The notes under the pieces: generated by a model
What the model saw: the letters and a program-made list of their open reading frames with translations, nothing else
What the model was told of the DNA's origin: nothing
The model's database searches: none
Part shown: positions 1 through 47,492 of the stretch, piece by piece
Layout: every line of letters starts with the position of its first letter
Numbering within the stretch: position 1 is the stretch's first letter
Source of the DNA: Bacteroidales bacterium
GTDB taxonomy: Bacteria > Bacteroidota > Bacteroidia > Bacteroidales > UBA932
Reading direction: 5' to 3'
Assembly (NCBI GenBank): GCA_017458145.1
Contig: JAFTGA010000034.1
Span: 1 to 47,492, forward strand
DNA length: 47,492 bases
Translations under genes and position numbers: made by a program

Positions 1-96
1 ACGGCTTATCTGCGTCACGCGCAGTCCTTCTTGGAAGTACAGTTTCATCGCTCTCTCATAGTAGAGATCGCGCTTGTTTGAAAAATTAATCTCCAT
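1..96 (-). CDS. N-terminus of a helix-turn-helix protein (partial, runs off window)
   Basis: An ATG on the minus strand at 94-96 opens a frame without stops to the window edge, giving 32 residues. They are rich in charged and aromatic residues and end in GLRVTQISR, which resembles the start of a helix-turn-helix (a helix, then a V-x-x-I-A/S-R type turn). Short HTH proteins and orfA-type transposase subunits often begin this way, but too little is visible to choose between a transposase and a regulator. It is divergent from the amidase gene at 341, with an AT-rich gap of about 240 bp between them. Confidence 0.45.
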   Translation of the reverse strand, partial: MEINFSNKRDLYYERAMKLYFQEGLRVTQISR

Positions 97-299
97 TTGT
101 TGATCGCATTTGCGAGTCAACTTTTTTCAGGGAAAGACAGTATTATCTCCACTCATATTGCTGTTTATCTTCCAAGAGTACCACTTCTACCAATTCCCGT
201 CATTCAGTATCCAATCTACTGATATGTTCGATTCCCTCCTCTGATTTACGATTCATCATATCAACATGAAGGTGATCAGCATTACTTTTCTCGCTGATT

Positions 300-332
300 T
301 TGTGTAACTTAGGAGTAGAAACCTAAACACAA
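300..332 (+). repeat. Hairpin just upstream of the amidase start
   Basis: TTGTGT (300-305) pairs with ACACAA (327-332), and TTAGG (309-313) with CCTAA (322-326), leaving a three-base bulge AAC and an eight-base loop. The structure ends eight bases before the amidase ATG at 341. It buries an AGGAG (311-315) that is too far from the ATG to be its ribosome-binding site. It could be a 5' leader structure or the end of an inserted element. The rest of 97-299 is AT-rich with no feature I can support. Confidence 0.5.
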
Positions 333-340
333 GACCAGCC

Positions 341-934
341 ATGAAAATCCTCATCGATAACGGCCACGGCATCGAGACGACGGGCAAGCGTTCTCCCGAC
401 GGAGTTCTCCGGGAATATGCCTGGAACCGCCTCATCGCCTCCCGCATCGTGGACCGTCTCCTCTCCCTCGGCCTCGACGCCGAACTCCTTGTCCCGGAGG
501 AAAGGGACATCTCCCTGGCCGAGCGCTGCCGCCGCGTGAACGCCTGGTGCCGCCAGCTCGGCAAGGACAACGTCATCCTCATCTCCATCCATGCCAATGC
601 CGCCGGCCACGGCGACCACTGGTACGACGCCACCGGCTGGTGCGCCTACACCTCCCGTGGCAACACCCGGGCCGATGCCCTCGCCACCTCCCTCTACCAA
701 GCCGCCCAGGCCTCCCTCCCCGGCCACCGCCTCCGCACCGACTACACCGACGGCGATCCGGACATGGAAGCAGATTTTTACATCCTACGCCATACCACGG
801 CCCCCGCCGTCCTCTCCGAAAACTTCTTTATGGATTCTCACAGCGACTGTGACTTCCTTCTCGGCGAAGAAGGTCAAGAAGCCATCGTCGACCTTCACGT
901 CAACGGCATCACCGCCTACCTCGCCAACGTATAG
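341..934 (+). CDS. N-acetylmuramoyl-L-alanine amidase (Amidase_3 type)
   Basis: 197 residues. The start MKILIDNGHG carries the first zinc-ligand region (DxGHG) of Amidase_3 enzymes. ISIHANAA (about 82-89) is the second histidine motif, and the late SENFFMDS (about 164-171) fits the position of the catalytic glutamate. The family cleaves the amide bond between MurNAc and the stem peptide of peptidoglycan. There is no signal peptide, so the product is cytoplasmic unless released by lysis or a holin. Leaderless single-domain amidases of this size are typical of Bacteroidales prophage remnants and integrated elements, which fits the accessory surroundings. The codons are much richer in GC than the flanking intergenic DNA. 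Confidence 0.85.
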   Translation: MKILIDNGHGIETTGKRSPDGVLREYAWNRLIASRIVDRLLSLGLDAELLVPEERDISLAERCRRVNAWCRQLGKDNVILISIHANAAGHGDHWYDATGWCAYTSRGNTRADALATSLYQAAQASLPGHRLRTDYTDGDPDMEADFYILRHTTAPAVLSENFFMDSHSDCDFLLGEEGQEAIVDLHVNGITAYLANV

Positions 935-985
935 ACGACAAAAAGGCCACCCTTCCGGGCAGTCCTTGTTGTTAATGTGTAGTGA

Positions 986-3172
986 CTACAGTTTATCGCT
1001 CACCTCCGTCTTCCTGGCGTGCTTGAAGTTGATGCTGGTCTTTCCGAATCTCCAGGTCAAGCCCAGGCGGAACTGACGGGGGCTGTACCAGCCTTCGTTG
1101 TGCTGGTAGTAGTTCTCGGCATAAGTGTCCCGCGTAGGGTTATCATACCGGTTCTGGAAAGGCATGACGGCCGTAACTGTCAGGATAAGCCGGTTCTGAA
1201 GGAAGCCTTGCCGCAGGCCAAGGGAATACTCATAGTCAACACCGTGGTAGGTACGCTGAAGGGTGGTTTCTCCGCCGGAGATGCTGCCGGAGGCAAAAGC
1301 TCTCGCCCCTTTCCAAAGCACAACACTGGTACTGAGGTCGAAGGCCCATTCCACACCGTCATTCTTCTGGTCCAGGCTCGGCGCATAGAAGTAATTGTAG
1401 CCTACCTGCGCAGAAGACTGGAGACTGAATCGCTGTCCCGGATTCCAGTTGAAACTCACCATCTGGTCGATATGGTCATAGGTGACGGCGTTCTCATAGG
1501 TGGAGATCTTGACCCCGTTCGGATAGACCTTGGATAGATATTCAATCTTGTTGCCGCAGAGGCTGCCATATGTCCGGGCCGTAAGGTCCCAAGTCTCCCC
1601 ACTGGTACGGTATGTAAGAGTCAGGGCATCGGATACGACCGTACGCAGGTCCGGGTTGCCGTGGCTTCGGCTGTAGGGCGATTCCTCAAAGATATAGGGA
1701 TTGAGATAATCCACACTCGGACGTCCAAGGCGGCGCGTGTAGGACAATGATAACGAGTTCTTGGGATCTATCTGCCAGGCGGCATTCAGATAGGGCACCA
1801 CGTTGAAATTGCTGTTGTCAAAGGTAATATCTGCAGACGAACTCTTGGAGACGCCGCGGTTCAGCGTGTATTCCAGGCGCGCTCCGGCCTTCAGCGTGAG
1901 TTTTGCGAACTTGTAGCCATAGCTGGCGTAGGCTGCAAAGATGTGCTGCTTGTAGTCCAGGTCGTTGTCGTTGGAATTGTCGATGTTCCACTGCTTCGCC
2001 ACGAAGTCCCACAGTTCATCCTGGGAATCGGCCACGTGGGAGCGCAGCGTGTACTTGGTACCGGCTTCAATCTGGTGCTTCTTCCGCAAGGTGGCAAAAT
2101 AATCAATCTGGCCGATTTGCTGGATGGTGTGCTCGGTATTGAAGGAATGGCGGTGGTAATCCGTACAGTTCAGGACCGGCTCTACGATGATATGGTTATC
2201 CGTGCTATTCGGGTTGCCGTCAATAGAATAGCTGAAGGTAAGGATTCCTCCGTCATCCCGGAAGGTCTTCTGATAAGCCAGCTCTCCGGAGAAAGTGTTG
2301 TATCGGTTGGTGCGGACGGTAGGCTCCAGCATCTCGATGGTCTTGACGCGGCTGGTATTCCAGAATGTCTCCGTGATGTCGTACTCTCCAAGCATCTTTT
2401 GGAAATTGGCCCAGCCGGAAAGGGTGATGAGGTTCAATGAATCAGGCTCATAGCTTGCCTCCAGAGTGAATGCCCCGGGGGAGTAGGTATTGTCGCTCGT
2501 AAAGTCCAGGCGCTGGTAGCGGTAGTCGTCGCTGGTGTAATTCTCAATGTCTGTCAGGCCATGTACTTGCGGATTCGGGAAATACGTCCCGCTGGCATTG
2601 GCGCTGAAGGTGAACTTGCCAAGCTGGGCGTTGAAATATCCGCTCCCTCCTGCTGACCCCAATGTGCCGCCTTGTACGCCAAGGGAGCCGCTGTAACCGG
2701 ATTTCAGTCGCTTGGCCATAACGATATTGATGATACCGCCGATGCCTTCCGCATCGTACTTGACGGGAGGATTGGTAATGACCTGGATCTCCTTGATGGA
2801 GGAGGCCGGAATGGTCTTGATAAGCTGCTCGAAGTTCCGGGCCAGCATCCCAGTAGGCCTTCCGTTCACGAGGACCTTGTAATCCGTGGAGCCGTTCAGC
2901 AGTACTTTATCCTCTCCGTTGATGCTGAGCATCGGCACGTTCCTGAGAATGTCGATAAGATTGCCCCCTTCCGCCATCGGATCTGCCTGTACGTTATAGG
3001 TGAGTTTATCGGCATCAGTCTTTATCAGCTCCTGCCGGGCCACTACGGTGGCTTCTTTGAGTTTCTGTACGGTGCCCAGGGAATCCGGCTGGGCAGTTTC
3101 CGGTTCCTGCGCCCTGGCGGCGAGGCCTATGACCAGTGCTGCAGCAGTAAGGATGATTGTCTTTGCGTTCAT
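986..3172 (-). CDS. TonB-dependent-receptor-like outer membrane beta-barrel protein
   Basis: 728 residues with a signal peptide ending near ARAQ (about 19-22). A plug-like region follows (about 30-160) with VLVNGRP and KEIQVITNPPVKYDAEGIGGIINIV, the hallmark of the Bacteroidota outer-membrane beta-barrel (OMP_b-brl_3) group of TonB receptors. The rest is a long barrel with many alternating aromatic strands. The usual N-terminal carboxypeptidase-regulatory-like domain is absent, so the protein is shorter than most relatives. These proteins sit in the outer membrane; the substrate is unknown. A minus-strand -7 box lies at 3198-3205. The membrane-anchored regulator just upstream (3320-4258) is on the same strand and may control it (inference). 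Confidence 0.85.
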   Translation of the reverse strand: MNAKTIILTAAALVIGLAARAQEPETAQPDSLGTVQKLKEATVVARQELIKTDADKLTYNVQADPMAEGGNLIDILRNVPMLSINGEDKVLLNGSTDYKVLVNGRPTGMLARNFEQLIKTIPASSIKEIQVITNPPVKYDAEGIGGIINIVMAKRLKSGYSGSLGVQGGTLGSAGGSGYFNAQLGKFTFSANASGTYFPNPQVHGLTDIENYTSDDYRYQRLDFTSDNTYSPGAFTLEASYEPDSLNLITLSGWANFQKMLGEYDITETFWNTSRVKTIEMLEPTVRTNRYNTFSGELAYQKTFRDDGGILTFSYSIDGNPNSTDNHIIVEPVLNCTDYHRHSFNTEHTIQQIGQIDYFATLRKKHQIEAGTKYTLRSHVADSQDELWDFVAKQWNIDNSNDNDLDYKQHIFAAYASYGYKFAKLTLKAGARLEYTLNRGVSKSSSADITFDNSNFNVVPYLNAAWQIDPKNSLSLSYTRRLGRPSVDYLNPYIFEESPYSRSHGNPDLRTVVSDALTLTYRTSGETWDLTARTYGSLCGNKIEYLSKVYPNGVKISTYENAVTYDHIDQMVSFNWNPGQRFSLQSSAQVGYNYFYAPSLDQKNDGVEWAFDLSTSVVLWKGARAFASGSISGGETTLQRTYHGVDYEYSLGLRQGFLQNRLILTVTAVMPFQNRYDNPTRDTYAENYYQHNEGWYSPRQFRLGLTWRFGKTSINFKHARKTEVSDKL

Positions 3173-3197
3173 TGCTTTTCATTGAGTTTTGCTAACG

Positions 3198-3205
3198 CAA
3201 AATTA
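3198..3205 (-). promoter_or_regulatory. Bacteroidota -7 promoter box for the outer-membrane receptor
   Basis: Read on the minus strand this is TAATTTTG, an exact match to TAnnTTTG, about 26 bases before the ATG at 3172. No convincing -33 TTTG is visible. The terminator of the upstream gene lies just before it, so the receptor appears to have its own promoter. Confidence 0.55.
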
Positions 3206-3244
3206 TCCGGGAAAAGTTTTACACGATACGGTATAATGCAAAAA

Positions 3245-3267
3245 TATCAGCCCGTATGTGGCTGATA
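3245..3267 (-). terminator. Intrinsic terminator after the TPR/HTH regulator
   Basis: TATCAGCC (3245-3252) pairs with GGCTGATA (3260-3267) across a seven-base loop. On the minus strand the stem is followed by TTTTT (complement of 3240-3244). It sits about 55 bases after the stop of the 3320-4258 gene and separates it from the receptor gene. Confidence 0.7.
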
Positions 3268-3319
3268 CTCAATGCCGGATGCGAATTTTTCGTCCCGTAA
3301 GACTTTGGAAAGTTTTACA

Positions 3320-4258
3320 TCAGCGTTCCTGGTCCAGAAGAAGGTCCCTCAGATAGATACTGATGTTGGTGTCGTGCTCGTCCAGGCCAAGCTTCTGACG
3401 GATTTCGTGGCTGATGATGTAGTGCCGCTTCTTCTGGATATACTCGCCGATGTCCTTGCCCTTTAGGCCCAGGGTATAGAGGCAGCAATAACCGATTTCC
3501 CAATCCGTAAGGCCCTTGTCCTGCAGGTATGCGATGAACTTGGGATGGTTCTCCTCAAAAACGATCTTGGTGGAACGGAGGAATTCTTCCCGATCGGCCA
3601 TCAGTACGTCAATCTCTTCTTCGCTGCTGCGGTATAGCTTATCATCAGAGGAAATGCGCGAGGCAATCACCTTGTCCAGGACGGAGAGACGCTGCCGGAT
3701 GACGGCCATTGCCTTCTCATCCGGGCGGGACTTGAGTTTCTTCGAGATATAACGGATAACGGCAACGAGAATTGCGAGGGCCAGCAGAGAGAGGATGACA
3801 ATCTCACGGATACGGTTGTCCTTTTCGATGAGCGTCATTTTGTCCATATAACGCTCCTCGATAATGCGGGCATTCTGGATCTTCAATGTGTCCGATGGAG
3901 CCAGCATACTGGCATTCTCATTGATTCTCTCCAGACAATCCCGCGCCTTCTGCGTATTTTCGCTGTCCCCGACGGCAGAATAATAATCCAGGGCGATATG
4001 GATGATGCTGTCGTTATAAACCTCGATACCCACCTTCTCCAGCGCCTGCGAGTACAGCAGTGCATGCCGGGCCTGCAGTTCCTTAGTGTTCAGAAGGCTC
4101 CTGTCCAGCGAATCCAGCGCCACGAAAGCACTGTCCGGCGCAGATGTCAGGTACATTTCCGCCTGGTCCAGCACCTTGCCTACATTGCTCGTGTGGAAAC
4201 AAGAGCAAAGGCAAAATGCCAGGATAAAGCCGAATATGTAGTTCTCGAAATTGCGCAT
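3320..4258 (-). CDS. Membrane-anchored TPR-like regulator with C-terminal LuxR-type HTH
   Basis: 312 residues. The N-terminus has a lipoprotein-like leader (FCLCSC near residue 20). Residues 25-115 are helical and TPR-like, about 150-172 form a transmembrane helix (IVILSLLALAILVAVIRYI), and a coiled segment leads to a C-terminal domain with GLTDWEIGYCCLYTLGLKGKDIGEYI, the LuxR/GerE-like helix-turn-helix seen at the end of many Bacteroides and Prevotella membrane regulators. Such proteins are thought to link an envelope signal to transcription; the ligand is unknown. The neighbouring outer-membrane receptor is a plausible target (inference). A 9-10 bp tandem repeat lies directly upstream of the start. 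Confidence 0.75.
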   Translation of the reverse strand: MRNFENYIFGFILAFCLCSCFHTSNVGKVLDQAEMYLTSAPDSAFVALDSLDRSLLNTKELQARHALLYSQALEKVGIEVYNDSIIHIALDYYSAVGDSENTQKARDCLERINENASMLAPSDTLKIQNARIIEERYMDKMTLIEKDNRIREIVILSLLALAILVAVIRYISKKLKSRPDEKAMAVIRQRLSVLDKVIASRISSDDKLYRSSEEEIDVLMADREEFLRSTKIVFEENHPKFIAYLQDKGLTDWEIGYCCLYTLGLKGKDIGEYIQKKRHYIISHEIRQKLGLDEHDTNISIYLRDLLLDQER

Positions 4259-4329
4259 GGGTTATCGTATGCAGACGCAAAGGTAGCGATTATTCCCGCC
4301 ACAGGCAAAATAAGCTGCAATAATAGTGC

Positions 4330-4389
4330 GTCCACCGTGTCCACCACTGTCCACCCTGTCCACTCCGTCCACCGGTGGACAAAGTGGAC
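4330..4389. repeat. Tandem GTCCAC repeats ending in a palindrome
   Basis: GTCCAC occurs at 4330, 4339, 4349, 4358 and 4367, a 9-10 bp period. It then inverts to GTGGAC at 4375-4380 and 4384-4389, with a perfect 14-bp palindrome at 4367-4380. It lies about 70 bp upstream of the minus-strand regulator start, so it could be an operator cluster, or the edge of the palindromic tract that follows. Confidence 0.7.
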
Positions 4390-4399
4390 GGAATGGTTT

Positions 4400-5990
4400 A
4401 GGCCGATGCCGATGATCCGGGCCGATGGTACCCTGTTCCGGCGACAGTGCTGATGCCGAGGACGATAAGGAAAGCGGTACTTGCTCGTCTGTCAGTTTGG
4501 TTCTCCGCTGTGCTGCGCCCCAAACAGCCAGACCAGGAACCTCTATTGCCACCCTTCGCTGCAAGACTGTGCCAGGGCAAGCCTGCCACAGACTTGCGGA
4601 CGCCCTCCGCTCCACTGGCCCCCGCGCAGCGAGACTGCTCCCGCAGACTCGCACCCACCGCACTTATAAGGAAAAGCGGTCACGGTCAGCAGTCAGTTGT
4701 TCCGCTCGCTCCGCTTGCTCCACAACCGCCAGCTCACCGTGCTGGTCAGTCCCCCCTGGCCCCCCAAGGGGAAGACAATCACCCGGGAGACGGAGTGCCA
4801 GCGCCACCGTCAGTGCCTGTATCCCGCTTTCCATAACATAATCCCATCGGAATTGTGTAACAGCGTCCGCCAACGTCAGTGCTCCGCTCAAAAGGTGTCA
4901 GTTAGGAAGGGTCAGAAGCCCGCAAAACCGCCCTACAGGGCCGCTGATTACACAATTCGGATTATGTTAAGGACGCTCCGTCAGTGCGGTGCGAAGGTCC
5001 TACCTTCGAACTCCCGGGTGAGGCGGCGGCGGACAAGTGGCCCCCTTCAAGGACTTCCGGCCTCCAAGCCCGTCAGGGGGCCGCGCACTTTGCGCATCCC
5101 TCGTGGGAACGTCAGTACCAGTTCGGGCAGCGCTCCACCCGCAGCCGGCACGGCCGCCTGCGACTTCCGCTTTGATGCTCGTATCAGAGGATAGTCGGTA
5201 TTCGTGGGCGCAAAGTGCAACCACGAGGACCGTCATCAATCTGCGAAAGCCTGGTGCCCGCTGGCAGCCTCCGTGCAGTGCGAGAAGTCCGCCGCCTTAC
5301 GCACCTCCGGTGCTGGGTCGCCTCAGTCAGTTACTCCTCTTGCCGAGACAAGCCACGTCAAGAAGAGTAACAGCCTGCGGCTTCGCGGTACGCTCCGCGT
5401 GTTTATCCCCGGCCGCTATTCCTCCACACCTCTGCCGGGATGAATCCCGCCAGAAGTGTTCCGGGCAGCCGGGGTACGGCCGTCCCGGCCGTTGGCGCAG
5501 ACATTGTCGGATTCCGCTCCCGCTGCATCCGCCAAAGACTGCGCCGGAGGGTCAGTGCCAGGCTTCGCCATCAACGTCCTGCTGCTACTCGACCGTGGGT
5601 GATGGGCCGTCCCGGCCCAGGCCCCGGAGGCCGTCTGCCTTCCCACACCGTCGGTCTCTTCCGCTGCTCCAGGGAGCCTGTAGTCTCCCTTCCGCGGCGC
5701 TCCAGAGCCCGCCGCCCCACACTTCCAGACTGCCTCCGGGGCCAACGCTCCACTGCGTTCCGCGTCCTTGGTGGTTTGGAGACTCAAAGCCGGGTTCCCG
5801 CATCAGTGTCAGTGCTGATTCACACGTCAACCCCCGCCCGACCGTCCCGCCTTCGAGACTCCAAACCACCAAGGCCCCCAAGCTGACGTACGCTTCAGCC
5901 GCAGTGACACATCGATCGCCGTACCCCGCCCGAACTGGATAAAAAAGGTAAAAATATATACAACAAGGGGCAGCGGCAGGGCCGCTGCGG
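4400..5990. repeat. GC-rich non-coding tract of imperfect palindromes with a strand-biased GTCAGT motif
   Basis: No gene is supported in 4259-6088; the long frames here have proline/arginine-rich, repetitive translations and look like products of high GC. The DNA is a chain of inverted repeats. Arms are at 4561-4597, 4629-4652, 4681-4741, 4834-4860 with 4948-4969 (22 bp plus a 5-base bulge), 4992-5008, 5039-5082, 5330-5371, 5384-5399, 5432-5453, 5620-5636 with 5727-5743, 5766-5785 with 5855-5874 (19 of 20 paired), and 5970-5988. Several stems carry one internal mismatch close to the base. GTCAGT occurs 12 times on the plus strand (4491, 4692, 4745, 4809, 4875, 4897, 4980, 5111, 5326, 5551, 5808, 6000); I saw no copy of its complement. 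Candidates are a REP/attC-like palindrome cluster or a large structured RNA. Confidence 0.8.
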
Positions 5991-6014
5991 GTTGCGTATG
6001 TCAGTGATTTTTAG

Positions 6015-6022
6015 TAATTTTG
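6015..6022 (+). promoter_or_regulatory. Bacteroidota-type promoter for the 6089 gene
   Basis: TAATTTTG matches TAnnTTTG exactly. TTGC at 5992-5995 is a fair -33 element 19 bases upstream. The last GTCAGT (6000-6005) lies between the two boxes. Confidence 0.5.
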
Positions 6023-6088
6023 TATAGAGGTTGTAACCCTTTTGAGGTCCCTCTGAGCCATTGCCTTGTTCAAAACTTGTAACGCCTG

Positions 6089-6820
6089 ATGCCTCGTTTT
6101 AGACCAACCCTCCTGATCAGTGACGCCTACGGTTCCGTGGGTGATGTCACCTTCTATCACAGGGGTGGGAAATGCTACTACCGGAAGCGTTCTGCAGGGA
6201 ATTACCCCGGCACCTCGGCCCAGCTGTCGCACCTGGATGTGCATCGCCGGGCGCTGGCCGCCTGGAGGACCTTGAATCAGGCCACGCAGACGCTTTGGCA
6301 TGAGTATGGGAAGGAGGCGGTTCCGCACAAACCGCCGTTTGATGGCAAGGCGCACATCTCCGGCCAGAATCTGTTCGTATCAGCTTTTCATGGTTTTGCA
6401 ACCCTGGGGAATGAGCACATTCCGGTGCTGCAGCGCTTCGTGAAGTTCCCGCCGTTCGCCGTTTGCCTGGCGTATGCTGTCAAGCTGGGTGAGAATCTGG
6501 TGATTCCTGCAGCAGTGGCCATCCCTTCGGCCTGGGATGCCAGCCGGTATCGGCTGTTGGCGAAACTGCTGCTGGATGTCCCGGGCAAAGGAAAGCACCC
6601 CGGCCATCTGAAGAATTACCTTGCAGACCGGGTATGCGGCAGTGGCGACGTCCTCATCGTCGTGCCCAATTATGCTACTGTCTGGGGACTGGACCTGGAG
6701 GCTTACCAGATCCACGCGAAGTTTGTCCTGTTGGATACCGTCACCGGTTACCGGAGCCAGGAACTGGAGTATTCTACTTGTCTGCGAGCCACGGTAGGGA
6801 TTCCCACAGACGAACCGTAG
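6089..6820 (+). CDS. Hypothetical protein, possibly DUF6266-like
   Basis: 243 residues, no signal peptide and no membrane segment. The N-terminus has DAYGSVGDVTFYHRGGKCYY followed by a basic patch and PGTSAQLSHLDVHRRALAAW. This layout (a G-x-V-G-x-V turn, a short beta-hairpin, then P-x-T-x-A-Q and a helix) recalls DUF6266-type Bacteroidota proteins of unknown function, but I cannot confirm membership. Its 3' end overlaps the convergent HTH gene by about 47 bp. It stands directly after the palindromic tract and has its own promoter. Base composition is closer to its downstream neighbours than to the GC-rich tract. Confidence 0.6.
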   Translation: MPRFRPTLLISDAYGSVGDVTFYHRGGKCYYRKRSAGNYPGTSAQLSHLDVHRRALAAWRTLNQATQTLWHEYGKEAVPHKPPFDGKAHISGQNLFVSAFHGFATLGNEHIPVLQRFVKFPPFAVCLAYAVKLGENLVIPAAVAIPSAWDASRYRLLAKLLLDVPGKGKHPGHLKNYLADRVCGSGDVLIVVPNYATVWGLDLEAYQIHAKFVLLDTVTGYRSQELEYSTCLRATVGIPTDEP

Positions 6821-7124
6821 CGGGGATGTCAATCTTACTCTTGGTGTGGACCAAGTAGCCGTTGTCCCTCCAGTTATAGACAGTCTGGCGGCTCACGTCC
6901 AGCCAGCCGGCAAACTCTGAGAAGTTGCAGGAGTCCTTACGGGTTGCAATGTCGGCCAACTTCTCGAGATACTTCTTATAGCCTACAATCTTCGGTGCCG
7001 CTTCGTCCAGGATCGTCTGGATGTCAATCCGGTTCTTCCCGGCTTCCTTGAACATATTGAGCAGGTCGTATGCCTTGTTGACATCGACCTGCATTCTCAG
7101 AATTACGCCGTCATTCTTCGCCAT
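6774..7124 (-). CDS. Small helix-turn-helix DNA-binding protein
   Basis: 116 residues from MAKNDGV. I prefer this ATG to an in-frame one at 7151 because AAGGAAGGG lies just before it and it starts 10 bases after the stop of the ATPase gene. Residues about 65-100 (FAGWLDVSRQTVYNWRDNG) form a clear helix-turn-helix of the excisionase/MerR-like, tyrosine-recombinase-associated kind. It probably binds DNA as a regulator or recombination directionality factor for the element carrying the integrase at 8386-9711 (inference). It is transcribed with the ATPase gene upstream. Confidence 0.65.
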   Translation of the reverse strand: MAKNDGVILRMQVDVNKAYDLLNMFKEAGKNRIDIQTILDEAAPKIVGYKKYLEKLADIATRKDSCNFSEFAGWLDVSRQTVYNWRDNGYLVHTKSKIDIPATVRLWESLPWLADK

Positions 7125-7134
7125 AGCCCTTCCT

Positions 7135-8274
7135 TTAGAAGATTTCTCCATTCCAGAGCATTTTCAAGAAATCATTGACATACAGGAGCTCAATGTCTCC
7201 GGACGGCCGGGTTATCGGGTCAAGGGAAACAAGGATCAAGCGGCAGTCCGGATGCTCTTCCTTGAAGGCCTTCAGACCGTTCTTGTGGCGGGTCTTGACT
7301 TCTTCGCTGGACTTGATCTCAATGGCTACTTTGGCATCGCCAATGACGGCATCAACTTCCTGATTGTTATAGGTGTGCCAGTATGAAATCTTCTCCCTGC
7401 GGCGGTAGTATCCGCGATAAGCGATGATTTCCTGCATGATGAAGTGCTCGAAAGCATGTCCGTAATCGTCGGAGCCGCGCCGGAGGTGGTGCCTGCCCAT
7501 CAGGTAGTTGGTCAGTCCCACATCAAAATAGTAGAACTTGGGAGCCTGAACCACCTTACGCTTTACGACCTTCGTGAAGGCCGGAATCTCATATCCCATC
7601 AGAGTATCTTTCAGAATCTGATAGTAAGCCTTGACGGTCTTAGCCGCAACACCGCAGTCGCTGGCGATATTGGCATAGTTGATCATCTCACCGTCGGAAA
7701 TGGCGGCTGCTTCCATAAACTGTTCAAAGGCTTCGACATCCTGGACGGCGGCTTCGTCACGGATTTCCTCACGGAGATAGACTTCCACGTATCCTTCCAG
7801 ACGGTCTGTGGCATCATCGACCATATAATGACGGGGAATCATACCGTTCTGGACGGCCTTGTCTATCTGGAAGTCCGAGACTTCCTTCCAGACCAACGGG
7901 AACAGTGTCCTGGGATTCGCCCTGCCACCGAGCGTGTTGGCCCCGGATTTCTTGAGCTTCCGGGCGCTCGAACCGCTGAGAATGAAATGCAAGCCTCGGT
8001 TCACCATCAGCCAATGGACGGCATCCAGCAGTTCGGGCACTTTCTGGATTTCATCTACAATCACCAGCGTTCCGGCAGGCTTGGCAAGCAGCGCTTCCCT
8101 GAATGAGTCCGGGTTGCGCTTGAACGCCTTGCGGACCGAATCAATCAGCAAATCATAGTAGATGGCATCCGGGAAACGCTCCTGCAGGAGGGTGGATTTA
8201 CCCACCTGGCGTGCCCCAAAGAGGAACATTCCTTCATCCAGTTGGTTCTCTATGTCGAATATTCGCTTATACAT
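7135..8274 (-). CDS. ATPase of the AAA_14 / DUF4143 family
   Basis: 379 residues. Walker A GARQVGKST spans about 20-28, Walker B with the catalytic acid is VIVDEI (about 71-76), and a sensor serine motif LSGSSARKLK follows. The C-terminal DUF4143 part (about 200-379) ends in a nuclease-like core with E-V-D-A-V-I and A-I-E-I-K-S-S. These ATPases are very common in Bacteroidota and other anaerobes, often duplicated and mobile; their role is not established, with proposals including toxin-like or defence functions. It is soluble. The downstream HTH gene follows at 10 bases, so the two are probably co-expressed. Confidence 0.85.
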   Translation of the reverse strand: MYKRIFDIENQLDEGMFLFGARQVGKSTLLQERFPDAIYYDLLIDSVRKAFKRNPDSFREALLAKPAGTLVIVDEIQKVPELLDAVHWLMVNRGLHFILSGSSARKLKKSGANTLGGRANPRTLFPLVWKEVSDFQIDKAVQNGMIPRHYMVDDATDRLEGYVEVYLREEIRDEAAVQDVEAFEQFMEAAAISDGEMINYANIASDCGVAAKTVKAYYQILKDTLMGYEIPAFTKVVKRKVVQAPKFYYFDVGLTNYLMGRHHLRRGSDDYGHAFEHFIMQEIIAYRGYYRRREKISYWHTYNNQEVDAVIGDAKVAIEIKSSEEVKTRHKNGLKAFKEEHPDCRLILVSLDPITRPSGDIELLYVNDFLKMLWNGEIF

Positions 8275-8385
8275 CGTTCATTAGAATTTATGGAGGTTAA
8301 GTCCGATTTTCCTATGAAATTCAGGAATCCGGGTACAAATTTAATAAAGTTCATTGGAATATCAAGTGCCCGGTTGAAAAAAGTC

Positions 8386-9711
8386 TTACTGCTTCAGTGC
8401 CTCATCAAACAGTTTCATTGCATCGACCTTGGTCTTCTCTGCAATATCAATATAAGGCTTCATGGCCTGGTAGTCGGAGTGGCCGGTCCATTTCATGACA
8501 ACCTGCGGCGGGATGCCGCTGGAGAGAGCAAAGCAGATGAAGGTGCGGCGGCCGGCGTGGGTGCCTATCATCTCATACTTGGGGAATACTTCCTCGACAC
8601 GTTCGCCGCCACGGTAGCAGGTCCTGGTGATGGGAGTATTGAACCCGGCCAGCTCGCAGAGGCTCTTCAGGTACCGGTTCATCAGCTGGTTGGGAATCAC
8701 CGGCAGGGCCTTCCCATCAGGGAAGTTGCAGTGCTCATACTTCTTGAGGATTTCCTTAGCAAAGCTGTTCAGGTTGATGGGAAGGCGGTCATAAGTCTTC
8801 ATCGTGGTGATGTACATCGTGTCGCCTTCAATGTCAGTCCTCTTCAGATTGGCCATATCGGAATAGCGGAGCGAAGTGAATGCGCAGAAGCAGAACATGT
8901 CTCGCGTCCGGGCAAGGCCACCGGCATCCTCTACGGTCTTTTCATACTCTTTGCCGTTCATATCCTTCAACTTGACCACCACACCGTTCCCGGGGACCTC
9001 GAAGTGGTAGAGGTGCATCAATTCCTCCTTTGTCAGGAAGATGACCGGCTTGTCCAGGACCTTGAACTTGGGCCGGTACCGCTTGATGGTGTCCTCCTTG
9101 GTGTAGTTCTTCCGGAGCGCCCAGTACAGGAACCAGCGCAGGTTGTTGAAATGCTTCTGGACGCTCTTCTCCTCCAGGCCCTTGTTGCGAAGATAGATGA
9201 CGAACTTGTTGATGCCGGACTCATTGAAGGTCTCAAACGTAGCTTTGGGACTGAAGCCCTGCATATGGTTGGTGAACGTATGCCAGACCTGCAGCGTCGC
9301 ATAGGCCCAGCCGTTGGCCGCGCTCTCCTCCTTGATGAATTCGTCCAGGCGCGTGTAGAAGCCGACCCTCTTCACCTTGGCGGGGATGGGATTCGGATCA
9401 GTCTTCATCTCCATCGCCAGCTTGATATGTTTCTTGATCTCCTCCTTCGAGGGCTTCTCCTTCAACTCAAGCTCCCAGTCGGCAAAGTGGGACTTGATCT
9501 TCTTGAGGTCCGCGTTTATCTTCTCCCCGGTGACACCTTTCTTATTCTTATAGCTCTTCGGCTTCACATTGTTCCCATCCCAATGGTCAGGGTCAATGGT
9601 GTAACCGATCGTCGACTGCAGGGTGACTCCCTTAACCGACACCTGGACACGAATGGCGTTCTCTTCCGTCCTCTTGCTGGCCCTTTTTTCGAGGTATACT
9701 GTGACTGGCAT
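8386..9711 (-). CDS. Tyrosine recombinase / integrase
   Basis: 441 residues. An arm-binding-like N-terminal region and a SAM-like core-binding domain (about 110-210) precede the catalytic domain. The active-site set is visible: Arg in SLRYSDMANL (about 282), H385 and R388 in HAGRR, H411 in WTGHSD and the nucleophile Y420 in KPYIDI. It is the Bacteroidales type used by integrative elements and phages. A -7 box (9767-9774, minus strand) and a pair of 10-bp direct repeats (9733-9755) lie directly upstream. With the HTH protein and ATPase it marks an integrated element. I could not find att sites or a tRNA target. Confidence 0.9.
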   Translation of the reverse strand: MPVTVYLEKRASKRTEENAIRVQVSVKGVTLQSTIGYTIDPDHWDGNNVKPKSYKNKKGVTGEKINADLKKIKSHFADWELELKEKPSKEEIKKHIKLAMEMKTDPNPIPAKVKRVGFYTRLDEFIKEESAANGWAYATLQVWHTFTNHMQGFSPKATFETFNESGINKFVIYLRNKGLEEKSVQKHFNNLRWFLYWALRKNYTKEDTIKRYRPKFKVLDKPVIFLTKEELMHLYHFEVPGNGVVVKLKDMNGKEYEKTVEDAGGLARTRDMFCFCAFTSLRYSDMANLKRTDIEGDTMYITTMKTYDRLPINLNSFAKEILKKYEHCNFPDGKALPVIPNQLMNRYLKSLCELAGFNTPITRTCYRGGERVEEVFPKYEMIGTHAGRRTFICFALSSGIPPQVVMKWTGHSDYQAMKPYIDIAEKTKVDAMKLFDEALKQ

Positions 9712-9732
9712 AATCAGGTCTTTTTAATTTTC

Positions 9733-9755
9733 TACGCATAAAGTTACGCATAAAA
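9733..9755. repeat. Direct repeats in the integrase leader
   Basis: TACGCATAAA occurs at 9733-9742 and again at 9745-9754, a 12-bp period. The repeats lie between the integrase -7 box (9767-9774) and its start codon, where a repressor or the integrase itself could bind to control expression. Confidence 0.6.
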
Positions 9756-9766
9756 TTTTGAAAATC

Positions 9767-9774
9767 CAAATATA
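9767..9774 (-). promoter_or_regulatory. -7 promoter box of the integrase gene
   Basis: The minus strand reads TATATTTG, an exact TAnnTTTG match, about 56 bases before the start codon. No clear -33 element is seen. Confidence 0.5.
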
Positions 9775-9874
9775 CCATAAAAAACTATACTTTCACTAAA
9801 AGCATAGTAATCAATTACTTATAAGGCTAATTTAGATCACGTTTAACGACAAATATGGAGTCCTATGCTCCACA

Positions 9875-9909
9875 AAAATCCCTCTCAGAGTAGCCTGAGG
9901 GGGATTTTT
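9875..9909 (-). terminator. Terminator downstream of the kinase/regulator operon
   Basis: AAAATCCC-T-CTCAG pairs with CTGAG-G-GGGATTTT around a six-base loop, with a T-run on either strand. It lies about 110 bases after the histidine kinase stop and before the integrase promoter. A five-bp hairpin (TGGAG/CTCCA) sits just beyond it. Confidence 0.7.
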
Positions 9910-10017
9910 CGTATATAGTGGCCCAAATAATGTCCCATTTTTTCAAAGAATCCTGCGAATTTTCCTCGGCTTGTCCCGTCATTAGCAAAAGAACTGGAAA
10001 TAACAGCCCGGACAGGC

Positions 10018-11271
10018 CTAACGATAAGAAAGCGGCAAGGTCATTTCAAATGAGAGTCCCCCTTCCGGGCGTAGGCTGGCCTTGATCTCCCCACCGTGGA
10101 AACCGACTGCATTCCTGACGACGGAAAGGCCGAGTCCGCTGCCGGTATCCACATTCCAATCCGTGCCGGTCATCCCCGGAATCCGGAAAAAACGCTCGAA
10201 TATCTTGTCCAGCATTTCCGGAGGAACGCCCACGCCGGTATCGTAGTAGAAGCATCTGCCAGGCTTCGCTTCGACGTGGATCTCCGTTCCCTCGCCCGCG
10301 TATTTGTAACTGTTCTCCACCAGATTCCTGAATACGGCATACATCAGACTCGGACTGCCGTTCATATGCAAATTCTCCGGGACGCTATTCTCAACCGTCA
10401 TCCCGCGCGAAGAGATCTTTTCGGCGAATTCATCCAGGACGCTGTCGACGATTTCCTTCAGGGCGAACCGTTCGACCTTGATCATCTCCGGGGATTCCTC
10501 GATCTTGGTGACCAGTCCGATGTCCCGCAGCAGATCCGACAGACGGAGCGTCTGCAGATAAGCCCGCTGGGTAAACAGCTCGCGCCGCTCATCATCCATA
10601 TCTTGGAAGTCGGTGAGCGCTTCCAGATAACCGCGCAGGCTGCTGACGGGGGTCCGCAGTTCGTGGGCAATGTTGTGCGTCATTTCCCGTTTCAGGCGCT
10701 GATTGTTGCGGCGTTCGCTTTCAACGGCATTCAGCGCGTCCTCCAGAGATTTGTAGCCCCGCAGCATCGAATGTCCGATCAGGGCCAGAAATACCAGAAG
10801 CAGAATAACCCCTACAACGACGAATAGGGTATCCGACCTCAAAAAATGCTTCAGGTCAACCTCATACGGGACCGCCACGCGGATGATCCGGTCTCCATCC
10901 ATCTTGGTCAGATAGCAATAGTCGCGACCTTCCGTCTCAGAATGCCGGATGGCCCAGCCCGGACGGTCTTCCCGGCACTCGAGGAATTCAGGCCGTTTGC
11001 TGTGGTCGGTCGACAGATCGGGTTCATCGGAATCATACAGGACACCCCCCTCTTTTGACAGGAGCGTGACGCGGACCTCTTCGTTGAACGAGACTTCGGG
11101 ACCGAAGATGGCAATCCGGTCCGCGTATCCTTCCAGACGCGATTGAAGGACCAGTTTCTTGTAATTCCGCTCGCTGTGCATTGTATAGACGGAGGCGGCC
11201 AATGAGAAAACGCCGACTACGACCGCCATATACAGCAGCAGCTGCTGCAGGTAAGATTTGTTACTGCTCAT
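10018..11271 (-). CDS. Sensor histidine kinase, PhoR-like
   Basis: 417 residues. Transmembrane helices lie at about 8-28 and 148-168 and bracket a sensor domain of about 115 residues. The phospho-acceptor H203 is in NIAHELRTPVSSL. The ATPase domain has the N-box NLVENSYKYA, a G1-like DTGVGVP, an F-box and the G2 motif GSGLGLSVV. It overlaps the response regulator start by 11 bp, so the two are coupled. Divergent from a PiT transporter, with Pho-box-like repeats between, it probably senses phosphate status (inference); the sensor domain itself gives no proof. It sits in the inner membrane and phosphorylates the partner regulator. Confidence 0.85.
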   Translation of the reverse strand: MSSNKSYLQQLLLYMAVVVGVFSLAASVYTMHSERNYKKLVLQSRLEGYADRIAIFGPEVSFNEEVRVTLLSKEGGVLYDSDEPDLSTDHSKRPEFLECREDRPGWAIRHSETEGRDYCYLTKMDGDRIIRVAVPYEVDLKHFLRSDTLFVVVGVILLLVFLALIGHSMLRGYKSLEDALNAVESERRNNQRLKREMTHNIAHELRTPVSSLRGYLEALTDFQDMDDERRELFTQRAYLQTLRLSDLLRDIGLVTKIEESPEMIKVERFALKEIVDSVLDEFAEKISSRGMTVENSVPENLHMNGSPSLMYAVFRNLVENSYKYAGEGTEIHVEAKPGRCFYYDTGVGVPPEMLDKIFERFFRIPGMTGTDWNVDTGSGLGLSVVRNAVGFHGGEIKASLRPEGGLSFEMTLPLSYR

Positions 11272-11929
11272 ATTTCAAACTATATCCAAAACCTACGCGG
11301 CTGACCAGCAAGCCTTTGTGGTCGGCCAGTTTCGATCGGATATGCGCGATGTGGACATCTACGGTCCGGTCAATAACAAATGGCGCATCCAGCCAAAGCG
11401 CCTTGATGATCTGGCTGCGAGTGAAAAATATCCCCTGATTCTGGATCAGGAACGCCAGGATCTCATATTCCTTTCTTGAAAACAGGACCTCATTGCCTTC
11501 GAGGAAGACTTTCTCCGCATCCAGATCGACCGACAGGAGGCCGCAATGGACCAATCCAGTGCAACTTGACGCGGAGCGTTTCAGGACCGCTCCGATGCGC
11601 GCTAACAGTTCCGCCGTCGAGAACGGTTTCGCAACGTAATCGTCACCCCCGGAAGCGAAGCCGGAAAGGAGGTCTTCCTCCGAAGACCGGGCGGTCAAGA
11701 AGATAATGGGTATCTTACATCCTTTTTCCCGGAGGACCCCGGCCAGTTCATATCCGGACATCCCCGGGAGCATTACGTCCAGCAGGATAAGCCGGATCCT
11801 GTCGTTCATCATTTCCAACCCATTCTCGGCACTCTCCGCTTCATAGGTCTTGTAGCCGGCCCGTTCGAGACTGAACTTCAGGATCTCCCGAAGGTCGGCG
11901 TCATCTTCTATAATCATGATTTCTTCCAT
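11261..11929 (-). CDS. OmpR/PhoB-family response regulator
   Basis: 222 residues. The receiver domain has the acidic pair IIEDD, phospho-acceptor D51 (LLLDVMLPG) and the conserved lysine in VAKPF. A winged-helix OmpR-type DNA-binding domain follows (about 125-222) with the usual sequence around ILAFLIQNQG and DVHIAHIRSKL. It is the first gene of the operon with the histidine kinase. A minus-strand -7 box (11935-11942) and the TTAACA repeats (11970-12008) lie just upstream, so it probably regulates itself and the divergent phosphate transporter. OmpR/PhoB regulators bind 11-bp-spaced direct repeats, exactly the spacing seen here. Confidence 0.9.
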   Translation of the reverse strand: MEEIMIIEDDADLREILKFSLERAGYKTYEAESAENGLEMMNDRIRLILLDVMLPGMSGYELAGVLREKGCKIPIIFLTARSSEEDLLSGFASGGDDYVAKPFSTAELLARIGAVLKRSASSCTGLVHCGLLSVDLDAEKVFLEGNEVLFSRKEYEILAFLIQNQGIFFTRSQIIKALWLDAPFVIDRTVDVHIAHIRSKLADHKGLLVSRVGFGYSLKYEQ

Positions 11930-11934
11930 AATGG

Positions 11935-11942
11935 CAAAGTTA
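11935..11942 (-). promoter_or_regulatory. -7 promoter box of the regulator operon
   Basis: The minus strand reads TAACTTTG, an exact TAnnTTTG match six bases before the regulator ATG, which would give a very short leader. The Pho-box-like repeats start about 28 bases upstream of it. Confidence 0.5.
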
Positions 11943-11969
11943 CATTTTTATGAGGCCGTTACCAACGGC

Positions 11970-12008
11970 TTAACAGAAACTTAACCGCCGTTTAATAAAC
12001 GCTTAACA
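11970..12008. promoter_or_regulatory. Four Pho-box-like repeats between phosphate regulator and transporter
   Basis: TTAACA (11970), TTAACC (11981), TTAATA (11992) and TTAACA (12003) are each separated by exactly five bases, an 11-bp period. This matches the known PhoP box of Bacillus (TTAACA-like hexamers every 11 bp) and the spacing of E. coli PhoB boxes. The array lies between the regulator operon and the 12047/12200 transporter genes, at suitable distance from both start sites. On the transporter side TTTTCTTTG (12017-12025) may serve as -7 element. Confidence 0.75.
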
Positions 12009-12046
12009 GCGTCTTGTTTTCTTTGCAGCGGTTAAATACAGAAACG

Positions 12047-12178
12047 ATGGAAATGAAAAAGACTGAAAACAGGGAGACCAAAGCGGAGAGAATCTGGCGA
12101 ATCTATAACTGGACAAGATTAATCTTGTTCATCATCATCATCCTGCTCTTGGCCATCGGATTGAACAGGGCGTCTTAG
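12047..12178 (+). CDS. 43-residue single-span membrane peptide
   Basis: ATG at 12047, TAG at 12176-12178. The product starts with about 25 charged residues (basic KK, RETKAER, then IWRIYNWTR) and has one strongly hydrophobic helix, LILFIIIILLLAIGL, near the C-terminus. It ends 21 bases before the PiT start and is the first gene after the Pho-box array, so it should be co-transcribed with the transporter. I know no family for it. It could be a small regulatory partner of the transporter or kinase, as many small membrane peptides are (inference), or a leader peptide. Confidence 0.6.
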   Translation: MEMKKTENRETKAERIWRIYNWTRLILFIIIILLLAIGLNRAS

Positions 12179-12199
12179 TTTAATTTCAATCGAAACAAA

Positions 12200-14446
12200 A
12201 TGACACAGCTTATTTTTGGCGGGATTATCGTATTCCTATGCGTACTTGCCATATTCGATCTCGTCGTTGGTGTGAGCAACGACGCCGTCAATTTCATCAA
12301 CTCGGCCATCGGTGCGAAAGCCGCACGTTTCAAAACGATCATCGCGGTCGCGGCCACCGGCGTTTTCGCCGGTGCCGCCCTGTCCAACGGAATGATGGAT
12401 GTAGCCCGCCACGGCATATTCGCCCCGCAGTATTTCAGTTTCTACGAGGTTATCTGCATTTTCCTGGCCGTGATGGTCACAGACGTGATTCTGCTCGACA
12501 TTTTCAATTCCCTCGGGATGCCGACGTCCACCACCGTTTCCCTGGTGTTCGAGATGCTGGGAGGCGCACTCGCCCTATCACTGGTAAAGATGGTCCGGGA
12601 AGACGGTCCCGGCCTGGGAGAGCTTCTGAATACGGATAAGGCCCTGAGCGTCATCGCCGCCATCTTCCTGTCCGTCGCCGTGGCCTTCATTACGGGCATG
12701 CTGGTGATGTGGATATCCCGGTTTGTATTCACCTTCGTCAAACCCCTGAACGGATCCCTGAAAACCATCCTGTTCGGCGGTGTCTGCGCCACGGCCATCG
12801 TTTGGTTCCTGCTCATCAACGGACTCAAGGGCTCGGTCTTTATGACGCCGGATATCAAGGAGTTCATCAGTGAGAACACCTGTATGCTCCTGGCCATCGG
12901 CTTTGCGGCGATGACCGCCCTGATAACGATACTGGCCTTTTTCAAGGTCAACATTCTCAAGACGGTTGTCCTGATGGGAACCTTCGCGCTTGCAATGGCT
13001 TTCGCAGGAAACGACCTCGTAAATTTCGTGGGTGTCCCGCTCACAGGGCTCGACGCGTTCCTCGATTTCTCGGCCAACGGGAACGGCGATCCCGATGCCT
13101 TTATGATGACATCCCTGCAGGAAAGCGCCCATACCCCGGTCGTCTTCCTGCTGCTCTCCGGGGCTGTTATGGTCCTGACCCTGATCCGTTCTAAGAAAGC
13201 CCAAAACGTCGTCAAGACCAGTGTAGACCTGTCCCGGCAGGATGAGGGAGATGAAATGTTCGGCTCCTCCTCGGTGGCCAGAAGACTGGTCCACACCTCC
13301 CTGCGCATCTCGGCTTTCCTGGGCAGTCTGGTTCCCGCAAAAGTGAAGGCTGCCATCGGGAAGCGTTTCAACCAGGACGGGACCGCCCTCGAAGAGGGAG
13401 CTGCCTTCGATATGGTCCGAGCCTCCGTCAATCTCGTCCTCGCAGGTCTTCTCGTCGCATTGGGTACCTCCTACAAGCTGCCGCTGTCAACCACGTATGT
13501 AACCTTTATGGTAGCGATGGGCGCCTCCCTGGCCGACAGGGCCTGGACCCGGGACAGCGCGGTCTTCAGGATCACCGGCGTACTCTCCGTAATCGGCGGA
13601 TGGTTCATCACGGCCGGAGTCGCGTTCATCATCTGTTTCTGCGTGACGAACGCGATGTTTTTCGGCAGGTACTTCGTGATGTTCCTTTTCATCGCACTCT
13701 CCGTCTATCTTCTCTGGAGCAGCCAGAAACGTTTCGCAGAAAAGAAGAAGCAGGAGGAGGATGAACTGTATGACAGAATGCTTTGCAGCCATGACGACGA
13801 ACAAATCTGGAGCTTGCTCCGTGAGCACATCCGGCTGGGCAATGCCGGCCATCTCGCATTCGTAGCGGATGCCTTGAAAAGATCCACGGAAGGATTCCTG
13901 AACGAGGAATACAGCCTCTTGAGAAAACTGGACGGACAGATAGACGAGCAGCGGAAAACCCTCAAGCGCCAGCGCAAGCGGGAAGTCGTCTGCATGCGTC
14001 GGCTCGATCCGAAACGCTTCCTACCGCTGAACACCTGGTATTTCCTGGGCATCAATTCCTGCAAACAGATGCTCTACTGTATGAAGCGAATCAACGATCC
14101 GGTCATGGAACACGTCGGCAACAGCTTCTCTCCGATACCGAAGGAATTCCATGAGGCATTCATTTCCAGAAGGGACAGTGTCATCGCGCTCTATCTGAAA
14201 GCGTTGAAAGACCTCCGGGAAGGCGATTTCGACGATATGGACCGCTTGAGAAAAGAATGCACGAAACTTGAGAACGACATTTCCGACGACTGCCGGATTG
14301 CCTTGGAAAGCGCGCAGGAGCCCGGGATCAATCTCGACACGCTGATGCTTACGGTGCAAGTCTTGCAGGAATCCGAGCAGTTGACCAGTCTCCTGAGCCA
14401 GATGCTCCGGGGCATGATTCATTTCGAACCGTCTTCGTCGTTTTGA
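12200..14446 (+). CDS. PiT-family inorganic phosphate transporter with PhoU-like C-terminal domain
   Basis: 748 residues. The N-terminal half has the PiT signature repeat GVSNDAVNFINSAIGAKAA (about 25-43) and its partner FAGNDLVNFVGVPL (about 267-280), with about 10 transmembrane helices between residues 1 and 515. From about 520 it becomes soluble and helical with charged heptads, a PhoU-like (DUF47-type) domain. Bacteroidota commonly carry this long form. It imports phosphate using a cation gradient across the inner membrane; the tail probably adjusts activity. Position behind the Pho boxes and opposite the two-component operon supports phosphate-starvation control. Confidence 0.9.
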   Translation: MTQLIFGGIIVFLCVLAIFDLVVGVSNDAVNFINSAIGAKAARFKTIIAVAATGVFAGAALSNGMMDVARHGIFAPQYFSFYEVICIFLAVMVTDVILLDIFNSLGMPTSTTVSLVFEMLGGALALSLVKMVREDGPGLGELLNTDKALSVIAAIFLSVAVAFITGMLVMWISRFVFTFVKPLNGSLKTILFGGVCATAIVWFLLINGLKGSVFMTPDIKEFISENTCMLLAIGFAAMTALITILAFFKVNILKTVVLMGTFALAMAFAGNDLVNFVGVPLTGLDAFLDFSANGNGDPDAFMMTSLQESAHTPVVFLLLSGAVMVLTLIRSKKAQNVVKTSVDLSRQDEGDEMFGSSSVARRLVHTSLRISAFLGSLVPAKVKAAIGKRFNQDGTALEEGAAFDMVRASVNLVLAGLLVALGTSYKLPLSTTYVTFMVAMGASLADRAWTRDSAVFRITGVLSVIGGWFITAGVAFIICFCVTNAMFFGRYFVMFLFIALSVYLLWSSQKRFAEKKKQEEDELYDRMLCSHDDEQIWSLLREHIRLGNAGHLAFVADALKRSTEGFLNEEYSLLRKLDGQIDEQRKTLKRQRKREVVCMRRLDPKRFLPLNTWYFLGINSCKQMLYCMKRINDPVMEHVGNSFSPIPKEFHEAFISRRDSVIALYLKALKDLREGDFDDMDRLRKECTKLENDISDDCRIALESAQEPGINLDTLMLTVQVLQESEQLTSLLSQMLRGMIHFEPSSSF

Positions 14447-14470
14447 GTTATACCATCGAAGAAGCCTTTT

Positions 14471-14635
14471 ATGCAAGAGGACCGGAAAGCGGCCTATACG
14501 CCAGCAGCACGGTACTATGTGAAAGAGTGTAGCAAGGACAAGCTGGTGCTCTCGCGCGAAGAGGTGAATGTGGACGGGCCGAACCTGATCGAGGGCGATG
14601 TGACGTTCCGGAGGATGGGGCTGTTCACCAAGTAG
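14471..14635 (+). CDS. Short ORF of unknown nature after the transporter
   Basis: 54 codons starting 24 bases after the PiT stop. The product is charged and soluble (KLVLSREEVNVDGPNLIEGD) and ends in RRMGLFTK. It resembles the conserved tail of an enzyme more than a free-standing peptide, so it may be a remnant. I cannot place it in a family. Just after its stop a sequence of the widespread intergenic type (CTTCG...CTTCGCC...GGGATGACA) begins. Confidence 0.3.
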   Translation: MQEDRKAAYTPAARYYVKECSKDKLVLSREEVNVDGPNLIEGDVTFRRMGLFTK

Positions 14636-14689
14636 ATTCTTCGACTTCGCCTCGGGATGACAGATACCCGGTCTGGCCGGACATGACAG
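14636..14689. repeat. Dispersed-repeat-like intergenic sequence
   Basis: TTCGACTTCGCCTCGGGATGACAG resembles a class of short intergenic repeats seen in many anaerobe genomes. ATGACAG occurs at 14657-14663 and 14683-14689, around a CCGG-loop-CCGG hairpin. The rest of 14690-15014 holds no gene. A GCAGGGA/TCCCTGC hairpin (about 14969-14991) lies in the leader of the 15015 gene, next to an imperfect -7 box TAAATTCG. Confidence 0.4.
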
Positions 14690-15014
14690 AAAAACTGCCG
14701 CTATCTCGCCATGGCGGTAAGCAAACTGATGGAGAGAATGGAATCCAAGGGATACTTGCAGCTCTGCCAAGCTTTGCAATCGGGAAATTGCGGGTGCAAA
14801 GGTGGCATTTTCTGAATTGGCGCACAGAAAAGCAGTCGCTGCGTGCAGGCAGAAACGTCAGATCTTTTTCTTGAAAGGGATGGCCCTGGCTCCCGGGGAC
14901 TTCTTGTCATAAAGTGAAAATAGAAGTGAAAATAGACTGGATTTTTATCTAAAAAATCCCTAAATTCGCAGGGAAAGTGGATTATCCCTGCATATTTTTA
15001 TTATACCTGTTGAT

Positions 15015-16382
15015 ATGAAAAAAAGGTTCATTCTGTTGGCGCTCTGCGCCTCCGCCATCTTCTCCGCCCACGCGCAGGAGTACAAACTGACGGACAAGGA
15101 TCTCGTCAACGTCATCTACGCCATGGGCCAGATGTATCCCGACGGATTCACTCTCGACCTCAACACGATGCGCCAGCCGACAGAAGGGCTGATGGTCTCC
15201 TACAAGGAGACGCAGAATAGCTTCGACCGCAAGAGCCTGCCGGCCGTGATCAAGCACGCCCGCGCCCACCAGAACCTCGTGGGCGGCTGGTACGATGCCG
15301 AGGAGGACAAGTACTACTTCGACAGCACCCGGATGTTCCCGGAGGACAGCCTGGCGGCCGCCGTAGCCTTCGCCCGCGCGAACGACCAGCACACGGTCTA
15401 CGTGGCCTCCAAGAACATCAACGTCTGGTCCAACTATGAGCAGCAGGATATCCGCGTCATCCTGGACTGCGACATGGGATCCTCCACCGACGACCTCTTC
15501 GCCCTGATGATGCTCTACCGCTATATGGACATGAAACGCTGCAACCTGATCGGCGTGATCGTGGACCGGATGGGCAAGGCCAATGCCGACATCGTGGACG
15601 TGCTCAACAACTTCTACGGCTATCCCGACATCCCCATCGGACTGGAGACCCAGGGCATCGAGAACCCGCACGTGTTCATCACCTACCACAACCTCCCCTA
15701 TGCCCGCTCCCGCGAGGGCGTGCCCATGTTCAAGCGCAGCGTCGGCGACAACGGCACCTACATGGAGAGCTACAAGCTCTACCGCAAGCTGCTCGCCGGG
15801 CAGCCGGACAAGTCCGTCACCATCGCCTCCATCGGTTTCGTGACCTCCCTCGCCCGCCTGCTGGAGTCCGGACCGGACGAATACTCCCCGCTCACCGGCG
15901 TGGAGTTGGTCCGCCGCAAGGTCAAGGAGATCTTCGCAATGGGCGGCGTGTTCGGCGAAGCCGTGGAGCCCGACTACAACTTCAAGGCGGCCATCAACTT
16001 CTCCCTCAAGTTCTTTGAACTCCTGCCCAAGGAAGTGGACATCGTCTTCTCCCCGGGCGAGGTGGGCGATCCGCTGGACTACCGTCCCGAGACCGTGATC
16101 TCGGATATGTCCTGGACCGACCTCCATCCGATCAAGTGGACCTACCAGTACCTCAACTGCGACACCGGCCAGAAGATGTGGGACCCGCAGGCGGTCATCA
16201 ACGCCGTCGAGGGCGACACCCTCTACAAGCTCTCCCCGCGCGGCTGGGTGACCCTCACGCCCAACGGCGAGACCCTCTTCAAGGAGGATCCGAACGGGAA
16301 TGCCCGCTATCAGTACCCGGGCGACCCGGTGTGGTGTGACATGGTACTCAAGTATATCCGTTTAATGGCTATCCAGCACTGA
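15015..16382 (+). CDS. Exported nucleoside-hydrolase-like protein, copy 1
   Basis: 455 residues with a signal peptide cut near AHAQ (about 18-21), so periplasmic or secreted. Residues 22-145 are a family-specific extension. DCDMGSSTDD (151-160) matches the calcium-binding D-x-D-x-x-x-D-D motif of inosine-uridine nucleoside hydrolases, and SIGFVTSLARLL fits the following A-L-G-P-x-T-N-L-A motif. The predicted reaction is hydrolysis of a ribonucleoside to base plus ribose, perhaps for scavenging, which would suit the 5'-nucleotidase encoded further along. The active-site motif departs from the strict family pattern, so substrate and activity are uncertain. It is followed 33 bases later by a close paralogue. 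Confidence 0.75.
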   Translation: MKKRFILLALCASAIFSAHAQEYKLTDKDLVNVIYAMGQMYPDGFTLDLNTMRQPTEGLMVSYKETQNSFDRKSLPAVIKHARAHQNLVGGWYDAEEDKYYFDSTRMFPEDSLAAAVAFARANDQHTVYVASKNINVWSNYEQQDIRVILDCDMGSSTDDLFALMMLYRYMDMKRCNLIGVIVDRMGKANADIVDVLNNFYGYPDIPIGLETQGIENPHVFITYHNLPYARSREGVPMFKRSVGDNGTYMESYKLYRKLLAGQPDKSVTIASIGFVTSLARLLESGPDEYSPLTGVELVRRKVKEIFAMGGVFGEAVEPDYNFKAAINFSLKFFELLPKEVDIVFSPGEVGDPLDYRPETVISDMSWTDLHPIKWTYQYLNCDTGQKMWDPQAVINAVEGDTLYKLSPRGWVTLTPNGETLFKEDPNGNARYQYPGDPVWCDMVLKYIRLMAIQH

Positions 16383-16415
16383 TCTGCGATCAGCGCCGGA
16401 TCAAAACCAAGCAAT

Positions 16416-17783
16416 ATGAAACGCATTCTTATACTCTTCGCCGCCCTGATCCTGGCCCTGCCGGGATTCAGCCAGCAGCAGACCGTGTCCGACAAGGACC
16501 TCGCCACCGCCATCTGGGTCATGAGCAAGACGTATCCGGAGGGCTTCACCTTCGACCTGGGCACCCTGTCCCACCCCAAGGAAGGCCTGATGGTCTCCTA
16601 TAAGGCCACGCAGAACCACTTCGACCGCAAGTCGATTCCCGACGTCATCAAGCACGCCCACGCCCACGACAATATCGTGGGTGGCTGGCGCGACCCGGAG
16701 ACGGGGCTCTACTACTTCGACAGCACCCGGAAGTTCCCGGAGGACAGCCTGGCGGCCGCCCTCGCCTTCGCCCGCGCCAACGGCCAGCACACGGTCTATG
16801 ACGCCAGGCGCGAGATCAACGTCAAGTCCAACTACGAGCAGCAGGATATCCGCGTGATTTATGACTGCGACATGGGATCCTCCACCGACGACCTCTTCGC
16901 CCTGATGATGCTCTACCGCTACATGGACATGAAGCGCTGCACACTGCTCGGCGTGGTCGTGGACCGGGAGAACCGCGCCAATGCGGACGCCGTGGACGTG
17001 ATGAACAACTACTACGGCTATCCCGACATCCCCATCGGGCTGGAGACCGGCGGCGTCAAGGATCCGCACATCTATATCCCCTACCACAATATGGCCTACG
17101 CCCGCAGCACAGACGGAGAACCGCTCTTCAAGCGCAGCGTCGGCGACGAGGGGACTTATATGGAGGGCTACAAGCTCTACCGCAAGCTCCTTGCCGCGCA
17201 GCCGGACAAGTCCGTCACCATCGCCTCCGTGGGCTTCGTGACCTGCCTGTCCCGCCTGCTGCAGTCCGGACCGGACGAGTACTCCCCGCTCAGCGGCGTG
17301 GAGCTGTTCCAGCGCAAGGTCAAGAACATCTATATGATGGGCGGCGTGTTCGGCGACTCTTTCGAGCACGACTACAACTTCACCGCCGCCATCGACTATT
17401 CGCTCAAGTTCTTCGAACTCCTGCCCAAGGACATCGACCTGGTCTTCTCCCCCGGCGAGGTGGGCGACCCGCTCTACTATAGCGCGGCGCAGATCATCGA
17501 GGACATGAACTGGACGAACGCCCACCCGATCAAGTGGATCTACCAGTTCCTGACCGAGGACAAGTTCCAGAAGATGTGGGACCCGCTGGCCGTGATCAAT
17601 GCCGTTGAGGGCGACGAGATCATCTCCAGTTTCTCCCCGCGCGGCTGGGTAACCCTCACCCCCACCGGCGAGACCCTCTTCAAGGAAGACCCGAAAGGCA
17701 ACGCCCGCTACCAGATCCCGGGCGACAAGGGCTGGTCGGATTTCATCCTGAAGTACATCCGGCTGATGTCCATCCAGCACTGA
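16416..17783 (+). CDS. Exported nucleoside-hydrolase-like protein, copy 2
   Basis: 455 residues, the same length as copy 1 and aligning with it end to end without gaps as far as I can follow. The signal peptide ends near GFSQ. The same DCDMGSSTDD motif is present, and stretches around it are identical at the DNA level, so the pair arose by tandem duplication with later conversion or recent divergence. Differences cluster in surface-like segments (for example DAEEDK against DPETGL). Both copies probably form one transcript ending at the terminator 17878-17905. Confidence 0.75.
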   Translation: MKRILILFAALILALPGFSQQQTVSDKDLATAIWVMSKTYPEGFTFDLGTLSHPKEGLMVSYKATQNHFDRKSIPDVIKHAHAHDNIVGGWRDPETGLYYFDSTRKFPEDSLAAALAFARANGQHTVYDARREINVKSNYEQQDIRVIYDCDMGSSTDDLFALMMLYRYMDMKRCTLLGVVVDRENRANADAVDVMNNYYGYPDIPIGLETGGVKDPHIYIPYHNMAYARSTDGEPLFKRSVGDEGTYMEGYKLYRKLLAAQPDKSVTIASVGFVTCLSRLLQSGPDEYSPLSGVELFQRKVKNIYMMGGVFGDSFEHDYNFTAAIDYSLKFFELLPKDIDLVFSPGEVGDPLYYSAAQIIEDMNWTNAHPIKWIYQFLTEDKFQKMWDPLAVINAVEGDEIISSFSPRGWVTLTPTGETLFKEDPKGNARYQIPGDKGWSDFILKYIRLMSIQH

Positions 17784-17806
17784 CGTGCCGGATCAGTGCC
17801 TGATGA

Positions 17807-17840
17807 TTGAGGGGGCGTACCCTCTCAAACTCCCCTGCGT
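17807..17840. repeat. Possible degenerate relative of the coding palindromic element
   Basis: A G-rich/C-rich hairpin (TTGAG...CTCAA, 17807-17828) is followed by AACTCCCCTGCG. The elements in rlmI and ispG, read in matching orientation, also have a G5/C5 hairpin followed within a few bases by AACCCCCTGCG. The similarity ends after this core, so the call is tentative. Confidence 0.4.
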
Positions 17841-17877
17841 CGCTGACGCTCCGGCTGCGATCAGCGCCTGGGAAGCA

Positions 17878-17905
17878 GGACGGGCCGGCAATCGCCGGCC
17901 CGTCC
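17878..17905 (+). terminator. Terminator of the nucleoside-hydrolase pair
   Basis: A perfect 12-bp stem, GGACGGGCCGGC against GCCGGCCCGTCC, with loop AATC, followed by TGGCTTTTA. It also lies just past the convergent gene ending at 17926. Confidence 0.8.
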
Positions 17906-17925
17906 TGGCTTTTATCACCTAAATT

Positions 17926-18453
17926 CTAGAACTGGATAGTCTTCGCAGGAGCGGTGAAAGAGGAGATCGTCGCGGTGGCGTTGCGGCAGTAGAGGACGAT
18001 GGTGTTGTCGTCATCCTCCTTGTACATGCCCTTCAGGGAAGGATTCTTCTCCAGCATATCCCGCTTGGCCTCGATGCGTTCGTCCGGGATCAGCTCGCAC
18101 TGGATGCGGATCCACTCACCGTCAACGAAGCCGCAGATCTCCGCGCGCGGGTCGGCGACCAGCTGCTTATAGACGTTCTTGACCTTGCCGGTCTGGATGT
18201 AGAGCTTGCCCTCGAAGATCTCGGCGGTGCCGAAAGGGCGGACGCGCGGCTGGCCATTCTCCGTAGTGGCGAGGTAGTAGGTGCCGCATTTCTTGAGGAA
18301 CTGCTGCGCGACGGCAGCGTTCTCCGGATTGGGGGTGGTCTGTTCGATCATCGGCTTCTGTGTGTTTTCAGGTTGGTCTGCGGTCTGCTTCGGAGCGCAG
18401 GAGACGGCCAGCGCCGCAGCCGCACAGAGAATCATTGCAATTTTTTTCATCAT
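17926..18453 (-). CDS. PNPOx-like FMN-binding split-barrel lipoprotein
   Basis: 175 residues. The leader has a lipobox-like LAVSC (cysteine at about 19), so it is probably a lipoprotein on the periplasmic side. Residues 45-175 form a pyridoxamine-5'-phosphate-oxidase-like split barrel: YYLATTENGQPRVRPFGT, LYIQTGKVKNVYKQL, DPRAEICGF. Cytoplasmic relatives bind FMN or F420 or haem and act as flavin reductases; an exported form is unusual and its partner is unknown. It is convergent with the nucleoside-hydrolase pair. Confidence 0.75.
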   Translation of the reverse strand: MMKKIAMILCAAAALAVSCAPKQTADQPENTQKPMIEQTTPNPENAAVAQQFLKKCGTYYLATTENGQPRVRPFGTAEIFEGKLYIQTGKVKNVYKQLVADPRAEICGFVDGEWIRIQCELIPDERIEAKRDMLEKNPSLKGMYKEDDDNTIVLYCRNATATISSFTAPAKTIQF

Positions 18454-18543
18454 ATTGTCGTTGTTGGTTTTACCGTTGCTGCAAAGATAGCGTTTCCGGG
18501 CCGGCCCTCGTCCGCTCCGGCTTCAAAATCCTTGGCAGAATCT

Positions 18544-19008
18544 TCAAATCGGATACAATTCCGCCCCCACGAATGCGATCAGGTCCTGCGGGGCGATTCG
18601 GAACTGGAGGCCGCGCTGGCCGGCGCTGATATAGATGTAGTCGTAGAGCAGGGCGGATTCGTGGACGAAGGTCGGCAGCGGCTTCTTCATGCCGATGGGG
18701 CTGCAACCCCCGCGGATATAGCCGGTCGTGGGCAGCAGTTCCCTGAGGTGCAGCATCTCGCAACTCTTGTTGCCGGAAATGCGCGCGGCCACCTTGAGGT
18801 CCACTTCAAAGTCGCCCGGAATCACGCAGACAAAGCAGCCCGTGCGGTCGCCGCGCAGCACCAGGGTCTTGAACACCTGGTCGATGTCCTCCCCCAATTC
18901 GGCCGCCACGTGCTGTGCGGACAAATCCTCCTCGGTGTAGTCGTAGGGGATCAGTTCGTACGCGATGCCGGCGGCGTCCAGCAGGCGGGCGGCGTTGGTT
19001 TTCGTCAT
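18544..19008 (-). CDS. ybaK: Cys-tRNA(Pro)/Cys-tRNA(Cys) deacylase YbaK-type
   Basis: 154 residues from MTKTNAARLL, the only ATG-type start; a TTG three codons earlier is less likely. Family features: VFKTLVLRG (about 48-56) with the conserved lysine, an ISGNKSCEML helix and the glycine loop GYIRGGCSPIGMKK, the YbaK/EbsC signature. The enzyme removes wrongly charged Cys (or Ala) from tRNA(Pro) in the cytoplasm. It starts ten bases after the stop of the cupin gene upstream, so the two are probably co-transcribed, although they share no obvious function. Confidence 0.9.
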   Translation of the reverse strand: MTKTNAARLLDAAGIAYELIPYDYTEEDLSAQHVAAELGEDIDQVFKTLVLRGDRTGCFVCVIPGDFEVDLKVAARISGNKSCEMLHLRELLPTTGYIRGGCSPIGMKKPLPTFVHESALLYDYIYISAGQRGLQFRIAPQDLIAFVGAELYPI

Positions 19009-19017
19009 CGGCGGCAA

Positions 19018-19497
19018 CTAGTCTTCCAGCGGGATCTCCGGGTGCTGCACGGCAAGGGGCAGGCCCTCCTGCGAGAGGTAGAACATATACAGCACGACGG
19101 GCTTGGTGCCGCGGTTCTCTCCGTGATGGATCGTGCCCACCATCTCAACGACGGCCTCGCCCTCGCGGACCGTCTTCTCCTTGCCGTCCTGGCCGATGAT
19201 GGTCAGTTCGCCCTCGGCCACCACGCCGTAGTTCATCACCGGATGGTGGTGCCAGCCCAGCTTCTTCCCGGCGGGGAACACATACTTCACGGCCACCAGT
19301 TCAGGCCGCCCCTGCAGGTAGTCGGGCAGTTCCGCTCCGTCCCAGCTCTGGCTGGTACGGATCAGTTCCGTGTTCTGCACCGACTGGGAAGACGCGTCCT
19401 CCTGGGCATCCTCCCGCTGGCCGCAGGCCGTGGCCAGCATCATACCGCAAATACAGAGAGCCGCAAGCGGTATCCATCTTTTCATTGCTTTCATCAT
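19018..19497 (-). CDS. Cupin-domain lipoprotein
   Basis: 159 residues. The leader ends in a lipobox, MLATAC (cysteine at about 25), followed by a D/E/S/Q-rich linker. The cupin barrel runs from about 65 to 150, with metal ligands in GWHHHPVMNYGVVAEGEL (cupin motif 1) and the second motif around VGTIHHGENRGTKPV. All the expected histidines are present, so a metal-bound cupin is likely. The substrate is unknown. The protein is probably anchored in the periplasm. First gene of the pair with ybaK. Confidence 0.8.
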   Translation of the reverse strand: MMKAMKRWIPLAALCICGMMLATACGQREDAQEDASSQSVQNTELIRTSQSWDGAELPDYLQGRPELVAVKYVFPAGKKLGWHHHPVMNYGVVAEGELTIIGQDGKEKTVREGEAVVEMVGTIHHGENRGTKPVVLYMFYLSQEGLPLAVQHPEIPLED

Positions 19498-19538
19498 TTT
19501 GTCTTATATATTAATACGATAGTCAACTCAACCAACTT

Positions 19539-19554
19539 TGGCACGGTACTTGCA
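19539..19554 (+). promoter_or_regulatory. Sigma-54 (RpoN) promoter
   Basis: TGGCACGGTACTTGCA matches the sigma-54 consensus TGGCACG-N4-TTGC(A/T) at every fixed position, including the required GG at -24 and GC at -12 with correct spacing. It points away from the cupin gene, into a gap with no ORF before 19728. Transcription would start near 19565. Confidence 0.75.
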
Positions 19555-19564
19555 AATTGTCAAG

Positions 19565-19638
19565 GCGAATAGATTTTCATTGGTTAATATTTTTGGTTAG
19601 AATTGAGAAAAAGCTGCGATGTGAATCGCGGCTTTTTT
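19565..19638 (+). ncRNA. Candidate sigma-54-dependent small RNA
   Basis: About 74 nt between the predicted sigma-54 start and a Rho-independent terminator. The segment holds TTGGTTA twice (19580-19586 and 19593-19599) in an AU-rich single-strand-like region, then the terminator stem. No start codon with a usable frame lies inside. The existence of a complete promoter and terminator around so short a non-coding stretch is the evidence; function and targets are unknown. It could instead be an attenuated leader of the 19728 gene. Confidence 0.5.
19608..19638 (+). terminator. Rho-independent terminator
   Basis: AAAAAGC-T-GCGAT pairs with ATCGC-G-GCTTTTT around loop GTGA, and ends in a run of six T. 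No plus-strand gene ends nearby, which is why a small RNA is proposed. Confidence 0.8.
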
Positions 19639-19727
19639 CGTCTTCCCTCCCCAACTTTTTCCATCCGGGCACAAATTTAATTATTTTTTTGTGTATCTTG
19701 CACTTTGTTTGAACGGTTAGAAGTCCT

Positions 19728-20762
19728 ATGATCCTTTTCCAAAGCGACTACCTGGAGGGGTGCCACCCCAGAATTCTGGATGCCCTGCGGGACACCAATC
19801 TTGAGCAGACCCTCGGTTACGGCGAAGACCCCCACTGTACCCGGGCGGCAGAAATGATCCGTTACGTCTTCGACGCGCCCGACGCCCAGGTGCATTTCCT
19901 GGTCGGCGGCACGCAGGCCAACGCCACGGTGATCTCCTCCCTGCTGCGCCCCTGGCAGGGCGTGGTCTGTGCCGAGAGCGGCCATATCAGCGTCCATGAG
20001 ACCGGCGCCGTCGAGCACAGTGGACACAAGGTGCTCGCCCTCCCCGCCCGGGACGGCAAGATCACGGCCCGGCAGGTACTCAACGCCCTGGAGGCCCACC
20101 ACAACGACTTCAGCCGCGAGCATATGGTCCAGCCCGGGATGGTCTATATCTCCTTCCCGACGGAGCTCGGCACCCTTTATACCAGGCAGGAGCTGGAGGA
20201 GCTGCATCAGGTCTGTCGCGACTGGGAGATCCCCCTGTTCGTGGACGGCGCCCGCCTGGGCTACGGTCTGGAAGCCTCCGGCTGCACGTTCCTGCCCAAG
20301 GACCTTCCCTGCCTGTGCGATGTCTTCTACATCGGCGGCACCAAACAGGGGGCGCTTTTCGGCGAAGCCGTTGTCTTCTGCGACCCTTCGCTCGCCCGGG
20401 ATTTCCGCTATAACATCAAGCAGAACGGCGGCATGCTCGCCAAGGGCCGCCTGCTGGGCATCCAGTTCGAGACCCTGATGAACGAAGGGCTATACTTCCA
20501 GCTCTCGCGCCACGCCGACCGGATGGCCGACCGTGTCCGTGCGGCCTTCCGTGCCAAGGGTTTCCCCTTCCTGGTGGAGAATACCACCAACCAGGTCTTC
20601 CCCATCCTCCCCCACGACGCCATCCGCCGACTCGCCGACGAATTCGGATTCGAGCGCTGGCAGGGCGTGGACGAAGAGCGGGACGCCGTGCGTTTCTGCA
20701 CCAGCTGGGCCACCCCCGAGCGCGCCGTCGCGGCGCTGGAATCCGCAGTCAGGAAACTTTAA
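19728..20762 (+). CDS. Low-specificity threonine aldolase-like PLP enzyme
   Basis: 344 residues of the beta-eliminating-lyase/threonine aldolase group (fold type I PLP). Landmarks are the cofactor loop GGTQANAT (about 60-67), the aspartate in FVDGARLGYG (D173) that holds the pyridine nitrogen, and the Schiff-base lysine K206 in IGGTKQGALFG. These enzymes cleave L-threonine or L-allo-threonine to glycine and acetaldehyde in the cytoplasm. TrpB2 follows 18 bases later, so the two PLP enzymes are likely co-transcribed. The exact beta-hydroxy amino acid substrate cannot be read from sequence. Confidence 0.85.
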   Translation: MILFQSDYLEGCHPRILDALRDTNLEQTLGYGEDPHCTRAAEMIRYVFDAPDAQVHFLVGGTQANATVISSLLRPWQGVVCAESGHISVHETGAVEHSGHKVLALPARDGKITARQVLNALEAHHNDFSREHMVQPGMVYISFPTELGTLYTRQELEELHQVCRDWEIPLFVDGARLGYGLEASGCTFLPKDLPCLCDVFYIGGTKQGALFGEAVVFCDPSLARDFRYNIKQNGGMLAKGRLLGIQFETLMNEGLYFQLSRHADRMADRVRAAFRAKGFPFLVENTTNQVFPILPHDAIRRLADEFGFERWQGVDEERDAVRFCTSWATPERAVAALESAVRKL

Positions 20763-20780
20763 ACCAATTTTTATACCAAT

Positions 20781-22094
20781 ATGAAACAGAAAAGATTCAT
20801 CCTCCCCGAGAGCGAAATTCCCACCCAATGGTACAACATCCAGGCTGACATGGTCAACAAGCCGCAGCCGATGATCCATCCCGGCACGAAGCAGCCCATC
20901 AAGGCCGAAGACCTGTATCCGCTCTTCGCCGAGGAATGCGCCCGGCAGGAAGTCAACCAGACCGACCGCTGGATCGACATTCCGGAGGATGTCCGCGAGA
21001 AATACGCCTATTACCGCTGCACGCCGCTCGTGCGTGCCTACGGCCTTGAAGAGGCCCTCGGCACCCCGGCGCACATCTATTTCAAGAACGAGAGCGTGAA
21101 CCCGCTGGGCTCCCACAAACTCAACTCCGCCATCCCGCAGGCCTACTACTGCAAGCAGCAGGGCGTGACCAATGTCACGACGGAGACCGGCGCCGGCCAG
21201 TGGGGCGCCGCCCTGTCCTACGCCGCCAAGCTTTACGGCCTGGACTGCGCCGTCTATCAAGTCAAGATCAGCTATGAGCAGAAGCCCTACCGACGCAGCA
21301 TCATGCAGGTCTTCGACGCCCTCGTGACTCCGTCGCCGTCAATGTCCACCCGCGCAGGCAAGGACATCCTTACGGCCGATCCCAACCACCAGGGTTCCCT
21401 CGGCACGGCCATTTCCGAGGCCGTCGAGCTCGCCATGTCCACCCCGAACTGCAAGTATCTGCTGGGCTCCGTGCTCAGCCATGTCTGCCTGCACCAGACC
21501 GTGATCGGACTGGAGGCCGAAAAGCAGATGGCGATGGCCGGCGAATACCCCGATATCGTAATCGGCTGCTTCGGCGGCGGCTCCAACTTCAGCGGCATCT
21601 CCTTCCCGTTCCTGCGTCACAACCTGCTGGACGGCAAGAAGACGCGTTTCATCGCGGCGGAGCCGGCCTCCTGCCCCAAACTTACGAAGGGCGAGTTCAA
21701 GTATGACTTTGGCGACGAGACAGGCCTGACCCCGCTCATCCCCATGTTCTCCCTGGGCCACGATTTCCGCCCGGCCAACATCCACGCCGGCGGCCTGCGC
21801 TACCACGGTGCCGGCGCCATCGTCTCCCAGCTCCTGAAGGACGGCCTGATCGAGGCGACGGACATCCGCCAGCTCGACTCCTTCGCCGCGGGCACGCTCT
21901 TCGCCAAAGCGGAGGGCATCATCCCCGCCCCGGAGTCCTGCCACGCCGTCGCGGCGGCCATCGTCGAGGCCAACAAGTGCAAGGAGAGCGGCGAGGCGAA
22001 GACCATCCTCTTCAACCTCTCCGGCCACGGCCTGGTAGACATGACGGCCTACGACCAGTACATCGCGGGTACGCTCGCCAATACGGGAGCTTAG
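20781..22094 (+). CDS. trpB: Tryptophan synthase beta-like protein, TrpB2 type
   Basis: 437 residues, longer than canonical TrpB (about 400). The N-terminal extension (IPTQWYNIQADM) and RPTPL-like YRCTPLVRA are typical of TrpB2. The PLP lysine is K113 in NPLGSHKLNSA, ETGAGQWG is the substrate loop, and GCFGGGSNFSG is the phosphate-binding loop. TrpB2 makes tryptophan from indole and serine without needing TrpA; it is often encoded outside the trp operon, as here. The rest of the trp operon is not in the window. Confidence 0.9.
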   Translation: MKQKRFILPESEIPTQWYNIQADMVNKPQPMIHPGTKQPIKAEDLYPLFAEECARQEVNQTDRWIDIPEDVREKYAYYRCTPLVRAYGLEEALGTPAHIYFKNESVNPLGSHKLNSAIPQAYYCKQQGVTNVTTETGAGQWGAALSYAAKLYGLDCAVYQVKISYEQKPYRRSIMQVFDALVTPSPSMSTRAGKDILTADPNHQGSLGTAISEAVELAMSTPNCKYLLGSVLSHVCLHQTVIGLEAEKQMAMAGEYPDIVIGCFGGGSNFSGISFPFLRHNLLDGKKTRFIAAEPASCPKLTKGEFKYDFGDETGLTPLIPMFSLGHDFRPANIHAGGLRYHGAGAIVSQLLKDGLIEATDIRQLDSFAAGTLFAKAEGIIPAPESCHAVAAAIVEANKCKESGEAKTILFNLSGHGLVDMTAYDQYIAGTLANTGA

Positions 22095-22103
22095 CCCCGG
22101 GCG

Positions 22104-23360
22104 ATGTCCGACAAGCAGATCTTTACCCTGCAGGACGCGCAGAACCTGACCGGACCGGCCGCATTCTCTACGATGCTCAAGCCGGCCGGTTCTGCGTGCA
22201 ACCTGGACTGCACGTACTGCTACTACCTCGACAAAGCCGTGCAGTACGGCGGCCGGGAGGCCCTGATGCGCGAAAACCTGCTGGAAGAATACATCCGCCA
22301 GTACATCCAGGCCAACGAGGCGGACACCGTGAGCTTCTGCTGGCACGGCGGCGAGCCCACCCTGCCGGGCATCGATTATTACCGCAAAGCCGTCGCCTTC
22401 CAGCAGAAATACGCCGACGGCCGACGGATTGAAAACTCCCTGCAGACCAACGGCACGCTGATCGACCGGAAATGGTGCGACTTCTTCGCGCAGAACGGTT
22501 TCCTCGTGGGCGTCTCGCTGGACGGTCCCAAAGACATCCACGACACCTTCCGCCGCGACAAGGGCGGCCGCCCCACCTTCGACCGCGTGATAGAAGCCGT
22601 CCGGCTGATGAAGCGCTGCGGCGTGGAGTTCAATACCCTGAGCGTGGTGAACAAACGGAGCGAAGGGCGCGGGGCTGAGATCTACCGCTTCTTCCGGGAT
22701 GTCGTGGGGAGCCGCTATATGCAGTTTCTGCCCGCCGTGGAGCACGTGGTCCGGCGGGAAGGGCTGCGGCGTCCGCTCATCGTCTCCCCGGAGACGCCCG
22801 GCGCCCATGAAGCTCCCTGGAGCGTATCTTCTGCAGGCTATGGCCGCTTCCTCTGCGACATCTTCGACCTCTGGGTGCGCAGCGACGTCGGCCGCACCTA
22901 TGTCCAGCTGTTCGACTCCACCCTCGCCCAGTGGTGCGGACTGCCCCCGGGCCTGTGCACCGTGGCGGAAACCTGCGGTGACGCGCTCGTGGTCGAGCAC
23001 AACGGCGACGTCTATCCCTGCGACCATTTCGTCTATCCGGACTACCTGCTCGGCAACCTGGCCGAAACGCCGCTGCGCGAGCTCTACGACCGGCCCCGTC
23101 GCCTGCAGTTCGGCCTGGCAAAGCGCAACGCCCTCCCCGCGGAGTGCCTGGGCTGCCGTTATTTCTTCGCCTGCCACGGCGAGTGCCCCAAGCACCGCTT
23201 TGCCGTCGCTCCGGACGGCAGCCGCAAAAACGTCCTCTGCGAGGGCCTGAAACTGTTTTTCACGCACGCCGCCCCCTATATGGATTATATGAAGGAGCGG
23301 CTGCTGAACGGCCAGCCACCCGCCTGGGTAATGGATTTCGCCAGCTCCCCGCGAGAATAA
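22104..23360 (+). CDS. Radical SAM/SPASM enzyme, anaerobic sulfatase-maturation type
   Basis: 418 residues. The radical SAM cluster motif CNLDCTYC has C32, C36 and C39. The C-terminal SPASM region has the cysteine set around CGDALVVEHNGDVYPCDHFVYP and CLGCRYFFACHGECPKHR, the pattern of anSME enzymes. They oxidise a Cys or Ser of a sulfatase to formylglycine, needed for use of sulfated glycans. No sulfatase lies in the window, so its client is encoded elsewhere. The gene starts nine bases after the trpB stop. Confidence 0.88.
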   Translation: MSDKQIFTLQDAQNLTGPAAFSTMLKPAGSACNLDCTYCYYLDKAVQYGGREALMRENLLEEYIRQYIQANEADTVSFCWHGGEPTLPGIDYYRKAVAFQQKYADGRRIENSLQTNGTLIDRKWCDFFAQNGFLVGVSLDGPKDIHDTFRRDKGGRPTFDRVIEAVRLMKRCGVEFNTLSVVNKRSEGRGAEIYRFFRDVVGSRYMQFLPAVEHVVRREGLRRPLIVSPETPGAHEAPWSVSSAGYGRFLCDIFDLWVRSDVGRTYVQLFDSTLAQWCGLPPGLCTVAETCGDALVVEHNGDVYPCDHFVYPDYLLGNLAETPLRELYDRPRRLQFGLAKRNALPAECLGCRYFFACHGECPKHRFAVAPDGSRKNVLCEGLKLFFTHAAPYMDYMKERLLNGQPPAWVMDFASSPRE

Positions 23361-23415
23361 ACGTTGCATTTTTCTTTTTTTTGGGCTAACTTGAGCCAAA
23401 TTTGTATCGTCGCCT

Positions 23416-23619
23416 ATGAAAGTCACCGTCAACCGGACCACCGTCGATCTGTTCGAAGGGGCCCGCGCGCAGGATGCCATCCTGCGTTACTGCGTCCATC
23501 GCAGAATCAAGCCGGCATATGCCTGCAACGCCCGGGTCTTTGACGCATACGGACATCAGATCGGTCTGGATGCGCCGCTTCATGAAGGTCAAACCATCAA
23601 ATGCAAAATAATCAAATGA
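23416..23619 (+). CDS. Small beta-grasp-like protein before the 5'-nucleotidase
   Basis: 67 residues, no leader. The pattern (MKVTVNRTTVDLFEGARAQD, a helix with AILRYC, then a turn, VFDAYGHQIG and LHEGQTIKCKII) looks like a ubiquitin/ThiS/MoaD-type beta-grasp fold, but it lacks the C-terminal Gly-Gly of sulfur carriers. The stop overlaps the start of the next gene by ATGA (23616-23619), so the two are translationally coupled. Function unknown; it may assist the nucleotidase or be an adaptor (inference). Confidence 0.65.
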   Translation: MKVTVNRTTVDLFEGARAQDAILRYCVHRRIKPAYACNARVFDAYGHQIGLDAPLHEGQTIKCKIIK

Positions 23620-25058
23620 AAAAGTTGATCCTTTCCCTGGCCGCCCTTTGCCTGCTGTCCGCAGGCGCCTTCGCGCAGCCGAAAGAAATCCACATCATCT
23701 CCGCGAACGACATGCACGCGAAGATCGAGAATTTCCCGCAGCTGGCCGCCATCGTGGACAGCCTTCGAGCGACGTATCCCGAACTGCTCATCTTCTCCGC
23801 CGGCGACAACCGGACGGGCGAGCCGCTCAACGACCTGTACGAGATCCCGGCTTATCCGATGGTGGCCCTGATGAACCAGATCGGCTTCGACGGCACCACC
23901 CTGGGCAACCACGAGTTCGACTCCGGCCAGAAGGGCCTGGCCAAACTGATTTCCCTGTCCAACTTCCCCTATATCTGCTGCAACATCCTCCCGGACGAGA
24001 AATGGGGCATCCACACTGTTCCCTACAAGATTTTCTTCGTGGATGAGCTCCGGATCGCGGTGATCGGAGCCGTCCAGGTGGGTCCTTCCGGACATCCGGA
24101 CACCCATCCCGACAACTGCAAGGAAATCCTCTTCCGTCCCGTCGAGGAGACCGTCCAGGAGTACCAGTGGCTGCGCGACGAGTGCGACGTCGTCATTCTC
24201 CTCACCCACATCGGCTATGAGGAAGACGTGGAGTTGTCCAAGTCCGTCCCCTGGGTTGACCTGATCATCGGCGGCCACTCCCATACCCAGCTGGACGGCG
24301 GGGAGATCCACAACGACGTGATGATCACCCAGGACCTCAACCGCCTGCAGCGCGTCACGCACACCATCCTGACCGTCGAGGACGGCAAGGTCACCGGCCG
24401 CAGGGCCGAAAACATCGAGGTGACCGGCCATCCCGGACAGAACAAGATCGTGGCGGAAATGGTCCGCTACTTCAGTGACAACCCGGCGTTCCAGCGCGTG
24501 CTGGCCACACTCACGGCCCCGATGACCAGCTACGAGCAGCTCGGTTGCATGATGACCGACGCCTGGCGCGTGGAGACGGGATCCGACATCGCCTTCACCA
24601 ACACCGGCGGCGTGCGCTATGACCATCTCCCGGCAGGTCCCTTCACGGTCAGCGACGTGCTGCGCCTCGACCCGTTCGGCAACAGCCTTGTCCAGCTCGA
24701 GCTGACGGGCCAGGAACTCAAGGACATGCTCATCGCCACGCACTATGCCGACATCTCCTATGGATTCCCCAAGGTCAGCGGAATCATCTGCAACGTCACG
24801 TTTGACAAGAAGGAGCCCGACACCAAGATCAAGGACCTCAAGATCACCAACCCCGACGGCAGCAAGTTCGACCTCAAAAAGACCTACAAGGTCATCACCA
24901 GCAGTTATGTGGCCGCAATCGCGAACTCCCCTCGCAAGGACCAGGGCCGCGACATCAACCGCACCACTTCCGCCGTTATCCAGGACTACCTGGAGCACCA
25001 GGGCACGATTGACTACACGGGTGCCCAGCGCGTGTTCCGGAGCGTTTCGAAGAAATAA
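23616..25058 (+). CDS. Exported 5'-nucleotidase / metallophosphatase family protein
   Basis: 480 residues from MKKLILSLAALCLL, chosen because this ATG overlaps the stop of the upstream gene (ATGA) and begins a good signal peptide cut near AFAQ. The metallophosphatase domain (about 22-260) carries ISANDMHAKIE (metal-binding D and H), SAGDN, GNHEFD and a late GGHSHT. The C-terminal 5'-nucleotidase domain (about 290-480) has TNTGGVRYD and DPFGNSLV. It acts in the periplasm on nucleotides or UDP-sugars, giving nucleosides and phosphate, a fit with the nucleoside-hydrolase pair and the phosphate module. Confidence 0.9.
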   Translation: MKKLILSLAALCLLSAGAFAQPKEIHIISANDMHAKIENFPQLAAIVDSLRATYPELLIFSAGDNRTGEPLNDLYEIPAYPMVALMNQIGFDGTTLGNHEFDSGQKGLAKLISLSNFPYICCNILPDEKWGIHTVPYKIFFVDELRIAVIGAVQVGPSGHPDTHPDNCKEILFRPVEETVQEYQWLRDECDVVILLTHIGYEEDVELSKSVPWVDLIIGGHSHTQLDGGEIHNDVMITQDLNRLQRVTHTILTVEDGKVTGRRAENIEVTGHPGQNKIVAEMVRYFSDNPAFQRVLATLTAPMTSYEQLGCMMTDAWRVETGSDIAFTNTGGVRYDHLPAGPFTVSDVLRLDPFGNSLVQLELTGQELKDMLIATHYADISYGFPKVSGIICNVTFDKKEPDTKIKDLKITNPDGSKFDLKKTYKVITSSYVAAIANSPRKDQGRDINRTTSAVIQDYLEHQGTIDYTGAQRVFRSVSKK

Positions 25059-25069
25059 GACGCGATTAG

Positions 25070-25115
25070 TAGGAAAAGAAAGAGCCCCGCGGCTGCGGGG
25101 CTCTTTCTTTTCCTA
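25070..25115. terminator. Bidirectional terminator between convergent genes
   Basis: Perfect 21-bp stem, arms 25070-25090 and 25095-25115, with loop GGCT. A-rich and T-rich ends on both sides make it usable in both directions. It includes the stop codon of the phosphofructokinase gene. Confidence 0.9.
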
Positions 25116-26342
25116 CCAATTCAATATATTCCTGAAGTCGTAGGCCTCCGGATCGGGGACGAACTTCTTCGCCGCCTCGTAGTCGGCCGGGGTGATGTAG
25201 TGGCAGATGTGGTTGTAGTAGTTCTGCGCGATGCCGCCGCCGATCTCGACGCGACGCGGCGGAATCTTGCCCTCCTCGTTCTGCAGGTCGTGCAGATAGA
25301 GCGGCTTGGCCTCGCCGAAGGCATTCACATAGACCATGCAGCCGGTCTCGCCTTTCTTGAAGAGCTCGAACACGCCCATGGCGAGCTCGGAGCAATAGGT
25401 CAGGTCATAGCCGATCGGATCCTGGCAGCGGACGTCGTAGCCAATCTCCACCGGACGGGTCTTGGCCTTGAAGCCGATCTTCTTCATCTCCTTCTCCAGC
25501 AGCTCGTTGAAGAGAACGGCCTTGGAAATCTTGCCGAGTTCGGGATGTCCGTGCTCGTCGTAGGTCATGCTCACGCCGGCGGCCTTGATGTCCTCGGGAG
25601 CAAGGTCATGGAACACGCCTTCCGCCACCACGACGGTGCCGTAGCCGATGCCCAGCAGGCGGCGCTTGATGATGGTGGAGAGGGTCAGCTTGATGATCTT
25701 GTCGATGGTGATGGAGGTCTTGTTGAACATCTCCGGGATGATCGTCATCGGGGCGTGCGTGGCCTCGCCGATACCCAGGGCCAGGTGGCCGGCGCTGCGG
25801 CCCATAGCACTGATGAGCAGCCAGTTGCCGGAGGTGCGGGCATCCTCATACACGGTGCGGGCAATGTGCGCGCCCTCGTCTTTGGCGGAGTTGAAGCCGA
25901 AGGTCGGGGTGTTGTCCGGCAGCGGGAGGTCATTGTCGATCGTCTTGGGGACGTGGATGTTGGCGATGGGATACTTCTTGTTCTCCAGGAACTTCGCGAT
26001 GCGGTTGGCCGTGGAGGCGGTGTCGTCGCCGCCGACGGTCACCAGCAGCTTGATGTTGTTGTCCGTGAACAGGGACAGGTTGAAATTCTTCTCGAAATCC
26101 TCGTCCGTGGGCTTGAAGCGGCTCATCTGAAGATAGGAGCCCCCGCGGTTGAAGTAGGCGTCAGCCTTGAAAAAGTCGAGGTCCTCGGTGCGCGGGCTGG
26201 GGCTGAAGAGGCCGCTGTAGCCGCCGTGGAGGCCGATGACACGATAACCGCCGGCCAGGAAGGTCTTGGCCACGGAGCACACGACGGTGTTCATGCCCGG
26301 AGCCGGGCCGCCGCCGCAAAGAATAATGATGGAATCTTTCAT
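25113..26342 (-). CDS. Phosphofructokinase, PPi-dependent type
   Basis: 409 residues from MKDSIIILCGGGPAPGMN; a longer frame upstream has no family similarity. PFK landmarks are GGGPAPGMN (phosphate loop), VTVGGDDTAST and PKTIDNDLP with the catalytic TIDND aspartates. The GGDD motif (Asp instead of the Gly of ATP-PFK GGDG) marks pyrophosphate-dependent enzymes, so PPi is the likely donor. It phosphorylates fructose 6-phosphate to the 1,6-bisphosphate reversibly in the cytoplasm. The length is close to other single-chain PPi-PFKs in Bacteroidota. It is a single-gene unit ending at the bidirectional terminator. Confidence 0.9.
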   Translation of the reverse strand: MKDSIIILCGGGPAPGMNTVVCSVAKTFLAGGYRVIGLHGGYSGLFSPSPRTEDLDFFKADAYFNRGGSYLQMSRFKPTDEDFEKNFNLSLFTDNNIKLLVTVGGDDTASTANRIAKFLENKKYPIANIHVPKTIDNDLPLPDNTPTFGFNSAKDEGAHIARTVYEDARTSGNWLLISAMGRSAGHLALGIGEATHAPMTIIPEMFNKTSITIDKIIKLTLSTIIKRRLLGIGYGTVVVAEGVFHDLAPEDIKAAGVSMTYDEHGHPELGKISKAVLFNELLEKEMKKIGFKAKTRPVEIGYDVRCQDPIGYDLTYCSELAMGVFELFKKGETGCMVYVNAFGEAKPLYLHDLQNEEGKIPPRRVEIGGGIAQNYYNHICHYITPADYEAAKKFVPDPEAYDFRNILNW

Positions 26343-26435
26343 TGTGTAACTATAACTAACTGATTGAATTTCCTCGGAAAATCTTGCGAATTTACGCATT
26401 TCCCCGCGGAAATCCAAACGGCGGAGCGGCAATGC

Positions 26436-26758
26436 CTATCGCAGCATCCGCTGCGACAGGTAGCGCTGGCCGTGATGGCGTTGGAAGTCATGTTGGTGAG
26501 GGTGGTGCCGTCGTAGCTGAAGCCGGTGTCGTAGATGCCGCCGCTCATCGTGGTGGAGTTCAGGCCGTCCATGTCGGTGGTCGTGAAGGCGATGGGCTTT
26601 TCGGCGTCCGGTGCCTTGAAGAACTGGACGACGGCGGCAGGCTCTCCCTGGCGGGAAAGCGAATCGAGCACGGACCCGCAGACGACGGTCTGCTGCTATG
26701 CGAACAGGGCCGTGACGGAGAGCGCGGCGAGGATCAGGGTCGTGAAAATGCGTTTCAT
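26436..26758 (-). pseudogene. Broken N-terminal fragment of an outer-membrane (carboxypeptidase-regulatory-like) gene
   Basis: An ATG at 26756-26758 opens a clean signal peptide, MKRIFTTLILAALSVTALFA, then an in-frame TAG (26696-26698). In the same frame it goes on as QQTVVCGSVLDSLSRQGEPA and later IAFTTTDMDG, the start typical of TonB-linked outer-membrane proteins with a regulatory-like beta-sandwich. After that the sequence jumps (GLNSTTMSGGIYDTG), and a frame change then leads to an early stop at 26436. So it has a nonsense mutation plus internal loss and no barrel. The 26759-27024 gap upstream contains GC-rich DNA and no other gene. Confidence 0.65.
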
Positions 26759-26820
26759 ATCGTGTCGTTTTTGATTTCTGCTGCGAAAATAACAGGTGGC
26801 ACCGCGCCCGTCAACGATAA

Positions 26821-29181
<2,361 letters not shown>

Positions 29182-29187
29182 CGTAAG

Positions 29188-30123
29188 ATGAAGATAACCA
29201 GCAAGATAACAGACCTTTTCACCGACCGGATCTGGATGCTCGATACGAGCGCATCCTCCCCGGTCTACGCCGAGACCGTCCGTATCGTCAAGCTGATCCG
29301 CATCACCTTCAAGACTTTCATGGAGAACCGGATGGGCTTCCAGTGCGTGGCCCTGAGCTATTTCATCACGCTCGCCCTGGTCCCGCTGCTGGCTTTCGCC
29401 TTTGCCGTGACCGGCGGACTCGGCCTCGACGGCAAGGTCACCCAGGCCCTGGGGCTGCTGCTTCCCAACAATCCCGAGATCGTCCAGCTGCTCTCCGAGA
29501 AGGCCGACAACATCCTGAACTCCGCGCTCGGCGGCGGACTCGGCACCGTCTCCGCCATCTTCTTCCTCTGGACCATCCTCTGGATGATGTTCCAGGTGGA
29601 GCGCGTGTTCAACAACGTCTGGGGAATCCTCAAGATTCCGCGCAAGATCTTCACGCGTTTCGGATTCTATTTCCTGGTCCTGCTGCTCACCCCGTTCATC
29701 ATGATCATCTTCGGCGCAGGCGCCGTCTACGCCACCAACATCCCCCACCTCTTCGGCCTGGACATCCAGGAGATCCGCTTCATCTTCAAGCTGATCGGCT
29801 ACGCGATCTTCTATCTGATCCTCGTGATGACCCTGTTCGTGATGTACAAGGTCATCCCCGCCACCTATGTCGTGCCGCGCTACGCCTTCTATTCCGCCCT
29901 GATCGCCGGCATCATCTTCATGCTCTTCCAGTATATCTACCTGCACACGCAGATGTTCGTGGGGCGCCTGAACCAGGCCTACGGAATCCTCGCCGCCATC
30001 CCGCTCTTCCTGATCTGGCTGAATTTCAGCTGGCAGATCATCATCTACGGGGCGCAGCTGACCTATAGTTTCCAGAATATTGACAAGTATACCGTCTCCG
30101 CGTGGGACTACGAGAACAGATAA
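29188..30123 (+). CDS. YihY/BrkB family inner-membrane protein
   Basis: 311 residues with about six transmembrane helices (from about 60 to 300). The family signature is visible in FMENRMGFQCVALSYFITLALVPLL and WTILWMMFQVERVFNNVWG. YihY proteins are called ribonuclease BN-like in old annotation, but they are membrane proteins of uncertain function. It starts six bases after ligA, and its stop codon overlaps the rel start by one base (TAATG). Confidence 0.88.
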   Translation: MKITSKITDLFTDRIWMLDTSASSPVYAETVRIVKLIRITFKTFMENRMGFQCVALSYFITLALVPLLAFAFAVTGGLGLDGKVTQALGLLLPNNPEIVQLLSEKADNILNSALGGGLGTVSAIFFLWTILWMMFQVERVFNNVWGILKIPRKIFTRFGFYFLVLLLTPFIMIIFGAGAVYATNIPHLFGLDIQEIRFIFKLIGYAIFYLILVMTLFVMYKVIPATYVVPRYAFYSALIAGIIFMLFQYIYLHTQMFVGRLNQAYGILAAIPLFLIWLNFSWQIIIYGAQLTYSFQNIDKYTVSAWDYENR

Positions 30124-32312
30124 TGAGTTTTTCCAGATTCACCCCTGAAGACTACCGCCTGATCAACCAGGAATTCGAGAAGTTGATGCAGGTTGCCGCC
30201 CGCCGCTGCAAGAACGAGTCGGAGGTGGAGACCGTCCGCCGGGCCTTCGAGTTTGCGAACCAGGCCCACAAGGACGTCCGCCGCCGCTCGGGCGAGCCGT
30301 ATATGCTGCATCCCATTGCCGTCGCCGGAATCGTCGTGACCGAGATCGGGCTCGGCTGCAAGTCCATCTGCGCCGCCCTGCTGCACGATGTCGTGGAGGA
30401 CACGGCCTATACCGTGGATGACATCCGCAACCTGTTCGGCGACAAAATCGCCGCCCTGGTGGACGGCCTGACCAAGATCAAGACCGTCCTGGACAACGAG
30501 GAGCGCAAAGGCTCCTACACCAGCACGGAGAGCCTCCAGGCCGAGAATTTCAAGCGCATCCTGCTCACGCTGGGCGACGACGTGCGCGTCGTGCTGATCA
30601 AGCTGGCGGACCGCCTGCACAACTGCCGGACCATCGAATTCATGCCCGAGCACAAGCGCGACAAGATCCTCTCCGAGACGATGTTCATCTTCATCCCGCT
30701 GGCCCACCGCCTCGGCCTGTACAGCGTCAAGTCGGAGATGGAGAACATCTGGCTGCGTTTCAAGGAGCCGGAAGACTACCAGCGCATCACGGAGCGCATC
30801 AAGGGCAATGTCGCCAACCGCGACAAGGACATCGACACCTTCATCGCCCCGATCGAGCAGGCCCTCCAGGCCGCCGGATACCACTTCACCATCAAGAAAC
30901 GCATCAAGACCCCCTACTCCATCTGGTACAAGATGCGCACGAAGCGCGTCCCCTTCGAGCAGATCTACGACCTCTACGCCGTACGCATCATCTTCGACCC
31001 GCAGGAGAACAACATCCAGACGGAGCGCGGACAGGCCTACCTGATCTTCTCCACGGTCACCCACCTCTACCGGGAGAACCTGGGACGGCGCCGCGACTGG
31101 ATCTCCCAGCCCAAGAGCAACGGCTACGAGGCCCTGCACTGCACGCTGATGAGCCACGCCGGCTTCTGGGTGGAAGTCCAGATCCGCTCCAAGCGCATGG
31201 ACGACATCGCCGAGAAAGGCATCGCCGCCCACTGGGCCTACAAGAACGACGGCTACATCTCCGAGAACGACTCCGAGATGGACAAATGGCTGGCCGAGGT
31301 GCAGGAGATCCTGCTGAGCAACGACCTCAGCGCCCTGGAGCTCCTCGACATCATCCACAAGGACCTGGTCAGCAGCGAGATCGTGGTCTTCACCCCCAAG
31401 GGCGAGCAGAAAGCGGTCAGCAGCGGCGCCACAGCCCTGGACTTTGCGTACCGCATCCACACCCAGATCGGCAACAAGGCCATCGCCGCCAAGGTCAACA
31501 TGAAGCTGGTCCCCCTGTCCCAGACCCTCAAGGCCGGAGACCAGGTGGAGATCATCACGGCGGAGAACGCCCACCCCAAGATGGACTGGGTCTCCTTCCT
31601 GCAGACCCGTTACGCCCGCAACCGGGTGATCGAATATTTCCGGCAGGACTTCGACAAAATCGCCCGGGAGGGCAAGCGCATCTTCGGCGAGCGCATCCGC
31701 CTGATGGGGCTGGAAGCCAACCGGGATCTGGTGCGCAAGTTCCTGGACTACTCGCAGCTGCCCCAGCCGGACGAACTCTATTTCCGCATCGGGCTCGGCC
31801 TGCTCGGTCCCGAGGAATTCAAGAGCATCATCGACGAGAAGGACATGTCCACGGGCGAGAAGCGGAAATTCTCCATCCGGGAGGACAACGCCCACATGGT
31901 CCAGTACAAGATCGCGGAGTGCTGCCACCCGATCCCCGGCGATCCGGTCATCGGCTTCTCCACGGGCGAGAACCTCGTGATCGTCCACAAGAAATCCTGC
32001 CCCGTGGCGGAGAGCCTTGCCAGCAAGTACGGCAACCGGATGGTCGTCCCGCAGTGGGGCGCCGTCCAGCAGGAATACCCGATCCGCATTTCGCTCAAAG
32101 GCATCGACCGGCTCGGTCTGCTGAGCGAGATTTCCAGCTTCATCTCCCAGACCCTCGGCATCAACATGCGCAAGCTCCAGCTGTCCACGGACGGCGAACT
32201 GTTCGAGGGCTTCATCGAACTGCTCGTCCGCGACAAGAAGAACCTGGAGCGCATGGTGGAGGGGCTCAGTAAAATCGACGGCATCCAGGATGTCGTCCGG
32301 ACCGACATCTGA
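30123..32312 (+). CDS. rel: Bifunctional (p)ppGpp synthetase/hydrolase, RelA/SpoT family
   Basis: 729 residues from MSFSRFTPEDY, the ATG overlapping the stop of the upstream gene. The HD hydrolase domain is intact (LLHDVVEDT, then LADRLHNCRT), as is the synthetase domain (RIKTPYSIWYKM, and the substrate loop around KSNGYEALHC). TGS (VVFTPKGEQKAVSSGATALDFAY) and ACT domains follow, with CCHPIPGD. Both activities should therefore work. It makes and degrades the stringent-response alarmone in the cytoplasm. Confidence 0.95.
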   Translation: MSFSRFTPEDYRLINQEFEKLMQVAARRCKNESEVETVRRAFEFANQAHKDVRRRSGEPYMLHPIAVAGIVVTEIGLGCKSICAALLHDVVEDTAYTVDDIRNLFGDKIAALVDGLTKIKTVLDNEERKGSYTSTESLQAENFKRILLTLGDDVRVVLIKLADRLHNCRTIEFMPEHKRDKILSETMFIFIPLAHRLGLYSVKSEMENIWLRFKEPEDYQRITERIKGNVANRDKDIDTFIAPIEQALQAAGYHFTIKKRIKTPYSIWYKMRTKRVPFEQIYDLYAVRIIFDPQENNIQTERGQAYLIFSTVTHLYRENLGRRRDWISQPKSNGYEALHCTLMSHAGFWVEVQIRSKRMDDIAEKGIAAHWAYKNDGYISENDSEMDKWLAEVQEILLSNDLSALELLDIIHKDLVSSEIVVFTPKGEQKAVSSGATALDFAYRIHTQIGNKAIAAKVNMKLVPLSQTLKAGDQVEIITAENAHPKMDWVSFLQTRYARNRVIEYFRQDFDKIAREGKRIFGERIRLMGLEANRDLVRKFLDYSQLPQPDELYFRIGLGLLGPEEFKSIIDEKDMSTGEKRKFSIREDNAHMVQYKIAECCHPIPGDPVIGFSTGENLVIVHKKSCPVAESLASKYGNRMVVPQWGAVQQEYPIRISLKGIDRLGLLSEISSFISQTLGINMRKLQLSTDGELFEGFIELLVRDKKNLERMVEGLSKIDGIQDVVRTDI

Positions 32313-32317
32313 CGCCT

Positions 32318-34120
32318 ATGCAGAAACGAATCAAGACCTTCCTGCCGCTGCTCGCCGCCGTATGCGCGTGCCTGCTCCCGCTCTTCGCCCCGTCCTGCGC
32401 CAACACGACGCAGGCCCCCTCCGGCGGCAAGAAAGACACCATTCCCCCGCTGATCATCGACATCAGGCCGCTGCCGGGCACGATCGGCGTACCGCTCAGC
32501 GGCGCCACGTTCACGTTCACGTTCAACGAGTACGTGACCATCAAGACCCCGGCGAACATCTTCCTGTCGCCGCCGCAGCAGCGTCCGCCCAAGTCCCGCA
32601 TGCGCGGCAAGAGCATCACAGTCAGTTTCGAGGAGCCCCTGCAGCCCAATACGACCTACACCCTGTCCTTCACCGACGCCATCGCGGACGCCAACGAAGG
32701 GAATATGTTTCCGGGCTACACCTATGTCTTCTCCACCGGTGAACAGATTGATTCAATGATGCTCACGGGCACCGTGGTGGACTGCAACACCCTGTCCCCC
32801 GTCAAGGGCGCCACCGTGCTGCTCCACAAGGACCACGCCGATTCGGCCGTGCTCCTGCACCGGCCCTACGCCGCCGTCAAGACGGACGACTGGGGCTTCT
32901 TCGCCCTGCCGTTCATCCAGGACACCTCCTACCGGATCTATGCCATCCGTGACGCCAACAACGACAACATCTACGACCCCGAGACGGAGACCATCGCATT
33001 CATCGACTCGCTGGTCCGCCCGGTGATGGTCGCCAACGACACCGTCCCGGAGATGCTCAAGTACGACATGACCGACACGCTGCGCTGCCAGGCACGCCGC
33101 AGCGAGTACGAACTCAAGCTCTTCCGCGAGAAGCCGACCAAGCAGTACATCGTGAACAAGGTCCGCACCGCGGAGCGTTCGGCCTACCTGACCTTCATGG
33201 CCCCCGGCGCCTGGATCGACTCGCTGTGGATCCGCGGCTTCCGCGCGGACCAGGTCATCAGCCAGTTCAACATCCTGCAGGACAGCCTCGAACTCTGGAT
33301 CAACAGCCGCCGTGCCGCGCCCGACACGATGCGCATCTATGTCAACTACCGCAAGACCGACTCCCTGGGACGGCTCGTCCCCACGCAAGAGATCGTCCGG
33401 CTCGCCATGCCGAACGACAAGCGCACCTATTCCAAGAGCACCCGGCGCAACATCAAGCACGAAGACACGACCTGCGTTTATTCTTTCAAGGCTGCAGCCG
33501 AAACCGTGGAGCAGAACGGCTTCGAGCTGGAATTCCGCAACCCCATCATCACGGAGCATTTCGACTCCGTGGACTTCCGCGTGATCAACACCCGCCAGCG
33601 CGAGTCCAAGGCCGAATTCACCGTGGAGCAGGACAGCCTCAACCTGCGGCGCTACATCCTGCGTCCCAAGGACAAGATGATGCCGGGCTTCCAGTATTCG
33701 ATGAAACTCCCCTACCGGGCCTTCCGCGACATCAACGGGTTCTGGTCCGACAGCACCGTCGTCAAGGTCAGCCTCCCCACGGACGAGACGCTGAGCGTGC
33801 TGGAGCTGGAGCTCACCGGCGTGGACCGCAAGCTCATCGTGGACCTGCTCGGCGAGAAGCGGGACAAGGTGCTGCGCAGTTATGTCGTGGACCAGAACGG
33901 CACCCTGCGTTTCCCCTACCTCAAGGCCGGCCGCTACAGCATCCGTTTCACCGAGGACGGCAACCGCAATTCCATCGTGGACACCGGATCCCTGCTGGAG
34001 CGCCGCCAGCCCGAGAAAGTTGTTTTTCTGAAGGTCGCCGGCCAGGACTACCTGTCGATCCCGGCCAGCACCGAACTCGTGCAGACCGTGGATCTGTCCA
34101 CCATCTTCCAAGAACCGTGA
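32318..34120 (+). CDS. Ig-like domain lipoprotein
   Basis: 600 residues. The leader has a lipobox, LFAPSC (cysteine at about 28), then a linker with PSGGKKDTIPP. Residues 40-140 look like a bacterial Ig-like (Big_5) domain: FTFTFNEYVTI, IFLSPP, LQPNTTYTLSF. The following part alternates beta-rich segments, with a possible calcium-binding-like YAIRDANNDNIYDPETET and a matching later IRFTEDGNRNSI. This layout is common in conserved Bacteroidota cell-surface lipoproteins of unknown function. It starts five bases after rel and is followed, five bases past its stop, by an outer-membrane protein gene. Confidence 0.75.
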   Translation: MQKRIKTFLPLLAAVCACLLPLFAPSCANTTQAPSGGKKDTIPPLIIDIRPLPGTIGVPLSGATFTFTFNEYVTIKTPANIFLSPPQQRPPKSRMRGKSITVSFEEPLQPNTTYTLSFTDAIADANEGNMFPGYTYVFSTGEQIDSMMLTGTVVDCNTLSPVKGATVLLHKDHADSAVLLHRPYAAVKTDDWGFFALPFIQDTSYRIYAIRDANNDNIYDPETETIAFIDSLVRPVMVANDTVPEMLKYDMTDTLRCQARRSEYELKLFREKPTKQYIVNKVRTAERSAYLTFMAPGAWIDSLWIRGFRADQVISQFNILQDSLELWINSRRAAPDTMRIYVNYRKTDSLGRLVPTQEIVRLAMPNDKRTYSKSTRRNIKHEDTTCVYSFKAAAETVEQNGFELEFRNPIITEHFDSVDFRVINTRQRESKAEFTVEQDSLNLRRYILRPKDKMMPGFQYSMKLPYRAFRDINGFWSDSTVVKVSLPTDETLSVLELELTGVDRKLIVDLLGEKRDKVLRSYVVDQNGTLRFPYLKAGRYSIRFTEDGNRNSIVDTGSLLERRQPEKVVFLKVAGQDYLSIPASTELVQTVDLSTIFQEP

Positions 34121-34125
34121 CCGTT

Positions 34126-34932
34126 ATGAGATTCCACCGGCTTATCCTCTCTGTCCTGCTGGTCCTGGCGGCTGTGTGCGCCGGGGCGCAGGAAGTACAG
34201 TTCGACTCCGTCGCCGTCTCCTCCAGGAAGAAAGAGCGCATCAACAACTATATCATGATCGGGGTCAACTACGGCGTGAGTTTCTGCAATATGTATTACG
34301 CGCCCTCGCGTCACAACCGCGCCTGGCAGGTCCACCCGAACTACGTGTCCGTGATGTTCACCAAACACAGCAAGATGTTCGACAGCGATGACCTCGCAAT
34401 GTTCGCCCTGACGGCGGGTTTCGCGCACGGCTACGAAGGATTCGGCTTCCTGCGGGACCCGGACACGGGATACTCCCAGAATGTGGACGGCGCGGAACAG
34501 GGCACGATCGAGGTCTTCGAAATCCCGGCCCTGGCGCAGATCCACATAGACTTCCATCCCGCCAAGATCCTGGCGAACGTAGGCGTGTACGGCGGCTGGC
34601 GCAACAGCATCTCACGCAGCGGCCCGACCCTCGAACCCGAGTTCGAGCACGCATTCCGCTCCTACGAGAACCGCTGGGAATACGGCCTGCAGGGCGGCGC
34701 CGGATTTGCGCTGATGTTCGATCCGATCGAAATCCATTTCAACGCCATGCTGCGCTGGTCCTGGTCCTCGCTCTATCGGCCCGACTATGCCAGCCAGTAC
34801 TACTATCGCTACGCCTATCCGCTGGACATCATCGCCACGATCGGCGTACACTTCCAGCTGACCAAACGCACCGGCAAGACGAGCAGCCAGCTCCGCCGAG
34901 AAGCAAAAGAGATCGTATATGGCACGCATTGA
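34126..34932 (+). CDS. Outer-membrane beta-barrel protein of unknown function
   Basis: 268 residues from MRFHRLILSVLLVL, with a signal peptide cut near AGAQ. The mature part is rich in aromatic, alternating beta-strand segments (IMIGVNYGVSFCNMYY, WQVHPNYVSVMF, IHFNAMLRWSWSSLY) and ends in a basic tail. It looks like a small outer-membrane barrel. A much longer frame reaching back to 33226 is only an overlap with the upstream gene. The last 14 bases overlap the ispG start. Its placement in a conserved-looking cluster suggests an envelope role. Confidence 0.7.
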   Translation: MRFHRLILSVLLVLAAVCAGAQEVQFDSVAVSSRKKERINNYIMIGVNYGVSFCNMYYAPSRHNRAWQVHPNYVSVMFTKHSKMFDSDDLAMFALTAGFAHGYEGFGFLRDPDTGYSQNVDGAEQGTIEVFEIPALAQIHIDFHPAKILANVGVYGGWRNSISRSGPTLEPEFEHAFRSYENRWEYGLQGGAGFALMFDPIEIHFNAMLRWSWSSLYRPDYASQYYYRYAYPLDIIATIGVHFQLTKRTGKTSSQLRREAKEIVYGTH

Positions 34933-36295
34933 GACACTTCCGGTCCGGGTCGGGGGATCCCTGATCATCGGCGCCGGACATCCCGTCGTCATCCAGACGA
35001 TGTGCAATACCCATACCTCCGACGTGGAGGCCACCGTGGCCCAGACCCTGCAGCTCGCCGCCGCGGGCGCACAGATGGTCCGGATCACCGTGCCCGGACG
35101 ACAGGACGTGCCCGCCGTCACGGAAATCCGGCGCCGCGTCCGAGCCGCCGGCTGCAGCGTGCCGCTGGTCGCGGACATCCATTTCTCGTCCGAGACGGCC
35201 ATCGCCGTGGCCCCCGTCGTGGAGAAGGTCCGCATCAACCCCGGCAACTTCCACCCGGACCACGAACAGGCACGGGCGCAGTTCGCGAAGTTTCTCTCCG
35301 TGTGCAAGGGACACGGCACCGCCGTGCGCGTGGGCCTCAACCACGGTTCGCTCGGCCGCTATATCACCGACCGCTACGGCAACACGCCGCACGCGATGGC
35401 GATGGCCGCGATGGAGTGGCTGGAGATGTGCATCGAGGCGGATTTCCTGGGCGTGGTGGTCTCGCTCAAGGCCAGCAATACCGTGGTGATGGTGGAGGCC
35501 TACCGCGAACTCGCGCAGCGGATGCAGGAGCGGGGCGTCGTGTTCCCCCTGCACCTCGGCGTCACGGAGGCCGGCGGCGGCGACAGCGGGCGCATCAAGT
35601 CCTGCGTCGGGATCGCCACTTTATTGCAGGAAGGCATCGGCGACACGATCCGGGTCTCCCTGACGGAGCCTCCGGTCAACGAACTGCCTGTTGCGCAATA
35701 TATTGCGCTGCATGCTATGGAGTCGGCGTCTCAGCTTCCATTGTTGTCCCGTAGCAGTTCGAGCGAAGCGAAGTCCGCCTCACCGGACCGGCCCGGTCCC
35801 GGGACTTTGACGGAGGCAAAGTCGGAAAGGGACTTGAGGGCCGCAGGGGGTTCGGGGGATATGCCCCCGTATGAGCAGATGCTGGATGCCGCCATCCTCT
35901 GGGGTCCGAAACTGCTGAAACGGGAGATCGACGAGATCCCGGCGGAAGCGGGGCTGTCGGAATACCTGAAAGACGAAATCATGCAGGCGGCCCGGCGGCG
36001 CTTCTACAAGCCCGAGTACATCGCCTGCCCGGGCTGCGGACGCACGATGTACGACCTCCAGGCCACCTTTGAGGAGGTCCAGCGCCGCACAGCCCACCTC
36101 AAGGGCCTGGTGATCGCCGTGATGGGCTGCATTGTCAACGGCCCCGGCGAGATGGCCGACGCCGACTGGGGCTACGTGGGCGAAGGCGGCGGCCGCGTCA
36201 CCATCTACCACCGCAGCGAACCGGTCCTGCGCCACATCCCCGACTCGGAGGCCATCGACCGCCTGCTGGAACTCATCGAAGCCGACAAGGCCTAG
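34919..36295 (+). CDS. ispG: 4-hydroxy-3-methylbut-2-enyl diphosphate synthase IspG with an inserted palindromic element
   Basis: 458 residues. The N-terminal TIM-barrel part (HPVVIQTMCNTHTSDVEAT, LVADIHFSS, VEKVRINPGNF, VSLKASNT) and the C-terminal [4Fe-4S] domain (CPGCGRT and MGCIVNGPGEMADADWGYVG) are complete, so the enzyme should work in the MEP isoprenoid pathway. It belongs to the long-form lineage of Bacteroidota and plants but lacks most of the central A* domain. In place of A* is a short linker that includes a palindromic repeat at 35754-35870, read in frame as about residues 279-317 (SEAKSASPDRPGPGTLTEAK). A 16-bp perfect palindrome (35693-35708) lies just upstream of it. The start overlaps the previous gene by 14 bases. 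Confidence 0.92.
   Translation: MARIETLPVRVGGSLIIGAGHPVVIQTMCNTHTSDVEATVAQTLQLAAAGAQMVRITVPGRQDVPAVTEIRRRVRAAGCSVPLVADIHFSSETAIAVAPVVEKVRINPGNFHPDHEQARAQFAKFLSVCKGHGTAVRVGLNHGSLGRYITDRYGNTPHAMAMAAMEWLEMCIEADFLGVVVSLKASNTVVMVEAYRELAQRMQERGVVFPLHLGVTEAGGGDSGRIKSCVGIATLLQEGIGDTIRVSLTEPPVNELPVAQYIALHAMESASQLPLLSRSSSSEAKSASPDRPGPGTLTEAKSERDLRAAGGSGDMPPYEQMLDAAILWGPKLLKREIDEIPAEAGLSEYLKDEIMQAARRRFYKPEYIACPGCGRTMYDLQATFEEVQRRTAHLKGLVIAVMGCIVNGPGEMADADWGYVGEGGGRVTIYHRSEPVLRHIPDSEAIDRLLELIEADKA
35754..35870 (+). repeat. Coding palindromic element, ispG copy
   Basis: Successive hairpins: GTCCG/CGGAC (35773-35788), GGACCGG/CCGGTCC (35785-35799), GACTTTG/CAAAGTC (35803-35823) and GGGGG/CCCCC (35854-35868). 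The whole stretch aligns with 42736-42851 (opposite strand) inside rlmI. It is in frame and free of stops in the host gene. Both copies lie in the same orientation and reading frame relative to their hosts. Confidence 0.85.
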
Positions 36296-36310
36296 CTGAT
36301 TATCAAATAC

Positions 36311-36354
36311 TTACGATTTAACCTTCGGCAGAATTGCCGAAGGTTAAATCGTAA
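36311..36354. terminator. Bidirectional terminator between ispG and the GH2 gene
   Basis: Perfect 19-bp stem, arms 36311-36329 and 36336-36354, loop AGAATT. It is placed exactly between two convergent genes. Confidence 0.85.
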
Positions 36355-36365
36355 CTCACTGAGCA

Positions 36366-39300
36366 TCAATACAGGTTAAAGCCACTGAGCATCAGGGTGA
36401 GGTGCTCGCCGCGGGTGTCAGCGGCGGCACAGCGCACGGCGATTTCCCGGCGCTCGCCGGGCAGCAGGGAAATCCAGTTATCTTCGTAGAAGACGGGCAG
36501 AATCTGCTCTCCGCTGCGCCCGCCCACCAAATTGAGGCGAAGCATCAGCGCCGGCGTCTTGGAGCGGTTCTCCAGGGTCGTGACGGCGACCCAGTCTTCC
36601 CCTTCCCGACGGAAACTGTACTTCAAGCCGACCTTCGCTTCCGGCATCTGCAGCAAAGCCTGCAGGTTGCCGGGATCGGACGGGTTCAGGACATAGAAAT
36701 TACCGGCAAGTTCCCGGTCGCCTTGCAGCAGAGCGAGGCGCAGGAGGATGGGAGATTCCGGCTCTGAGGCCGGAAAGACGGAAACGGTGTCCTTTCCAGC
36801 CTGACCCGCGTCGTTCCGGGCCCAGCCCGGGACCCCGCATACCGGTATCGTGGAATCCTCCGGAACATCAAGCGCTGCGTCCTGCTCGGAGAGGACCGTG
36901 CCGTCCAGGGCACAGACCCGCACCTGTGCGGTGAGCCCGGAGAGGTCGCCGGCGCTGTGGTTGACCACCTCCACCTGCTCCGTTTTCGGGTTCCACTGGA
37001 TGCGGACGGGAGCCGAGCCCTTCTTGGCGCCGAAATAGGCGGCCGTGGGCGCGAAGTAGTAGTCGTAGGTCTGCCAGACCATCGAGGGCCAGCAGGAATG
37101 GCTCATCCAGATCAGCAGGCCCTTGCGCGCTGCGCTGCGCGACTCGAACATCGCCCGGTAACCGTCGTAATTGATCCACTGCGCCCACTCGGCGAACTGC
37201 TCCAGGCTCTCCGGCTCCCCGAAGGCTTTGCGGACCATCGCGTTGAAGGTCGCCGCGCTCTGGGCGCTCTCCAGGGCGAAGTCGTGCATCCCCCAGACGT
37301 CGTCCTGCGGCCAGCGGTGGGCAGGCCCCAGCATCCGCTCCAGGCTCTCCAGGGTCGGGACGTTCGGCATGCCGCGCTCGCTGTGGAAGCGGTCGGCGCC
37401 GCGTTCCAGCGCAAAATACTCCGCAGGCGGGAGGGCCCGGTAAGGACCGTTGCCGCTGACGGGGCCGTCCGCAGAATGCGGAATATAGTGCAGGCCGGGG
37501 TGCAGGCGCGCCACGAGCGCAGCGAGTCCGGCGTCCAGCGCCGCGGGCGGGTTGCCTTCGTTGCGTCCGCAGTACAGCGCCAGGCAGGGATGGTGGCGGA
37601 TCCTGCGCAGGAAATCCTCTGCATTGGCGAGGAACATCGCCGCGTCGTCCGGTTCCGGCCCGTCGGCGGGATTCGCAAGCCAGAAGTCCTGCCAGACCAT
37701 CACGCCGTGGCGGTCGCAGGCCTCCCAGAACTCCTCGTCGCCGGTCATCCCCACCCAGTTGCGAATCATCGTGAAATGCATATCCGCGTGGTACGCCGCC
37801 GCGATGTCGTACTCGCGGACGCGGTAGTTCAGGTTGATCTCGGGGTAGCCCCAGTTGCCGCCGTTGCCGATCAGGCGCCGTCCGTTCACATAGAAATCCA
37901 GCACCCCGCCGTCCGCCGGACAGGACACCTCCCGGACCCCGGAGAACTGCTTTTTCACATCGGAAAGCACGCCGTCCACGCTGACGCGCGTCTCCACGGG
38001 ATACAGGTGCGGCTCGCCGTAGCCGGCCGGCCACCAGAGCGCGGGATGCTTCAGACGCGCCACCGGCAGGGCAATATCGCGGGTCTCCCCCGCCCCGAGC
38101 TCCGCCTCCGTGGAGATCAGCCGGTCTCCGTAACGGAGCTCAACCGCGGCCAGGCGCGGCTGTGCGCCGTGGTTGGTCAGTGTGACCACGGGCTTGAGAT
38201 CGGCGTAGTCGGTGGCAGGCAGCGGCAGGTCCGTGTCCACGAACACGTCGTCGATGGTGATGCCGCCGGGATGGGCGGACAGCCAGACATCGTTCCAGAT
38301 GCCGGTATTGCGCCCGCGCACCGTCGGGATCCAGTCCCAGCCGATGGTGGCGTGCATCGTGGGATTGTCCGCCCCGAGGATGCCGCCGTTCAGGTCGGCG
38401 CTCACACGGTCCTGCTCCTTGACGATGCCCGGATGGGCATTCTTCAGAATCTTGACAGCCAGCGCGTTGCGCCCCGGCTTCAGGAGCTCCGTCACGTTGA
38501 AGGCAGCGCGGGTGAAGGCACCGTCGATCCGGCCGGCCTGCGCGCCGTTGACATAGACTTCGGCTTTCCAGTTGATCCCGTCGAAGTGCAGGATCAGTTC
38601 CTGCCCGGTCCAGTCCTGCGGGAGGTCAAATTCGTCGCGATACCAGAAATCGTCCAGGAAATACGATTCGGAGATCTGCAGCTGGTCGTCATCATATCGC
38701 TGGTCCGGGATGGCGCCGGCGTTGAAATACGATGTCAGCACCGTGCCCGGCACCGTGGCGGGAAGCCAGGCGGAGGCGTCATACGACGGATTGGAAATCC
38801 GTCCGCCCGCGTCGGACACCTCGCCCGCGCGCTGCAGGCGCCACGCTCCGCCCTGCAGGTCCAGACGGCGCTCCCCCGCCGCCGGAGCGGCCTGCGCCTG
38901 CGGCACCACGCCGCCGCGCCCCCAGACTTCCATTTCCGAGAGGACCAGATGCGCCTGGTCCGTACGCAGGCCGGACAGGCGCACATAACGCCCGCGGCCC
39001 CGCACCGGCACTTCCTGCAGGCCTGACGCGATCGGGGCGAGTTCGCAGAGCCGCTCCCAGCGCCCGCCGTCCTGAGAGCATTCCAGCAGGCCGGCAGCCG
39101 GACCGGCCAGCCAGTCCAGCCGGACCTGTCCGATTTCCGCCTCGGCGCCCAGATCCACGCAGAGCCATTCATTTTCAGTACCTTCACTCATCCAGGCGCT
39201 GCAGAAGTGCGCCGAAGGGAGGATGTTCACCGGCTCGCCGTCCAGGCGGAAATCCCATTTCTGGACGCGCCAGGTGCTGATCCCGGGGGCCTCCAGACGC

Positions 39301-39950
39301 AGGCGCAGCGCCGCATAGGACTCCGCCGGCAAGTCCAGCTTCCAGCGGAAATTGCGCCAGCTCTCCCCGTGGTAGTCACGCGGGACAGCTCCCGCAGGGA
39401 ACGTGCCCTCGCGCCGTGTCCCCACCGTCTCCCACCGCGCGCCGTCCCGAGAGGCCTCGACCGTCAGGATGCAGGGCCCCGGGGTACCGTCGGCCACGCC
39501 GGTCAGTTCCATCCGGTCAGCACGGAGCATCCCGCCCTCGAGGCGGAGTTCCAGACAAGCGGACGGCCCTCCGGCAAAGGAGACCGAGGTCCAGGTGTTG
39601 CCGTCGAAGGGCTTCTCGCGGTCCCGCCGGACAAGGGGCTGCCCGTTCGCCGACAGCGAGAGGGTATAAGGCATCCTGTCAGCGTGGAGACCGTCCGTGA
39701 CGAGCTGGGCCGTGAGGTTGTAGTCGTAGCTGGAAGAATGGCGCGCAATGCGGTGCAGCGCCAGGTTGCGGTATTCCTGCCCCGCCGCCGCGGGCTCCGG
39801 GCCGATATAGGCGGCGGGATCTCCGGGATAGACCCCGATTCCGCGGGTGTACGCTCCGCCGCCTTCCGGCCGCGCACAGGCGGCAAGCAGCAGGACGACA
39901 GCGCCGAGCAGGAGTCTGTTCGATACAGGCAAGGTTCGGTACGGCTTCAT
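36366..39950 (-). CDS. Glycoside hydrolase family 2 lipoprotein with discoidin-like domains (beta-mannosidase/exo-glucosaminidase type)
   Basis: 1194 residues. The leader ends in the lipobox VLLLAAC (cysteine at about 25), so the enzyme is surface- or periplasm-anchored. Two F5/8-type C (discoidin-like) regions span about 60-220 and 240-345 (ENEWLCVDLGAEAEIGQVRL). A GH2 jelly-roll follows (about 370-515; FDGINWKAEVYVNGAQAG), then an Ig-like domain and the TIM barrel. The acid/base is the E of CGRNEGNPP and the nucleophile lies in FHSERGMPNVPT. The order and motifs fit exo-beta-D-glucosaminidase or mannosidase members. The substrate is not determined; host or plant glycans are plausible. It is a single gene with no susC/susD neighbours. 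Confidence 0.85.
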   Translation of the reverse strand: MKPYRTLPVSNRLLLGAVVLLLAACARPEGGGAYTRGIGVYPGDPAAYIGPEPAAAGQEYRNLALHRIARHSSSYDYNLTAQLVTDGLHADRMPYTLSLSANGQPLVRRDREKPFDGNTWTSVSFAGGPSACLELRLEGGMLRADRMELTGVADGTPGPCILTVEASRDGARWETVGTRREGTFPAGAVPRDYHGESWRNFRWKLDLPAESYAALRLRLEAPGISTWRVQKWDFRLDGEPVNILPSAHFCSAWMSEGTENEWLCVDLGAEAEIGQVRLDWLAGPAAGLLECSQDGGRWERLCELAPIASGLQEVPVRGRGRYVRLSGLRTDQAHLVLSEMEVWGRGGVVPQAQAAPAAGERRLDLQGGAWRLQRAGEVSDAGGRISNPSYDASAWLPATVPGTVLTSYFNAGAIPDQRYDDDQLQISESYFLDDFWYRDEFDLPQDWTGQELILHFDGINWKAEVYVNGAQAGRIDGAFTRAAFNVTELLKPGRNALAVKILKNAHPGIVKEQDRVSADLNGGILGADNPTMHATIGWDWIPTVRGRNTGIWNDVWLSAHPGGITIDDVFVDTDLPLPATDYADLKPVVTLTNHGAQPRLAAVELRYGDRLISTEAELGAGETRDIALPVARLKHPALWWPAGYGEPHLYPVETRVSVDGVLSDVKKQFSGVREVSCPADGGVLDFYVNGRRLIGNGGNWGYPEINLNYRVREYDIAAAYHADMHFTMIRNWVGMTGDEEFWEACDRHGVMVWQDFWLANPADGPEPDDAAMFLANAEDFLRRIRHHPCLALYCGRNEGNPPAALDAGLAALVARLHPGLHYIPHSADGPVSGNGPYRALPPAEYFALERGADRFHSERGMPNVPTLESLERMLGPAHRWPQDDVWGMHDFALESAQSAATFNAMVRKAFGEPESLEQFAEWAQWINYDGYRAMFESRSAARKGLLIWMSHSCWPSMVWQTYDYYFAPTAAYFGAKKGSAPVRIQWNPKTEQVEVVNHSAGDLSGLTAQVRVCALDGTVLSEQDAALDVPEDSTIPVCGVPGWARNDAGQAGKDTVSVFPASEPESPILLRLALLQGDRELAGNFYVLNPSDPGNLQALLQMPEAKVGLKYSFRREGEDWVAVTTLENRSKTPALMLRLNLVGGRSGEQILPVFYEDNWISLLPGERREIAVRCAAADTRGEHLTLMLSGFNLY

Positions 39951-39999
39951 CAGACAATTCTTTTTCTACGTAAAGATATGAATTATTTGCCGCTTTTCG

Positions 40000-40007
40000 T
40001 ATCTTTG
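40000..40007 (+). promoter_or_regulatory. -7 box for the AAA-ATPase gene
   Basis: TATCTTTG is an exact TAnnTTTG match 26 bases before the ATG at 40033. A near match on the other strand (TATCTTTA, 39971-39978) may serve the divergent GH2 gene. Confidence 0.5.
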
Positions 40008-40032
40008 CGACGGAACTGATTACGACCGCACC

Positions 40033-41577
40033 ATGCTCTACCCGATCGGCATACAGGATTTCGAGAAAATCCGCAAAGACGGCTTCGTCTATGTGGACAA
40101 GACCGGACTTATCTACAACCTGGCCAGGCAGGGAGGCTATGCCTTCCTCAGCCGTCCCCGACGTTTCGGAAAGAGCCTGCTGGTTTCCACGATGGAAGCC
40201 TACTTCAGCGGCAGGAAGGAACTCTTCGACGGCCTGGCCGTCGCGGAGCTGGAGAAGGAGTGGATTCAGTATCCGGTACTGCGCATCGACTTGAGCGGAA
40301 AAGCCTACGACCGGCCCGACGTGTTGGCGAAGGTTCTGGATGATTCCCTCACCAAATGGGAGCGGGAATATGGCGCAGAGAACCGCTCGGATGTCCCCGG
40401 AATACGCTTCGGCAACGTGATTGAGGCCGCCCGCGCGAAGACCGGCCGCCCGGCCGTCATCCTCGTTGACGAATACGACAAGCCCATCGTCGACAACCTC
40501 GGCGACGAGGCCCTGGCCGATGTCTTTCGCCGCCAGCTCCAGGGCTTCTACAGCGTCATGAAGGCCAAGGATGGCTTCATCAAGTTCGGCTTCCTCACCG
40601 GCGTCACCAAGATCGGCAAGCTCTCCGTGTTCAGCGGCCTCAACAACCTCAAGGACATCTCCATGGACGCCCGCTATACGGACATCTGCGGCATCTCCGA
40701 AACAGAGTTGAAAAAATATTTTCCTGAGAGTGTCGAGGCCTTGGCACGGTCCAGCCAGCTGTCCGGGGAAGCATGTTATGGGGAACTCGCCAGATGGTAC
40801 GACGGGTATCATTTCTGTGAAAATACTCCGGGGATTTATAATCCCTTCAGCCTGCTGAACACCTTTGACAGCCTGCGGTTCAAGGAGTATTGGTTCCAGA
40901 CCGGCACGCCCTCATTTCTGGTCCGCTACCTGTCTGCCGCCCACTACGACCTGAACGATGTTTCCGGGATCAAAGCCTCCTCTTTCGACCTTTCCGGAGT
41001 CAATGCCAGCCAGCCCAATGTCATTACCCTCCTGTTCCAGACCGGCTACCTGACCATCCGGGATTACAACGCGGCCATCGACCGATATACGCTGGTGTAT
41101 CCCAACAAGGAGGTGGAAGACGGCTTCCTGGATGCCCTCAGCAATTATTACACCCCGGTCATCCGCAGCAAATCCAGCCTGTCCGTTGACAAGTTTGTCG
41201 AAGACATCCACGCCGACAACGCCGAGATGCTGATGCGCCGCTTCACGGCCTTCTTTGCCGATATGGACTACCAGATCATGGGCGAGGACTAACTCTACTT
41301 CCAGAACACGATGTACGTGATGCTCAAGCTGATGGGCCAGCAGGTGCAGGTCGAGCGCCACACCTCCAACGGTCGCATCGACGCCCTCATCCAGACCGAC
41401 CGCTTCGTCTATATCCTGGAGCTCAAGCGCGACAAGAACCCCGACGACGCCCTGGACCAGATCGATGAGAAAGGCTACGACTGGCCCTTCCTCGCCGACG
41501 GACGCAAGGTCTTCCGCATCGGCGCCGATTTCTCCACGAAAACCCACCGGCTGGAGAACTGGAAGGTCTCCGCGTAG
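40033..41577 (+). pseudogene. AAA-ATPase-like / PD-(D/E)XK nuclease protein, interrupted by one stop codon
   Basis: The first part (40033-41292, 419 residues) has the AAA-ATPase-like signature: MLYPIGIQDFEKIRKDGFVY, Walker A SRPRRFGKSL, Walker B VILVDEYDKP, FGFLTGVTKIG. It stops at TAA (41290-41292) within MGED*LYFQNTMYV. The same frame continues to 41577 with the nuclease core GRIDALIQTDRFVYILELKRDK (D...E-x-K). Full length would be 514 residues, normal for this family. One base change (GAA to TAA) would explain it. Either the gene is dead, the stop is read through, or the second part starts at its own ATG (41311). Such genes are abundant and often decayed in Bacteroidales. Confidence 0.85.
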
Positions 41578-41583
41578 ATTCCG

Positions 41584-41731
41584 CTACCTGCCCGGTACGA
41601 TGCCGACCACGAAATCCCCCGGCACGAAGCCGAAATAGCGGCTGTCCTCAGCGCCGACAATGCCGTACCTAAGGCAGCATGCAGGCGGCGAGCAGCAGGA
41701 TGACGGCGCCGGACAGGACCCTATTCGACAT
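41584..41731 (-). pseudogene. Decayed remnant after rlmI: lipoprotein leader and signal-peptidase-like tail
   Basis: An ATG overlapping the rlmI stop starts MSNRVLSGAVILLLAACMLP and stops after 20 residues. It is strikingly like the GH2 leader (SNRLLLGAVVLLLAAC); over 51 bases the two DNAs share about 40 by my count. In a shifted frame the sequence goes on as YGIVGAEDSRYFGFVPGDFVVGIV, which recalls the C-terminus of a signal peptidase I. The best reading is fused remnants of two genes; neither could be functional. Confidence 0.4.
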
Positions 41732-43166
41732 AGAGCAGCAGTCCCTTGAGGTATTCCCCTTCGGGGTGGTAGATGCTGACCGGGTGGTCGGCCCCCTGGC
41801 AGAGGCGGTCCAGGATGCGCACGCTCCGGCCGGTCTGCGCCGCAGCGGAGAAGACGGTGTTGGCGAAGGTGATCTTGTCGACGACCTGCGAACAGCTGAA
41901 GGTGAACACGAGGCCGCCCGGCGCCACTTTGGCGATGGCCGCGGCATTGAGGCGCTGGTAGGCCCGCAGGGCGTTTTTCAGGGCACCGCGGTGCTTGGCG
42001 AATGCCGGCGGGTCCACGATGATCATATCGTACGCACCCTCCGGAATCTTCCGCAGAAACTCGATCGCGTCCTCGCAGAAATTGTTGCACAATTTCTGCG
42101 AACTATCCTCCTTCACCCCCTGCACCCCCTCAAGGGGGATGGCCGGATAATCGCTCCCGCGATCCGGCCTGCACGCGGCATTGACAGCATTCTGCGAAGC
42201 GGAATTCAGCTGGATGTTTCGTTCCACCAGGGACATGGCCTTGGCGGAGGAATCGACGGAATCGACGCGCTCGGCCCCGGAGGTCAGCGCATAGATGCTG
42301 AAGCCGCCGGTGTAGCAGAAAAGGTTGAGCACGCGGCGCCCGGCGGCATACTTGCCGACAAGGGCCCGATTGTCCCGCTGATCCAGAAAGAAGCCGGTCT
42401 TCTGCCCTTCCTCCCAGTTGACCAGGAACTTGCGTCCGTTCTCCAGCACCACGGTCTCCGAGGCGGTGAAGCCCTCGGCGCGCCACAGGTAACCGTCGAT
42501 CAAGTCGAGACCCGCCTTGAACGGCGCCGTGCCGGAACTCTTGTCGTAAACGGCCTTCAGGCGATCTCCGAACACGGTGCGGAGCGCCGCGCAGATCTGC
42601 ATCCGCGCCCGGAACATTCCCACCGAATGGGCCTGCATCACGCACACCCCGTCGTACCAGTCGATAATCAGCCCCGGCAGCCCGTCGCCTTCCCCATGTA
42701 CAAGCCGAAAACAGCTTGTACATGGGGAACTGATGAAGGGGGCTCCGCCCCCTGTAACCCCCTGCGGCCTCAAGCCCCTTTCCGACTTTGTCTCCGCCAA
42801 AGTCCCGGGACCGGCCGGTCCGCTGATGCGGACTTCGCTTCGCTCAAACTGCCCCGCGGCACCTTCGGAAGTACACGAATCTCCACTATACAAGCCGACG
42901 GCCTCGCGGACGGCGAGGGCGCGGCGGATGGAAATCTCCCAGAAATCGGGGGCGGCGGGGTCGGCGTCGAACGAGAGGATGCGCACGGCGATCGAGCCGA
43001 TCTGCCAGTGGCCGGAGGCCAGGTACTGCCCCTCGGCGCTGTAAACCGCGACGATATCGCCCTCGGCGGGAGAACCCTGCACCTGGGCGACAGCCCCGCT
43101 GAACACCCACGGATGGAAACGGCGCAACGACTCGTCGCGCCCGTGTTTCAAAAAGACTTTGATCAT
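41721..43166 (-). CDS. rlmI: Class I SAM-dependent 23S rRNA methyltransferase, RlmI-like, with two palindromic insertions
   Basis: 481 residues against about 395-400 expected. The N-terminal PUA domain (HPWVFSGAV) and the Rossmann domain (motif I LNLFCYTGGFS, and IIVDPPAFAKHRG) are complete, so it should methylate a C5 of 23S rRNA cytosine. The excess sits in two places. Residues about 105-143 (FERSEVRISGPAGPGTLAET) come from the element at 42736-42851, shared with ispG. Residues about 325-364 (SQNAVNAACRPDRG and following) come from the element at 42073-42198. Both are in frame and lie between conserved segments. The start overlaps the exonuclease stop (ATGA). Confidence 0.9.
   Translation of the reverse strand: MIKVFLKHGRDESLRRFHPWVFSGAVAQVQGSPAEGDIVAVYSAEGQYLASGHWQIGSIAVRILSFDADPAAPDFWEISIRRALAVREAVGLYSGDSCTSEGAAGQFERSEVRISGPAGPGTLAETKSERGLRPQGVTGGGAPFISSPCTSCFRLVHGEGDGLPGLIIDWYDGVCVMQAHSVGMFRARMQICAALRTVFGDRLKAVYDKSSGTAPFKAGLDLIDGYLWRAEGFTASETVVLENGRKFLVNWEEGQKTGFFLDQRDNRALVGKYAAGRRVLNLFCYTGGFSIYALTSGAERVDSVDSSAKAMSLVERNIQLNSASQNAVNAACRPDRGSDYPAIPLEGVQGVKEDSSQKLCNNFCEDAIEFLRKIPEGAYDMIIVDPPAFAKHRGALKNALRAYQRLNAAAIAKVAPGGLVFTFSCSQVVDKITFANTVFSAAAQTGRSVRILDRLCQGADHPVSIYHPEGEYLKGLLLYVE
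42073..42198 (-). repeat. Second palindromic insertion in rlmI, with 9-bp flanking direct repeats
   Basis: TTCTGCGAA occurs at 42094-42102 and 42190-42198, 96 bp apart, a multiple of three. Within and beside it: a perfect 13-bp stem (42073-42085 with 42089-42101), a CCCCC/GGGGG hairpin (42125-42138) and an 8-bp stem GGCCGGAT/ATCCGGCC (42141-42148 with 42162-42169). The conserved side of the first stem encodes the native FCED region; the other side is its inverted copy. Confidence 0.8.
42690..42729. repeat. Perfect 16-bp inverted repeat at one edge of the first rlmI insertion
   Basis: Arms 42690-42705 and 42714-42729, loop of eight bases. One arm encodes the native RLVHGEG of the methyltransferase and the other is its inverted copy (SSPCTS). 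A 10-bp direct repeat TACAAGCCGA at 42699-42708 and 42889-42898 brackets the insertion. Confidence 0.8.
42736..42851 (-). repeat. Coding palindromic element, rlmI copy
   Basis: Same order of hairpins as in ispG: GGGGG/CCCCC (42738-42752), GACTTTG/CAAAGTC (42784-42804), GGACCGGCCGGTCC (42808-42821) and GTCCGC/GCGGAC (42818-42832), with the shared AACCCCCTGCGGCC core. Read on the minus strand it encodes TLAETKSERGLRPQG, close to TLTEAKSERDLRAAG in ispG. Confidence 0.85.
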
Positions 43167-43918
43167 TTGCTTTGCGGCTGCGCTGCCTCAGCCTGCGGCT
43201 TCTTCGGTTTGCGGTGACGGCGGCGACGGCGCTTCGCCTTGGGCTTGTCCGCCGATTCCTCTGCCGCCTCCGGCTTCGGCACCGGAGCGGGCTGCACCGG
43301 CTGCGGCGGGTTCAGCTGTTCGGGCGTAAGCGGATGCTTCTCCGACTTCAGCAGTTTGAGGTACATTTCCCGGCAGACCCAGGCGTCCGTGGCGGCATAC
43401 ATCTGCTGCGCCGCCGACAGTTCCTCGGCCTCCCAGTTGGAGAGCTGCTGCGACTTGGAAATCCGGATGCCCAGAATGTTGGCGGCGAGTTTCTTCACGC
43501 TCTTGTCGCGGATCCCCCACTCATACGCGATCTTCTGCAGGTCCACGAAACCGTTCTCGCCGAAGCGCTGGTAATACTGCAGGCCGCGCACGTCATCGTG
43601 TACGGCGGCGCCGATCTTCAGGATGCGCGGATTGGACATCACGCGGCAGAGGAGCTTGGGCATCCCCATTTTGCCCACCCGGAACAGGAAGGCCTTGTGG
43701 GGACCCGACAACTGGAGCAGCGCCACATGGTTGTGGTGCTGGCCCGGCGAGAAGACGGGACGCGTCTCGGTGTCGAAGCCGATGATGTCCTGCGCGCGCA
43801 GGTAGGCGACCGCCTTGAGGAACTCGAAACCGGTCTTGTCAATGACTTGTATCTTGCCTGGGAACGCCCCCAGCGGCATATTATCAATTTCTTCTGGCTG
43901 GATGCTAATTTTGAACAT
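43163..43918 (-). CDS. 3'-5' exonuclease, RNase D/DnaQ-like
   Basis: 251 residues. The DEDD fold shows DIIGFDTETRP (D and E of motif I), a central KIGAAVHDDVRGLQYY (motif II) and AAQQMYAATDAWVCREMYL (motif III, with Y and D), so the active site is complete. The C-terminal 50 residues are a low-complexity Pro/Lys/Arg tail (KPKAKRRRRRHRKPKKPQ), suited to binding nucleic acid. It acts in the cytoplasm on RNA or DNA ends. It overlaps rlmI by four bases and the upstream lipoprotein gene by 14, so it is part of a tightly packed operon and may work with rlmI on rRNA (inference). Confidence 0.88.
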   Translation of the reverse strand: MFKISIQPEEIDNMPLGAFPGKIQVIDKTGFEFLKAVAYLRAQDIIGFDTETRPVFSPGQHHNHVALLQLSGPHKAFLFRVGKMGMPKLLCRVMSNPRILKIGAAVHDDVRGLQYYQRFGENGFVDLQKIAYEWGIRDKSVKKLAANILGIRISKSQQLSNWEAEELSAAQQMYAATDAWVCREMYLKLLKSEKHPLTPEQLNPPQPVQPAPVPKPEAAEESADKPKAKRRRRRHRKPKKPQAEAAQPQSK

Positions 43919-45017
43919 ACGAACCGGGAATCAGGATGATCGATCCGTCTTCGGACCCCGGACGCCTGACCGGGCGGTAGACCGACACCTGAGGTTTAGC
44001 TATATTGTGCGTAAAAAGGTTATTCTGCCGAAGGTAATTGTAGCAGGTAGCCGCAACTTCATCGAAAGCATTGAGGAAGAAGAAGCTGCGGGACACCAGC
44101 CGTCCGTAAGTCATCGAACTCTCGTTCATCACGGACACAATCTCCGCCAACTCGGACTTCAGCGCATCCGGGCGGACGGACAGATCGTCAATCAGGATGG
44201 CGTCGAAAGGCTTGGTCTGCCCGGACGCCGCGTAGTTTTTCAGGAAAGTATGGAGCACGCTGTCCCGGGAACTCACCCCCTGGACGACGAGCGTCGCTCC
44301 GGACATGTGCCGCTCCCGGGCCATCCGCGAGAAAATCCGCTCGTAGATGCCGGTGGAGTCGAACTGCGGGTCGCAGAGGATGCCGACCGACAGGTCATAG
44401 CGGCCGCCCCGGGCGAAGGCACGTTCCAGCAGCAGCTCAATGGTGCTGACCACCGGGATCCTGCACCCGGTGCTGCGCAGCAGGGTATCGACGTCGAAGC
44501 CGCCGTACTCCGAAAGGAAAGGATCGGCCAGCACCACCATCTTCGAAGACGGTTTGGAAGCCAGGCCGTCGAGGTCATAGGGACTGATATGCACCACGGT
44601 GTCCAGCGCCGAGAGCACCCGCGCCACTGTCTGCCGGCGCAGTTCCTCCGGGCTGTCACGCAAGATATCGGCATACGGGACGCTGTCCTCGATGAGGGCG
44701 AACGTCTCCCCGGCGAAGTCCGGCAGGCCGTCCCCGTTCACCCGTGCATCCACGTTGTCCTGGCTGTCCCGGAAGAGCAGCATTTCCGCCAGCCGCTCGC
44801 AGGCAAACTCGGAGCCGATGAGCGTAATGTCCGAGGCGGGCTGGCTCTCCCGGTCCCGCAGCATCAGCGCCCGCGGGTCGGAGCGGGAAGCGAGGATCTC
44901 GCGCACCAGCGGAATCGTGGGACGGGTCTCCTCAACCTGGCGCCGGCAGGCGGCAGGGAGCAGGAGCAGGACCAGCAGGAGCGGACGGGCCGCACGGAGG
45001 GCAAAGCGGGAAATCAT
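43905..45017 (-). CDS. Conserved-looking lipoprotein of unknown function
   Basis: 370 residues. The leader carries the lipobox LLLPAAC (cysteine at about 24). The mature part alternates helices and strands in an alpha/beta pattern (ITLIGSEFACERLAEMLL, KMVVLADPFLSEYGGFDVDT, YDLSVGILCDPQFDSTGIYE), reminiscent of periplasmic binding or substrate-binding-like folds, but I do not recognise a family. It overlaps pssA by four bases (ATGA) and the exonuclease by 14. Its position next to phospholipid synthesis hints at an envelope role (inference). Confidence 0.7.
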   Translation of the reverse strand: MISRFALRAARPLLLVLLLLPAACRRQVEETRPTIPLVREILASRSDPRALMLRDRESQPASDITLIGSEFACERLAEMLLFRDSQDNVDARVNGDGLPDFAGETFALIEDSVPYADILRDSPEELRRQTVARVLSALDTVVHISPYDLDGLASKPSSKMVVLADPFLSEYGGFDVDTLLRSTGCRIPVVSTIELLLERAFARGGRYDLSVGILCDPQFDSTGIYERIFSRMARERHMSGATLVVQGVSSRDSVLHTFLKNYAASGQTKPFDAILIDDLSVRPDALKSELAEIVSVMNESSMTYGRLVSRSFFFLNAFDEVAATCYNYLRQNNLFTHNIAKPQVSVYRPVRRPGSEDGSIILIPGSYVQN

Positions 45018-45733
45018 ATTCTGAACAGGGCGTACACCAGGTTATTCAAGATATAGAAGGCGAAGCCAAGCACCACGGCGAGCGACCAGTGATGGCCGGC
45101 CGCGAAGCAATAGATCAGCACCGCCAGCAGGAATGCCACCAGCGTGAACCGCTTGACGGTCAGGGTGCGCCCGTCTCCCTTGTGGAACTTGAAGGAGAAC
45201 ATCGGCACCTCGCAGACAAGCAGGACGCAGAGAAGGGCCGTCAGCAGCGGAAGGAACACCGGTCCGGCAGCCCAGGTGGACAGGAAGCCGACGGGGGTAT
45301 GGCAGCAATAGCAGCACAGCGCGCCGCAAAGCAGGGCCGACGCCGGCGTAGGCAGGCCCAGGAAGCCCTCGGTCTGGCGCGGATCCACGTTGAATTTCGC
45401 CAGGCGCAGGGCGCTGAAAACGGCGAGCAGCAGCGGCAGCCAGCACAGCCATCCCGCCTCGAAGCGGAAGGTCTGCATCAGGCGGCAGAGCATCAGGCCC
45501 GGCAGCACGCCGAAACTGACCAGGTCGCAGAGCGAATCCAGCTCCCGCCCCAGGTCGGAATACGCGTCCAGCAGGCGCGCCGCGGCGCCGTCCAGGAAGT
45601 CAAAGACAGCCGCGGCCAGCATACAATAAAAGGCGTAGTCCAGCCGCGACTGAATCGCGAATATCACCCCGATGAGCCCGCATACGAGATTCATCGAGGT
45701 GATAAAATCAGGAATGTACTTTCTGAGCGTCAT
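45014..45733 (-). CDS. pssA: CDP-diacylglycerol-serine O-phosphatidyltransferase
   Basis: 239 residues and about seven transmembrane helices. The CDP-alcohol phosphotransferase motif is complete: DGAAARLLDAYSDLGRELD then SLCD (about 47-70), giving D-G-x2-A-R-x8-G-x3-D-x3-D. It makes phosphatidylserine from CDP-diacylglycerol and serine in the inner membrane, the route to phosphatidylethanolamine. It begins directly after the C1 peptidase stop, with no gap. Confidence 0.92.
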   Translation of the reverse strand: MTLRKYIPDFITSMNLVCGLIGVIFAIQSRLDYAFYCMLAAAVFDFLDGAAARLLDAYSDLGRELDSLCDLVSFGVLPGLMLCRLMQTFRFEAGWLCWLPLLLAVFSALRLAKFNVDPRQTEGFLGLPTPASALLCGALCCYCCHTPVGFLSTWAAGPVFLPLLTALLCVLLVCEVPMFSFKFHKGDGRTLTVKRFTLVAFLLAVLIYCFAAGHHWSLAVVLGFAFYILNNLVYALFRI

Positions 45734-46936
45734 TTACTTAACGCCCAATTTCTTCTTGAGGTCCCTGGTCAGGGCGTCCTTGTGGATCGTGATGTCCAGG
45801 GTCTGGGCCTTGACGAAAGCCTCGGTCGCATACCAGATGCCCTTGTACTTTCCGGTCTCTCCCCAGGAGTTCTTGACCATATAGTACTTCTTGCCGTCCT
45901 GGTCCTTGGCGATGCCGAAGATGTGCATGCCGTGGTCGTCGGTCATCGTCTTGTTGTCGAACTCGGTCTGGCGGGACTCCTGCGTGGGGACCGCCTCGAT
46001 GATCCGGGTCAGTTTCGCGGGCTTGCCGGGCTCGGCCGGGCCCACCCAGTGCTCCTGGTCGGAGCCGGCGGTAGCGGCAGCGGTGGCCTTGGCGTCGATC
46101 AGGATGGCGAGGCCGTCACGGGTGAAGCCCGTATGGCTCACGTCGGCGCCCCAGCAGGCGGTGTAGCCGTTCTCCAGGGCGTTATCCAGGACGGCCATCA
46201 GCTCGTCGATCGGGACGTTGTAGGAGCGGGAACCGCGCCAGTTGTCACAGACCTCCAGGGCGAACCAGGTATAGAACGGATGGTGCGTGAAGGAAGTCAG
46301 CTCGATGTAGTCGTCGGCGTTGATCTTCATCGCGTCGCGGTAGGAGGCCGGGGTGTAGGTCTTGCCGTCCACCGTGAAGGTCTCGGGGGCCTTGCCCAGG
46401 TACTCGTCCACCACGGCGTTGAAGCCGCGCTTCCAGGCCGTCGTGAGGGTACGGCTCTTGGCGACCGCCTGCACGTAGCCGAGCAGCACGTTGTCGAGCT
46501 CCGCCTGCTGCGGGAGCGGGGTGCCGTAGTTCATGCCGGTCATCGCCTCGTTGGGGACGATGCCGTGGTCGCGGACCACCTCGATCACGTCGCCGCAGCC
46601 GGAACCGGCGCTGAAGCCGAGTTTACCGTCCAGGCGGATGTACTTCTCGGCGCGCTCTTTATAAGAATTGGACACCACGAAGAACTCCGAGAAATCGGGA
46701 TACTTCGCCTCGTCCTTGATGTTCGCAAGACGGATGGCCTCGGACTCCAGGAAACTGATGGCGGAGAAAGACCAGCAGGTACCGCTGCTCGCCTGGTTCT
46801 TGATGGAAGTGATCGGCGCGGCCTTCACCGTCGTGAAGGTGTAGTCGGGGAACTGCGGCGCGGCAGGGCGCTGCTGGGAGAAAGCGGCCGAGCCAAGGCA
46901 CAGCATGGCGGCGGCCATAAGGATGGTTTTCTTCAT
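45734..46936 (-). CDS. C1 family cysteine peptidase, PepC/bleomycin-hydrolase-like, exported
   Basis: 400 residues with a signal peptide ending near AAFSQ, unlike cytoplasmic PepC. Catalytic residues are present: Cys of SSGTCWSFSA (about 54), His of DDHGMHIFG (about 343) and Asn of VKNSWGETGKYKG (about 361). It probably trims peptides in the periplasm or outside. A -7 box (46964-46971) precedes it. It is the first gene of the operon through rlmI. An alternative start lies one codon earlier (46939). Confidence 0.88.
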   Translation of the reverse strand: MKKTILMAAAMLCLGSAAFSQQRPAAPQFPDYTFTTVKAAPITSIKNQASSGTCWSFSAISFLESEAIRLANIKDEAKYPDFSEFFVVSNSYKERAEKYIRLDGKLGFSAGSGCGDVIEVVRDHGIVPNEAMTGMNYGTPLPQQAELDNVLLGYVQAVAKSRTLTTAWKRGFNAVVDEYLGKAPETFTVDGKTYTPASYRDAMKINADDYIELTSFTHHPFYTWFALEVCDNWRGSRSYNVPIDELMAVLDNALENGYTACWGADVSHTGFTRDGLAILIDAKATAAATAGSDQEHWVGPAEPGKPAKLTRIIEAVPTQESRQTEFDNKTMTDDHGMHIFGIAKDQDGKKYYMVKNSWGETGKYKGIWYATEAFVKAQTLDITIHKDALTRDLKKKLGVK

Positions 46937-46963
46937 CACTTTTTGTAAAATTGGTTTTCAGGA

Positions 46964-46971
46964 CAAATATA
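46964..46971 (-). promoter_or_regulatory. -7 box of the peptidase-pssA-rlmI operon
   Basis: The minus strand reads TATATTTG, an exact TAnnTTTG match about 28 bases before the start codon. It lies just beyond the gapA terminator. Confidence 0.55.
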
Positions 46972-46975
46972 ACAA

Positions 46976-47001
46976 AAGGATGGCAGAAATCTGCCATCCT
47001 T
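46976..47001 (-). terminator. gapA terminator
   Basis: AAGGATGGCAGA (46976-46987) pairs with TCTGCCATCCTT (46990-47001). On the minus strand TTTTG follows, 28 bases after the gapA stop. Confidence 0.75.
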
Positions 47002-47028
47002 CGTAAAAAAAACGGTAACGCTCCGGAA

Positions 47029-47492
<464 letters not shown>

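Follow-up and report, generated by a model that had tools for sequence, protein, structure and literature searches.

The window analyzed here is the whole 47,492-nucleotide stretch of contig JAFTGA010000034.1 from a Bacteroidales bacterium (genome G000; 2.18 Mb in 64 contigs, 80.5% complete). It carries ispG (gcpE) on the forward strand and rlmI on the reverse strand, and each gene contains a palindromic segment (Table 1). These segments lie where a sequence-only reading had placed them, at 35754-35870 (+) and 42736-42851 (-). The same reading took the host genes to be otherwise intact, which appears to be the case: one open frame crosses the element in both ispG and rlmI, and the Pfam domains span or flank the insert. 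The IspG insertion separates two regions alignable to the solved structure 3noy; we take these to be the barrel and the cluster-binding part. Chain 3c0k (YccW) aligns to RlmI on both sides of its insertion. Elsewhere in the window, a 34-nt inverted repeat with a 4-nt loop lies directly after ispG (36297-36368) and is perhaps a terminator, further inverted repeats occur at 25065-25120 and 5766-5874, and direct repeats about 1,398 bp apart (15075-17788) suggest tandem paralogous genes.

Table 1. Features at the two palindromic insertions of the window
Feature	Position	Strand	Basis or remark
ispG (gcpE) host	34919..36295	+	Open frame throughout; Pfam GcpE residues 9-454
Element A copy in ispG	35754..35870	+	Covariance-model match 35761-35871, 120.1 bits
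H1, ispG copy	35773-35778 with 35783-35788	+	Alignment and pair counts; innermost pair broken here
H2, ispG copy	35789-35800 with 35829-35843	+	Encloses H3; folding, alignment, and pair counts
H3, ispG copy	35803-35809 with 35817-35823	+	Inside H2
H4 tail hairpin, ispG copy	35854..35868	+	GGGGG ... CCCCC
rlmI host	41721..43166	-	Open frame throughout; Pfam PUA_3 before and Methyltrans_SAM after the insertion
Element A copy in rlmI, with 5' extension	42736..42860	-	Covariance-model match 42736-42845, 122.7 bits
Junction hairpin arm 1, rlmI	42714..42729	-	Inverted host-flank copy TTCCCCATGTACAAGC; not at this place in nine orthologues
Junction hairpin arm 2, rlmI	42690..42705	-	Native codons GCTTGTACATGGGGAA, in conserved RLVHGEG
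Element D, a different palindromic repeat at a second rlmI site	42112-42169	-	In frame; 93% identity over 58 nt

Both segments represent one repeat of about 110 nt, which we name element A. They align end to end, with 92% identity over query positions 1-99, and, as the earlier reading had stated, have the same orientation relative to their host genes. The reading frame that it described as shared is common to the middle part only; the entry phases differ (2 in ispG, 0 in rlmI), and length differences of 1 nt within the second helix bring the copies into register. The encoded peptides, claimed to be related, differ at first (SEAKSAS... in ispG, ERSEVRIS... in rlmI) and then have GPGTL in common. 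The segment in rlmI is present as described, but the insertion is longer, as it also takes in the 16 nt at 42714-42729 that repeat the host flank in inverted form. Further copies in the window's own genome had been proposed as a check, and BLAST of G000 returned seven full copies of A and one fragment rather than none. A weak third covariance-model match in the window (17808-17911, minus strand; 24.5 bits, E = 0.0044) may be chance.

From 5' to 3', the aligned copies of A consist of a lead, GAGCGAAGCGAAG, found in most copies; a hairpin, H1, of the type GTCCGC-ATCA-GCGGAC; a long helix, H2, enclosing hairpin H3 (GACTTTG...CAAAGTC); the sequence GCCGCAGGGGG; and a tail hairpin, H4 (GGGGG...CCCCC). 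The loops of H2 and H3 hold conserved GG, GGAAA, and CTTGA. Across 17 aligned copies, 96.8% of the cells of the 26-pair fold are paired, and both sides have changed in 11 of the 26 pairs. The same alignment contains 31 double-change cells as compared to a shuffled mean of 6.5, and none of the measures was reached in any of 500 shuffles. These data show that the hairpins of A exceed chance and that the fold is preserved by compensatory changes. The folding-energy z score is -5.20 for the rlmI region and -1.60, which is less telling, for the ispG copy. When 101 distinct rows were aligned by fitting to the covariance model, the helix cells held 38 G-U pairs, 15 of them from one pair of the fold, versus 11 A-C pairs. 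Within the limits of a model-fitted alignment and of the large share from that one pair, this excess favors the sense strand as RNA. By eye, the consensus ends are not complementary, and no terminal inverted repeats were seen in the consensus. No target-site duplication was seen by eye at rlmI or spoIID, where the inverted host copy blurs the borders. A search of 12 sources against Rfam 15 at gathering score returned three tRNAs only and no family for A, and, with the E threshold relaxed to 10, window positions 35650-36000 yielded one match adjoining the element, at chance level, and no family.

By DNA similarity, A was found in 10 of 101 genomes (own genome included), all of one genus. The covariance model extends this to 98 of 398 genomes of the family and 6 of its 25 genera (E ≤ 0.001, with at most nine candidates scored per genome). 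In a sample of 295 genomes from the order, the window's own genome gave the sole covariance-model match at E ≤ 1e-4, and the phage and plasmid collections gave no match to A. A strict DNA pattern run over named genomes retrieved two contigs only, labelled Bacteroidales (goat rumen) and Bacteroidia; by our reading, the RUG name of the second also stands for rumen. These contigs belong to G008 (= RGIG3682) and G378 (= RUG10765), with identical overlaps of 2,884 and 1,751 nt, respectively. In some other species of the genus, copies of A lie beside tRNA genes, as identified by Rfam for L048 and L060 and by eye for L052 and L053.

Eight species (G000, G008, G378, G372, G416, G330, G395, and G058) form a core set in which 37 copies were classified from open frames, Pfam, and orthologues as in-gene (23) or intergenic or unclear (14); copies truncated at a contig end, the second member of a tandem pair, and weak, incomplete copies are outside this count, and two of the 23 (L005 and L045) were assigned from open frame and context with no Pfam match. 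The core hosts are ispG, rlmI, murI, dapF, rsmF, fmt, polA, hrpB, tldD, queH, a GH92 gene, and genes for a HemW-like radical-SAM protein, an ABC-F ATPase, a SpoIID-domain protein, a Tricorn-like protease, a THUMP-like protein, and two unnamed proteins. Hosts in other lineages of the family are ksgA, the PDH E2 linker, ribF, tilS, and an MFS transporter; host names beyond the Pfam assignments are a reading of the peptides. Across the family, in-gene copies occur in both orientations and use at least four of the six frames, so that A does not encode one conserved peptide. Each insertion adds about 40 amino acids. According to Pfam, insertions lie between FAD_syn and Flavokinase, between TldD parts 1 and 2, between the lipoyl and E3-binding domains, between Pol I domains, and between domains of the Tricorn and ABC-F proteins, and the RlmI insertion falls between PUA_3 and the methyltransferase domain. 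The copies in ksgA, spoIID, dapF, and the MFS gene fall inside a single Pfam family or at its edge. As judged from the predicted proteins, these data show A inserted into loops and interdomain linkers of housekeeping proteins whose genes stay open. In six of six comparisons, orthologous insertions are more conserved (identity 0.89-1.00) than the flanking coding DNA (0.76-0.89), which could mean either function or conversion between copies.

An alignment of orthologues, which the sequence-only reading had also proposed, shows that the segments are not carried by all orthologues. For six genes (rlmI, ispG, dapF, rsmF, ksgA, and murI), 61 loci were compared, occupied ones included. Both anchors, located independently of frame, were present in 58 (L165, L201, and L194 were dropped). 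The segment between the anchors is a multiple of three in 58 of these 58 loci and is at least 90 nt long in 26 of them. The same holds for 33 of 33 segments in spoIID, queH, gh92, and fmt; because L278 and L294 repeat genes already represented by L054 and L098, the 91 segments include 89 distinct ones. The printed translations of the inter-anchor segments contain no stop codons. Examples without a long insert include rlmI L153, ispG L136, and spoIID L269-L272. In dapF, one point of the gene carries A in the plus orientation in one species (L065) versus the minus orientation in two (L036 and L100), with no long insert in three species and another insert in two. By eye, ispG of G378 (L134) has undergone an in-frame internal deletion of A that leaves a short remnant, and rsmF of G000 (L144) retains a short in-frame remnant. 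The latter, on contig C48 between FRRIL and LRVLDL, resembles A in the minus orientation and has a 9-bp tail-side hairpin, also by eye. A composite insertion of A and a second repeat, element B, in rsmF is common to G008 and G378. These site comparisons show A to be a structured repeat, mobile over evolutionary time, that was inserted and then eroded in frame.

Matches to element B number from 7 to 32 per species across the core set. The element contains ACGTCCGGCTGCGCCGGAC, which by eye resembles a CGTC-tagged hairpin, that is, CGTC followed by a GC-rich hairpin. It occupies the same loop in rlmI (L166 and L167) and in rsmF (L171 and L172), and its outer arms in the two rlmI loci stay complementary between two species. 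Element D is found twice in rlmI of G372 (L139:1817-1887 and 2582-2645) and once in rlmI of G330, and other structured repeats occur at the same loops in ksgA, queH, and rsmF. Across species, one protein loop can hold different repeats, as in rsmF (L050, L099, L144, and L169-L172) and ksgA (L174-L182). A small number of loops look as though they served as lasting landing sites for repeats.

The inverted host copy in rlmI forms a hairpin at the junction of element and host. Junction hairpins were counted as perfect arms of at least 8 bp with a loop of 3-12 nt within 70 nt of the element end. Among the core in-gene copies, a set defined after its tail-side hairpins had already shown in a pooled count, such a hairpin lies on the tail side, next to H4, in 9 of 23, whereas the head side has none in 22 (for one copy, the available sequence is too short). 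Stretches drawn at random from these loci gave 100 hairpins in 4,600 (Fisher p = 1e-9 versus control). The nine hairpins represent eight insertions, L036 and L100 of dapF being a common insertion, and 14 of the 23 copies have no junction hairpin. The other classes do not have this one-sidedness: core intergenic copies have hairpins at 2 of 14 tails and 4 of 14 heads, in-gene copies of other lineages at 0 of 9 on either side, and the remaining copies at 7 of 50 tails and 9 of 48 heads. The claim of polarity therefore rests on the core in-gene set. When all lineages are pooled, both sides are enriched (tail 19/96, head 17/93, control 21/825), and the junction hairpin was rejected as a general feature of A copies.

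Compared with orthologues that are empty or hold another insert, arm 1 of the rlmI hairpin is new, and one arm is likewise new in rsmF and spoIID. The empty spoIID relative (L268) has CCC-GCACA-GGG only, and the occupied copy has 10 additional paired bases, which are an inverted copy of the codons that follow; spoIID is the only site at which a clear seed hairpin was seen in the empty state. Between G008 and G378, 5 of the 17 pairs of the rsmF arms have changed on both sides with pairing kept. Double changes affect 1 of 8 pairs in the dapF junction arms and 3 of 17 in the element B arms in rlmI. Other repeats with a similar CGCAGGGGG tail have a tail-side hairpin by eye in rlmI L139 and ispG L164, and CGCAGGGGG-type tails do so, likewise by eye and without a control, in ksgA (L174 and L176) and queH (L296). 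The ispG copy of the window has a palindrome of host codons on its head side that is 8 bp long and loopless, hence outside the 3-nt loop rule and uncounted; in G372 and G058 (L163 and L164), hairpins arise from these codons. In the GH92 gene of L098, a hairpin in host codons about 14 nt from the element looks like host sequence converted in place. In G057, some of the hairpins that adjoin tRNA genes could be terminators.

We lean, at slightly better than even confidence, toward A, a dispersed repeat with a kept fold, entering tolerant loops by selfish insertion, in the manner of Rickettsia palindromic elements (RPEs), and being copied in from its tail. A would then be a selfish, non-autonomous element whose insertions survive where about 40 extra residues are tolerated and decay via in-frame deletion. 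Less surely, insertion would begin at the tail with a nick in the target strand. The free 3' end would snap back on a small local hairpin and copy approximately 9-16 nt of its own host strand, after which copying would switch to the tail of A and run toward the head, with the strand rejoined afterward. Snap-back followed by tail-first copying would place the junction hairpin next to the tail. If the tail start holds, the template is probably single-stranded and read from the tail, and it could be RNA or DNA. We think it unlikely that A is the bacterial counterpart of a SINE, a structured RNA copied by target-primed synthesis from its 3' tail. Were this true, the inverted host copy would be a fossil of primer snap-back, and other repeats with a similar tail would share the route. 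Truncation at the 5' end was considered as a sign of reverse transcription. Fragments at E ≤ 0.01 include 8 head-only and 15 tail-only cases, and 13 of the latter are the tail module common to other repeats, so 5' truncation is unsupported. A link to reverse transcriptase is also unsupported, with RVT_1 found in four of the eight core genomes and missing from three genomes of 95-96% completeness (G372, G416, and G395).

Insertion might instead involve no dedicated enzyme. If hairpin repeats stall the replication fork, the nascent strand could jump to another copy and back, and small palindromes nearby could be made or corrected in the same way. Such template switching, proposed for the coding palindromes of Nematomorpha mitochondria in the available text of PMC6649704, would agree with the covariation of the junction arms between species and with the hairpins found on both sides outside the core in-gene set, and no transposase or reverse transcriptase clearly tracks A. 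However, hairpins confined to the tail of core in-gene copies are unexpected if either donor strand can serve as template, and we regard this route as possible but doubtful. A REP-like element that a RAYT (Y1/HUH) transposase moves in the form of single-stranded hairpin DNA would be consistent with the tagged hairpin of element B and with PF01797 (E ≤ 0.001), which is present in 15 of 15 A-carrying genomes as compared to 8 of 13 without model-found A and exceeds its curated cutoff in 20 of the 28 genomes tested. Against it, the stretch across the start of H1 contains neither GTAG nor CGTC in 16 of 17 rows of the A alignment (GTAG is present in L041), and none of the 20 RAYT loci fetched, among the matches listed, holds B or has a full copy of A flanking the gene. 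Two full copies of A are about 3 kb away at these loci, and two of three partial, weak matches lie within about 600 bp of the gene. In another lineage, L048 has CGTC inside a stem. The flanking sequences thus leave a RAYT link to A unsupported despite the co-occurrence, and we judge such movement improbable.

The higher conservation of insertions than of their flanks, the many sites at domain borders, and the excess of G-U over A-C would each be expected of a functional RNA structure under selection, such as an mRNA signal for pausing or stability where domains meet. However, a given site in sister species may be free of the insert or hold it reversed, copies inside genes point either way, and different repeats fill the same sites, which makes this function quite improbable as the explanation. 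Little credence attaches to an ancestral gene segment, chance GC-rich sequence, or an assembly artifact. The two named records are metagenome assemblies, the assembly of the window is incomplete and fragmented, and the sequence is GC-rich, but the covariation lies beyond 500 shuffles and the rsmF insertion recurs in two separately named assemblies (G008 and G378). Empty orthologues at all ten genes compared refute this reading.

In-frame palindromic insertions are best known from Rickettsia, and to our knowledge how they spread is not known. In its passages on RPEs, PMC10969869 describes elements of about 150 bp in ten families, with nearly half of the copies in genomic ORFs, and calls a similar process in other prokaryotes conceivable. 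The same source, a 2024 review of MITEs, there presents the effect of in-frame palindromic insertions on proteins as unexplored. The RPE-like behavior proposed in the sequence-only reading is supported: A is multicopy, lies in frame in unrelated hosts, and has empty orthologous sites. That reading knew this type of insertion only from alpha-proteobacteria. The available parts of PMC3733652 already report such insertions in other groups, namely, O. terrae, Thauera, Xanthomonas, and S. maltophilia. The same parts describe intragenic GTAG and CGTC REPs in several groups and CGTC-type REPs in Bacteroidetes. Among the matches listed from the open-license literature, no in-frame palindromic element family is named for Bacteroidales.

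The comparison with RPEs is made by description. As described in the sections available (PMC10969869, PMC3733652), RPEs resemble A in being approximately 100-150 bp, palindromic, present in several copies, and in frame in unrelated conserved genes. A belongs to another phylum, uses several frames and both orientations rather than one conserved peptide, has measured covariation, and in some copies has an inverted-host-copy hairpin at the tail junction. Intragenic REPs are likewise palindromic and lengthen proteins, by 20-82 residues, and they occur at about the same recB site in two Xanthomonas species, according to the portions of PMC3733652 that treat them. A REP unit measures 20-40 bp and bears a GTAG or CGTC tag, whereas A is about 110 nt and almost always untagged, and full copies of A do not flank the RAYT genes looked at. 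A shares with MITEs that it is a short, non-coding, non-autonomous repeat; unlike them, its consensus has no terminal inverted repeats by eye, and no target duplication was seen, with the junction hairpin blurring the borders. The palindromes of Nematomorpha mitochondria resemble the A sites as inverted repeats within coding sequence whose arms stay complementary while codons change, but, in the text of PMC6649704 available, no repeat element is inserted, whereas at A sites one arm arrives with the inserted element. The analogy supports the view that A works like RPEs; we liken it by behavior and do not place it in the RPE, REP, or MITE families.

In-frame palindromic insertion as such is already known. 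What is new, as far as our searches show, is a Bacteroidales family with a measured fold, several repeats at the same sites, and an inverted host copy at the tail. RPE-like behavior in these Bacteroidales extends to several kinds of repeat. With its inverted host copy, the junction hairpin offers a concrete clue to the mechanism of insertion. In this large Bacteroidales lineage with several repeat kinds, sister genomes show full, empty, inverted, and decayed states of a site, so that both the mechanism of insertion and the acceptance of new segments by proteins become testable.
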